Source: Yamagishiella unicocca
Taxonomy: Eukaryota > Chlorophyta > Chlorophyceae > Chlamydomonadales > Volvocaceae
Assembly: GCA_003116995.1 (NCBI GenBank)
Contig: BDSL01000007.1
Span: 806,001 to 870,000 of the forward strand
Direction: 5' to 3'
DNA: 64,000 nucleotides
Below are positions 1 through 64,000 of the stretch, one piece after another. Position 1 is the first letter of the stretch. The number at the start of each line of letters is the position of its first letter. The notes under the pieces are model-generated. The model did not search any database and was not told the origin of the DNA. It saw nothing but the letters and a program-made list of their open reading frames with translations. The translations under genes and the position numbers were made by a program.

Positions 1-3000
1 GGCAAGAAAGGATTGCAGAGAGACAGGAAAAGGAACGAATAAACGCCAGCGGTCAGTTAGGGTAACAGGACCCCTCGCCGTCCCACCGCCACCCGCGCGC
101 GACCCAGACCCCAACGTGCTCGCACCGACCTCCAGCGCAAAGTTCGCCATCTGCTCATCGTTGGTAGTTGGCGGGTAGTACGGCTGCTCGTCCAGACGCC
201 AGTCCACTGCCGCCTCGCAGCCGTAGCCGCTGGCGACGGCGGGCGCCATCTCTTCCAGGCGGCGCTTCATGAACATGAGGTGCTCATGCGTGAGGCCGCT
301 GCATGCGACGAATCCAGGGGGGAAGCAAGACCTCGTCCAGGGCGCCCAAAATATCATGCGAACAGTGCTGCTGTCGCCGTTGCGGCCCCCAAGGCTAATT
401 CCCCCTCGCGAAGGGATTCCATGAAACCTGCTGGGCAGCGCTGGTGACAAGCCACCTTAAACCACCACCCGTTCCCGTTCCACCGCCCCACTCCTCACCT
501 CCTCCCACACGTCGGCTCGCGACCCTCCGTCCCGCCACCTTACCGGACCTCAGCCCCGCCGCCCCGTCTCTGCCCTCGGCACACCACCCGCCCCGGCACC
601 TTCCCTCCTTCCACCCTCCCGCCCGCCCTCAGCTGATGCCTGTGCCTATGCCGGTCGGCGCCCCAGCGCCCCCGCATCATGACGCACCGGATAGTTCCCC
701 CGACCATGACGTCATCGGGGATGACGTTGTAGGCGTCGCCGCCCCGCAGCATGGTGATGCTCAGCACACCCGACCCCAGCGGCGACGTCTCGCGGCTCAC
801 GACGGTCTGGGAGCATCGGGAGCATGGGAGCCATGGGAGCATCGGGAGCATGGGATCCATGGGAGCATCGGGAAGAATGCTGGGACTGAGCCATGAAGAC
901 CATGCGGGACGACTACCCCACGGGCGCGGGCCACGAAGTGCCAGTTCCAAAGAGCCAAGCGGCCACTGCCTGCCCACCGTAGAACACACCTGGCGCGGTT
1001 ACAGCCAGCCCCATCCGTCACTTGTATGACGTAACCCGGCCCCGCGACCACCCTTAGCCCGGCGACATCGGCTATCGTCATCCATCCACTGACTGCCAAC
1101 CCCCCCACCCAAAGGCTGTTCTAAACTGTTTTTTCTTTCGTACACGGATTTGCCTTGCATCCCACCCACAACGGTTTTTTCCGGACATCCACGGGTTTCC
1201 CTCGAACCCACAACAGCTGTTCCCCACGAGCCCCCCCGGCTGCCGCACCCGGCACTAGCCCTCGCGCCCGCCGCCTTGACATCAGCGAGCCAATGCGACA
1301 CCCACGCCATGCCTATACGTGGGTTTCACAGGCTCGCCACCGTCGGTTTCACAAGCTCCCTCGCCACCCCATGCCCTATGAAGCCCAGCCCCCGGCGCCT
1401 CCCACTCGCCGCGTTTACGGCGGGCCCGCCCTCACCTGCAGCGCCGATATGAGGCCCGCGGCGGCCACCACGGGGTCCACGTTGAGGTGCGGCATCGCCG
1501 CGTGGCCGCCGCGGCCGGACACCGTGATGCGGAAGGACAGCGCGCCCGCCATGATGGTGCCGGCCCGCGTGTGCACGGTGCCGCTTGGCAGGTGGGGCAT
1601 GACGTGCATGGCGAAGGCGGCTTCAATGTCCTCCATGGCGCCTGAGCCAGAGGGCGGGTCGGCAGCGTGGAGACACGTGTTGGCCATGTGAGGCGAAGTA
1701 CCTGATAGGCTCTAGGGAACGACTGGCGTGGAACATCTAGCTCTAGGGGACGACTGGCGTGGAACATCTGTCCAAGTGTCGGCGGGTGGGCGGGGTAGGG
1801 ATGATGCCAACGGTTCGTGCAACCGAGTGGATCCGTGCGCATGCTGGTGAGGGCGCGGTGAAGGCATGACGATGGAAAGGCGGCAGGGGAGGCTCGCGGC
1901 ATTCCCCCCAGGCGGCCGGCACTCACCCTCCCGGATCATCTTGTCGGCCCCGGCGCCGCCCTCCTCCGCCGGCTGGAAGACGATGCGCACAGAGCCGGGC
2001 GGCAGCTCGCCCTTGTTCTGTGCGTCTTTGAGCAGCTTGGCCGCGCCCATGAGCATGGCCATGTGGGCGTCGTGGCCGCAGGCGTGCATCCAGCCGTCGT
2101 ACTGATGGGTGGATGCGGTGCGATGTGGCAGCGGGTGCACAGGTTAAGGTTTCGGGATTTGGGGATCCTGTCTAGTCACCACAGTCAAAGGCCGCGCGGA
2201 AACACACGGAACCGATAGATAGGCCTTGGTCAGCGCTGCCGACGCCCGTGGGTTGCTTAGTCGGCCCTAAGTATCGCTGTGCCTGATGCAGTAGCTGGTC
2301 GACTGCTTCGACGCATGCAGGACGGACAGCCAACCTCTTGACGGCTCCCCTGTCAGCAACGACTGGTTTCGTCGTAGGTATTCCGCTCCGAGGTTTGCTT
2401 GCTGTAACCAACGACTATCATGGCACAAAGCTAAGTGAGCAGAGATAACCCCGCGCGCAATGCCAAACGGTGCCCCGAACCCTCCCTCCCCCATATGCGG
2501 CTATGTCTGCTAGCCCGCATGCATCTCAAAATGCATGCATCGAAACGTCTGCCCTCAACGGTTTTTCTTTCGTACAGGGCATTTCCTTGCAACCCCCCAT
2601 GTGCGGGTTTGTCAGCGGCACCGACAGCCCCAAGCCCGCCGTGCGCCAGTCCTTCCGCGTGGTGTGCCCAGGCTGTCCTGCCATTTGGCTGGAACCCAGG
2701 GCGGAACCTCAGCCCTTCAGCGCCGTCTCCATCCATCCCCACGGGGCGCTGTCATCCCCACACAGCACCCGATGGCCAAAACCACGGCGATGAACTTTGG
2801 CAGGCCAGCCCAGGATCTCCCGCCAATCCAGGCCAGGGCAGCAGCTCGCGTACCTGGCTTTTGTACGGCACGCCATCCGGCTCTTGAATGGGCAAGCCGT
2901 CCATGTCGGTGCGCAGCGCCACGACCGGCTTGCCGGACCCGATGTACGCCACTATGCCGGTCTTGGCATACGGGTACCTAACGCAAGGCACACCCAACAG

Positions 3001-3493
3001 CAAGGAGAGCGCGAGACATTGATAACACGCTGACGGCTGGATAAAGGTTCCACGTGGTGTTCTTTGGACGCCGAAGAGGGCTGTGGGTCCATTGGGCCCA
3101 AGGGGCATAGTGTGCTCTGCACGGCTCCGCACGCGGGTATCAACCACACCTTACCGGCCGCCGTCACTATCGGGGAGGGCCTACGCCAGCTACCCGGTTG
3201 TTCGCTTGATGGTAAGGAAGTGCGGACTGGCCGCCTTTGCAAGTATCCAGTGACTGTCCGTCTGTGTCGGCTCACCTGTATGGGATGTTGTGGCTCTCCA
3301 GAAAGCGCGTGATGCGGCTATGCGTTTTGAACTCTACGAACCCCGGCTCGGGCAGCTTATGCAGCTCCCTGCGCTGCTCGACAAGCCAGCTTTGCAGCGC
3401 CTGGGCCCGCGTAAGGATCTCCGCTGGGGTAAGAATCTCGGCATGCGACCCCGCCGCTAGCGCGGCAAGTACTGCAAATAGTAGAGCTGCCAT
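1..3493 (-). CDS. M20 family metallo-amidohydrolase, IAA-amino acid hydrolase (ILR1)-like, 3' end beyond window
   Basis: Binuclear-metal hydrolase that cleaves amide bonds of N-acyl or auxin-amino-acid conjugates; substrate not decidable here. Exons (minus): 3276-3493, 2854-2977, 1927-2101, 1436-1641, 688-806 and 298 down to about 127 or further; all intron phases match. The ATG at 3493 opens a hydrophobic signal peptide ([18 protein letters not shown]), so the product probably enters the ER/secretory route. Visible M20 motifs: [10 protein letters not shown] (residues 93-102, metal Asp), [10 protein letters not shown] (119-128, metal Cys122 and His124), FQPAEEGG (156-163, catalytic and metal Glu) and AMHVMPH (183-189, metal His). 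[12 protein letters not shown] and [14 protein letters not shown] follow in the dimerisation lid. The last ligand, normally near a GGEDF motif, lies left of base 1. It shares a 316-base divergent promoter with YKT6. Family assignment is firm; substrate is inference. Confidence 0.92.
808..880. repeat. 12-17 bp CTCCCATG/CTCCCGATG tandem repeat beside a 3' splice site
   Basis: Repeated gggagcat(c/g)gg units lie in the M20 intron and run straight into the acceptor of the exon starting at 806. Read on the gene's minus strand they are CTCCCATG units, so the array itself supplies the pyrimidine-rich tract. Confidence 0.75.
1113..1170 (+). repeat. Copy 1 of short interspersed intron element (diverged)
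   Basis: Contains ctgttctaaactgttttt followed by tttctttcgtacacgg and a gccttgc end. It matches the right part of the copies at 2516, 12691, 15232 and 16409. It lies in an M20 intron, antisense to the gene. Confidence 0.6.
1709..1769. repeat. 30-bp direct repeat, two copies
   Basis: The unit cgactggcgtggaacatct with a preceding ctctaggg(g/a)a occurs twice head to tail in the M20 intron between exons 1436-1641 and 1927-2101. Confidence 0.8.
2516..2594 (+). repeat. Copy 2 of short interspersed intron element
   Basis: Shows gcatgcat, then cgaaacgtctgccctcaacg, then tttctttcgtacagggc and tttccttgc. It lies in the 752-base M20 intron (2102-2853), antisense to the gene. Confidence 0.75.
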
Positions 3494-3809
3494 GGCTTTG
3501 CTGTATGGTTTGAAAAAAGGTGCTGGTTTTGGGAGGACTGAATAGGTCGCATGCCGTACTAATGCGCTGGCAAATGTTCTGGCTTCACAGTTCTGTACAG
3601 TATCGTCTCACACGCTGTATAACGCAACGCATTGAATATTGCTAGAGCCCACGCAGCTACAACTGGCATACATTAGCTGGCAGTTCCGATCTGTTGCCGA
3701 CCACCTATTTCTTACACCTATCCGAACACTGTCACATTGGACCTCTTGCCGGCCGTTTTTAAATAGTGAACGCGTCTTCAATTACAACCTGTAACCCACA
3801 ACTTTGGAA
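3494..3809. promoter_or_regulatory. Divergent promoter region of M20 hydrolase and YKT6
   Basis: The 316 bases between the two opposed start codons must hold both 5' UTRs and both promoters. An AT-rich tttttaaatag lies about 45 bases before the YKT6 ATG and could be a TATA-like site, but no element is proven. No open reading frame here looks coding. Confidence 0.6.
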
Positions 3810-4518
3810 ATGCGTTTGGTCGGCGTCGGCTTGCTTCTCTACAAAGGCGATGCAACTCCGCCTACGTTCATTGGCATGGCGACTGATGTCTCGAACTTTG
3901 GCTACTTCCAGCGGGGCGCCGTTCGTGAGGGCATCATGTTCATAGCCCGCACCATCGCGCAGCGAACGCAGCCGGGTATGCGACAGACGGTTAAGAACGA
4001 GGAATACTTGTGCCACGTTCACATGAAGGACGCTGGCGTTGCGGGCATCGTCGTAGCCGACGCAGAGTACCCCACGACAGCGGCTTTCTCTGTCATCGGG
4101 AAGGTGCTGGACGACTTCATGGCGGAGTATGGACAGGACAACAGCTGGCGTTCCCTGGAAGAAGATAGCTCGCTGGCAAATCCACTTCTCGAGGCTGCGC
4201 TGATTAAGTACCAGGTGCGGTCGTATCACACCCACCGATGTGGGTCGCTGTAGCTGAAGACGACCCAAAAGCTTCTGAGGACACCTTTCGTCATTGCTGC
4301 ATTTTTGCGTATAGGACCACACTCAAGCCGACAAAATTGCCAAAATCCAAAAGGACCTTGACGAGACCAAGATCATCCTTCACCAGACTATCGACAGCGT
4401 GCTTAAACGTGGTGAAAAGCTGGACGCGCTTGTGGACAAGAGCAATGACCTCAGCATGGCGAGCCAGATGTTTTACAAGCAGGCTCGCAAGACGAACGCG
4501 TGCTGCCGCTTTATGTAG
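3810..4518 (+). CDS. YKT6: R-SNARE YKT6 (longin domain synaptobrevin-like)
   Basis: Vesicle-fusion SNARE acting at ER-Golgi, endosomal and vacuolar membranes, anchored by lipid instead of a transmembrane segment. Exons 3810-4214 and 4315-4518 join in phase 0 to give 202 residues, the usual YKT6 length. The N-terminal 135 residues are the longin domain (starts [25 protein letters not shown] near its end). The second exon holds the SNARE motif [20 protein letters not shown], whose Arg is the central-layer residue. The protein ends in NACCRFM. This keeps the adjacent cysteines of YKT6, the first for palmitoylation and the second for prenylation of a CAAX-like tail, although R-F-M is a variant of the common CCxIL/M ending. 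The ATG at 3810 is the first in frame. It converges with VPS72. Confidence 0.95.
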
Positions 4519-4534
4519 CAACGGCCGTTGGGCC

Positions 4535-4539
4535 TTACA
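4535..4539 (-). terminator. Possible polyadenylation signal of VPS72
   Basis: TTACA on the plus strand reads TGTAA on the minus strand, about 430 bases after the VPS72 stop. If used, the VPS72 and YKT6 transcripts overlap tail to tail. Confidence 0.35.
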
Positions 4540-4814
4540 CGCGGCATCGTGTGGGGTTTGTGGCACATGGCCACGTCGGCGTAGGGAGGGAACAAATGAC
4601 TGAATCGCAAAACGAACGATCCACGCAGCTGCCCATGTGCCCAACATTGAACGCATTATTATGTATGTACGGAACTTGTACGGTATTTTGGATGTAGTAC
4701 ATCGTTGCTATAGGGGTCGTCCTTCGCTCCTCATGATATTGAGGTTAAAAGCTAATATAAATTGCAGGACTTGTCATGGTGGGCTATAGACCCAAACGAC
4801 ATGCAAACCGACCG

Positions 4815-4819
4815 TGTAA
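4815..4819 (+). terminator. Probable polyadenylation signal TGTAA of YKT6
   Basis: TGTAA, the usual green-algal polyadenylation signal, lies about 300 bases after the YKT6 stop and is the first plus-strand copy there. Confidence 0.55.
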
Positions 4820-4970
4820 CACAATTCGACATTAGACACTCGCATCATGCATTCACCATCGCTCCTTATAACAGCAATTTGCTAACCGTGTTGCCTCATC
4901 CGTTGTGAGGATGTGGCTCAAGGTCCGTACGTCCACCATGCAATTTGCCGGTGTTCCCCTGCCCGTTAGC

Positions 4971-7900
4971 TTATGCCGCCGCCATCAAGGACCGGTGGAC
5001 GTCCACCACAAGCGCCATCACGTCCACGGTGGCACCCTGCGTGCAACGGGGCCACAACCATGGTTGGTCAGGCCGTACCATTTCTTCCCTCACGGAGGTT
5101 GATACTGATGGGCACCCAAGCGTCGGCTGGTCGGCTCACCTGGGGCAGTATCTCCGGAGCCCGCGGATCCACTCGCGCAGCGTCAGCTAGTGATCGCGCC
5201 CGCTCCGCCAGCTGTTCTCTTTGCTGCTTTTGAGCCAGGAATTCCGCCAGTAGCGGCTGTGCCTGCCGCTGGTGGCCCTGTTGCTGTCGCTGCATCTCCT
5301 CCATGTGGTGATGCAACACCAGCTGCTGCTGCAGGGAGGGCGCCAGCGGCCCAGCGCCCGTGCGCAAGCGCTTGAAGGCAAGGGTGTTGGCGAAGGGTGC
5401 ACGCGTTGGTGGGTCAATATAACGGGCTGGAAGGCCGGTTATAACGCAGGTTGGCTTGTCCTGCGGCGGCGGTGCTTGGCTGGGCTGCATCCAGCGTGGC
5501 GGATACAACGTGTTGACCAGCTCCAGAGTGGTCTGCACGAAGGAAGGAGCCCAGAGGAGCGGCTGTCATTCCGCCGAGGTGCAACAGGCTCATGCAAATG
5601 ACAGCCAAACACTCGGTTGGCGTCAGTATCCCATGAATCAGCATCAACCGCCCGAAGGACAGGTTTCGGGATCTACTATCAAGCGGTGGTTGTTATTTAT
5701 CATCCGCCGTGGAAATGGAGTGATATTGGTCAAACCAAAGAATGTGGGTTACGTGCCAAAAGCATGCAGTACCACGAAAACTACGAGCTGGCGTCAGTAT
5801 CCCATGAATCAGCATCAACCGCCCGAAGGACAGGTTTCGGGATCTACTATCAAGCTGTGGTTGTTATTTATCATCCGCCGTGGAAATGGAGTGATATTGG
5901 TCAAACCAAAGAATGTGGGTTACGTGCCAAAAGCATGCAGTACCACGAAAACTACGAGCTGGCGTCAGTATCCCATGAATCAGCATCAACCGCCCGAAGG
6001 ACAGGTTTCGGGATCTACTATCAAGCTGTGGTTGTTGTTAATCATTCGCCGTGGAAACAGACTGAATAAATTGCGTGCCAAAATTATGCAGTACCACGAA
6101 AACTACGAGCTGGCGTCAGTATCCCATACATCAGCATCAACCGCCCAAAGGACAGGTTTCGGGATCTACTATCAAGCTGTGGTTGTTGTTAATCATTCGC
6201 CGTGCATATGGTTGACGGGTTAAGCAGCCGTGAAAGCACCAGTGTGTTGAGGTTATGCGATGGTCGTTCAGCTGGCGTCAGTATCCCATGAATCAGCATC
6301 AACCGCCCAAAGGACAGGTTTCGGGATCTACTATCAAGCTGTGGTTGTTGTTAATCATTCGCCGTGCATATGGTTGACGGGTTAAGCAGTCGTGAAAGCA
6401 CCGGTGTGTTGAGGTTGTGCGATGGTCGTTCAGCTGGCGTCAGCATCCCATGAATCAGCATCAACCGCCCGAAGGACAGGTTTCGGGATCTACTATCAAG
6501 CTGTGGTTATTGTTAATCATTCGCCGTGCATATGGTTGACGGGTTAAGCCGCCCGAACGACATGTTTCGGGATCTACTATCAAGCTGTGGTTTCTGTATA
6601 TCATTTGCCGTGCACGTGGTTGGTGGGTTACGCAATCACGAGAGCACCAATATGGCAGTGGCTCTCAATGACCATATGAAGCATTGCACTGACGTCAGTA
6701 TCCCATAAATCGGCATCAACCCCTTCAATGGAGGTTTCGGGATCTACTATCAAGCTCTGGTTTTGATTAGTCATTTGCCTTGCAGGTAGATGACGTCAAC
6801 CAAAGCCGTCGCTCGCATGCGTAGCATCTATGCAAATGTGTTGTCAAGGCGCAAACCCACGGTGAAGCGCTGGAGGCCAGCCATAGCCGCTCCCCTCCCG
6901 AAACCCTGAACTTACCCGCTCCTCGCCCTCTGCACCCTTTTTCGAACGGAACTTGATGCTGACCCCTGTGTTCTTTTTTTTTACTACTTGCGCCTTGCGC
7001 TTGGTCTCCTCCTCCTGAGCGAGCAGCGCCTTCAGCGACCTATTGGAAGAACCAGTACACGCGAGATGGAAGTAAGGAGGTATTGAGTTGCCGTATACAG
7101 TCATGCCGCAGCTCAAGCTGCGTCCCAGGTCTTGTGGTAGATGCTGGGCCGTGACACGAACAAGTAACGAGCAATGGAAGATCCTCAACTGCCCTTATCA
7201 ACCAATCGCCCCTCGTCTAAGCCCATCCTCATCCTCCAGAGCACGCTAGGCGTCCTAGCTCGCACGTAGGCGTGCCGAAACCCTTTCATCGCGCGCCAAT
7301 GCCCCTGCCATGCCCCACAGCAGTCTTCGGCTGTCACGGACCACGCCGGTGCTGGGACGTGACACCCCACCGCTGGTTCCATCCGCCCATAGCTCACCGG
7401 GTATTTTCAATCTCATTCAACGCCGCTTCAGCCAGCATCTCCTGCTGTGTCAGCGGGCGCCAGTTGCTTCCACCGCTCCCGGGGGCACGTCGTCGGGTCG
7501 ACTGTTATGCGACATGCAGCAGACGTCCAGCAATGGGTGAAAGAATGGGGTTTCGAAAAGGTAGACAAGTACAGTTGTGGTATGCGTATAGAGGTGCTGC
7601 AGTGTATGGGCCCGATTAGGCACCAAGCACATAGTCCAAACGCGGCCCCCCGCAATGATCGATCGCACTCGTCTCGTCTGTACCATGACATATCGTTCGT
7701 AAAGTCACGACGACTAGCGGGCATGTCCGGCCTGAGCAGCCCAGGATCAAACATGCCTCTCGCAACTTGCGCAAAGTTGTCGCAAACCAGCATCAAACTG
7801 ACATGGCGCGCCGAGCATGTATCCGTTCTCACCTTCTCCTTGTACTGCCGCTCGCGTTGCGCTTCCGCAACTCTGGCCACCGTCGATCGACGCAGGGTAG

Positions 7901-8587
7901 GGGCCACGTACATGACGGGTTCACGCAGCCTTTTTGGTGGTTTGGAAACGGTGACTTCCCCATCGCCCCCCTCATCTTCCTCGTCGCCTTCCTCCTCCTC
8001 CTCCTCCTCAGCATACTCGTCATCCTCGTCCTTTTGTTTTGGCTTGGGTTTTGGTTTCGTTGGTTTCGGTTTGGCCTTGTACCCAGGAGGTTTTAAGGCT
8101 TTCTTCCTGTAGGAAGAAAAGGATAGGACCATACTGGTAAACATCAGTAAACTTCACTGCAGAACCTTGCCGAAAAACGAGTGGAGGCCCAACATCACGA
8201 CCTGGTTAGCGTTGCATGATCCCCACGCTCACCGGGGCTCATCACGAACTTCTACATCTTCGTCGTCGTCGGCGTCCTCCTGCACGGCCAAACTCAGGCG
8301 AGTGAGCGCGTCCGATCGGCTACGTAGTCGCGCGAGTTGAATGCATGCGGTGAACTTCGCGTATACCAAGGGCAAGTGGAGAATTTATGCCCTACCTCTT
8401 CATCAAAGTCAGTATCTACTTCGTCCTCTGGCTCCGATTCGGTCTTGTAATCGTTATCCACAGCCTCTTCCTGAAAGAAGTCCTGGTTCCAGAAAGCGGT
8501 ATCCGCCTGGTCGTCCTCATCATCAACTGCTTGCTGAAGCCGTTTACCGCGGGTGGAACGCTCGGGCAACGCCTTGTCCCGGCCCAT
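4971..8587 (-). CDS. VPS72: VPS72 / YL1 / SWC2, SWR1 chromatin-remodelling complex subunit
   Basis: Histone H2A.Z-binding subunit of the SWR1 complex. Exons (minus): 8396-8587, 8233-8279, 7833-8106, 7398-7501, 6916-7039, 5140-5532, 4971-5036, giving 399 residues with every phase matching. The N-terminus has the YL1 signature LPERSTRGKRL followed by an acidic stretch (SEPEDEVDTDFDEE). A Lys/Pro-rich and acidic linker then leads to RPLTQQEMLAEAALNEIEN and a KRKAQVVKKK helix. The YL1_C domain is CVITGLPARYIDPPTRAP (from residue 276). A Gln-rich coiled-coil tail follows, ending GATVDVMALVVDVHRSLMAAA split over the last two exons. The ATG at 8587 directly precedes the conserved block. Intron 5 (5533-6915) carries a long tandem array. 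A minus-strand TGTAA at 4535-4539 would put its 3' UTR over the YKT6 end. Confidence 0.93.
5619..6790. repeat. Tandem array, about eight units of 151-171 bp, in VPS72 intron 5
   Basis: Units start near 5619, 5790, 5961, 6112, 6273 and 6436, followed by two degenerate ones near 6549 and 6686. The first two periods are exactly 171 bases and nearly identical; later units are 151-163 bases and diverged. A shared core is gtttcgggatctactatca. Because 171 is a multiple of three, long open frames pass through it, but they are repeat translations and not genes. Confidence 0.92.
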
Positions 8588-9533
8588 CCTTCCCCCGCCG
8601 GTCTGGAGATTTCCCACAAGGAAACCGGCTTAATTCTACAAGCTCAAGGATACGAAATATCATCTTGTGGGCTATTATCCATGTTTATGCCACCATGAAG
8701 TGTGTCGTGCAGTCAAAAGGCTCCGAAAACTGCTATTGGTTCCAATCCGTGAATCTGCCCCTATAGCCCATCGCGACCTGTGACCGCGCCGTCCTCCCAG
8801 GTATAAGCATTATGTGCGTTGTTGACCTGCTTCCCTGATGTCACCCTCCGACACCTAAACACCACAGTCCGAGCCATGCCCTCAGATCTGCCTGCTAGCA
8901 CGCTACACAAGTATGTTGTACGCATTACTTACATGAACCTCCATCTCCTCGCTGTCTGGCCAGAGGCGGGCGTCGCGTGCATGCGCGCGGGCAAGTGGGA
9001 CAAATGGAGTCAGACCGTGGTATTTACATACGTGACTATCCGCACCCTGCCACATCCAAAAACCTCGGCAGAAAACCACACCGATGTTCACTATTGCCTC
9101 CTGGCGTGAACGGAGGCAGACCGTGGTATCTGCATACATTATATCTGCACCCTGCCACATCCAGGTTCACCGGCAAAAGGCCGCCGTTCACACTTTTGCC
9201 TCGTGGCGTGAACGGAGGCAGACCGTGGTATCTGCATACATCATATCTGCACTGCCATATCCAGGTTCATCGGCAAAAGGCCACCGTTCACACTTTTGCC
9301 TCGTGGCGTGTATGAGATGGTCTCCTTCTCCAACATGCGATTCATGCAATATAGCAAATCGTGTTGCAATCACTTGTAAATTATATATACAAGATACTTT
9401 AAACTCCGCGTATTCGAACGGCCGCTGTCAAAGACCCGACGCATGTTGTTGATGCCTTGAAGGACCATCGCTTTGGATTTCCGTCGCCCTTTGAGGCAGT
9501 AGTGATCATCAATATTTGTCAACCGTGCTTGTA
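8588..9533. promoter_or_regulatory. Divergent intergenic region between VPS72 and the calpain gene
   Basis: 946 bases between opposed start codons. It holds both 5' regions and a threefold repeat at 9009-9312. I see no convincing coding frame in it. Confidence 0.5.
9009..9312. repeat. Three tandem units of about 102 bp upstream of the calpain gene
   Basis: Each unit begins cagaccgtggtat and contains catatctgcac and ggcaaaaggccnccgttcac-like blocks; units start near 9011, 9118 and 9220. The first copy is the most diverged. Confidence 0.85.
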
Positions 9534-12500
9534 ATGGTGTTTGGGAGCAAGTCGTCCACGTTCCAGGTACGCATCAAATTGACCTTGCAGGAAGGTGGGC
9601 AGGCGCAATGCCGACCCAGGCCAGCAATTCCTACCAGATTGTTTGTGTTAAACAATTTACCATTTGTGCTTGCGGCGGCCGTGATTTTCTGGACGGGGCG
9701 CGAACAGGACCCTGATTTCAGGGCGGGTGAGGATGCCATATACGAAATCAAGCAAAATGGCAACACATATCAAGGACATGATATAGCGCGTGTAGTGGAA
9801 TGGTAAGCTGCAACACACTTCCACTTCCCCAACCTCACCGGCACCCGGGTTTCTGGCATATGCCCACGACACAAGAAAGTAGTTCATTACTGGGGACAAC
9901 CGGGAAACGGTCCGAAAACCCGTCAGTCGACTTCAGGTCTCTTACTACCTGCTTTAGTGTCAGCCTGCGTTGCGCGCCTCGTCGCCCAACCTGAACCAGC
10001 CATGTACACAGCCAGGCCCTGCACCTCCCCCCGCCTTTATGTCTTCCCGCTCCCCCTTCGCAACCCCCCGCCGCTCCTTCTGTCGCGCAGGCGTCGCCTG
10101 AAAGACCTTCCTTCCTTCCTGCGGGCGACGGACGGCAAGACCAACGTGCGCTTGTTTGAAGGTAAAACACAGCACTTGGACTGCCCCCCTGCCTCCGCCC
10201 CTCGACCTCTCCCAGCACAGGACCGCGCCATTCTGCCGGCTGCAGCCCCACCCTAATTCCTCCACAACCTTATCACAACGGCTCAACTTCTGTGGCTGTT
10301 GCCGTACCATCACCATCGACACCGCGCGCCGGCCTTCATCCTTTCCGTAGATGGCGTCCGTGCCGCTGACATCAACCAGGGCGCGCTGGGCGACTGCTGG
10401 CTGCTGTCGTCCCTGGCATGCCTGGCCACGCGGTCAGGAGCTGTGGAGAAGGTAGGGCGAGGGGAGACACTGCCCATGCGCGCGTACCAGTCAGTGGCAC
10501 GGTTGACATGGAAAGTCGTCCTAGCAAGCGACTGCCCGCCCGACAGCGCGATGCCGGTGGTGTTGGAACCTGGTTGATTCCGGCGGATCTGATCCGTGGC
10601 CTGGGGACTGTTTTGCCGTCGCGCTGCTGGGTGTAGCGCCCAGGTTCATCCAGTCAACATGATCGCAACACGATCACACAATATTCAATACCCAAAGACA
10701 GCTGCCGGTTTACCTGTTTGTCCCTGTGGAACCCTCGGTTTGTCTCTCCCTGTGGAACCCTCGGTTTGTCTCTCCCTGTGGAACCCTCGGTTTGTCTCTC
10801 CCTGTGGAACCCTCGGTTTGTCTGCTCCACGTATAACCAACTTCACCTACCCGCCACTGGGCCCCCCTCCTCCTGCCCACCGACGCAACCCATGCAGTTG
10901 TTCCTCACGCCTGAGTACAATGAGGCGGGCAGGTGGGCCCGGGGGTCGGGCAGAGGGCCTTTGCAGGCCTCTTAGCGGCCATGGGGCGCTTCATTTTGGT
11001 CGTTCCTGGCTACTGACGTCCTCCTTCCTCGCGCCAGGTACCAACTGCGGCTGTGGGACAAGCAGACGCATCAGTACAAGGAGATCACGATTGACGACAA
11101 GTGAGGCGGGAGGTTGGGATTAGGAGGAAAGGAAGCACCGGGGGACGTGTTCGCTGCAAAGGAAGGGGGGAAGACACCTGGACGCCTGCCCGGACCGCCC
11201 TGGCCAATTTGTCCCTGCGCATCGGCCACTGCAGCCACGCGGTTGAGCCATGGGCGCATTGCGCGTTGGTGAGATAAGGCGGGGCGCGGGGTGGCTTCGG
11301 AGCGCCAAGATGCGGGGATGCTGCCACGACATCCCTATTGCTGCGCCACGGCTCGGCAATGAGAAAACACGCCGCACTCTGCTAATCACTCTTCCCACGC
11401 GCACGCACTGCCCGCAGCATCCCGGTGTGGCGCCAGGGCGGCCAGCCCTGCTTCGCGCGACCTACGGGCAATGAGGTCTGGGTCCTGCTGCTGGTGAGGA
11501 GCGGGGCCTCTGGCCCGAGCGGGGCATCGGGCCCCAGCGGGCCGTACGCTTTCCTCTTACTTCGCTTTTTTCATTGCGGCCTGCGCGCGCGTTGTGCAGT
11601 AAGCCGGCATCCCCGAGGAGGCGCGCCGCCTGTGCACCGCTGCGGCTCCGCCTGCCCTTACACCGTTTGCTCCGCGCCTGCGTGCCTGCCTGGCGCCACA
11701 GGAGAAGGCCATGGCCAAGTACGTCGGCAACTACTTCTTCCTGGACGGCGGCATGGCGTCATGGGCGCTGGAGACGCTGACGGGGCACTACACGTGCGTC
11801 TTCCTGCTGGAGCGCAAGGTGGGCCCGTGGGTCGGGACTCGAGGTGATGTCGGATGTTTTAGGGGCATGGGGTCTCGAACTGAGGTTCTCTGACGCCCAA
11901 GAGATCTACAGCAAGATCCCGGCTCGCCCAGTCCGTTGCCCCGTTGCCCCGTCGTCGTGGGTTTGTGGGGAAGGCCGGTGATTAGGAAGTCGTGGCTGCG
12001 GTGCGCCGCACTGGCCTCCTCGCCGTCGGCGCTTCCCCTCCGCCTCGGCCGCAGCTCCTTACGGCTGCTCCTCCCGCCTGCCCTGTCCCGCCTCAGTTCG
12101 GCCCCAACCGCGACGCCGGCCCCGACCAGCAAAACTGGCGCTGGCTGCGCGCTGAGCTGGCCACCAAGCCCGCGGACCGGGTGGTGGCCTTCGGAGGCCT
12201 CGCCTCGCCCATCAACCGCAGCACCCTGTACACGTACGACGAGTCGGACAGCTCCAAGTTCTACGCACACGAGGAGGTGTTCATGGTGGGTGCGGGAGGT
12301 TATGAAAGAAGTCCCGAAGTCCGCGAATCCACGGCCCCCGGTGCGGGGAGGGGGGGCTATAAAAGAAGTCCGCGAATCCACGGCCCCCGGTGCGGGGGGA
12401 GGGGTATGAAAGAAATCAGCAAATCCACGGCCCCCGGTGCGGGGGGGGAGCGGCAGGGCAGCTGGGACCTTGCCGGGTGCCTGGGCAGGGGGCGGGGGGC

Positions 12501-15500
12501 CGAAGCCCCTCCGGCTTGGAGGCGCTGCAGCACCGCCGCCGGGAGGACTTGCTGTACGATGTTGTTGATATAACGCGCACTGCGCGGTATGGGTTCCGGA
12601 GCATCGGGGTCGGATGGTCGGGGCCGGAGCCTCTCGTCCTCCGCCGCAGCATGTCGCTGCCGCAACCCCCCCCTTCCTATGTCGAATTCTCCAGCATGCA
12701 TCTCGAAACGTCTGTCCTGAACGGTTTTTCTCGCATCCGCAGGCCTTCCTCGCAAACCCCTTCTTATTTCCATTATCCGGGTATTCTCGTCACGCCCCCT
12801 TTCCTATCTTTCCTAGTTGCCTTCCTAGTACACGGGCTTTCCTCAAACCTTCCTATGCTCCCTATGTCATGTTACCGGGTCATCTCGCCACACACACACC
12901 CTCCCAGGCCGTCGTGTACCACCTGGCTATCGGCAACCTGGTGGCCGCCGCCACGGTGGGCACGGAGGACGACAAGGTGCGGGCGGGGCGGGGCGGGGCG
13001 CAGCAGCGGGAAATCTAAGGCCGGCGCCCGGCGGGCAGGTTCCGGCAGCCAGCTCGCAATGTTTGTGCATTGCCTAGCCCGTCCCAGTCACAGGCCTAGG
13101 ACTGGCGTCGTCGCTGTGCCGCGCGCCCGCACCCATTCGTGGTCGCTGCGCCCGCAGGAGGTGGACGGTGTCGTGCGCGCACACGCTTACACCGTGATGG
13201 CGGCGCGACCGGTCAACAGCAACGGCCGCGGGCAGCTGATGCTGCTGCAGGTGCGTCGGGCGGCCGGCAGCTGTCGCGAGCTGTTGCGAGCTGCTGCGAG
13301 GAGGGAGGGGCGTCACGCGTGTTGCTGGGAGGGACTAAGCGCGTGTAAATACGCGCTGGGGTGTGTTTTCTGGTGCGCCTGGCAAAGCAGGGTTCGACGC
13401 GGGTACGCGGTACGCGGGTACGCGGTGCTGTCTTGCACCCTATGCCGGCACCTCACCTTGCCGCTGCTGGCCACGGCGGCACCGGCAGGTGCGGAACCCA
13501 CATGGTTCCGGCGGCATCGAGTGGACCGGCGACTGGAGCGACCGGAGCACCCTGTGGGCCAAGCACCCGGAGGTAAGGCGGCTGAGCGCACTTTGGTAGT
13601 AGCCCCCGCCGTCGTGACCCTCTCCCCTCGTGGCGCGTCATCCTCATCGGGATGCTTCGCGTACTTGCTTGCGTGTCCTTCTGTCCCGAATTCCGTTTGC
13701 GCGACCCACGGGTCTGCTCCCGGCCCCGCAGGTTGCCGAGGCTGTGGGCTACAAAGCCCCCGCCTCTGTGACCACCAGCGGGCCCGCCACTGACGGGTAC
13801 TTCTGGATGGAGTGGCGCGACTTCGTGCTGCACTTCAAGGAGGTCACCTTCTGCTGCGCGTGAGCTGGCGCGGGTTGGGTCGGGTTGGGTCGGGTTGGAT
13901 TGGGTTTCGGAGCGAGGGCGCTATGAAGACGGGGCGAGGCGGCGTCAGAAGGGCGGCGCCTGCTCACCCAATCAACCCGGCGCCGGGCCACAGCGTCACC
14001 GCGTCCGAGGAGGTTGCTGTTGGGGCTGGACATACGCCTGACGGCAATGCCCCGCCCTGCTTGAAACCACGTCCTAAACCCAAATGCCGCTTCCTGGTTG
14101 CCGCTTCCAATGTACAACGCAGCAACGGCTTTGACTACGTGGAGGATCAGACGGCGGGCTGGGTGGAGGTTTTCAACGTGAGGAGGGTTGGGGGAGAGTG
14201 ATTTCAACGTGAGGAGGGTTGGGGGAGAGTGATTTCAATTGTCTTCGACATGGACGGTGCGGGATGGCAAGGGGAGACGGCAGGCAGGCGATAAGGCACC
14301 AGCACAGCCCGGGGACGGACCTTGTCTTGTGTATTTCCACGTTTGAGACCCGCGACGTCCTGTGGTCACCTTGACCACCCACCGTACCCACTTGTGCAAA
14401 CACAGGACCCCTCTTTCCCCCACGACTACCGCTCCCTGGGCGACTACAAATTCATCTTCAACGGCAAACCGACGACGGGCAACCAATTGGACGAGATTGT
14501 CAAATGGTGGGTTGCCTGGGGTCGATGACCGCCCTGGGAGAGGGGTGATGGCCACATGCGAGGCGGCAAGCATCCATTCCGCCAGCCTGACATCGGCGTC
14601 TCGTGCCACCCCCTCTATTGCTCATGTTCCCCTCCCCTCTCTGTCCCTCCCGCACCACCCACAGGTTGCGCCTGAAGGAGATTGCGGCGCCGGAGCAGTT
14701 CCGCCGTGGCGTCCGCGGTCTCAAGCTCTTCGCCGGCAGCGGCACCCACCCGGACGACATCGACGGCGGCAGCACCGGCCTCATGGTGGCAGCCGCCTGC
14801 CTGGCCAACAAGCCGGGGGCCATAGAGGAGGTGCGCACAGCAGCCAGCGCCACCCGCGCGCCGCCGCCGCTGCTGCTGCCACCGTTGCTGCTGCTGCCGC
14901 GGCCGCTGCTGCTGCCGCTGCTGCCGCTGCTGCCGCTGCTGATGCTGCTGATGCTGATCTGGCGTGGCATAGCATTCCCCAGGACCCACGGTGAAGCCTC
15001 CCACGGGGTTCCCCCTCCCCCCTCCCTCCTGCCCCGCAGCTGTTCGTGAGCGGCAAGGAGTACCGGCCCGACGGCGCCTACCAGGTCCGCCTGTACGAGC
15101 CCAAGACTGGCACCGCCTCCATCTCCCCATTTGACGACTGGTGCGTCGGGTGCCCCGGCAGGAGAGGGGTGCAAGGGGCGAGGGAGGGGGGTGCAAGGTT
15201 GCATGTGAAGCTTCCTCAGCCTCCTTCCAACGCGCATGCATCTCGTTCAAAATGGTCTGTCCAACGTCTGTCCAAAATGGTTTTCCTTTCGTACACGGGC
15301 TTTCCTTGCCACCTCCTCCCAACGTGCAACCCCACCACCCTTCTCCGCTGTCGGGTCCTCCGCCGCCACACGGTAGCAGCGAAGCGTTTCGTGGCTGTAG
15401 GGTTGCGTCGGCGGATCACGCGTGCGAATATTCTCGTGTTGCCGGCAAAGGTCGAGCGAGCTGCAAATCGCTTCTCTAGTTGGCTTTGGCTGCGCCAAGA

Positions 15501-18500
15501 CCACTGGCCACCCGCCCGACCCGACCCGACCCGACCCGACCCGACCCGACCCGTTCTTGCGCCCCACGTACCCCCCTGTCCGCTTGAATCCACCCACCCA
15601 GTATTCCCTGCTACAACGGCAATCCCATCACCAAGACCAAGATCCTGGGTTTCGAAGTGTGGGTGCTGCTGCTGGAAAAGGCCGTGGCACGTCTGGTGGT
15701 AAGTACCATACATGTAAACGGAAATATCTTGGGCCGCCACATTTGGACGCCGTCTGGTTAACGGCAGGTCTCTGAGCACGGCAGGCCACCGGAGTACGGC
15801 AGGCCGCCTGAGTATGGCAGGCCACCTGCGCTGCTGACTCGTTCATAGCCAGAGACTATCCCCCCCGCTATGCTCCCCCCATGTCCAGTCATCGGGAGGA
15901 GGTCTTGAAGGATGGCACCCAAGGCTGCCGCGCCACCATGTTCCTCTTTGAACAGGCCCCTGAGGAGTGCCGCCCCGACCCGCTCCGGGCCCCCGCCCGC
16001 CCCCGCCCCCGCCCCCGCCCCGCGCACTGCCGCAGGAGTCGTACAGCAAGGTGTCCATGTGGGGCGTGCAGGTCTGCTGGGCGCTGGCCTGCCTGACCGG
16101 CCATTACACCTGCATGCTCATGTGGGAGGATGGAAAGAAGGTGCGGCGCAGCCGGGCGGGAACTGCCGCCATCCAGCTGCACGGTGTTGTGTCCGCGGCG
16201 CGGCGCCTGTGTGCAGTGCGCGTGGATGCGGTGTGGGCGGGCGGCCAGATGCCCTCGCCTGCGCGCGCTAGAGCAGTAGTAGTATGTGACTTTTGTGTTA
16301 CCTCATGGCAGTTCATGAGGGCGCCAAAAACACTCTCCCCAGCATTCTTTCCCTCCTCCGCCTGTGCCACACGCACACGGGTTTCCTCTCCCTCCCCACA
16401 CCAAGTGCTCCAGCATGCATCTCGAAACGTGTCTGTCCTAAACGGTGTTTGGTTTCGTTCATGGGTTTCCTCTCCCTCGCCAACCCACACACAGAAATGG
16501 CGGCGGCTGGAGCTGCTGTACGTGGAGAAGCAGCCCGCGCAGTACCGGGCGGAGTTCGCGGGCGACGACCAGTCGCTGGTGGGCAGTGACGACGTGTTCA
16601 AGGTGCGGAGGAGGGGGTGGTTGGGGGCCGGGGCGCGGACCCGTCTGGGGCTTGCCTCGTGACTGTGATGGCCCGAAACTGCCCGGCTCAGCGGCACCAC
16701 CCGTCAGCGACGCAGCTCCCGACCTCAGACCTCCCGCCTTCATTCCATGCGTTCCGCACCTCCCTGCTCCCTCCGCCCGCCTCTGCCCGCCTCCGCCCGC
16801 CTCTGCCCGCCTCGGCCCCCTCCGCCCGCCTCCAGACGCTTTCGACGCAGCTGCTGCTGGGCTGCCTGCTGGCGGCTGAGACCGACAAGCAGGACGTGAA
16901 CACCGACGTGAGCGGTCTGGCCAAAGCCAGGAACTACAGCGTCATGGATGCCAGGTGAGTTGGGGCGGGGGCGGGCAGTTGTGGAGGAAGAGGGAGACCG
17001 GTGGTAGTTGGAAGCACGGGGGGGTTAGTGCCTGGTAGTGCCTGGTAGTGCCTGGTCCTCGATTGCCTCTGCGGCCTTAAAGGCTGCCAATTAGTACCTC
17101 TCTGCCAGTATGCCGTACGTTGCCGTACAATGACAGGCAGCCGCCGCCATGGGTGTTGCTGACGCGCGGGGATTTCCCGATGCCTCGCGCAGGACCGTAT
17201 CCGCTGGCGGCCGGACCTTGCAGATGATCAAGGTACGGAGCACCGCGTGGACCGGCACCGGGCCTTGTGGTTCCTGAAGCCCTCCCTGCGTGTGGTTCGC
17301 AACCCACCGGGGCTGTTGCCATGTGCACCGACTTGGCGCCACTCAGACACGTGGCAACGCTGCCACGCAGCACTGTCACGCTCGCGTTGCTTCGCACGGA
17401 CGGCATGTGAAAGCGCGCACCGTAGTCGCGGCTTTGGCACGTCAACTGGCGCGCACGTGCCCTGATACCACCACCTCTACGACGATCCTGAGACGATCCT
17501 GAGACGATCCTGAGACGATCCTGAGACGATCCTGAGACGATCCTGAGACGATCCTGAGACGATCCTGAGACGATCCTGAGACGATCCTGAGACGATCCTG
17601 AGACGATCCTGAGACGATCCTGAGACGATCCTGAGACGATCCTGAGACGATCCTGAGACGATCCTGAGACGATCCTGAGACGATCCTGAGACGATCCTGA
17701 GACGATCCTGAGACGATCCTGAGACGATCCTGAGACGATCCTGACAGTGCTGACACGTGCACCTCTCCCTCCCCCCTGCCTGCACCTCTCCCTCCCCCCT
17801 GCCTGCACCCTCCCGCGGCCCTGCTTCCACGACTGTATGCTCCCGGCCTGGTGATTGACGCCGTCCCCGCTGGCCCCGTCCCCCTCCACGGCGGTTGCTG
17901 TTGCTGCGCAGCTACGAGACCCCTCCCGTCAGGTGCGTCCAGTCCTCGGTCTCCGGTTCCCCCCAGTCATTGCGGCGCTCCTACCACAAATACGCGTGAC
18001 CTCCAAAACAGATACTTGGCCGCGTGCCTCTCCCCGCTGTCGATCCATGTATCCGCGGCTGCGTTTGCTCTCTTCCTTTCAGTTTGCTCTCTTGGGAGAG
18101 TTTGCTCTCTTCCTTTCAGTTTGCTCTCTTTCAGTTTGCTCTCTTTCAGTTTGCTCTCTTGGGAGAGTTTGCTCTCTTCCTTTCAGTTGATGATTAGGAG
18201 TACCCTTCACCCCTCGGCTTGTCCAACCCTGCCACTGTCATGTCGCCTTTTTTGAAACCGCAGAACGAATGGAAGGGCGACTGGAGCGATAGCAGCAACC
18301 TGTGGGACCAGAACCCCGCGGTGAGCGCTGGGAGCGGGACAACCCACCCACCCACCCAGCCAGCCAACCACCCTTCAAGCTACGATACCACTGGCCGCTT
18401 ATCAGTGTGATCCTGTTGTCGTCAGCACCGACCCTGGTCTGGGCTTTTCACCGCCCCCCTGAGTTTGCGCAGGAAGGATGCATACGCGGCAATACTCGAT

Positions 18501-19795
18501 AGTTCGCCCATATACATAGTCTCCACCACAACCACCGCAACCACCGCAACCACCGCAACCACCACAACCACCACAACCACCACAACGCCCCCGCAACGCA
18601 GGTGGCGCAAGCTCTGGAGTTCCGTCGCGAGGCGGCGCTTGACGGCGCCGATGACGACGGCGCCCAGTCCCGGCCCGCCCGCCGCGACGGGTCGTTCTGG
18701 ATGACCTACCAGGACTTCCTGCTGTACTTCAAATTAGTCACGATGTGCGGAAACAGGTCCGGCTGCGCGCGAGGAGATGGCTGTCGGGCGTTTTGCGGAG
18801 ATGATTGTGGGGCGTTTCGGATGTCTAAAACGTTGCGCGACGCACTAAAACGATAGTGCGTTGAGGCTGCTTCGGAGACATTACGCGGGAAGCGTGAAAA
18901 CATGCGACCTGGCGTCTGGGGGCCTCCTTCCATAAGGCAAGGTAGAGCACAAACCCTGCTGGCACCACACGCATTCAGACGGCAAGCACACACGCACATA
19001 CCCACCCACCGGCTTCTCCGGTGTTGAGTTACGCCGTTCCTCGCGACGCCCGTCCTCCGCAGCCTGCGCAACAACAACAAGCCGTGGATCGCCAAGAAGG
19101 AGGACCTGGACCAGGCAGCGCGGCGGCTGGCGGAGGCCCGGCGACAGCAGAAGCTGCGGGAGGAGCAGGTGCGTTAAGAGCAGCCGTCAGGAGCCGGTCA
19201 TCAATGGGAAGACGGGATAGGATGAGCTGGGAAGAGCACCACCGGAACGACACCGGAGCACCCGGCCTGGCTGACGGGCCGCTCCACGCTCCGGTCCACA
19301 GCGCAATCCCACCCCGCCGCTGAGCACCCGTAACGGTAAAGTAACGGTAAAGTAACGTTCAAGTAACGGTAAAGTAACGCCCGCTGCCGCGTGACGGGAC
19401 CCCAAAACCGTGAAACCCCAGACCCTAAAACCCTAAAAACCTGAAATCCTAAAACCCTAAAACCCCAGGAAGCCCTGGAGGACTCTCAGCACCAGGAGCT
19501 ACGCAAGCGGGCGGTGGAGCGAGCCAGCGGACCTAGTGGCCCGGCGGCCGGTGTGGTCTTCGCGCAGGCGGCTATGGTGGCAGCTGCAAATGCACCCAAA
19601 CGGGAACCGCCGCCGCCACCGCCGCCGCCGCCTGCCTCTGCTGCCGCAGCTGCTGGCGCGGGCGCCGCCGCCGCCGGCGCGGCAGGTGCAGGGGCGGCGG
19701 CTGCAGGCGGGGCCGCGGAGGCCGCTGACCCGTCGTCGAAGCCGCCAGTCGTGGTGGTGGACTACAAGGGCTGCAAGGCGTGCAGCATCATGTAA
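9534..19795 (+). CDS. Tandem calpain: active plus degenerate protease domain, C-terminal CAAX box
   Basis: Calpain-family (C2) cysteine protease, 27 exons, 903 residues. Exons: 9534-9566, 9708-9802, 10091-10161, 10351-10451, 10898-10932, 11038-11100, 11418-11493, 11702-11818, 12097-12285, 12908-12976, 13158-13250, 13489-13572, 13732-13859, 14123-14177, 14406-14506, 14665-14830, 15040-15140, 15602-15698, 16036-16140, 16495-16602, 16836-16954, 17193-17232, 17912-17932, 18264-18320, 18602-18756, 19063-19168, 19469-19795. All phases match. Domain 1 has QGALGDCWLL (Cys82), VRAHAYTV (His292) and VRNPHG (Asn317), a complete triad. Domain 2 aligns along its length but has Thr474, Arg661 and Asp685 at those sites and lacks the oxyanion Gln, so it should be inactive. 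A charged coiled-coil-like region and an Ala/Pro-rich linker lead to CKACSIM, a prenylation box with a nearby palmitoylable Cys. The short first exon and the weak donor at 18757 (GTCCGG) are the least certain parts. Confidence 0.9.
10721..10824. repeat. 26-bp minisatellite, four copies, calpain intron 4
   Basis: The unit tccctgtggaaccctcggtt followed by tgtctc starts at 10721, 10747, 10773 and 10799 with no visible mismatch. Confidence 0.9.
12300..12447. repeat. About 50-bp repeat, three copies, calpain intron 9
   Basis: Three units share (t)atgaaagaa, (g)cgaatccacggcccc and cggtgcgggg. Unit lengths differ slightly through poly-G changes. Confidence 0.85.
12691..12758 (+). repeat. Copy 3 of short interspersed intron element
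   Basis: ccagcatgcatctcgaaacg, then tctgtcctgaacggttttt, then a diverged tail ending ccttcctcgcaaacc. In calpain intron 9, sense to the gene. Confidence 0.75.
14171..14232. repeat. 31-bp perfect duplication containing a 5' splice site
   Basis: The unit starts tttcaacgtgaggagggttg and recurs immediately, so the exon end and GTGAGG donor of calpain exon 14 exist twice. Using the second donor would add 31 bases, shift the frame and meet a stop. Confidence 0.9.
14872..14960. repeat. CTG/CCG trinucleotide-rich tract, calpain intron 16
   Basis: Interrupted runs of ctgctgctg and ccgctgctg. They generate long false open frames on both strands. Confidence 0.85.
15232..15313 (+). repeat. Copy 4 of short interspersed intron element
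   Basis: cgcgcatgcatctcg, then a partly duplicated gtctgtccaa block, then tcctttcgtacacgggc and tttccttgccacc. In calpain intron 17, sense to the gene. Confidence 0.75.
15515..15552. repeat. CCGAC pentanucleotide array, calpain intron 17
   Basis: About seven perfect cccga units, about 50 bases upstream of the exon 18 acceptor. Confidence 0.85.
16409..16481 (+). repeat. Copy 5 of short interspersed intron element
   Basis: ccagcatgcatctcgaaacg, then gtctgtcctaaacggtg, then a diverged ttcgttcatgggtttcc tail. In calpain intron 19, sense, ending 13 bases before the acceptor at 16494. Confidence 0.75.
17481..17744. repeat. 11-bp minisatellite, 24 perfect copies, calpain intron 22
   Basis: The unit gacgatcctga repeats 24 times over 264 bases with no mismatch that I can see. 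Eleven is not a multiple of three, yet no frame of the array contains a stop, so it makes long false open frames. Confidence 0.97.
18063..18187. repeat. tttgctctct...ttcag repeat cluster, calpain intron 23
   Basis: Repeated tttgctctcttcctttcag and tttgctctcttgggagag blocks. Several units look like decoy 3' splice sites (polypyrimidine plus CAG) ahead of the one used at 18263. Confidence 0.8.
18524..18593. repeat. CAACCACCG 9-bp array against the exon 25 acceptor
   Basis: About seven caaccaccg/caaccacca units end a few bases before the acceptor at 18601. Confidence 0.85.
19331..19379. repeat. gtaacggtaaa decamer-like repeat, calpain intron 26
   Basis: Five short units of gtaacggtaaa or close variants, just upstream of the telomere-like block. 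Confidence 0.75.
19400..19468. repeat. Interstitial telomere-like repeat CCCTAAAA abutting a 3' splice site
   Basis: Three exact ccctaaaa units (19423, 19431, 19455) and several one- or two-base variants run up to the CAG acceptor of calpain exon 27. CCCTAAAA is the Chlamydomonas-type telomere unit read from the C-rich strand. Confidence 0.85.
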
Positions 19796-19915
19796 CGGGC
19801 GGCGCGTGTTGCCGTAGGTTGCGGAGTGCGGCTTCGGGGGCCGTGCGCTCGTGTGTGGACTAGTTCCCTGGGGCGGATGGGAACATGGGGTGGCATGGCA
19901 TGGCATCTAGTCACG

Positions 19916-20027
19916 GGATGTCATGGCATGGGTGGGATGCCATGGATGTCATGGCATGGGTGGGATGCCATGGATGTCATGGCATGGATGGGATGCCATG
20001 GATGTCATGGCATGGATGGGATGCCAT
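19916..20027. repeat. 28-bp minisatellite, four copies, calpain 3' region
   Basis: Units of ggatgtcatggcatgg followed by gtgggatgccat, with a few single-base changes. Most likely within the calpain 3' UTR. Confidence 0.85.
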
Positions 20028-20520
20028 GAGACGGCATGGGACATCGCGCCGCATGTCTTCCTTCCTCCGCATGCACCCAGGGAGGAGCATGGGAGCTCTG
20101 ACAGTTCGTTTGACCGGCTGTGACTGCCGCTGACCGGTGGTTCGTACGTGTGGACGAGCCGGCGGTGGACCGGTTGAGGGTGTGTTCGTGGTAACCTGCC
20201 ATTTCTGTGATTGTGAGTCCCCTAAAAACACCCAGGACCGTGACTGTGTACCGTACACCATTCATCATCATTGCGAACCATTGCGCGCACTGCCGTGATC
20301 TGGGTTGCTTACGTGTAGAATACGTGAGCCGCGTTTTGCTGTCCATCGGTAGTAATGCCTCTTTTATATGCAAGTTATGCCGACGGTGCTTTGCTATGTG
20401 CCGTAAATGGGGCCGATGGTTGCAGAGGGTGATCGTGTGGGTTCCCTGCTGGGTTCCTGGTTTGTCGCGACCGCAGCGGCCAAGTTTATTGGACGGCGCT
20501 CGTCATTTCAGTCAAAGACT

Positions 20521-20525
20521 TGTAA
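20521..20525 (+). terminator. Probable polyadenylation signal TGTAA of the calpain gene
   Basis: The first clear plus-strand TGTAA after the stop codon, apart from the one overlapping the stop itself at 19791. It would give a 3' UTR of about 725 bases. Confidence 0.45.
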
Positions 20526-23379
20526 TTCTTTGGCAAGACGTGTGCGTCAGGCGCCTAGCAGAGCCTGCACGACCGAATGCGCAAAGGGCCTTTTAACATA
20601 TTCATTTATCTCAACCCACCTGCCACCCGGCCGCGCACCACCTCGGAAAAAGAACAACGTGGCATCGGGGAAGCGCTGTCCCAACTTGATGGATGATAGC
20701 TTACCGTTACGAAGGAAGGGACCGAGGACTGCCCTTTTTGGTCTGGAGCCGTCTGTTAACAAGTACTGGAGGCAGCAGCTGCCAGTCAATGTCACCGCTG
20801 GGACGCAAGGGGGCGGCTGTTCGGTTGCTAGGGACGGAGTCTGTCATATGAAGTTGTGTTCGTGGTGAAGCTTGGCCGCGAAACTCCACGCACAGTGACA
20901 GGAATGTGGGTTTGTGGGCCGCGCTCGAGCGACGGAGGGAGGCGGACAACCACGCTTCCAGCGAAGCGGAGGGCGCCTAGGATGCTCCATCCCAACGACA
21001 CCAGCACAGATGGCTCCTCAAGGAGCCACAGAAAATCCTCACCCACAGCATGACCGGACTTCCCATCATCCATGCACAAGCTACCTTGTGTCCTGTGTCC
21101 TGTTCACTCGCGCTGCCCGCCGCTCAAACATACACTGGCAACCTCCCAGGGGGGCGGAGGCGTATACACACAGCCGTCGAGAGCCGCGGCCCAGCGGTTA
21201 AACAACACACACTGCCGTATCTGGTACAAGCAACATCGCCGTGCTGCCAAGTTTGGAGCAAAGGTAGTTTGACACCCAAAGTGGCCCGCAGCGGGGGCGT
21301 TTCTAGGACCGTGGCAAAAAACACATACAGACAGATTGCGTGTTCCGTACACAATGAATCATAGGCGTCGAAGCGTGTCAGCAGTTACGGCACTCGCGTC
21401 ACGTAGCGCACCCAACACGCCACTCCGCTGTGCCGCGCTGCACGAGGAGGCGCCTCACAGCTTCACCCGCGGCGGCAACAGGCTCTGTCCTCCCGCCGCC
21501 TCGCTCCTCCCCTCGTTGACGAGTATGTGGCAGTCCACATTCCTCTCGCCAAGCGCCACCGACCTGGGCCCGCCGCCGTTGCAACATCACTGCAGTTCCA
21601 AGCCAAGTTGGGTTCCTCACCACAGCAGAATTGGAGCATCCTCAAACATCAAAAGGAATCTTTAATCCAAGAATACACTCGTACCGGTATCATCCATCAC
21701 CTCTTCACCCTTCCTTCGTCCTGCCTCCAATCTTAACCCCGCGACGCGCCCTCCACAACCAGCAACGTCGTTCACGCCCACCGCGCCCAGCCCACGACGG
21801 CCCCCCAAGACCCGCCACCTTAACTCCCCGCCGCAGCGGCCACCACACAGTCGCAGCGCGAGGCGGCACGACGGCACACCACCGTCGCCATCCCACGCTG
21901 CACACCGCCTAGGACAAAATCCCGAAAACCCAAGGACCATCGAAACCCACGCTCCAATCAAACCCGCCACATGCGCCCTCAAAGATGCCGTACAGCGTAC
22001 GAACACCAAGCCTTGCGTTTGCCAACAAAACAGCGACGCCGGTGGCACGCTCGGCGTAACGCTCTGGCCAACCTGCGAAAAATACAAGCCAGTCCAGAAT
22101 GCCATCGCAGCCGCCTTCAGTGTACCCGCTCGGTGACACTGCACCTGCGGTGCCGCGGTTGATCCGCCACCTGCACCAGTTCTCGTTAGCTACTACACAC
22201 CCAGCGCAAACTTATTCCGTCGTACGCTCCAGGGACAACGAACCACGGCGCTAGCTGCCCCGTCGCGTCCGAACGGCTCGGCGTCCGTCCAGGGAGGGTG
22301 GCGGCGCCCAACCCTGTCCACCGTTTTTGGGCAGCCCCACTCCGCACAGAGGAAAACAACATCATCCATGCTAGTAGTTCGCCGCAGCCATGCGCGCGAG
22401 ATTCCGCGCATCGTATTTAATTCCACAGTTGGAGTTGCGTGCGTCCCGGCACTAACGCTAAAGACACCTACGCGCGCGAGGGTGCCCCATGCCGCAACAG
22501 CCCAGCCCCTGTCCCTGCAGACGTGGCGTCTGGGTTTCCCAGCCCAAAAGTATGTAAAGAGCTGCGTCACCCCTGGTGCGCGCCATGTACGCCGTACATG
22601 CGCGAAGCCATGTATGCCATACATGCCGTCCATGAATAGCTGAATAGGCCCTCCCCGTCATTGCCAACAAACTAGTACGACGTGAAAGTACGACATCACT
22701 TTGAGCATTGGCCGCAGCGATCCATCCGCGCTGCCACGAATACCTCAAGACCCCTAGTACTCGGTGCGCGCAGCGACCCCCGTTCACTTCTTACTCCCCC
22801 TCCTATATTGTGTACACCGTCTTCTCGCCACCCCCGAAACTACAATGCCCTAGCAACCAGGGCAGGCACCTGCTGCTGGTGCCCCTAGCAACCAGGGCAG
22901 GCACCTGCTGCTGGTGCCCCTAGCAGGCACCTGCTGCTGGCCCCCCGGCCTCGCGGCGCCCCCCGACACCTTCACAGCCCCCGCCGCTAGTCCAGCCCGG
23001 GTACCCGGAGGCAAACGGGCAGCCCCTGCCAACTGCGCCCCGGCACCGGCGCCGCCGGCACCTTCTCCACATGGCCTCAACCCGCAAGGCGAGCACGAGT
23101 GCTGTGTGCTGGCGCCCGGGCCGCAACTGCACAGCAACCTGCCGAACCAACTTTAACCCGCAGCCGAACCTCTACTATTAGGCTTTCGCTAGAGGTTCCA
23201 GTTACTAAGCCAGCCGCCGAAATGCGCCAGCAGCGTCGGCACGGAAAGCACCGCGACGCGGCCCCAGTAGGTGAGCGCGCGATACAACGTACTGTGCGAT
23301 CCAGTGTCATAGCCAATCGGTTAGCTACAAGGAATCCAACGGCACACACCTCGCGACCGCGCGGTTCATGGCCCGGCCG
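20526..23379. other. Convergent intergenic region, no supported gene
   Basis: About 2.85 kb between the calpain signal and the stop of the minus-strand membrane protein gene. Open frames on both strands overlap, lack recognisable domains and look like GC-driven noise. Part is presumably the 3' UTR of the membrane gene. A small repeat lies at 22850-22940. Confidence 0.6.
22850..22940. repeat. 31-bp direct repeat, two and a half copies
   Basis: agcaaccagggcaggcacct followed by gctgctggtgcccct occurs twice and is followed by a shortened third unit. Confidence 0.85.
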
Positions 23380-26300
23380 TCATGGTCCGGCGCCGTGTCC
23401 CAGTCCACTGAGGCTCTTCATGCCGCTACGAATGCGCTTCCGAATGCCCCGCAGCACACCCTGAACCGGCGACAGCCGCGCTGTGTCATCCACGATCCGC
23501 GACAACTGCTGGGAGGACCTGCCGCCGCCGCCGCCGCCACTGCCGCCGGCGTCCGGCCCATGAGCCTCGCCGTACAGCTGGCCCACAGCGTCTCGCAGCG
23601 CGAGGGTTTCGGAACTAAGGATGCCGCCGCCGCCGCCGCCGCCCATCGTAGATCCTCGTCGGATTAGGTGGCCGATCCACGACGACCCCGTGCGGCGCCC
23701 GTGCTCCAGCGGCTGGGAGAGCAGCTGGGAGGTGGCGGCGGGCGGGCCTTCCGCCGCGCCTGCGGCGGCCACTCCGGGCCGGTATGCGTACGACGCGCCT
23801 GCGGCGTTGCCGTCGACGCCGCCGTCGGCACGGCCGTCGCTGGGTGTCGCTTGCGTCTGCGTCCTGTTGTAGTACTGGAGGCTGGCCTGCTGGGCAGCGC
23901 TGAAGCCAGTTGCCGATGACGCCTGCGGCGGCAGCGGTGCGCAGATGTGGGCCAAGATGGCGGAGCTGTTCTCCCGCAGCGGCGCTGAAGACGCGGGGGA
24001 CGCCCACTGCGACGCGCTGCCGCTCGTTACTCCGCCGCCGCCGCCGCCATTGTTGTTGTTGCTGACTGCCGCTGCCGCGGCGGCGGTGCTGGCTAGGAGC
24101 GCAGGCAGTGTGGGCCGAGGGCCCTCCCCCGCCTCGCCCGCCCAGCCCAGCCGACCGCTGCTGCCCCCGCCCATGATGCTGACAGCCGCGCCGGCGGCGG
24201 CTGGCGCCGCGGTTCCGGAGCCAGTAGCCGCCTTCATCACGCCAGCGGTAGTGGATCGGCCCACTGATCCGGAGCCTAGCATCGGGGCCAGAGTCTGAGG
24301 GGACACGACGAGGCGCGAACCGCCGCTGTCATCCCCGCCAATCCTGCCCCCGCCCCTGCTGCCGGCGTCGCCGCCAGACCCATGGGTCGGACCGCCGCTG
24401 CCCGCGCTGGGGTCGGGGCCACTGCCCACTGAGCTGGTGCCCGTTGTCCCCCGCGCCACCGACATGCCGCCGCCACTGAGATTTTGGATGCCGTACGAGG
24501 CGTGGCTGCCCGTCACCGGCGCGCCGCCGCCGAAGGCGGGCGGCAGCATGCAGCCCAGGGTCACGTCAGCAAAGGAGACCAGGGACGGGTTGCTGGAGCT
24601 GTGGCGGCTGCCGCCGCTGGCGGCTGCGCCGCCGGCGCCGGCGCCATCTGCCGCGGCTGTCGCGGCGGCGCCGACTGCCGGCAGCTGCGACAGCGCGCTA
24701 CTGGACGACGTGACCGTATGCGAGTGCAGGAGGGTGTGGAGCGTCTTATCAGGTGCGGAAGAGCCCTCGGGCCCCAAGGAACCTCCGCTGGCTCCGGAAC
24801 CCAGCCGGCCCGCGCTGCCGAGTTGCGACCCGTCCGCCGTGCTGCGGGCGGCGACGCCGCCGTTTGCCAACGAACCCGAAACGCCCGCGGCTGAGGCCGC
24901 CAGGTGCTGCACCTCACGCGAGTTTCGGTAGGGCTGACGCTCCCGCGGCGACTGCCGCTCCGACGAGCTGCCGCTGTCCAGGCGCGCCCCGCCCCGCCCC
25001 GCTCCCGCCCGGCCGCCCCAGGGCCGGCCCAACAGCCCACCGACAGCGGCACCGGGCGCCGCCGCCGCCGAGGAGCCGATACTGCTGCTTCTGGCCGTGC
25101 TGGCTGCGCCCGCCGCGGCCGACCGGTCCCCTTCGCTGCCGGCGCCCACGATGGCGGTCCCGACACCAGACATGTAGCCGCCGACTTGCGCCACGTCATC
25201 GGTGGCGCAGGTGACCAACAGGGCGCTGGCCGTGTTGCCGGTGCTGTCATGGACCGCCAAGGGGTCCTCCTCACCGATGCGAATGAGCCCCGTGTCGTGC
25301 AGGTGGCGGGCGAGGTCCAGGGAGGCGCGATTCAGCATCATGGCCGCACCGCTGCCGCGGCTGCTGGTCCCAAAGCCGGTGCTCGATGCCACAGCGCCCG
25401 TGGTGGCGGCGATTAGGCTTCCGCCCGTCTCGGCGGTGTTGTACGACGTCACGCCGCTCGCCGCAACCGCCGTAACGGCACTGACTACGGAGCCGCCGGC
25501 GCTGCCGGATCCATGGCTGGAGAAGCGGCTGGAGGCGCTGGCGCCGATGCGGCCGATGTGCAGGGAGTGGCCGGAGGATTTGACCCGGGTCGACGGCCCG
25601 AAGGGCTGCCCGACGCTGCGATCGGGGCTCGCGGATGATGGCCGGATCGGCGCTGACCCGTTGACTGCTCTGGCCGACGCCGAGTGCTGCAGCTGCTGCT
25701 GAGAACGGAAGGCGGACAGCGCGGCCCAGTGGCGGTTGGCCTCGTGCCTGCCGTGCTTGACGTCCCACGTGGCGGCGGATCCCGACGGCGAGCACGACCG
25801 GGATGAGAGCTGATCGATTGACGACGACGGATAGCCTCCGGCTACGCCGCCCGTGGTCAGGCCGCTCACGCCCCCAGCGAATCCCCCATTCCCAGGGCCG
25901 AAATTGCCGGCTGGGGATGCCGACGAGTACTGCCTCGCTGTCAATGGTGGTTTCGGAGACATGAAGTCGTACTCGGAGCGTACGGTGGGGCCCATAAGGA
26001 TCCGGCCGTGGCTGATCTGCCCGGTGAGGGCCGCCTGGAAGGACTCCAGTGGCACGGCGGAGCCCTGTGGGGAGGCGCTAGCAGCGGCCGCCAGAATCTC
26101 GGACTGGTAGACCTGAGGTGGCGACAGCAGGACAGCAGGCGGGCAGGACAGCAGGCGGGCAAAAATGCGGCTGGAGGATCGGGTTGGTGGTGACAGGCGC
26201 AGGTGGTGGTGGTGCTGTACGGGCAGGACCCGCGCGAGGAGCGCGGTCCAGGCGAGGTGCCAAGCACGAGGCGAGCGGCGCGAGGGCCAACCGCAAAGTC

Positions 26301-29300
26301 ACCTCGACACCTGACACCCAGCAGCAAGAACCCAACCACCCACCCCTCCTGGCCGCACCTGCCGCCCGTCCGCCAATATAATGACCTGGCGGGTCGTCTC
26401 CTCCTCAACCGCTTGCAACCGCTCCGCCCGCGCGCCGCCAGGGGGCAGAACCCCGCTGCCGCCGCCATCGCCCCGACCCAAGCCGCTGCGTGGTCCTACA
26501 TCTGCACCCGCCTCATCATCCTCCAGATTAGCGCTCAGGCTCCTGGTGTAACTTCCGTCGCGCGGCAGCGGCCATTGATGACGCCCAACTGGCGGTGGGG
26601 AGGTAACGGTGAGTTCGGGGAAGGAGTCAAAGGCCTCGGCTGCAGCTGCCGCCGCCGCCGCCGCGCCCGCCGCCGCGCCCGCCGCCGCGATTGCGCCGGG
26701 AGCGCGCCTGCCGCCTGGGGCACTGGCTGCCTGCGTGGCGGCTGCCAGCGCAGCAGCGCCCTGGGTTGACCATGCCGATTCCGCCATGCCTGAAGAGTGT
26801 CGCTGGACTCCTTGCAGTGTACGCAGCTCGCGCCCGGGTGAAGCTGCGCCGGACGGCAGCGGCAGCGTGCCCGTGTTCGCGGTGGAGTTGAGGCGGGGGA
26901 TGTGGCTGCTGGGGTTGAGCAGGAAGGGCGACGAGGCCGAGGACAGCAGTCGGTCGTAGGCGTCCGCATCGAAGATGATGGACGAGAGCGCAGATTGCTC
27001 GTTGGCCGCATTGCTGGCGGCGGCGTTGGCGGCGACGTTAGCCGACAAGCGTGCGCGGCTCGCCGCATCGGTCGGGGCAAGAATCCTAATCGGCACGGAC
27101 GCCACGTCCGGCGGCGCGGAGCGATGGGCCGGACCCGCACGCCCCTGGTCCTCGTCCTTTGGCCAGAAGCCTCCCGGCGGGCCGGAGAAGGCGGGCTCTC
27201 GCTGTGTTGGAGTGTCGTACAGCGCGTTGCGAAATGCCGTGACCCGCGCGGCGTCCGCCGGGTGGGGGAACGGGCCCCTGCCGTCCCGAGCGTGAGGCTG
27301 GTACAAGGCATGCGGCTTGATGGTGGGGCCGTACGACCGGGCGTGCGACAGCGCCGAAACCGGGGGCGGCGGCGGCAGGTCCGTCCGCTCCGACGATACT
27401 CGCCGCATCTGCGACACCTCCTCCTGCCGCAGCAGCAGCATCGCTCCAGGGTCCTTGAGGCGAGGCCACTGCAGTACCTGGACGCCGGGCACGGAACCAG
27501 GGGTCATGCCGCCGTCCTCGGACGAGGCAGGCGCGGCTGCTGAGGCGGCTGGGATGCGCCGCAAGTAGCGTGGGTCCAGGGAGGTCGTACGCTGAGGAAG
27601 CAGCATGCTGGGGGGCAGTGAGTCAAGGGAAACGCGCTTGGCCACCGCAGGCGGCAGCTGCGGCGCCGGCAGCGGGCGGCAGGTGGGCTCATCGGACAGG
27701 CCTATGTCGTCAGCTGCTGCGGGAGCGATCTGTTCGCGCTGGCTCGGTGCTGGTGGAGCGCTTGCTGCGTGCTGCAGGAGTTCGCCGTCGGCGCCGGCGG
27801 CGGCGCCGGAGGTGGTACCGCTATTGGAGCGGTTGTATCTGGACAGGCCCAGGGCGCTGGGCCGGGGACTTGACACCCGGGATAGCGTGCGCGCCACTGA
27901 GTCGCTTGCCGCGGCCGTGCTCACGCTGCCACTGCCCTGGCACGAGCCGTCCATGCTACTGAAGGTGCTGATCAGGGCCTGCGCCAGCAGCAGCGGCGGC
28001 ATGCGCCGCACAGCGCTGGCAGAGGCGTCGGGTCCGAACAGCGCCTGCAGTTGCTCTCCATCAAAGGCCATGGCGGCGGCGGCGGCCACCGCAGCCGCTC
28101 TGCGCCCGGAGGTTGAGCCAGTCGCAACGACGTCAGCATCATCATTCACTGGGACAGGGACCCCAGGCAGCTGCCGCTGCATGTGGCGGGCTGATGCCAC
28201 CACCTCACGCGGCTGCTGCTGACGGCAGGCGCGCGCCAGAGCGTACGACAGCGAGCCCGCCGCCAGCCATAAACCGCCGTACATAACCGCCAGCGCGGAC
28301 GGCGCCGCCGACGGCGCCAGGTGCCGATGCAGCAGCGCAGCGCCGACGGAGGCGGCGGCTGACTGGATGCCGTACGACCACGGCGGCAGGTTGCTCGCCA
28401 TCAGGTGGATCAGGAGCATTGCCGCCGCCGCCGCCACCGCGACGCGACAAGGGGCCGCTGCCTCTCCGCCAGGCGGCGCCAGAAGCAGCAGCAGCACCGC
28501 CCGAGTCAGGCTCGCAAGCCAGCTAGCGGCGCAGTTCACCATCCACGTGTAGCGCGGCCTGCAGGTGAACGAGCACGGCAGGGTGGGTAGAGAGGTCAAG
28601 CATGAACCGCAAGCCACTGCTGACGGCTCTGGCCCTTGAGGGTAAGACTGGTGGATGTCATCGCGACCACTGGCGTTCGTTTCAAGTGTCAAAATGACCG
28701 CAAAAGGTACGACGCGTGGGACGAGCGTGCGGGCAAGCCCCGGCAGCGCAGCGTAGCTTTACTCCGCCCCTTCCCGCCGGCGCCGCTGGCAGCCTGGCTG
28801 CCTTACCGTTGAGGACGTGGCCAAAAGATCCAGATCACGTTCAGGACCAGCACCGTGGATCCCCAAGTCGTCACCAACAGAGCCCCCAAGCACCGCATCT
28901 CCTGCAGCTCCGGAGCGATGGAGCTCCTGGGCACCGCCACCACCGCCGCTGGCCCCAACGGGTCATCTTCACGCCCCCCCGGAGCTGCACCGGCTGACAC
29001 CTCCAGGCCATGCATCATACGTGCGTGGGGGAGATGCCAGTGCGCGAACCACCCCGCGGAGCCGCAAGCGCAGGACGAGGCGTCCAGGAAGTTGTACGAC
29101 AGCAATGCCACGTCGGCCAGCCGCGCCGCCCCCACGTGCCAGCGCTCCGCCCAAAGGAGCCCATGCCACCCCTGCCATTCCGGCCTCTGTTGCTGCTCCG
29201 GGTGCTGCTGCCGCGGTTGTTGGCGACGCTGGAGATCTGTGAGCCAGGGAAGGTCGCGCTGCGGCGCTTGCTGCGGCACAGGCGACAACACGCAGGCGCC

Positions 29301-30716
29301 GTCATCGGCATCTTCCGAGATCTTCACGGCGCCTGCGAGACGGGCGCCCCATAAGGCCCCGCTCCGGATTGCCGCAGCGCGATTGCTGTACTCCTGGCCC
29401 TGCGCCAGACTCCCTGCCGCCAAACAGGCCGAGTCGGGCGCAGAGTCAGACGCCGCCGACGGCTGCGCCGCTGCTGCCTCCAGTCCCGGGTAACCCATGC
29501 GCCCGTCCCACTTGTACCGCAACCCCTCACTCCTCTCCTCCTCCTGTTGCTGCTGCTGCGCCGATTGCCTGCCTTGACTTCGGAAGGCGGCCACAGCGCT
29601 CAACAGTGCCAGCAGCACGTGAAGCGCTGCCAGCCACACCACTCGACGAACCAGCTGAGCCACCAAGCCGGCCTGCGTCACGGAGCAGGCAGCTCCCACC
29701 CGAGGCTCTGCGGCCTGCCATGCAAAGTCAGCAATTGCTGCCGCCACGCTCAGCGTGTACAGCACGGACGCCTGGATCGCGGCAAGTTCATGGGCTTCCT
29801 GCGCGGGCGGTTGGGGCAGAAGAGGCGTGGGATACACGTTCGCGATTAGCGATTGGCCGTCGCAGAGATGATCTCGGCCCCTGTAAGGCTGGAGAGAAGG
29901 ATAACGACCAGGAAAGGCTGCGACCCAGATGGGTAAAAAGCAGCCCGAAGATGGTGGGACGCACGATTATAGTGGATGGCGGGGCCGGCCCCGGTAGGGA
30001 ACAGTGGCTGCCGATAAGCTTATCTGGCTACGGTATTACCGACGTGCGGTAGCGCGTTCGTTGTGGACCAGGGAGTAACTGGGTTTGGCGTGCACTAACG
30101 GCAGCCGGGTTCGACGCAAGGGTGCAACTAAAGGCTTTTTGCCTTAGAGAGAAAGCCCGCGACATTTTTGAACCGCACTTCCCGCTCCAGTAAACTGGGC
30201 CGCAACGATGCATCACCCATTTGCGAAGCCGGTCCCCTGGAAGCCGCAACATACGGTACCTGGTCGCTCGCCGCCAATGCAGCAGACGCCAGTGGGGCCA
30301 GCCACCAATCTGAGCTGTGCGGTGCTGATGGCCATACCAGCGTGGCCAGCAGATGCACGAAGATGGGCGCCGCGGCTGCCGCGCGTCGCATACCAATACC
30401 AGTCCGACGGTCCAACTCAGCGTCCGCAAGGACCGCGAAAAGACTTGCGGACGTTAGCAGAGCACCCAAAGCCAGTAACGCGTAATATGCATTGCCGTCA
30501 GCGGCCTGCCAGGCGCCTGTGCCGGCGGAGGCAGGGAATGGTCGGACACTAACCACTGCACCAGAGCACGGCTAACCGCTTAAGCAGCTGCGAAAGCACC
30601 AAAGCATCATCCTTACCTCCCGAGACTGCACCCGAGATGCAAGCAGGCAGCCGGCTGCTCAACTGGAGAAGAAGAACGGCAAGTCTGCGGGAAATCGCGC
30701 AACGTTGGCGTATCAT
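23380..30716 (-). CDS. Large multipass membrane protein of unknown function, 2133 residues
   Basis: Unrecognised. Exons (minus): 30617-30716, 30179-30555, 28807-29798, 26359-28558, 23380-26112; all four joins keep frame. The ATG at 30716 starts MIRQRCAISRRLAVLLL. The N-terminal third has about nine or ten hydrophobic segments, for example YYALLALGALLTSASLFAVL, VVWLAALHVLLALLSAVAAF, LLVTTWGSTVLVLNVIWIFW and ALAVMYGGLWLAAGSLSYAL. Between them are Gln-rich and polar loops. The remaining two thirds are low-complexity Ser/Gly/Ala/Pro sequence, presumably disordered and on one side of the membrane. It has less simple islands such as RQVIILADGRQ|VYQSEILAA (spanning the last intron) and ISHGRILMGPTVRSEYDF, and a basic end GIRKRIRSGMKS. 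No enzyme or channel motif is visible. It shares a 629-base divergent promoter with BRAP. The long clean frames and clean splices support a real gene; function is unknown. Confidence 0.75.
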
Positions 30717-31345
30717 CTTAGATCAGGACGCTCCTTATTGTTTACAAATGCCTCCAGTAGCGCAAGGGACTCGCCTGGCAAGCGTAGCTGACAGGACGCC
30801 AGGGCTGCCCATCCTGGTCGTCTGCCGCCGCCCCCTCGCCTGACCTTCAGGTGAAACGACACCTCAAATCATGCCGTCGTTTAAGCCAGCGCGTCAATTC
30901 TCGCGACCGCGTCAAATGCGGACAGGTTCCGGTTTGCACGTGTCCTGGCTCACGCATCAACACTCCTCACAAAGTCCATATTATTTCCTTTAGCATTTGG
31001 ATGGTTTCTAGAGCGAAACGAGCTCCTTGAGCAGAATAGGTTCCAGGTAAAACCGTACACTTTCCTACTGCGAATTACTACCATCGGAGAAGGCTTCTAC
31101 GAGCCCGTGCATACTGACATAATCCCCAAAATCGCATGATACGTAGATAATTGCTTTAGTGATAGTGGCAGTCCCAATCTCCCAAAGTCCAATACCTGAA
31201 CAAGATGCAAACAATATCACGTGGGCGTAGTAATAGGCTTATCAATTTTATATCATGTTGTAAGGCAATTCATTGAGGGTGATCTTGGGGAGCACCTGCT
31301 CATTTACAACTTGCCGTGCTGGGCAAGGCATCGTTCTCCGGACTC
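30717..31345. promoter_or_regulatory. Divergent promoter region of membrane protein and BRAP genes
   Basis: 629 bases, more AT-rich than the flanking exons, between opposed start codons. No convincing coding frame. Confidence 0.5.
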
Positions 31346-34300
31346 ATGTATACGCTGCACGTTGTCGCCTCCGAGCGGCGTCTCTCTCAGGTTACGCTGA
31401 CAGGCGCAGGGCGCAGCGGTTCCCTCGGCGGGGCGGCAGCGTCGCGCCCCAATCTGTTGGGTGACGGCGATTCAGTCAGCGACGATAGCGAGGGCGAGCT
31501 CTTGGGTCTAGACTTGGATAATGACAGCCAGGCAATCGAATTCACGGCAGGAAACCCGCGCGTCGAGCACATCACCGGCGTCGTGCACCTGTACCGGCCC
31601 ACACCAGGCCGCCTGCCCCAGACGACGCACCCGCTCGGCGCCGCAGCCTCCGCAGCTTCGTTACCGGCCGCTGCACCGAGCGGTGGAAGCCTCGCCACCG
31701 CCGCTTTGTCCGTGGTAAGGGACGTCCCTCCGCCAGCCAAGGGCGCTGCGAGCTGGGCCTCCCTCTTCTCCCCGCCAGCGGCAACCCAGCTGCCGGTGCA
31801 GGCCCTCAGCGGCCCTGCGGCCCCAGGAGCCGAACGCTGCGATGAGCTGTGCTGCCTGGCGCTTCCCTCCGACATGACCATCGCGGACTTCTGCACGTTT
31901 CTGGGCGCCCACTTGCTGCGGCTACGGCGCATGCGGGTCCTGCGCCGCCAGGTGGGCCCTACGGGACACGTGGCAGCCACGCAAGCCTCCACCTCCGCCA
32001 CCGCCGCCGCTGCTGCAGCCGCAGCCGCTGCTGCTGCCACCGTCGCTGTACTCGCACGGCCCGCCAGCGGCGCCGGCGCCGGCCATCTCCAGCGGGAGGG
32101 CAAGGGGCAAGGGCGCCGGCAGATGGCAACCGAGCGCGACCAGCAGGCCGAGCGGGCCGTTCCGCAGGATGAGGTTTCGGAGCTGGAGCGGCGACAGCAA
32201 TCTGGGCAGGGGACAGGGACGGGGCCGGGTGCGGAAGGAGCGGCGAGGTCGGTGCGGGCTGGTAGCAGCGGCGGGGGCGACACAGCGACCCGTGGGTCTG
32301 GCACCGGCGTCGGGCAGCAGCAGCTGGCGGGGCAGGGTACGATTCACGAGGCCACCACCGCCACCACCACGGCCACCGGTCGACCGTCGGGCTCTGCCCC
32401 CCGCCCGTCCTGCCAGCGCGTCGTGTGTATGGTCGTGATGCGCATGGAGAGCCCCGAGGCAGCCGACGAGCTGTACGGCGACCTGAACGGCAAGCCGTTC
32501 AGCTCCTTGGAGCCTGACGTTGTCTGCCGACTCGTACATGTACGGCACGTAGAGGTTACCAGCGGCCACGGCAAGCACGCGGCGGCTGCGATCGACGATG
32601 TTTCTGCCGCTGCTGGCGCCGCCGCCGCCGCTGGGCCGGGGCCACTGGCTGCGGCGACTGCCGCTGCGGTCATGGACCCTGCCCTCCATACCTCACCACA
32701 GCAGCAGCAGCTGCTGCCGCCGCCGGGCCAGACGGAGCTTCCCACGTGCCCCGTGTGCCTGGAGCGGTTGGACGAGCACGTGAGCGGCATCGTCACGACC
32801 GTCTGCAACCACATGTTCCACTCGGAGTGCCTGCAGAAGTGGGCGGACACCACCTGCCCGGTCTGCCGTTACTGCGTCCAGGGCGCAGCAAACGCATCGC
32901 GCTGCGGCCTGTGCTCCACTGCAGTCGACCTGTGGATCTGCCTCATCTGCGGCCACGTGGGCTGCGGCCGCTACCGGGCAGGTGGGCTGGCCGGGAGACG
33001 GGGAGGAGGCGGGAGCTGTCCCTTGCCAAATATGGCACTGGCATGACATCACGGGGCGTTGCAAGCTTGCGGTGTAGCGGCGGCATGGGGGTCAATGTGG
33101 GGTAGTTTTGCGGGCGGCAGTGCGCGACCTGATGGCATGGCTTGAGGCGATAGGTTGCAAGTTGCAGGGGGCTGCATTGGTGGGTTGGCGGCAATGAGGC
33201 GTGGATGCTGGGCAGGAAGGGCGTTACACAGCCGGCCCGGGGCTCCCTCACGCACATGACCCACATGACCCACGTGACCTACACGACCCACATGACCCAC
33301 ATCGCCGCGAAGGTCACGCCGCCGACCACTGGCGCACCAGCGGCCACTGCTACGCGCTCGAGCTGGAGACGCAGCGCGTGTGGGATTACGTGGGCGATAA
33401 CTACGTCCACAGGCTCATCCAGTCCAAGACGGACGGAAAGTTGGTGGAGCTGGCGGCGCCGGCCACGGCCGTCGCATCCCCCCACGACGCTGCACGCGGC
33501 GGAGCCGCCACCGGCCATCGCCACAACCACCACCAACACGCCGATGGCGCGTCCTGCGGCGCGGCGTCCGGCGGCGTATGTGGTGGGCGGGACGGGGGGG
33601 GCGGCGGTCGCGGAGGCGGCGGCGGTCACCGGGCGGGGCCGGGTGGCGGGGGCGGGTACGGCGCTGACGGCGGCGCCGGCAGCAGTGGTGCACACGACGG
33701 TGACGGCGGTCCCGGTTGGAGCACCGCTGACGAGCAGCTCAAGGTACGTGTGCAGGGCTGCGGCAACTGCCTCCACCGCTGCCTCGACTGTTGCCACCGC
33801 TGGCGCAATTGTTGCCGCCGCCGCCGCCGCGGCCGCCGCCGCCGCCGCTGGCAGTCGCGCGTGCAGAAGCGCCAAGGCGTTCTCCATTTCGCCGCACGCT
33901 CGTGCCTTGTATGGCTCAGCATCCCACGGCCCTTGCCGCGCGTGCCTGCCATCAGCCGTACGCGTACGTAAGGCGTCCGCGCATTCGTCCCGCCACCGCA
34001 GGAGGCCCTTATGGCCAGCAAGCTAGACGCGATCGCCGTCGAGTACAACCACCTCCTAGCCAGCCAACTAGACAGCCAGCGGCAGTACTACGAGGGCCTT
34101 ATGGCGCAGGTGAGAGTCGGCTGGGTGGGTACGTTCGACTTGGGTGAGAGTGCTCCAGGGAGGGCGTCGGGGTTGGTGAGGTCATTATTTTATAACACAG
34201 CCATCAGCGCTTGGTGCCCCGCGGGGTGAGGGGTTATCGGAGGAGCAACAGCCGGCGCCGCGCCGCTTGCCCTGACGCCTGAACCATGCCACCCTCACAT

Positions 34301-35999
34301 TGGGCTGCACCCTTGCCAACCCACCCCCCCACCGCTCGCCCCGGTTTCCCCCTACCCCCTCGCCCACCCCGCCAGACCACGCTGGACGCCGACCACCGAT
34401 GCGCTCAAGCGGGCGCTACCGCCGACAAGGCGCGGGCCGAGGCGGACGAGGCGCAGTCCGCCTCGCGCGATGAGGCCCGCCGCCGCCACACGGCCGAGCG
34501 CAAAGCGGCGGAGACGATGGAGGCGCTGCGGGCTGTACGGCAGGTCAGTGCCTCGCTTGTGGCTAGCGGATCTGCGTCGTGGTGGGTCGGTACTCGGTTG
34601 CGCACACGTAGCGATGGGCGGCTGACACCGTGGGGCTGGGCGGGTGCGTACGGTCCGTACGGTACGACTCCGCACATGCGTATGTCGTACCCTTGGCGAC
34701 AGGGCTGGCACACTTGCGGGGCGTCGCTTGCGCTGACCGAGGGAGGCCTGTCGTCCGGCGGTGGGCGAGTGTGTCGTGGATGGGAGTGTTGGGAGGGGCA
34801 CTGCGCGACACGCAAGGCAGCAGAGCGGCCGGGACGGGTGTTTGTGATTTTCGCGAACCTCAGCTGTGAGGGTCCAGGATCATGTCTCGTGTGCTGCGCT
34901 GCAGGAGGCTGAATTCCTCAGGTCGCTCAACGAGACCCTCCTCGCCAACCAGCGGGACTTCAAGCAGCAGCTCGTCGCGGAGAAGGCGCGCGGGGAGGCG
35001 GCTGAAGCGGCGGCCAAGGAGCTGCAGGAGCAGGTACGACAATGCCGTCGAATGAGTGTGGTGGGGTTGACTGTGCCTGGTTGGATTGACTCTGGTGCGC
35101 TTTGGGCCGTGCTCGTGGGCTGTTGCATAGTTGCTGCTGCTGCTGCCGTTGGGGGGTCGATGTTGCGGCTGGCGGTCCCCGCGTTGTATGCGGGTGCTGG
35201 GTTGTTGACGTGTTCTAGGGATATCATGGAAGCCGACAGGACACTTGGGCGCACGGGATAACCCCCGACCCCGGCCGCGCGCAGGTCCGGGACTTGGCCT
35301 TCTTCATCGAGGCGCAGCGCACCATCAACGACGCCAGTGGCGGGGAGCTCAAGGAAGGCACCGTGCTCCCGCTGCCGCAGGTAGCGTTCCCTGGGTGGGG
35401 GGAGACGGGGAGGCTGCACCGAGGTGAGGGGCAGAGAGGAAATCCGTGCACCCAGCCAGGAGAAGAAGAACTAGGGGCGGGACGGGACATGCGGAGACGG
35501 CTGTGCAGGGACACTGTCTGTACGGCTGTACGAGTTTGGTGACGGAGAGCAATGCCGGCGCTCGCGGGCGAGATGTGATGGTGGTGGTGGTGTCCAGGGA
35601 TTGTACGACTTCGTGGAGCGCTCCATGCCGCGTGGGTGTCGCCCTTCGGCTGAAACGCTCCAGGATGATGCAATGATGAAGTGTGGTTGCGGACATCACC
35701 CGATCGCCTTTCTTATTATCTTCCAACCTAACGGCATTTTCTTACGGCACCACAGCACGCCGTGAGCCCTGGCGCACACGAAACACAGGACTGAGATGAC
35801 GCGCATGATGCTATACCTCTCGCTTTGTACCGCGCGCCGTGAAGCCTAAACTGTCCCAACCCCGGTGGACGGTGTTTGCCATCGCCCCCTCCAGGGCGCG
35901 TCGGCGCGTGGAGGCAGAGCGGGCGGATCGTCATCAGGCAGCAGGTCGGGTGCGCGGCCAGGCGGTGGCGGGAGCAGCAGCCGCACGGGAGCCAAGTAA
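31346..35999 (+). CDS. BRAP: BRAP2/BRIZ-type RING and UBP zinc-finger E3 ubiquitin ligase
   Basis: E3 ligase of the BRCA1-associated-protein-2 family (BRIZ in plants). Exons 31346-32981, 33313-33743, 34002-34109, 34376-34543, 34905-35033, 35285-35380, 35895-35999; 890 residues, all phases matching. Domain order is that of the family. First comes the BRAP2 RRM-like region: MYTLHVV at the start, [39 protein letters not shown], and [20 protein letters not shown] after a long Ala/Gln insert. Then the [12 protein letters not shown]...CNHMFHSEC...CPVCR (about 468-506). Then the UBP finger [20 protein letters not shown] to [20 protein letters not shown] (about 517-570). A His/Gly-rich insert, a long coiled coil (exons 3-6) and a Ser/Gly/Lys tail end the protein. 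The second acceptor (gcgaag) is poor but gives the exact family sequence. ATG 31346 matches plant starts. Confidence 0.92.
33257..33302. repeat. catgacccacatgaccc repeat before the BRAP exon 2 acceptor
   Basis: Four or five 9- to 12-base units of cacatgaccca end 10 bases before the unusual gcgaag acceptor. Confidence 0.8.
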
Positions 36000-36689
36000 G
36001 ACGCTTGCCGTCGCTTCGACTGCAGAAGGTCCTGATCTGGACGGCAGCGTCACAGGAAATTAATTTACGCTCTCTGCGCTGTTCGGTGATGCTAGTAGAG
36101 CCGTATTGGGAACTGTGTATCGTCTTTTTAAAAGCTGAAAGGTCTATAGCTTGCTGAAAGGTCAATGGAGCCTTGAGCCGTTCACCACCGTGGGTCGGCA
36201 CTGCTGTGGGTCGGTCGCTATGTATTGAAGGTACAGTCACCCACTTCGTTGTGCGCCGTCATCTTGATATCAGACATATGAAGAAAGACCATGTACGGGG
36301 CTGGCTGCGGCAAATGCTGCGCATCACTTTTGGGACCGGGGTTTCGTGACCTAAGGGACCCTAAAGGACCTATCCACATGATCGATGCAGTACATTTGGC
36401 ATCCCATGTGTGAGCAATACAAAACGGCAATGCGACTATGAATGCGTCACGTATGCAAGGGCGCAGCTGAGGACGCGGGCAAGCGGGGAGAGTAACGTCC
36501 GCGTGCCGAAATACTGGATAAGCAGAATGAGTTACGAATTTTATCGAGCAAGTTCTGCCGAATTATATATTTGCATTCACTCAATTGCGGAAATCAGGGC
36601 TTCATTCGGTTTGGGCAACAGCCTCCAGACTACTAACTATACGAAACCCTTAAGGGACTGACTTACATGCGACAGCCTTACGAGCTACG

Positions 36690-36694
36690 TGTAA
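36690..36694 (+). terminator. Probable polyadenylation signal TGTAA of BRAP
   Basis: First plus-strand TGTAA after the BRAP stop, about 690 bases downstream and about 590 bases before the PP2C start. Confidence 0.5.
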
Positions 36695-37286
36695 ACCATG
36701 CCGAAATCTCTAATTAAGTGCACATTAGCGGTAGCCAAAGTCAACAAAAATGCTCTTCAAGCCCTGACGCATTCCCGCTCCATCAATCGCTCATAGAGAT
36801 GTTTTCTATGTCAGTAATTAGATTATAATCATATACGGGTACCATGTATCGAAGCTGGTGAAAACGAGCCTACCGTACCACACGTGACCAACTTTGAGTT
36901 CACCGCATTTTCTTCCCTCGTTATGCAACGCGAGCATACTGAGCTGATTTCGCAATCATACTTCATAATATAGAACCTTCTCCTCAGCATTCACAACGGA
37001 GCCCACACACCCTCCTCCCTAGCCGCAGTGACCAATCAACGCGTCGAAGTCCTAGCATTACCGACGTTACGTCTAAGTAAATCTGGCTTCTCTTTCGATG
37101 TTCTCCGTCTGAGCTCGATTCGATACGCCCTTGTTGGTGGACGACCGAGTAGGGTTTGCAGCCGGCCGGCTTGTCCGTAGCCTGGCAGGAACGCCGTGGC
37201 ACGAAAGGTGGATCACTTAGTAAAGATCTTTGAGCTAAACAGCGAAAGTGGGGCAGACGGCGGAATTACCACCAGGAGACGAGGAT

Positions 37287-40200
37287 ATGAGGCCGCAGTG
37301 CGGGGCGAGCTTGCATCCGATTCAGGAACACGCCGCGTTAAGGCCTGACGCCGCGGATGCACCATCAACTATACCTGCTCCGTACTCGTGTCATTCCACT
37401 GCTTCTCGGGTGGTCAAGGGCGAGGTACGTCGGGTCACGCCTGGGAGGCGCGTGAAGCACGCTGACGGCGACCCTGCTTCTCAGCTGGCCGTCAGTTGCA
37501 ATTATACCTTGTGTATGCTTATCTTGACTGCGCAGGATGTCCTATACATCCACCCGCTCGCCATCGCGACACAGCCGCAGAGCATGTTATATATGGTGTG
37601 CGACGGGCACTCTGGATCGGAAGCCGCGAACTACGTCGCAGCCAACTTCGTCCGCATCCTTAATTCGTTCCTGCCAGCAAAGGCGCCGAGCATGGCAAGC
37701 GTCAAAGGTATTTGGTGCGCGCGCACCTTGTGCCATGGTCCCCGCACTAACTACTTATCCGCTTGCAGAAATGGAGACGTTCGCTGAGGTCATACGAATT
37801 GCTATTGTGGAGACATTTGTACGCTTGGATAACGATTGGATCGCTGTAGGGCACATGTCAGGTGGGTTCTAGATGTCGCTGGCCTTCAGCGTGCGCACGC
37901 GGCAATTACCTCATGCCCTAACATGTGTGTACTGCAACTGCTGCTCAGGAACAACCGTAACAGCAACAATCGTGGTTGGCTACCTGCTCACGGTCGCCAA
38001 TTTAGGGGACTCATCAGCGGTGCTTGACACGGGGTGTTCAATCCTAGAGCTTACCGGAAGCCACCGCATCCAGAGCAATCCCGACGAGCAGGCGCGGTTG
38101 CGAACAGCAGGGTGTACGCTCGCACCTCTAGGTTTTCATCTGCAGGGCCCTGCACGGCAGGGCGAACTGGGCGTCGGGCCGCTCCGCCTTTGGCCTGGCG
38201 GGCTATGTGTCTCACGTTCCGTTGGCGACCTGGACGCCGGGCCTGAAGTCATGCCGCTGCCACATATCCGTCAGGTGCGTGTGTCTCTTGGGCGGCCATA
38301 TCACGTTGGCGCCCATCGGCTCTCTTGCAGCAAGGCGCCTCGCAAGCCGATACCTGCATGATGAAAGCCGCAATGCTGCACGGCTGGTTTGACCAGCCCC
38401 ATGCCGATAGCTCAGCCCAGGTGTCAGCCAGACGCTGGCGCCACAGCGCAGCTCGCCCACTCAGGTCCAGTGGCGCGAGCTCCGTGCTCCGCCTGGGACA
38501 AGAGCTCATGGACAGCTCCGGCGGTAACAGACAGCAGTCCAGCGCCGGCCCCAGAAGAGGCGGCTACCACTCACCAGCCGGAGCGGGCGGGGCGGGCTTT
38601 GCCGCTTCACGTGTATTGCTACGACGTTGCCGCGCTATCGTCGCCGTCACATCCTTGGACAGCAGTAGCAGTTGCCTATGAAGGACGACTGGGGAATTCG
38701 CAGCAGCACGGCGCTGCGCCCGTTGACATGCCGTGGTGTACGGATACCGTCAATGTGCGGATTCGCAGCTCCCGTGCGGTCGGTACTGCGATCCACCTCA
38801 GCGCGGCAACAGTCTGTCTCGTAGGCCGGCCCAAATGTGTAGACGGAGCCCAAATGTGTAGACGGAGCCCAAATGTATATACGGAGCCCAAATGGAAGAC
38901 AGTTTGCGGTCCGAGCAAGCGGGTGCACTACAGGGTATCAGCGCCTTCACCCTGAACGAACGGGTCGCCGCCGCCTAATGGGTCTCCTAGTCCGCCGGGG
39001 GCGGCTGCTCGTAATGAGCGGCCTCCGCCGAACTGGGTCGCAGCAGCAGCACACTTTCTTGACGCCGCGGAGCCCTTGGACCCAACTGAGAGTCCCGCGC
39101 TTCCTTTTTTCCGACAGTCTCAGCGGCAAACTGCACCTTGTCACTCGTAATTTCCGCTGCCCCCACTCATCCCACGACGCCCAATGTGCTGCCCCGCGTC
39201 GCCCCAACAGCTGATCCTGCCGGCTGGCGGCGCACGAGTAGTAATCTGCTCGGATGGGGTGTGGGACCTGATGAGCCTCAGCAAGGCGGTGAAGCTATGT
39301 CGCTTCAAGGCGGTGACGGCGGCCACTGCAGCGCTCATGGGGGCAGTGTCCCGGGACCTGCGTTTGCTGGTAAGGCGCCCTCGCCCGCCGTTGCGTGCCT
39401 GTGCTTTGAAGTGGCGGGGCAACCCCGGGGATCGCGAAAACCACATCCCGGGGGGCTTTTGAGGGCGTTGGGAGATTCCCCTACATCCTCCTTCCGCCGC
39501 CTAGCTGTGCCAGCCTAGCTGTGCTCCAGTCTCGCAACGTGGCAAGCCGCGCCTGCCCGCAGCGGCTCTCACCTTGCCATTTCCGTTGGGCCCGCCTCTT
39601 GCCCAGCTACGCACGACACCCAGCAGCCTCTGCAATTGCGGCCCGCACTGTATGCGTGGCGGCAACCTCGGAAGTAGATTACTGCTTCCTGATGCGCTGG
39701 GAAGGGCAAGGGGTAAAATTTTACGGCGCTGCATGCCTGGGTGTGGTGGGTGCTGGAGGCCAACTCTGGCTGGAAGATGTGGCTGGTTCTCCCATGGGTC
39801 GGGATTGCATGTTCAGGGATTGGGGTCAGGGGCACAAGAGGGATACCGGAGGACTGCTACGGCACGTGTTGGTTTCGTTATCTCCGGACCAGGGCCCTAC
39901 TGCGGCGGTCAGGGCCCTAATGACCAAACCACCGCGGCAGCTCCCAACAACCCTTCCCTCGGCAGCACCGTTCGAGTTCCATTCGCCCGCTTTCCACACG
40001 CATACCCTTCCACCCTCCTCTCCCCCCCTTGCCCTCCGCCTTCCCTCCCGCGGCCCCAGGACGATGCCAGCATCATAGTCGTGGACTTGCTGCCCACCGA
40101 AACCACGAGCTGGCCTACGGTGGCGCTCAAGACCAATCCCAAGCCTGAGAAATCCGGGGGCATATTCGCATGCTTCCGTCCGGAGCTGGATGAGCCAGAC

Positions 40201-40614
40201 AGCCGCGACCTGCACATGTCGGCGCCTGGTCACCTGGCCTTCATGGCCGACCTGGACTCCCTGCGGGTGTATCCGCAGATGCGCGCAGCTCTGCAGCGCA
40301 CCCACTTCCAGCACATCTCGACGGTGATGAACAATGCCGCTGGCGGAAAGCCCTTCGACTTCACCATGCACGGAGCGAACAAGGTGTCGCTGTATCGTGG
40401 GTACATGGAGAACGGAACCATGGCCCGGACCAACTCCTCGACGGCGGTTGCGGAGGTGGCGTCTGAGGGAACCAACGTCTCCAACCACTCGATGCAGTCG
40501 GTGGACCAGGGGGTCAAGCCGCAACCCTTCTCTGCCGGTAACTCGGAGTACGAGAGCCCCGTGCTGGCGTTTGCGAGCGTGCCCGGAAGGCAGCCGGTCG
40601 CCATGATGACGTGA
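37287..40614 (+). CDS. PP2C-type protein phosphatase (PPM family)
   Basis: Metal-dependent Ser/Thr phosphatase. Exons 37287-37424, 37536-37707, 37769-37861, 37949-38274, 39211-39369, 40060-40614; 480 residues, phases matching throughout. PPM motifs in order: VVKGEDVLYI at the exon 1/2 join (the Glu-Asp metal site), MVCDGHSGSEAA (66-77), SGTTVTATIVV, ANLGDSSAVL (151-160), GPLRLWPGGLCVSRSVGDLD (211-230), VVICSDGVWDLMS (253-265) and DDASIIVVDL (297-306). The GPLR-WPGGLC-SRS-GD run resembles a plant PP2C clade from memory. About 170 residues after the catalytic core form a Ser/Thr/Asn-rich tail with no recognised domain. Introns 4 and 5 are long (936 and 690 bases). ATG 37287 is the first in frame; another upstream exon cannot be excluded. 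Confidence 0.9.
38832..38893. repeat. 20-bp repeat, three copies, PP2C intron 4
   Basis: cccaaatgtgtagacggag occurs twice, then as cccaaatgtatatacggag, then a partial cccaaatgg. Confidence 0.85.
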
Positions 40615-43600
40615 GCGGTGGTGCTGCCGCTTATACGCGCCGCTTCTAGGCGCCGCTTCTAGGCGCTGCCTACCGGTACTGATGTCGCCGGAACAGGGCC
40701 AGGGACAGAGCCCGTCTGGCATTTTTAGCAGCCTGGCGTTCCGCGAGGTTCTCAGCCGTTGTTTCCCCGGTGTTGCGGGACGGCTCTAATCATTGTTGCG
40801 GCTTCACCTGATATTGCATAGTAGGTATACAGTGCATGCACACGGGTGGGGCATCCAATCGAGGGCGTGGGCGTGCCTCCCCCGGCGCCGGATAACTGCT
40901 TTCGGACCCGCGTCGAGATGCGGCGCGGCGCTCGCGGGGTTGATGGTCATGTTGTTTTCCCGAGGCTTATTAACTATGCAGGTTGAGTAGCATTGTTGCG
41001 TGTGTGTATTCCCAAGAGCTGCTTCCCCCCGCTTCCCTGAGCTGCTCCCCCCCGCCGCACAGCAGCACTGCCCTCTCCTCGCGGGGACGCGTCACGGCGT
41101 CAAGGCGCGCGCGGGGCCCCCATTCGTGGTCAAGGCCTCGAGGGTGCAGTTTAGCGCGCTGGGGCGGTGTTGTTGATAACGATGTTTTCAGCAACCTTGT
41201 ACGTGTGTCTTGTGTACGACTTTACGTGTATGACCAGGCGAACAAGACGAAGTTGGGAGGGGTGTGTCCATACTTCGAGATTGAGCGCATTTTGAATGCA
41301 GTTGTTGATAACGCCCTTCGCCGGCACTAAAGTGTCGAGCCGGTCTGTCGGCTGGCACGGTGGGGGAGTCGGTGGCTGGGCCCGGCCCGGCAGGGCCGGA
41401 TGGGATTCCCCCTCGGAACGTTCCAGACCTCTGGCCTCGACCATTGACGAGCCGACGAATGCATATGTCCGTGGGTTTGGATCCCCGGTCGGGAAATGGC
41501 ATGGAGAGGAAAACGTGTGGGTGAACGACGGCACGAGGGAGGTTGGGCTTGTTGTCGGAGCCTGGCACCGTCTCGGCCGATGGAAGCTTGTGCTGACCTT
41601 GTGCTGACCGCTCGTTCTTGCCCTGCGCCAGCTGACGCATCTTGCCGACCGGATCTCCGGACGCGTTCCGAGCGGCTCCCAAGCGCCCCCGCGGCGCATT
41701 CGCAGCGGGCCGTCGGGCGCGTATCATTTGCCTCGTGTCTCGCATGCCATCAGTCGCCGCGGCTCGTGGATTGGGAGTATGGGGGTGACTGTGTCGACAG
41801 GGTCGGGTTGGGCCCGGTCCGGCTCGTACAAGGCTGCCTCCACTCGCATTTTTTCTTGTTCGGGGGGTGTTGCCCCGGCCGCAAGGACGGCGGGCTGGCG
41901 GGGTGGGATGGGGTGCGAAACACGACGATTCGTGACGGCCACCTCGATCCATTCATTGCACGGAACGGGCTGCTTCAGGCCAGTGCGTGAGTATCCCGAT
42001 GGCGCGTTAGGCGCTGGCGTGGCACGGGCCCGCCCCCATAAATTTGCCATAAAAGCAGGCAGGAGAGGGATGGTTTCGGGGTTTTGTGATTCTTCCTCGA
42101 GGTTAGGTATTCAGCATGGATTACAGCGGACGGGGCTTGCCAGCCACCGACATGGCCTGGCGCCCTAGCCGCCCCGTCCTGTCCGCTCTAGTACCTTCTG
42201 GCCAGAATGACTGCTGTTGCTTCCCGTTGTTTTTCTTGTTTGATGCTGCGGCCCGGCAGGGCCGTTTGGATCGTTGCAGATGCCTAGCATCCGCCCTCGC
42301 CTCCGCTTGCTGGCTGCTCCCGGAGCAGTCGTGTATCCCGCGGGGCGCCGCATTAATTTGGGCAGAGGTCTGCTCCCTTTTCGGTGGAGTCCTAGTAGCA
42401 GTGATCGTATTAGACCGCGCAGGGGGCCCTGGCGTCTTGAGGGGCGGGTGGAGCAGGAGGCCGCTGTGCGTGCGGAGCGCTGTGCTGGTGGTGGTCGACG
42501 CCGTTGTCCCCGCGGATCGTGAGAATCGCGTTCACCGCATCTGGTGCGGTCTTGAGCGCTCATCACAGGTGCTTCATGCCTATTATTATGGGGCGGAATG
42601 TCGTGGCTTGGGTTGCGGGAGGTCCAGTCAGACCCATGCATCGGATGCCACTGGGCTCCTAAGGGTGAAGCATGCGGTCGCGTGCTTTGGACGGCTGTTG
42701 TGGGTGCATCGCAGCAGCGCTGCGCTGTGCTGACTTGCCTGCGACGTGCGCGGTGTGGCTTCTTGCTAGGAAGCAGCACGCACGTCATTTTGCCAACGCA
42801 TACGCGGGATTCTGTGTGCCAGGACATCCTTGCATTCCTGAACGCACGTAAAACCCTAATCTGGTAGGAACGACTATAATAACCTACACCCGGTGCGAAC
42901 CGCCGCCGCCAGGAGGACGGTAAGCGGCTGTAGTGTCCTAGTAGAAGATGGATGAGCATCAGGTAGAGGGTATGCATCCAGCTATGTAACAGTAAGGTTC
43001 ACTTCGCAAGGTGCCTGAGTGCCCTGGTGTGAAGTGCTGACGTGGGACGGTGCACCGTACAGGTTCTGACGTGTCGTCGCAAATATTGGGACTTCTGCAA
43101 CATGTCATTGCAGTAACACGGCAACCAGCGCGACAGCCATAGCACGGCAGCCAGCACGACAGCCGTTAGAAAGCCGAGGGCGGGGTGCGAGGCTTCCGTC
43201 GGTCCCGCTTCACCCTCGGTCCTGCAGGAGCCCCCACACATGCATTCCCTGGGAGCGGCCTGGGACCCACTTACCGGTATCGCGCACAACACCCCTGCTC
43301 GTGCCTCTTTCTGTAACTCCCCTTCCAGTTCCATACAGCCGCGTCACAGCAAACGTGCATGGCGCACATCGCGACACCGTCGCCCTCGCCTGCACCCCTG
43401 CATCACTCCTTCCGTTCCCTGGTCTCGCCCAGCGCACCTCGCCCAACGCGAAGAACATGTTGAACCCCAGCCCTCTTTCAGAGCCGCACACCACATGCTG
43501 CTTCTTATCTGTGTCTGTTAGACACCGTGGCACACCGCATCGAGCAACGCCCGTCTCGGACTCCAGCTGGCAGTCCAGCTGCCCCCCTCCACAGCGCCTT

Positions 43601-43696
43601 AAACCCAGCAGACCAGCGCCTATCCGCTCCGGAAGCACCCGCGGAGTCCAACGGGGCATCGCGAACCAGCTTTAGGTCAACCTAACCTCCCTGGAG
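40615..43696. other. Convergent intergenic region between PP2C and COX19, no supported gene
   Basis: 3.1 kb with no clear polyadenylation signal close to either stop; the nearest plus-strand TGTAA motifs are at 42985 and 43311. A short repeat gttgttgataacg occurs near 41168 and 41299. Overlapping open frames on both strands have no recognisable domain. Confidence 0.55.
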
Positions 43697-45167
43697 TCAG
43701 GAGCGGGCGGCGTCCGGAGCCTCCGCTTGCGCTGCCGGCTGCAAGGGCGCAAGTCCCAGTTGCCCGAGGTCTTGCTGCTCCATGAGGTCCCTGGCGGTTG
43801 TCGGTTGTCGACGGCGGTCACGCCATGGGGCACGAGCCAGCGGACGCATGGGGGGGGAAGGGCAGCGCTTTTGTGTCCGGAAGGACGGCGCGGGTGGCGT
43901 TCGAAAAGGCGACAACGCTAGGTGGCAAAGCTTGGGCCCCTCATCGAGTTTGACCCCTCATCATGTTTGACCCCTCATTGGGTTTGACCCTTCATTGCAC
44001 TATGGCTCGCTTGACTTACCGTGCATAATAGCATATACCCACATTTGGGTTACGACAGGTCTTCACCCGGCCACTAACCCGACCTCACCCCTCCGCCTCA
44101 CCCTCCTTCCTGCCAGCTGCCAGCTGCTCGCCCCATCTTCTTTCCCCGGCCGCCGTCGCTGCAGCCGCCCTCTCCTGCCCTCCTCCCCCTCCCCTCTCTC
44201 CCTCCCGTCCGCGCCCTGACCCCCCCGCGGCGCAGCGACAACGGACCAGCCCCGACACAGACCTCCGCAACCGCCAACCGCCGACCCTGAGCCCAGTTCC
44301 CACCTCTCCATTCGGCACAGCAGGTAGTCCTTCGACAGCTGCACGCAGTGGGCGGCGTCCCCCTCGTGCTCGTCCAGGCAGGCGAGGTAGCGCCGGGCGG
44401 CCTGGAGGAGGGATGGAGGATAGGAGAGCGCGCCTGGGTCATGACTCAAGACGAGGCACGTGCAGGACTCAAGGGGGGTCGTGCCGGGCTGGGATAGGAC
44501 GATGGACGTGTGTTTGGTCAACGCTCCTGGGGAGGCCTTCGGGAAAAAGCCTGGGAATGGGAATGGGAATGTGCCGATCTGGCAGTGAAGTTGCAGGAGT
44601 GGCAGCACCTTGGGGTCGGCTAGCGGCAGCGAGCAGATGGGTGGGCAAAGCGCGGCTGGGCATTCCTTATTTCGGGGTTTTGTATCCTTTCGGCCCCTGA
44701 GGGGTCGAGCAAGAGCAAAGCTCGGCGCTGAATCGTCGTCGAAGACCTGACGCGTGAGGCTGTCTGAGATGCGCGCCCGGCGATGCATCGCAGGGTGGAG
44801 CGCCGCCAGGGGGCTCTGTGGAGCTGACGTGTGCAGCGGAGTTCTGGAGTTCCAGCGGCCATGGCGGATACGGCACGGAAACGGAAACTAACGGGTATCA
44901 GTCCGGACGGCGCGTACAGCGCAGCGCGGAATGTGTTCGTGGCAGACGCGCGCCAAAGCGATGCAAGCTACCGATCGTGCCTGTATGGCCTCCGTCTGCT
45001 CGTCCTCAAGCCGGGGGGTACTAGCGGGCCGATGCGCGTATGGTGGGAGGCGGAGGTTGGGAGGGGAGGGCGATTACCTGTCTGCACTCTGCGAAATGGT
45101 CGAGCGGAAAGACGCCCTTCTCTGGCCCCTTAGCCGAAGTCCGTGGTCCGCCAAATGCCTGGCTCAT
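43697..45167 (-). CDS. COX19: COX19, twin CX9C cytochrome c oxidase assembly factor
   Basis: Small protein of the mitochondrial intermembrane space needed for copper supply to cytochrome c oxidase. Exons (minus) 45078-45167, 44304-44401 and 43697-43790 join in phases 0 and 2 to 93 residues, the usual length. It starts MSQAFGGPRTSAKGPEKGVF with the conserved EKGVFPLDHFAEC. The twin motif is complete: C-RQAARRYLA-C and C-VQLSKDYLL-C, each nine residues between cysteines, followed by RMERDLMEQQDLGQLGL as in the family. The ATG at 45167 is the only good start. Introns are seven times longer than the coding sequence, and intron 2 carries a small tandem repeat. No twin-CX9C frame is visible without splicing. 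Confidence 0.93.
43935..43998. repeat. About 20-bp repeat, four copies, COX19 intron 2
   Basis: Units of tttgacccctcat followed by a variable 5- to 7-base part, read on the plus strand. Confidence 0.85.
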
Positions 45168-45597
45168 GGCGGTGGAGATTCCGCCGCCCAAGCGCGCACG
45201 GTGTTGGGGTTCACGACGTCAGTGCGACCGCTGAGCAGGCTACGTGGTTGATCGCTGTTTCACGGGCACACTCTTAGTAGGATTTAATTGGCATGCCCAG
45301 CAACAAGACGATGTGAGGGGGCCGGCCTTAGTGGCATCGGCAAGTCCACACAAACAACTAGTTACACGGAGCGCGGCGGTGTGAGTGTATCCTTAACGGA
45401 CGTTAGATTCGCCGATTCTGGACTTTCCAGTAAATGCAATAATCAAGCAGGCACCAACTACCTACATGGATTGGTCACACTCCTGCTGATAATCAGCATC
45501 CATTAACGGTACTCACATGTTCCCATACCTACATGCGTACACATGCTCAAATTAAGAAAACAATCACAACTATTTGAAACTCTGCAACATAGAGCTT
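45168..45597. promoter_or_regulatory. Divergent promoter region of COX19 and the 45598 gene
   Basis: 430 bases between opposed start codons; AT-rich near the plus-strand gene. No coding frame seen. Confidence 0.5.
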
Positions 45598-47227
45598 ATG
45601 GGGTTGGCAAAAGTCTTGTTGGGGCGGGGAAACAAGGACGCCGGGCTGTCCAAGTGCGTCCGAGTCGACTCCTTGGGGTTGGCTAAACGTCGCCTTGCAG
45701 CAAAGGCTGCGCACGAGGATTCGGTCGTTGATGTGCCGGACCTGGAAGAGCCGCTAACTGTTGGCAATGACGGGGATGTGTTGGCAGCGAGCCAAGGGCC
45801 CCTGGAACAAGACCAGCGAGATGATGTTGATACAGTCCTGGCAAACTTAATGAAGCGCGAGCACAGAGATAGCCTACGCATCCATCGTCGACGGTTCAGG
45901 CAGCGAGCATCGCTGGACATTTCAAGCCCGCGCTTCCAAAACGCATACCCAGACAAAGTTGCAAGCTGGAGCAGTGGTGCTTCTCCCACAGCTCCCGACG
46001 GTCGGGACGAACCTGACCACGAAGGCGACGATGCAGAAGCTGCGGCACCCTCTCATCAGGTCCGCTTCCGCCGAGCGTCCGACGGAGAGTACCTTGCGAG
46101 ACAGTCACGCAAGAGCTTTGAATCAAGCCTTCCGAACGCGCTGAAGGCGGTGCAAATGAAAGCTGAGCGCCTGTTCAGGAGGCTTACGGCGAACTTTGCT
46201 GAGGTAGGTGGGGTTTGGCGGCGTTGTGGTCGCCCCACCATTGGAGTCTGCCAGCGACGTGGTCGCCCCACCATTGCCCGCATCTCCTGAAGATGACTCG
46301 TAGAAACCAAAGGGTGGCGGGTGCTAGTTGCCATGGGGGGGGGGAGGAAAAGTGGGCAGGTGGAAACGGAGACATGAGGCAGGTACGGCAGACCTTACTT
46401 TCAAATCCCCTGCCATCCCCTGCCATATCCGTCTTCTGCTACGGGCAGTCCTATCCACCTCAGCCACGACTGCACTGCCTCCCGCCATGCCAGAACCCCT
46501 CGCGAGTTGAGTTGCCGGGGACTGACGAGCGCCCGCCCGCCCGCCCGCCCCAACGAAACTCCCCCTTTCGCAGCCGCAGCCGCTGCCCCGGCCACGCTCA
46601 GCCGCGCCGTCTCGAGGCGGCTCCCCGGCCAGGAGCCAGAGGAACAGCAGCAGCCGCGCCGCATCGACCGCGCGCTCGTCGGCCTCCTGGGCATTTGGCC
46701 TGCGGTACCGCGCCGTTGATGCCGGCGGTGATGCTGGAGTTGACGCCGACGTCTCCACGTCGCCGCGCCTCCGGACCACAGCCGACGGGATGGATCCCTC
46801 GACCTCCGGTGGTGGCGGCGGCGGCGGCGGCCTGCGCGCGAAGCGGCAGTCCGCACCAGGGGAGCTGTTCTTCGCCATCGTCGGCGGCGGCAGCAGCGGC
46901 TGCCCTGATCCCGAGCCCGTCAGCCCCACCACCTGCCCCACCGCGATCAAGGAGGCTGCCGCTGGGGTCGCGAGCTCCTTACCCGGCCCATCTGCGGGCG
47001 CGAGCAAGGGTCGCAATTGGCTAGCGCGCCTGTCGAGGGGGCTCAACGTGGGTACTGCGTCCAAGCCGCATCCCGCTCAGGCGACGACACCCACCAGCCC
47101 CGCGCCGGCGCCGGTCGGAGATTCGGGCCGCAGCCCACTGCGTGACACCAGCGCCGCGGCCGCCGGCAGCGCCGTCCCCACCGTCATTCCAACCGTCACG
47201 GCGACCGACGCCAGCTCCGCAGAGTGA
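45598..47227 (+). CDS. Unknown protein, 419 residues, basic/acidic N-half and low-complexity C-half
   Basis: Not recognised. Exon 1 (45598-46203) is a clean frame starting MGLAKVLLGRG; the Gly at position 2 would allow myristoylation but is not proof. It contains mixed-charge helical stretches (LANLMKREHRDSLRIHRRRF, ARQSRKSFESSLPNALKAVQ, MKAERLFRRLTANFAE). Exon 2 (46574-47227) is joined in phase 0 after a ctttcgcag acceptor. It encodes a Pro/Ser/Gly/Ala-rich tail with GRNWLARLSRGLNVG, ending at TGA 47227. Two TGTAA motifs lie 370 bases downstream. The exon 1 frame and the polyadenylation signals support expression. The exact acceptor, and whether earlier exons exist, are less sure. Confidence 0.6.
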
Positions 47228-47597
47228 GAGCCGCTGCGGGTGCGGACTGCGTATGAGGACGACGCGGGAGGGGTATGTACGGCCAGCGGGGTGCCCGATT
47301 CGGGGGGTGACGGGCGCCTGAGGGCGGTGAGTTGATCAGGGATCGCCGCGTCGGTTTGGCGGCGAAAGTGTCATGTACGACTGCGCAGGTGCCGCGACGT
47401 CACCGCGCCCTGCACTGCCGTACTGTATTGGGACGGCAACAACAAATTTCCCGCGGCATTGTCCTCGGGGGTGCGGCCTTCCACACCTGGCGGGGTGCGG
47501 CCCGCAGCGAATGTATGCTTTGTTATTAGACTCTTTGGGGAAGGGCATGCACGGCGCTGATGCGTTTAGCGAATGTGCGTAGCGATATTTTTAGCCT

Positions 47598-47609
47598 TGT
47601 AAGTTGTAA
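47598..47609 (+). terminator. Paired TGTAA polyadenylation signals of the 45598 gene
   Basis: TGTAA at 47598-47602 and again at 47605-47609. Confidence 0.6.
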
Positions 47610-49681
47610 CTTCATAAGCGGCGCACGACACATGTTCGGCCAGGGCTATTAGATCAGTAGGATGGACTGTGCGGGCAAGTGCGCCGAATTGTGGCATGCA
47701 TGGATGCGTGGATGTGGTGCTGCTCACATTTGGCTGGCCGTGTTGTGATGCCGTGTGAGGGGGTGGGTTGCTCGGCGGTGCCGCGGCACTGCTGCTGAGT
47801 GCGCGCATCGTCTTCATAGGAGGGTTTGCCTCTGCCGGCCCTGGCCTTTATTTATGTGTATATGCTTCAGCCTGCCCCGTGGCCGGTTTTCGGTTGAACT
47901 ACCCGTCCGGTGCGATGATGATGGCGGTGGTGGCGGTAACGGTGATGGTGATGGTGGTGCTGTCCATGTTTGCGTTGCTAGGACGCGGGCATGAGTGTGC
48001 TTGGCAGGAGGCCATCATCGTGTGTGCGTGTGTACAAATCATCGGTCCTGCCGGTCCCCTCCAAATGTTCCGCGGCCCTGCGCCACAGTACATAAAGATT
48101 CCCGGCGTCTGCGGTCTTTGGGGCGGGTACGGAACTAACTGCAAGTGTTGCTTCTCTTGGTTAAGCGACTGCGCTGCGAGCACAGAGGGATCTTTTGCAG
48201 TCGTTTGTTAATCCACATCCTGTGGGTGGATGGGATCTGGTCGATCCCGAAACGTGTTTAGAGACTGCCGGAATGCGGCTTGCCGTCAGTTGCGAGGCTG
48301 GCCTGGGGAATGATGTGTGGTACCTCCATGAGAACGGAGGAATTGTTTGTTGGCACTCGTCACCACTTTTTGTGCGCGGTATGTATGCCGGTAGGTACTG
48401 AGCAACCCTTCATGGCATGGACGCGCATTACGCGCTTCTCGTTGCGGCGCCGGAAGATGATCGTTTCTCCTGGTGCCGCGTGTGCCGGTATGTGTGCGGT
48501 TGGTGGTTGGACGAGCGCGCATGCCGCGTGCGTCACTCTCTCGCATCCTGCCGCAGCACCTGTGCGCTAATCCGCCTGGAGGGGTTGGCGACATGAGGAC
48601 GTACGACAGGATGGCGTCAAACCAGGAGGAGGAAGGAATCAAGAATGAGGTCGACTTGGGGATGCGGCGGACCCAATGTCTGTGTAGTAGTGAAGTTTCA
48701 CTTATTGACGTGGGATGCCCAGCCATAGCTCCAAGAGCGAATGACGGGTTGGACAGGCCCACATCTGGCTTACGTAACATAGACGCTGGGCCACCAAAAA
48801 ATCTCATCCAACAAGGGCCCCCCGCCACCGCAAAAACCGACCTGCCAGGAATTCAAATTCCTCGCAGCCGCGCTGACAAAATGAGCCGTCGAAAACACAA
48901 GGAGCTGTCGAAACTCCACTGTACGGTATCCTGTCACGAAGCTAGCCACCTGCCACACAGCAACTGCCACGTGCCTCAAAAGCCACAGCCACCTGCCGTA
49001 TTCGCTTCGAAGTCTTGAAATGCCGTCGGCCCTATGCACCAGTCGCACGACAGTTTTTGATGCCTCCATTCCATCGCAGTCCGGTAACCTCCGAAACCAG
49101 ATATTGCGCGTGTCCCCCTCTTACGCATGTGACCTCCTCCCTTGATGTGGGTCGGGCTGCTGGTAAAAGCGCAAAAAATGTCCCTGCGCGAGTTCCGCTG
49201 CGGGACCATTCGTGATCACCCCCTCGCCTTTCGCGACTCCCTCCAGCGAGCGCAGCTAGCAGCATCCCCCCGTCTGCGATTATGTCGCCCGGGAGGAGAC
49301 TTGACGAGCATTGAAAGCCACGGCCCAGTCTTGGCCCAGTCTTGGCCGTGCTGCGGCTCCTGATGCCTCTCGCGTGGCCGGCTATACAACCTTCCCCAAA
49401 TGAGCAATGCACCCAAAACGAAGAAGCACAAGCACAAACAAAGAAGCTAATCCCACAATCATGTCGGGATGTTGCACGCACGGGAGCAGCAGTGGCAGCA
49501 GCGCTAAGGGACAAGCTTTTAGGCGGATTGCAGCCCAACCTTACCTGGGGCTGTTTTGGCCCTTCCTCCGGCGCCACTCTTATGCCGTCCTAGGTGTATT
49601 TTCGTTGCCACCTCCAGTCCTAATTCGTCGGCGCTCCTGCCTTCATCGGCCTCCTGCCTTGCGCACAACCTCGCGCAATCC
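47610..49681. other. Convergent intergenic region, no supported gene
   Basis: 2.1 kb between two facing polyadenylation signals. Open frames here are short, overlap on both strands and show no domain. Confidence 0.6.
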
Positions 49682-49686
49682 TTACA
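49682..49686 (-). terminator. Probable polyadenylation signal of the Su(z)12-like gene
   Basis: TTACA on the plus strand, TGTAA on the minus strand, 104 bases after the stop codon. Confidence 0.55.
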
Positions 49687-49789
49687 GTCCCCTCCGTATG
49701 GCTACCCTCCACATCCCTGTGCCTCGTCATAAGCCACCGCGTTCACCGCACTCCCCCCAATACCCGACCGACCCTCGAACGCTCATTAC

Positions 49790-52700
49790 CTAACCAACAA
49801 GGCCCCTGGCCGCCTCGTTCTCCTTCGCAGCAACGCCCTTGCCACCTGCTGCTGCTGAAGCGTCAAAGGCCGCCGGGGCGCTGTGCCCCAGCTGCCCAGT
49901 CGGCTTCCCCGCACCCCGACTCTGCTGGCTTCCTAGCGGCCGCGGCGGCAGCGGCGGTGCCGCCCACCGCGCCTTCTTGTTTAACGACCAAGACAGCGCT
50001 GGCGTGGACCGACCCTGCTGCTGCTTCTGATCCGAAGCTGCGGCAAGTGATTGAGGTTTCATAGCTAAGCCCCCAGCTGCATCAGCGCCTGCCAGCGCTT
50101 CCGCCTCGACGGCACCCGCCTCCACCGCTGCCATCGTGCTTTCGGGCGTGGATGTGCCGCCCGCGCCCGCCAACGTCATCCCACCGCAAGGCGCCGCCGC
50201 AGCCGCCGCCCCTGCTGCGTCCTCCTGCCGTCGCCTCTGCCGTCCCTGCTGCTGCTGCGCCTCCATGCGGTTCTGCTCCTGCTGCTGCGGCCCCGCCCGT
50301 TGGCGGCGGCCCCGTCCCTGCGCCTCCTCCACGTCACCCTGCCGCCCTCCCGCCCGCCGCGCCTGCCGCTGCCGCGCCGCGAGAGGATCTACCCGGACAC
50401 CCTTCTGTGGCAACTCCCCCTCGCCGCCGCCGTCGTCAAGAGGCCCGCCGCCGGCGCCGTCCCCGCTGCCGTCCTCTCCTTGCGCGTCTCCCTCCCCGCA
50501 ACCTTCCCCTCCCTCCTCCGCGCCGTCGTCGTCATCGTCCCCGCTGCCGCTGCCACTGCCGCCGAAGGCGTCGCCGTCGCCGCTGCTGCCATCGGCGCCG
50601 CCACCGCTGCCGCCGCCGTTGCCGCCCGGAGGCCGCCGATCGTCGTCATCGTCATCGCCATCGGCGGCGATGCCGCTGGGGGGGCCGCCGCTGGTCGCCG
50701 CCACCACGGTGCGGGCACTTGCTGTCGAGGCGCGGTTGGCCAGGAAGCACTCGTCATCCTCCGCGGCGGCGGAAATACTGCAACAGTGAGTACTAACAGT
50801 GAGCACGGAATAATGACTACTAACAGTGAGTACGAACAGTGAGTACGAACAGCAAGTACGAACACCAGTATTCCCAGGCCCGTAATCGTCGTCGTAGTAC
50901 CATGGCGCAAGCATGGCAAGGTAATCATCGAGACGCACTGGCTCGCGCCTACCATGTCCTCGTCCACCAAGCCGAGGCCAGCCCGTAAAGGACCCTAACA
51001 TTGCTGCCCACCGGAACATGCCAGTAAGGACTGGGGCGCTAGAAGCGTTGCGTCACTTTAACGCTAAGCCGAGAAAGTCCCCAGGGTAAAATGAACCAAT
51101 CGGACGGCGGTCCAGCGCCGGGAGGCGGCGGAGTGACCTTCGTAATGACGTTCATCTTGAAGCGGATGAATAGCTGCCGCAGTGAAGGGAACTGGCTGTG
51201 TGCCCTGGCCCCTCGCGCCCCGGTCGCCCGCACCTGCCGTCCGTGATCTGCAGGCAGCGCAGGATGACCCGTGGGTCCACCAGGTTCATCTCGTGCAGCA
51301 GCAGCAGGTGGACCACCAGCGAGGAGCGGAGCTCGGGCTGCATGCGGATCAGCTCGCCGTGCTCGCGGGCGAACTGCAGGCACCTGCCCGGGGGGGGGGA
51401 AGCGGTATAAAAACCGGTTACACGGCACGGATAGGATAGCTGCTCGGGGGAGGTGGAATAAAAACCGTTTACGCGACAGGGACACGGTGGTGGGGGGACG
51501 GAGGGGGGGAGGGGGGGGTTGCGGAGAAGACGGCCGCGGGCGCCCGGGCTGTCGAGGTCACGTCCGCTGCTGCCTTCTGTGTCTTTCCTCGCCCCGTCCC
51601 AGGTGATAGGGAGGTCCCGCCGGCCCCTTTGCGGGCCCCGTCCCGCACCAGCCTCCTCCCACGCGCCCTCCCTGCCGCAACGCACTCGCACCTCCACCTC
51701 ACCCACGCCCCCTGGTCCCAACCCTTCTCCGTTGCAATCAGCGCCCCGCCCAGCTGCGCCGTTACACCAACCCGCTCCTCACAGACCCTTGGCACCCATG
51801 CTTTGCCCCTCGTCGCCCCCTTCCCTCACCTCTTGGGTGTCACGTAATCTGCGTAGAGCGGCCGGCGGCGGGCGAACGCGGACCAGAGCTTGAAGAAGCG
51901 GTAGTCTTGCGGCCGCAGCGGCGTGATACGGGTGGTGTGAGCCAGGTGGCGGTCGAATGCCGCCTGGCGAGGATGTGGCAGAAGCAGCGGAGGGTGGCAG
52001 ATGGCTGGTGCGGAGGGTGGCAGATGGCTGGTGCGGAGCAGGTTGGTACCATCGCACAGCTGCTGTGCTGTCCCCGACACCGTCGAGAATGCACCCATGC
52101 TGCCGCCGCCGCTAACGAACCCAGCCCCCCCGCCCACCACTTCCCAGCTCCGCCCAGCTCGGCTCAGCTCCGCCCGCCTCTCACCTCCCACTCGTCGTCA
52201 TCCGTCTCGTCATCACTGTCGTACGGCCCAAACATCTCCGCTGCCGACCCAGGCACCGAGCTGCGGCAGTGGAAGTACCTGCGGCCCGGCGGGTGCACGC
52301 CGGCGGCCATTGCGGACTGCGGCAGCGGACCGTTGGCGGCGGCCGCCGCCTCCGTCATGACAGAGGGGGGGTCTAGGGGCTCTGCGGCGCCCGCCTGCTG
52401 CATAGCAAGCACAGCGCGGGCGGCATGTTGCCAGGTGAGTCGGTGAGTCGGCGGGTCGGTGAGTCGGTGGGTCGGGACCCAACTCCATCGTCGCCAGCCA
52501 TACGCCATTGGAATCGCCCATCACTACAAGCCCCAACCGCCCTGCCCGGTCCTACTGCCTCCGGTCCTTAGAGCCCCAGCAACCCACCATCGCCGCAGCG
52601 TCCACCCACCGCAATTGACCTCCGGAGGGACTCAACAGGCACCCGTAGGAGAGTGATCCCGCCGGTGCCGGCAGCGTTAGCCGCGCTGCCAGCCAGCTCC

Positions 52701-55700
52701 AGCTCCTGCTGCTGCGGTCGCTTCTGCTGCCGTGTCTGCCGTTGGGCCTCAGCGACGCGATTAGCATCCGACGGCCCCGCGCCCGCGCCCGCCCCCGCGC
52801 CTGCGGTATCGCCGCCGCGGCGCCCCCTGGCGCCCAGTCGGCCCGGCGGCAGCGGTGAGGACGGCAGCTTGCCTCCGCCAGCAGTCGGCGACACTGCCAC
52901 CGCTGCATCCGTGAAGACGCAGGACGTCATGCCCGCAGCGCGACTGTACACCCAAGACTGCAGCGCCCGTCACGCCATCCGTGCCACGCACGGCCGGCGT
53001 ACGTGCACCCGTGCAATGCCACCACCATCAGCGGCGCCGGAAGAAGATCACAGTGCATTCAAGGGGGGCATGGAAAAGGGGGAGGGACATGCAGAGCGGG
53101 AGATGTCCTCAAGAAGGCGTGTGATGACCGGGCGCTTGCATGCCCACGGTTTAGGCCAGGATGGACTGCAGGCATCCTCGCCTTTCCCCATTTTACAGCT
53201 CGATCCTGCTTCTCCCGGCCCCTCGGCCTGACCCCGTGGTCCCTGTGCCCCATAGACGACAACCAAGACTCTGCAAGCAGAGGCCTGCTGTGGCAACCTG
53301 ATCCGGACCGCTTGGGGGCCCCATTATCACCCCTTGAGGGCCCCATGATCACCCCCTTTCAGGGGCCCCCTTACCCGCAGCATCACGGACTGCGGCTCCC
53401 CGTTCCCCCCGGTCACGACGAGCAAATCCTCCTCCGGAAACAAAAGGTCGCTGCGGGCGGGGTCCACCGTCTCCGCGGGCAGCCGCACCTGCAGCACGAA
53501 AGCAGGCGCGGTCAGCACCCCCGCCGCATCACTTTCAGCGGTGCTACGTGCTACAACAACACCCGCAGCGTCAGACTCGAGAGTCATCATCATCATCAGC
53601 AGCAGGCAGCAGCAGCTTCAGTGGCGTGGACAGAGACCAGGTTGCGGTGCCAATCGCTCCGGCGGGGATGCTGGGTGGGTTGCGCTCACCTCCACAATGT
53701 GCCGGTTGTGGTGGGAACACTGCTGCTGCTCGGTTTCAGGCCCCCGCTCCCGGTCCGGCTCCCCGGAGAGGTCCGGGTAGGTGTAGCGGTAGAGGCTGTG
53801 GCTGGCGGGTAGATGCGCGCGGAGGCCCTGGGCAGCGGTAGTGTACAGAATGGGGCGCATCGGCCGTCAGACTTCGGTTTTCCGTCCGCGGTAATCGGAC
53901 CGAATGCCCCGCGATGGGGAACTCCAAGCAGCTGAGGTTTGCGGGTGATGGCGGGCTGATCCCTAGGGGCTGCTGCATAACGCTTCGTCGCAGCGTCCCA
54001 GCACACAGCCATAAGAGCCCGCAAAGAATGTGCACAACAGCAACCCGTTGTTTCGAGCGCAATGACATGGCTGCCCGGCCGCCCAGACTTCAGCCCTGAC
54101 CAGACCACCCCGGCGACGAGGCCGGCACCACAGCGGCCCCGAGTGCTGCACCTGGAAGCCCTTGCACGTCACCGAACACAGCGGGCAGCTGAAGGGGGCG
54201 CCAGCTGCGACCCAAATCTCGTCCACGAAGCAGCGTTCAGTTATGGCGGCGGCAGCTGGCTCCGCAGCATCCGCGTCCGCCGCTTCGCCGCGTTCGGTGT
54301 TCGCCTGCGCAGTTCAAGCTTCGTTACGACTCATTCCCCACTGAAGTAAGAGTAACGAGCAACGAGCCGAGCATTTAAAGAGGCACGGTGGTGTCATCGT
54401 AATCACGTTGTGGCATTTACGGCAGCGCGATCCGTGAGATAAGCGCCACGCGCTTGTTGCCGTGGGTCGAGCACGCCAGGACTACAGTCGCGAGGATGGT
54501 AGCGCTAGAGCTCCTGGGTGATATAGTCGATCGTGTCGTACGAGGCGCCGGCTAGGGTGACATCTAGTGCCGTTTGACCGTTGATGACGTTACCGCGGCA
54601 CGTGCCGCAGTCCATCAATACCGCTCTCGCATAACACCGCCCTAGCAACATGCATCACCCTCGATAAGCACACTCACCCGCCGATTCCGGCCGATTCCGG
54701 CTCTATCGGGATCTCCATCCCCTAAGGACCGGTTCGCGTCCTGTGCCCGCCGCTCTGTGTCCCCTTGCGCCTGCCGCTGCCCCTCTCGCCCCTGCTCCTG
54801 CTGCCCTGACTCGAGCATCCTGCTCATCTGCTGCTGCCCCCCTCGCCCCTGCTCCTGCTGCCCCGACTCGAGCATCCTGCTCATCTGCTGCTGCCCCCCT
54901 CGCCCCTGCTCCTGCTGCCCTGACTCGAGCATCCTGCTCATCTGCTGCTGCATCCACGCCGCGCGCTCCGTGCCCTGACCGGACGTCACCGCCCCTCCCG
55001 CCGCAGCCGCAGCGTCAGGCCCCGCCGCACCGGCGGCCCGCCGCTGCTGCTGCTGATGGAGCTGCTGCGACCAAACGCTGCGGGTAGCCCAAGAGGCGTC
55101 GTCAAACACGTAGCGGAATTCCACGACGGAATCCACGTCGGATGCGGGATCGTCGGCAGCGGGAGGAGGTCCTGCGGTCCGGGTAGCACCGGTGGGGAGG
55201 TGCGGGGCGAGGGTACGGGTAAGGAAAGGGAGCCGATAGAGTGGGCTGGAGAGAAGACACGAGAACATATGATTTGAAAAAGGCAAGCTGGCTGCGGAGA
55301 CACTTCGCGGGTGGGTTTCCGGTGCGCAAAAATCAAGTCACAGAACAACGCAAAGCCTTACAGATCAGCCGGGACCCCCGCCCCGCCCCTGCCCTGCCCC
55401 GCCTCTGCCCTGCCCTCCCTAGTGCACCTTAGCCCGCCGGCCCCGTCCTCCAGCCCCCTCAACTCCCACGAAGAGAACCTACTGGCCGCAGCTGCCCTCA
55501 CATCCAAGGACACGGACACCGCCAGGGACTGCACACGGATGATCTGACCCTCCGGCCGGGGCAGCAGGCTCTCGGCAACTGCGACGGCTGCCGCCGCACC
55601 ACCGCCGCCTGCGCCCAGACCGACCGCCCCACCACCAGTGCTGCTGCCGCCGCTACTACTCCTGGTCAGCCGCCCGCCGCCTGCAGCCCCCCTTGATCCC

Positions 55701-56230
55701 CGCGCTGCTCCTGCTGCTCCTGTGGCTGCGTCTACGGCCCCGAGCACCGGCCCACCCAGCGCCGCCAGCTCCCGGGATCGAGTCCTGGGCAGCTTTGCGG
55801 AGCCCTCGTTTTGCTGCTGCTGCCGCCGGCTCGGCTCCTGCTCCTGCGTCTGAGGCTGCTGCTGCTGCCCACCGCCGCTGTGGCCTCGTCCCGTGGGACC
55901 TCCCTCTGGTTCCAATCCCGGATCCACGCCCGGATTCAGCTCCAGGTTGAGTAGCATGGCGACAAGGGTCCTGCCGCCACCTGCAGCAACGCTGCATTGC
56001 GACCGCGTCAGGCGACCCCGCTGCAGCTGTAGCTGCAGCTGTAGTTCTAGCGGCGGCGACGTCTCAGCCGCTGCGGGGTCCGACGGCCCCGGCCTGTCCT
56101 TACGACCGCCTGCCAGGATCCCGTCCAGCGGCTGTAGCACGGCCCACGTGGGACACGGGTCGGGCAGCAGGCCCAGCAGCTTGGTCTCGGAGCGGAGGTC
56201 TGTGGCGGCAAGGACACGTCGGAGTTCCAT
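49790..56230 (-). CDS. Polycomb PRC2 subunit, Su(z)12/EMF2/VEF type (zinc finger and VEFS box)
   Basis: Core subunit of the PRC2 histone H3K27 methyltransferase. Exons (minus): 55428-56230, 54678-55245, 54152-54304, 53690-53827, 53375-53488, 52610-52957, 52185-52397, 51830-51963, 51234-51383, 49790-50777; 1202 residues, all phases matching. VVEFRYVFDD (exon 2) fits the strand preceding the zinc finger in the family. The C2H2 finger spans exons 3-4: FSCPLCSVTCKGFQ|GLRAHLPASH (Cys497, Cys500, His513, His518). The VEFS box runs about 750-873: RRYFHCRSS, acidic YDSDDETDDDEWE, DYRFFKLWSAFARRRPLYAD, CLQFAREHGELIR, and SSLVVHLLLLHEMNLVDPR. Exon 2 carries a 19-residue triple repeat. The roughly 330-residue tail is Asp/Gly- then Gln/Arg-rich, much longer than usual. 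The first exon and the 52610/52397 join are least certain. Confidence 0.86.
50785..50870. repeat. gagtac(t/g)aacagt repeat beside a Su(z)12-like 3' splice site
   Basis: About six units of agtacgaacagtg or gtactaacagtga lie just upstream, in transcript sense, of the acceptor for the last exon (50777). Confidence 0.85.
54505..54651 (-). pseudogene. Possible ankyrin-repeat remnant inside a Su(z)12-like intron
   Basis: A 48-codon minus-strand frame (MLLGRCYARAVLMDCG at its start, then NGQTALDVTLAG, ending DYITQEL and a stop). NGQTALDVTLAG followed by a D-x-I-x-YI helix is the classic ankyrin layout. It sits 27 bases past the exon 2 donor, in the same orientation as the host gene. It could be a decayed insertion, an alternative 3' exon, or chance. 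Confidence 0.3.
54785..54955. repeat. 57-bp coding minisatellite, three copies, in Su(z)12-like exon 2
   Basis: On the minus strand each unit encodes MSRMLESGQQEQGRGGQQQ or a close variant. Fifty-seven is divisible by three, so the copies keep frame. Confidence 0.93.
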
Positions 56231-59200
56231 CGGCCCACGCAGCGGAAGTAGCAGACCGCACGGTCAGATGGCCTCAAAAGGGCTCGAGGCGCCTTAGCAA
56301 GCATCGCGTACTGCCTCTCGAACCTGATGACGGCCCCCCGGGTTCAGGTTGCGCAGAACACCTGCTAAGTTGCCACGTGTAGATGGTCCACCCGCCTCAA
56401 ATGGTCCACCCGCCTCAAATGGTCCACCCGCCTCACCCGTCTTGAGAAGGCGGTCCTTGCGGCCGGAGGGAGCTAGGGCCTTCAGGTCTGGGTGCCAATC
56501 TGTACACCGTGGATTCATTCCGGGCATCGACGCCAGCCGGGGGGGCCGCAGCGAGGGGAAGAGAAGAAGAGCAAGGAAGGACAAAGGAAGCCTTCGGTTG
56601 TCGGGCAGGCCGGCCTCCAGGCCGGCATGAGAAGGGTGCAGTAGGAGGCGAACGTGTTATCGCTGCTTCCCCGTCCCCGTCGCTATGACGTTCAGTTGGC
56701 TATGAAGCGCCGACCATCCCACCAAGTCAACTTACAACGGACCCATGGACGCGCCCAGCCATATGTCGGTGGCCACTCACCCGAAACGACCAGTAGCAGT
56801 GCCGGTCGTGTCAGCGGTCGCGTTGGCAGCGGCAGCACCAGCGACTCCGGCCGTAGCGAGCCTTCTCGTTTGTCAAGCCCCGAAGGCTGGCCGGCAGGGG
56901 GGGACGCACTGGCCGGCAGGGTGATGGCCGCTGCCCTCACGGGTTTGAAGTCCTGAGGTGGCGAGGTGGGTTCGGATCAAGTGAAGACGGACACCCGTGG
57001 CGGTGTCACGTAGAGCAGAGCGGGGTGCCCCCCAGACACGAAACCACCTTAATAGCATACCTCCCCTGTGTATCAGCGTATATAAGAGGCGTAGGGGATG
57101 TAGGTTTAATCTAGTTCCCCCCTTTGGGGAACCACATCCGCGGAAACCACGCATCCACGGCCCAGATGAAGTCCGGCGTACGAGCGTGCGCACTTCAAGG
57201 CGTGAGTGAGGGTCGCAAGGCAGGCCAAGACCGATGCGGGCCCTACCGCCCACTCCCTCCCGAACAACTACCACCTCCTGGCTCAGGCCTCTGCAGTAAG
57301 CCCCAAGAGGAGCCCCAAAGCCGCTCCGCCAACTTCGCACCCAACCCTGTACTCAAGCCCGTCCTTGCCGCTGCCATCCAGAAGTGACGTCACCGCGCGT
57401 CACTGCGCATGCGCATGCCCACTACTCGCCGTATTTGCCACCAACTGCTGAAATTGCCTCGTTCTCACTCCTGCAGCCCACCGACCCAAATCGCCATGCC
57501 CCCCTTCCTCGCCGCTGCCTCCCCCCCCCCAACGGCCCAACTCGCCCTTACGCGACCCACCTGGCCCGTGCTGGCTACCTCGCACAGCACCACCACCAGC
57601 GTCACCTGTACGACAGCGCCGGTGGCGAGGAGGGCAGGTTAAGCAGGGAGAGCCCCGCTGATACCATTTTGCTGTGCCGAGCGCCACCGCCAAGAGCGGG
57701 CGGAGGGCGGCACCATCACGCTTGGCCGGCAAAGAGGCAAGACGGAGCGGAACCGGAGGGCGACCATCAGGCGGAGGCTAATGGACGAGGCGAACATCCT
57801 TGTCCCGTCGTACCTACCAGTCGTTCGAACCATACTCTGCATAAAGCCGTACCTGCTCTGGCAAGTCGGAACCTGCCAAGTCCAGGTCTGCAAAGCGTAC
57901 ATGCAACGCCGGCCTGGAAACGCCACCAGCGCAGAGAGGGTTTCATTTGTGAGGACCGGGAATGGCGTTCCGCCATGGATATGAAACCCACCGCCCGAGC
58001 ACACCAAACGTGCATCAGCCGTCCGGCACCTCCTGCCCACCAAACCCCTGCGGCACCCGTTGCGTTCCACACTGCCTTACCCAGGAGCAGGCGTCCGCCT
58101 CGGACCGGCAGCACGGGAAGCACCGGCGGCATAGCTCAGGTTCCGGCGCAGCAGCCTCGGCTTTTGGGGGGAGTGGGTTGGTTTATATGTTGAGGACGCA
58201 AGTAGACGTTAATGGCAGTGGCTGTGCTGGGATGCGGTTAAAACAACTGCAGTATAATCCAGGACTCTGAGTAAAACCTGTTCAGGATCTGCAGGTGCCG
58301 TAAGTGCTACGCAAGTAGAACCAGAATCAGCATAGGGTATAGTCTGCTAGGGGGCGGGTGCGGAGGGGGGCCCTTTGGCACTGAAATCCCGATATCCAAA
58401 GGTATTACGTCAGCTATATGATATAGCATACAGTGTAAAACTACAAAGGCTCAGAGCCAGGAGGCGGGGCGATCGCCAGTCTACAATGCTCGCGCATGCT
58501 GGCGCTGGGCCCCCGGCCGACGGCCGGCTAGGCCTACCTGGCGGTTATTGATGACTCCATAGATAAGGGCTGGGTGGGTGAAGAGATGTAGTCCACGGTG
58601 GAGGGACACGTCGGAATCCTCTTCCAGCATTTTCGGCAGCCCGCCCGCTCGCGACAGTTGCCACCAGCCAGAAGCCAGTAAACTATTAAACTACTATCCA
58701 GAAAACATAGGCGTCATATCTTGACGTTTAAAGCCATTCCGGTCCCGTTCTTTTCTCGTCTTAGGTAACTACCGAACTTGTGTCAACGATATTTTCTGGA
58801 AGACGGCGCAAGTACTGATGAGTACCAAGAACGTTACAATGCAAAATTCAGTTCATAAGGTCGTGCTAGATGTGCAAGCATTTCCGCGCCAAAAGCATCG
58901 GTCGTACAGGATATGGCACGGACAGCGTGAAGTGTCCTTGTATGGACCCCTGCATGCAGCAAAATTGTTCCGCGCAAGGGTTAATGCACAGGATGCATGC
59001 GCATTGGCGATTGCGTCTCAACCCAGTTTTGGGTTACGTTGAAAACGCCAACTCTGCGGGTGGGCGGCTGGGCACGGCTGGGACAGAGCTGCGTTCCGCT
59101 GCCGCGGGGTATGGGCACGCTCACATGGACGGCAACACCTAAAACAGGGTAAACCGCATAGAACCGATCACTGCTGCTGCTCCATTTCCACCAGCAATAC

Positions 59201-62200
59201 CAAACCCCGGCCGGGCCCGGCCATACCCTTCAAGCAAGTTAGTTATAGTGAATGTTATATCAATGTCAGCGGCTGGGTTGTAATCCGTCGTTGAACCTAA
59301 CCGCAATTGAGGAGGTCGAGGAGGTATCGTCGTGCAGTGTCAGCAATAAGCTGTAACCACCTGCTAATGCGGTACCTAAACCTCTTTTACATTCGCAGCG
59401 TGGGCTTTAAGACGATCGGAGTACGGGGGAAATGTGTCGAACTGCAGTGCGCTGTCATCGTTGGGTGCTTTCGATGTATCCTTTTGCGGAGTTGCCATTG
59501 CTTTTTGCCAGGCGTTACGGGTTCACGTAGCCCCGGATAAGTTGCTAGCGGTCTTCTCATTGTGCGTCGCCGGTCTGGAAACAATGCGCCCTCCTAAGCC
59601 CCAGATCCAACGCTGGGCACGCCGCGGCCATCTACTTGCTCTGGTACATCCCGCTACACATAAAGCCGTACACATTCCGACGATCTGGTGCGGGGCCGTG
59701 GGGGGTGAATTAATGGACCTTTGGTTATCCACGAAGTGCTAGGCCAGCACGGGCCAGTGTTCAGCAGTGAACGTGTGGGATTGCACAGCGACGGACAACA
59801 CACTGGGCGTGTCGTTGTCCGTGCCCAAACGAAGCATATTCGTTTGGTAAGTTCTATCGGAATCGCTTTGACGTCTTAAGCTAAGCGATGCACACCATAT
59901 GCGATCGAATGCAATATGCAGTGCGGAGGCCGCTGCTACCTGCTGCTACTGTGCAGCCCTGATTAGGCTCGAAGCGCGACGCCAGGTGCCGTATAGAGCT
60001 CCCCTGGTCCAGAGCTTGGCCTTCTGGTCCAGAGCACCAATCACAACTGAGAGGACGTTCTTCTTTTGTTACGGCCGGCTTGTTGGCCTTGCGTCAAATG
60101 GCCGCGTGGGGACTGCGTCGATAGGTTGGGCGCATCACCGTGTGGAAATTGTTTCATGGGATGCTGGCTGGCTCCATCACGCACTGTCTGTTCGCAGCGG
60201 CCACTGCTTGCCGGCCGCGTTGGCCGACATGCACCAAGGCATCCGCGCCACCGCCAGCGGGTAGAACCACAGGCAATTCACATGTGAAGTACATCCTGAA
60301 AATCACCGCACTAATTGATATAAAAGTGCCAGGCGCGTTGCTTCGCGCCGGCGCATGCCTGCATATGCCGTGGAATCCCGCATCGTGCGAGGCTCGCTTC
60401 TTGACATCGACGGCATATATAGCTCTGAGGAGAACAACTATTTGTCCAGCGCTGCAAGCTTGGGATCCTTGGAGTTGGAAGGCACACAGTAGGTGCTGAG
60501 AAAACGCATGACTACACTAACTGAAGTTATAGGCGCAGGCTACGGGCGTGCCCCGTCACCACTCTGGACAATTGTTCCCACGACAAAGCATACCAATCTG
60601 TATTATCCCCATTCTTTCAATGCAAAGCCCTAATTCGCGCCCGCAATGTACCGGTATACATTGCTAGCGCATCGGACGTTTCTTTACGCCCTCGCATCTT
60701 TCCGCATGCGCGCCTCACCATATTCCAAAATAATATTGAGTGTATGGGAAACTCATTATTGGAACCAGAGCTTTGGTCGCCGGTCATATGAGCTTGAGTG
60801 CGTGAGACCGTGGGGCGCACCTCTTGTCGCATGCGTATCGATATCCAAGAGGCCAAGATCATTACTTAATTTATGCATTTAGCGCTCATGGGTGGGCAGC
60901 GCTCACAATCCGTCAATCCTGGCCAATCCTGAGTCATTTCCCGTTCTTGCAGTTATTTCAGCATCGTCTATTGATTCCTTATGCAACAACACTTATATAA
61001 TGTGTCCCAGATTGCGTGCGAGCGCGGCGACGATGTATGCTCATCTTGGGTTCCAGCAGCATTCTTTTGGGGTAACGCCCCTGTGCATTTGCGGTCGCAC
61101 CCATCCTCACCCATACGCACCCATGAGCACAGCGCTACGATGAGGTCGAGGAGTCTCCATGTGGCAACCGCGGCAGCCCTGGCTGCGTCGTCGACGCATC
61201 GTCAACTACCTGCACCTACCAGAAACTTTCAAGTAGTTCGGGCCACTTGTCGCCGGGTCAATGCCACACAACACCTACCTGGCACCCTCCCAGCATCCCT
61301 CATGCACTTCAAACACCGCTTCGCAGTGGTTGTACCTATAAAAAATTAATTGCTTATGCGTGTTGTGTCGAGGACTTGCATGCGCGCGTGAGGCTATCGG
61401 GTAACCCCGTGAAACCCGCACAGTTTACCCTGCATCCCTCGCATACTTGTGTCCCTGACATTACTTGTACATCTGACAAAGACCTTTCCTCGCTTAGTTG
61501 TGTCCCTGCTTGCCTGTGAGAACTAATGGTGGCGGCGGCACGCGGGGGCGAAAAAGGCCATGCCACGCTCCGCTATCTTATACCATGCCTGCTTGCTGGT
61601 TCCCAGCCTACGCTAGGGGACGTTCGCGGCTGCCGTTTAGGTCCCAGCGGGCCTCCGTTAGTGAGCTGCCCGCGTGGTTCGCGGATGCCTAGGAAGCTTG
61701 GACTGACAACATCCTATAACATAGCGACCAAACACCTTTTACGAATTCGCTATTCAAAAATGGGTAACGGATACCGTAACCCACAATCTGCGCGTCAGGG
61801 GGTTATTCTGCGATGCTCTGCCAGAAGGGAGGTGCCCCCCCCTTTTCTAAGGGTGACACAATCCACAGAACCCTGATCGGCAGTGGCCGTGTGCATCCAG
61901 TTATACAGCCCGGGAACTTGTTTTTCCTGTGCACTGGCGGCGATCTACGGCGATGATGGTAGCAAAGGTAGCCTGAGGTTGTGGTGTCGGTAACGGTGGT
62001 TACTAGAGCCAGTGTGCCCTCACCAGCACGTCCCATGCGTAGATACGCATAAATCCTTAGCAAGATGCACGTAGCACAGTGCGGTTGGTGGCATCCGGCG
62101 CTGAGCCAGGGGCGTTGGGTGGCTGTACGACGCATAACTCCGTCATCGAGAGTTTCCGTCAAATGGAACGAGGCAGTGTAAGATCGGACAGTATTAATGC

Positions 62201-62576
62201 AGGATAAGAGGCCCGAGCCTGCTGGCCTGCCGAGAGCCCGAGACCTTCCGGGGTCCGCAGTTTTCTCAATCCATGTACCACCAACGTACTCTACGCTCAT
62301 TTGCGACCCTAGAAACTGTACTCCTAGACAGCGTTACGAACTGTTAAACGAGCGTTTGTACAACATGTTTGGGAACTGTACGGCGCCGTTCGACGCTCGG
62401 GCTTCCATTGCACTTCGGTATCCGCACAAACTTGTTCTGTACTCTCCCTTATTGACAATGAGTTAGGTACGATGCCAATGCACAATATTATTTTGTTACA
62501 CGGTTAAAATCACACAGAACGCGACGTTCCTTGGTAGTGAATATGAACCCCTGATTAATCTTTGAGCAGCCTCAAA
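56231..62576. other. 6.3-kb gene-poor stretch
   Basis: From 56.2 to 58.2 kb it is GC-rich with many overlapping open frames; one plus-strand frame (56702-56956, starting MKRRPSHQVN, Ser/Gly-rich) could be coding, but nothing supports it. From 58.3 to 62.5 kb it is AT-richer, with only short frames. It holds no tRNA, rRNA, snRNA or transposase that I can recognise. A 20-bp triple repeat lies at 56384-56437. Confidence 0.55.
56384..56437. repeat. ggtccacccgcctcaaat repeat, three copies
   Basis: Units of atggtccacccgcctcaa repeat three times head to tail. Confidence 0.88.
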
Positions 62577-64000
62577 ATGGATAAAGGGAAGTTAAAGGTA
62601 CTGGTGGATAACCTGGCCTCGGAAACGGCGGAGGGCCATGAGGCATCCCTGTTTGAGCTCCACGGAATGGTTTCCCGGGCGACCAGCAAGCACAACTTTG
62701 ATCCTGCTACGGTTTTGGACACGAAACTGCTGCAAGTCTTGGTGAAGCGCGCTTTGCCAGACAACACATGTGACGAGGGGCCTGGTGCTTCCCTCCTCGT
62801 GCGCAAGAGGCAGCTGTCAGTGCTAGAAATGCTAGCTGGAGACGAGAAAGATGAATATGGTCTACTCTATTGGGCTTCTTCACGTGGCGCACTCATCTCC
62901 GTTGCGCTCGGTCCGGAATGCAATACGTTCGCAGCCCTGGCCGACCTGCTGCAATCAATCTCCAGCAGCCCCAATGAGCATTTGCCTGAATGTGGCGCTA
63001 CTCTGGCGGCCGCCTCGCGTGTACTGGTGCGCCTCTTGTTGCGCCCGGATGGCCTCTACACCGCGTACGGTGTAAGCGTTGAGCACATCCAGCAGGTGAG
63101 CCTTCAGTGACGGGACGGAATGCATGCCACGCAGCAACGTTGGGCCAGCAAACGAATCACGCTTCATCGTGCCGGGGAGCGGGACGGGAAGCAGCGGCGA
63201 CGGCGTGCGGGCCCCCCAAATCCCGCACCGTCCAGCGTCCGCCCTTGCTGCAGCCGCCGCCCCAAGCACAGCCAGCATTGCAACATTGCAGCGACGTCAA
63301 AGCACCGCCCCGTTAGAAGCAGCAGCGGCATCACATGCAGCTCGGCTCGCAAACCACAGGCGTTCCGGAGGCCGCAGCCCACGCAGCACCCTCAGGGCTG
63401 CCTGATCACACCTGCTCTGCCCTGGAGCTTGCAGCACCGTGGCCATGCAGGAGCACCATGTAGCCCCGCCGGCCGCGACACCATCGTCTCCCCCCAACTT
63501 GTCACGTTGTTAGTCCCCATACACTTCTTTCCGCGTACCCTGCACCCTCGCCCTCTCACCGAGCTCCCATCCCCACACCTCCCCACCTCACCTGCCCTTA
63601 CCTCCCTCTCCCCCACCCACACAGGCCGTGGCGTCAGGCGCGCTGCCCGCCTTGGTGGACGCCTTCTCCGCCTACATCGTCACCGCGATGATGGAGACAA
63701 GCAGCGACGCCGGCGGACCGGCGCCGCCCTCGGCCCTCCGCCCCGCCATCGGCGGCCGCGCCATGCAGAGCAACGCCAGCACGAAGCAGGCCCACGCCCG
63801 CAGCCAGTCGCAGCGGAAGCGTGACAAGCAGCAGAAGCAGCAGCTGGCGGCCGCCTCCGTAGCTCACGTGGTCCTGCAGTCGATCGGTTACATCTGCCAG
63901 GCGCTCACTCCGAAGCAGCTCCGAGAGACTGGGGTGAAGGAGCAGGTGCTGGCGCCGATAGTGGCCACCCTAGCAGGCCTAGCAGCCAAGCTTGAGGAGG
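62577..64000 (+). CDS. Unknown helical (ARM/HEAT-like) protein, 5' part, runs off right edge
   Basis: Exon 1 (62577-63095) and exon 2 (63625 to beyond 64000) join in phase 0; 298 residues are visible. It starts MDKGKLKVLVDNLASETAEG. The sequence is a series of amphipathic Leu/Ala-rich helices (FAALADLLQSISSS, GATLAAASRVLVRLLLRPDG, AVASGALPALVDAFSAYIVT, VLQSIGYICQALTPKQLRE, VLAPIVATLAGLAAKLEE). One basic, Gln-rich loop (QSQRKRDKQQKQQ) interrupts them. SGALPALVDA resembles the start of an armadillo repeat, but no strict repeat consensus can be shown. ATG 62577 is preceded by AT-rich sequence and stops, so it is a credible start. Confidence 0.75.

What the first reader, a model, noticed from the sequence alone, without database searches (positions are those of the whole stretch)
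9534..19795. Tandem calpain with one active and one triad-less protease domain, plus a prenylation box
Seen: domain 1 keeps Cys82, His292 and Asn317. Domain 2 aligns over its length, including the IPCYNG, TGHYTC and EWKGDWSD blocks, but has Thr474, Arg661 and Asp685 instead and has lost the QGA preceding the Cys. The C-terminus is CKACSIM, a CAAX box. Known: calpains need the triad; pseudoproteases often regulate an active partner; CAAX proteins are prenylated. Inference: a membrane-anchored protease whose second domain acts in cis as a regulator or substrate platform. I know of no described calpain combining these three features.
Basis: partly seen in the sequence, partly recalled or inferred. 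Interest (0 to 1): 0.85.

Follow-up and report, generated by a model that had tools for sequence, protein, structure and literature searches.

The report
Calpain with a dead twin domain
A green-alga gene encodes a calpain-type protease followed by an internal copy of itself whose active site has been erased, ending in a lipid-attachment signal, and relatives in other volvocine algae keep this layout, so the dead copy probably has a job of its own.

Summary
A 27-exon, all GT-AG model (9534-19795, +) encodes 903 aa with two calpain CysPc domains (PF00648 E 2e-58 and 3.8e-39), triad Cys82/His292/Asn317 in the first, Thr474/Arg661/Asp685 in the second, and CKACSIM at the end. The architecture is not private: 7 of 139 database proteins scanned hold two CysPc domains, all end-to-end kin of this gene, six from volvocine algae and one unnamed. 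The second domain is as conserved as the first (71.8% vs 72.3%), has lost 8 of 14 conserved positions near the active site but 1 of 31 others, and keeps five Ca2+-ligand acids. CaaX-Met is present in 7 of 8. Tree and shared introns point to one intragenic duplication. The genome has a farnesyltransferase beta gene. Best reading: a lipid-anchored calpain with an in-cis pseudocalpain that probably regulates or docks the active domain; the regulation is inferred, not shown. Precedents exist for multi-CysPc, dead, and CaaX-ended calpains singly. Contrary cases: one relative lacks CaaX, one annotation stops after domain 1.

The parts
9534..19795 (+). whole coding span, 27 exons, 903 aa
   Evidence: spliced model, all introns GT-AG, in frame; end-to-end alignment with relatives
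9708..13854 (+). domain 1, CysPc (aa 12-383), exons 2-13
   Evidence: PF00648 E 2e-58; calpain protease cores in PDB to E 2.7e-30
10395..10397 (+). domain 1 catalytic Cys82 (QGALGDCWLL)
   Evidence: C in 7 of 7 sequences with that exon, P0006's model lacking it
13182..13184 (+). domain 1 catalytic His292
   Evidence: H in 8 of 8
13495..13497 (+). domain 1 catalytic Asn317; two residues on (13501-13503) stands His instead of the usual Trp
   Evidence: N and H in 8 of 8; His there in 13 of 58 other calpains
14406..18754 (+). domain 2, pseudo-CysPc (aa 404-759), exons 15-25
   Evidence: PF00648 E 3.8e-39; D2 rows one clade 100/99
14774..14776 (+). domain 2, Cys site: Thr474 (or a gap, by alignment)
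   Evidence: 4 T, 2 S, 1 N, 1 G in 8 sequences, never C; gap
16929..16931 (+). domain 2, His site: Arg661
   Evidence: R in 8 of 8, also in P0111; His in the basal relative P0092
17918..17920 (+). domain 2, Asn site: Asp685, in a 21-nt micro-exon (17912-17932)
   Evidence: D in 7 of 7 sequences with that exon, also in P0111 and P0092
14756..18688 (+). domain 2 counterparts of calpain Ca2+-ligand acids: Asp468, Glu544, Glu691, Asp698, Asp737
   Evidence: all five kept in 7 of 7 rows; ligand numbering of calpain-1 is recalled, mapped by the alignment
18755..19528 (+). post-domain helix region (exon 26 and start of exon 27)
   Evidence: conserved in relatives; long helix 767-810 in the P0001 model
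19529..19771 (+). variable Pro/Ala/Gly-rich linker
19772..19792 (+). CKACSIM: CaaX box Cys900 (19781-19783) and upstream Cys897
   Evidence: CaaX-Met in 7 of 8, upstream Cys in 7 of 7 of those

Best explanation
A single gene that arose by duplication of a calpain domain inside one gene in the volvocine lineage. Domain 1 stays a likely Ca2+-dependent cysteine protease; domain 2 kept its fold and Ca2+-ligand acids but had its active site erased, and now works in cis as a pseudoprotease, most likely by binding domain 1 (or its substrates) and so gating or directing cleavage. The C-terminal CaaX box is farnesylated, with the upstream Cys a possible palmitoylation site, so the enzyme acts at a membrane. 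Shown here: gene structure, two domains, residues, conservation, duplication, CaaX conservation, a farnesyltransferase beta gene in the genome. Inferred: activity of domain 1, Ca2+ binding, lipidation, regulation in cis.
For: Domain 2 evolves as slowly as domain 1: mean pairwise identity 71.8% vs 72.3% among the window and P0001-P0005, six of the eight sequences. Of 45 columns conserved in at least 85% of 58 other calpains, domain 1 keeps 42 and domain 2 keeps 31; nine are wholly lost in domain 2, of which eight (Q, C, W, L; H, A; N, G) lie within six residues of a triad position, 8 of 14 such columns against 1 of 31 elsewhere (Fisher p 1e-4, or 0.003 without the triad itself). Substitutions are fixed (R 8 of 8, D 7 of 7). 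Five Ca2+-ligand positions kept 7 of 7. D1 and D2 rows group together, 100/99, with the single-CysPc calpain P0112 next, 98/97 (midpoint root); 6 introns sit at the same column and phase in both halves, 0 of 20000 random placements do as well. CaaX-Met in 7 of 8; farnesyltransferase beta at C42 (E 1e-36), alpha-type loci C72 and C5 over the cut-off.
Against: No activity, lipidation, location or interaction data. NPH instead of NPW in domain 1 (8 of 8); P0004 and P0007 have GNC instead of GDC, and P0007 also lost the Trp after the Cys. The second Ca2+ site lacks the Glu333 counterpart in both domains, though only 7 of 58 other calpains have Glu there. P0007 has no CaaX. P0110 ends after domain 1. 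The fold model has pTM 0.56, and no coordinates or domain-domain contacts were available. Five of the 14 conserved columns near the triad are intact in domain 2 and one is partly kept. The ICMT match is weak support, since that search also rings over the cut-off in 4 of 14 control genomes.
Confidence: 0.5

Rival explanations
1. The whole protein is non-proteolytic: domain 1 is a calpain in sequence only, and the tandem serves as a membrane-bound structural or scaffold protein, as proposed for many trypanosomatid calpains and for CAPN6.
For: NPH in 8 of 8, GNC in P0004 and P0007, Cys-flanking Trp lost in P0007. Trypanosomatid calpains are described as possibly devoid of activity with structural roles (PMC7912814, passages and section 5); CAPN6 as microtubule stabiliser (PMC3563603, passage).
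Against: Cys and the Gln are intact in domain 1 of 7 of 7 sequences with that exon, His and Asn in 8 of 8, and 42 of 45 calpain-wide conserved columns are kept in 7 of 7 rows; 13 of 58 other triad-bearing calpains have NPH too.
Confidence: 0.2
2. Domain 2 is not a regulator of domain 1 but an independent module, e.g. a Ca2+ sensor or docking surface for a partner at the membrane.
For: Ca2+-ligand acids kept 7 of 7. A domain-2-like half occurs in P0092 (Chlamydomonas incerta) joined to domains with thioredoxin-type Pfam accessions (names recalled) in place of the CaaX tail, so the module can sit in other company.
Against: P0092 begins in mid-domain, so its gene model may be cut and it may still have a first domain; in the 6 of 6 database proteins with two complete domains the order is active-dead.
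Confidence: 0.22
3. Annotation or splice artefact: two neighbouring calpain genes, or an alternative splice that restores a triad.
For: P0110 of Volvox reticuliferus is annotated as domain 1 only (430 aa, 3 cluster members), ending in an out-of-frame tail at the start of domain 2.
Against: Six database proteins keep both domains complete in one frame, one of them, P0005, on a 3502-base contig; residues at the His and Asn sites of domain 2 are fixed across species, so a missing exon is unlikely to hold a triad.
Confidence: 0.03
4. The CaaX box is decorative: the end is conserved for another reason and is not prenylated.
For: P0007 does without it. No lipidation data.
Against: The end is conserved behind a linker of very variable length and sequence; Met at X fits farnesyltransferase (recalled); the enzyme is encoded.
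Confidence: 0.08

Closest known systems
Trypanosomatid multi-CysPc calpain-like proteins (groups 4-5; T. cruzi H49/calpains)
   Same: more than one CysPc in one protein: XP_809993 has three, XP_806305 two (PMC3214072, passages); 'repeats of their CysPc domains' (PMC7912814, section 5)
   Different: far-off lineage, 68-aa repeats or other domains; no active-plus-dead pair with CaaX described in the passages that I read
Catalytically dead calpains (CAPN6 and others)
   Same: CysPc with replaced triad residues occurs in many eukaryotes (PMC3563603, Figure 1 legend); CAPN6 has a microtubule role (same paper, passage); that CAPN6 lacks the catalytic Cys is recalled
   Different: the dead domain stands alone there; here it is in cis with an intact one
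Classical calpain-1/-2/-3 protease core
   Different: no CBSW/C2L and no penta-EF-hand match; Trp298 is His; second Ca2+ site lacks one acid
Membrane-anchored calpains (DEK1 and types 1-4)
   Same: calpain brought to a membrane
   Different: those have a membrane region in the chain, and none were found in chlorophyte algae (PMC10762896, section 7); here a CaaX lipid signal is expected to do it
Single-CysPc algal and protist calpains with CaaX-like ends (P0112, P0120, P0121, P0125)
   Same: intact CysPc and Cys-aliphatic-aliphatic-X end: CAAC, CILM, CTIL, CAIL; P0112 is the nearest row to D1+D2 in the tree
   Different: one CysPc only; hydrophobic Cys-rich N-terminus that the tandem protein lacks
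FAP42 / androglobin of the ciliary central apparatus
   Same: calpain-like domain; FAP42 orthologues in unicellular green algae (PMC8175508, passages)
   Different: FAP42 is adenylate/guanylate kinase-like, about 270 kDa; not this gene

Membership tests
Calpain superfamily (C2, CysPc) | CysPc domain | tested here: met
   PF00648 over cut-off in both halves
Calpain superfamily (C2, CysPc) | Cys-His-Asn triad, domain 1 | tested here: met
Calpain superfamily (C2, CysPc) | Cys-His-Asn triad, domain 2 | tested here: not met
   T/R/D in the window; R 8 of 8 and D 7 of 7 in relatives, no Cys in 8 of 8
Calpain superfamily (C2, CysPc) | Ca2+-dependent proteolysis | not testable with these tools
   needs purified protein
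Classical calpains | CBSW (C2L, PF01067) and penta-EF-hand after CysPc | tested here: not met
   no such Pfam match in either half at E up to 10
Pseudoproteases | protease fold kept, catalytic residues lost, purifying selection | tested here: met
   (domain 2); fold by sequence profile, selection judged from protein identity only, no codon test
Pseudoproteases | regulatory or binding role | not testable with these tools
   inference only
CaaX prenylated proteins | C-terminal Cys-aliphatic-aliphatic-X | tested here: met
   CSIM (Ser at a1); CaaX-Met in 7 of 8 incl. the window
CaaX prenylated proteins | prenyltransferase in the genome | tested here: met
CaaX prenylated proteins | attached prenyl group | not testable with these tools
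   needs mass spectrometry
DEK1-type membrane-anchored calpains | N-terminal multi-span membrane region and CBSW | tested here: not met
   only 11 residues before domain 1 in the model, no CBSW match

The most novel reading that the evidence does not exclude
A lipid-anchored calpain that carries its own Ca2+-binding inhibitor or activator: domain 2, a duplicated calpain core with its active site replaced by a fixed Arg-Asp pair, senses Ca2+ and clamps or releases domain 1 at the membrane, doing within one chain what calpastatin, EF-hand subunits and C2-like domains do for animal calpains.
Probability: 0.25. Interest if true: 0.78.

Novelty: new variant of a known kind. Interest (0 to 1): 0.55.

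Why it matters
It gives a natural experiment in calpain regulation: an active core and an erased copy in one chain, conserved from Chlamydomonas to Volvox, a group in which species can be transformed (recalled). It would be a lipid-anchored calpain in chlorophytes, in which membrane-anchored calpains are reported as not found (PMC10762896, section 7), and the CaaX-like ends of single-CysPc relatives suggest that lipid anchoring of algal and protist calpains has been overlooked.

Tried and rejected
Second tandem calpain in the same genome: none found; the domain 2 search matches this gene and, weakly, the single-CysPc genes on C51, exon by exon and so not exhaustive. Domain-domain contacts and the Arg661-Asp685 distance: no coordinates were available and pTM is 0.56, so not argued. 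The 'pdb_via' rows cover mainly residues 2-392, domain 1, so they say little of domain 2's fold. A Chlamydomonas reinhardtii relative: none named among the hits of three searches, which admit only certain lengths and at most about 8000 candidates, so absence is not shown. N-myristoylation (MGK or MGKA starts in P0001, P0002, P0006, P0110): the window starts MVFG, dropped. My first version of the active-site test counted nine hand-picked positions (8 of 9 lost against 1 of 36); it left out conserved neighbours that are kept, so I replaced it by all 14 conserved columns within six residues of a triad position (8 of 14 against 1 of 31). One search gave no frames. Alignment A2 was not used further. 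For the tree I named 27 outside calpains, of which 20 had passed the coverage filter and were used; P0006 domain 1 was dropped from both trees for its missing exons. Literature, all ten searches: for six phrases on prenylated, farnesylated, CAAX or lipid-anchored calpain or protease, returned 0 papers; the library holds open-licence papers only. Papers seen: PMC3563603 outline, passages and part 1 of 3 of section 4; PMC10762896 passages and section 7; PMC7912814 passages and section 5; PMC3214072, PMC9380684, PMC13413365 and PMC8175508 passages; all others search listing only.
Full report
What is there. Splicing 27 exons from 9534 to 19795 on the + strand, all introns with GT-AG ends, gives an uninterrupted 903-residue protein. 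Pfam puts Peptidase_C2 (calpain CysPc) on residues 10-383 at E 2e-58 and on the second half, starting at residue 404, at E 3.8e-39; the only other match up to E 10 is below its cut-off (PF11846, E 0.2), so no CBSW/C2L domain and no EF hands. After the second domain come a helix-forming stretch, a Pro/Ala/Gly-rich linker and the end CKACSIM.

It is one conserved gene. The protein search returned 91 proteins, the region search on domain 2 returned 25 and the profile search 107, 139 distinct in all. Seven of the 139 hold two CysPc domains, and all seven are end-to-end relatives of this gene: Pleodorina starrii P0001, Volvox africanus P0002, Astrephomene gubernaculifera P0003, Chlamydomonas incerta P0004, an unnamed contig P0005, Volvox carteri P0006 (a model that lacks several exons) and Chlamydomonas schloesseri P0007. 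Two further hits are partial relatives: Edaphochlamys debaryana P0111, which spans the domain 1-domain 2 junction, and Volvox reticuliferus P0110, whose annotated protein holds an intact domain 1 and then runs out of frame early in domain 2. I cannot tell whether that is a real loss or an assembly or annotation error. The searches admit only proteins of 0.55 to 1.75 times the query length and score about 8000 candidates, so 'volvocine only' is what was found, not a proof.

Domain 2 is an erased copy under constraint. Arg stands at the His site in 8 of 8, Asp at the Asn site in 7 of 7, and the Cys site holds Thr, Ser, Asn or Gly, or a gap in another alignment. P0111 agrees for Arg and Asp. Of the 45 calpain-wide columns, 9 are wholly lost in domain 2, five partly lost and 31 intact. 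Of the 14 columns within six residues of a triad position, 8 are lost (Gln, Cys, Trp, Leu; His, Ala; Asn, Gly), one partly and five kept; of the other 31, one is lost (Gly175). Fisher p is 1e-4, and 0.003 if the three triad columns are left out. Yet domain 2 changes no faster than domain 1, 71.8% against 72.3% mean pairwise identity in six of the eight sequences, P0006 (lost exons) and P0007 left out; against P0007 domain 2 is a little less alike than domain 1 in most comparisons (window: 59% vs 63%). The positions of five Ca2+-ligand acids (Asp106, Glu185, Glu302, Asp309, Asp331 of calpain-1; numbering recalled) are kept in 7 of 7; some of these may be structural.

Origin. In the tree of 38 rows, domain 1 (8 rows) and domain 2 (10 rows, P0092 among them) are each on one side of a branch, 100/99, and group together, 100/99, with the single-CysPc calpain P0112 of Astrephomene next, 98/97; the root is at the midpoint. 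An earlier tree of 50 rows without P0112 agrees, 97/90. Six introns lie at the same alignment column and phase in both halves, of 11 in domain 1 and 10 in domain 2; none of 20000 random placements reached six. So an intron-bearing domain was most likely duplicated within the gene before these genera split. P0092 of C. incerta branches at the base of domain 2, has His but Asp at the Asn site, and continues into domains with thioredoxin-type Pfam accessions (names recalled), which hints that the Asn was lost before the His. Its placement rests on a partial domain with a long branch.

The lipid signal. CaaX with Met is present in the window and in P0001-P0006, 7 of 8, with a second Cys three residues upstream in all seven; P0007 lacks it. 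The linker before it varies in length and sequence. The same genome has two prenyltransferase beta loci: C42 matches farnesyltransferase beta (E 1e-36) and C38 Rab geranylgeranyltransferase beta (E 2.3e-34), plus two alpha-type loci over the cut-off. An ICMT match exists too, but that search also rings in 6 of 14 control genomes, over the cut-off in 4. CSIM-type boxes are farnesyltransferase substrates (recalled). Among the 129 other proteins, four single-CysPc calpains end in CaaX-like boxes, against 0.6 expected by shuffling their tails; 22 of 5000 shuffles reach four (the pattern was written after I had seen the ends). The two single-CysPc paralogues on contig C51 have Cys-rich ends, GCCGC-stop (L012) and ACCGCI-stop (L009). 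Lipid anchoring may therefore be older than the tandem.

How it most likely works. A farnesylated, possibly also palmitoylated, calpain held at a membrane by a flexible tail, in which the erased copy binds the active one or its substrates and, if it binds Ca2+, helps to gate it. The anatomy, its conservation and its origin are shown; activity, lipidation and gating are inferred.

What is known. Proteins with two or three CysPc domains are described in trypanosomatids (PMC3214072, passages; PMC7912814, section 5), calpains with partly or wholly replaced triads are mapped across eukaryotes (PMC3563603, section 4 part 1), and chlorophytes are said to lack membrane-anchored calpains (PMC10762896, section 7). 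The main text of the 41-architecture survey (PMC3563603) has no 'CysPc-CysPc' (0 occurrences) and no 'two CysPc'; its supplementary tables were not seen. I found no description of this gene or of a prenylated calpain, in a library of open-licence papers only. So: a new variant of a known kind, present in databases as hypothetical or 'calpain catalytic domain-containing' proteins.

Noticed in passing
L009 (C51:450000-459900) and L012 (C51:479701-489600): Two single-CysPc calpain genes about 26 kb apart on opposite strands, with QGQLGDCW and RNPW motifs, hydrophobic Cys-rich N-terminal segments and Cys-rich ends (ACCGCI-stop and GCCGC-stop): possible membrane-anchored calpains in a chlorophyte.
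   Followed up: partly
P0112, P0120, P0121, P0125: Single-CysPc calpains of Astrephomene and of three unnamed sources end in CAAC, CILM, CTIL, CAIL, more than shuffled tails give (pattern set after the fact).
   Followed up: partly
P0092 (Chlamydomonas incerta HXX76_012419): Domain-2-like half with His kept and Asn changed to Asp, followed by domains with thioredoxin-type Pfam accessions; gene model seems cut at its start.
   Followed up: partly
P0110 (Volvox reticuliferus Vretimale_11331): Annotated protein holds domain 1 and ends out of frame at the start of domain 2; real loss or sequence error unknown.
   Followed up: partly
window 17481-17744: 24 perfect copies of an 11-base unit in intron 22, just before the 21-nt micro-exon that carries the Asp685 codon.
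   Followed up: no
window 19399-19465: About 8 imperfect copies of ACCCTAAA, resembling a plant/algal telomere repeat (recalled), in the last intron.
   Followed up: no
window 31283-33046 (+): Open frame matching BRAP2 with RING and zf-UBP domains.
   Followed up: no
window 23380-28758 (-): Two abutting long open frames on the minus strand (972 and 819 aa) without a Pfam match at E up to 0.01.
   Followed up: no
G000 C42 and C38: Only two prenyltransferase beta loci seen, farnesyl- and Rab geranylgeranyl-type; no geranylgeranyltransferase-I beta locus in this exon-wise, capped search.
   Followed up: partly
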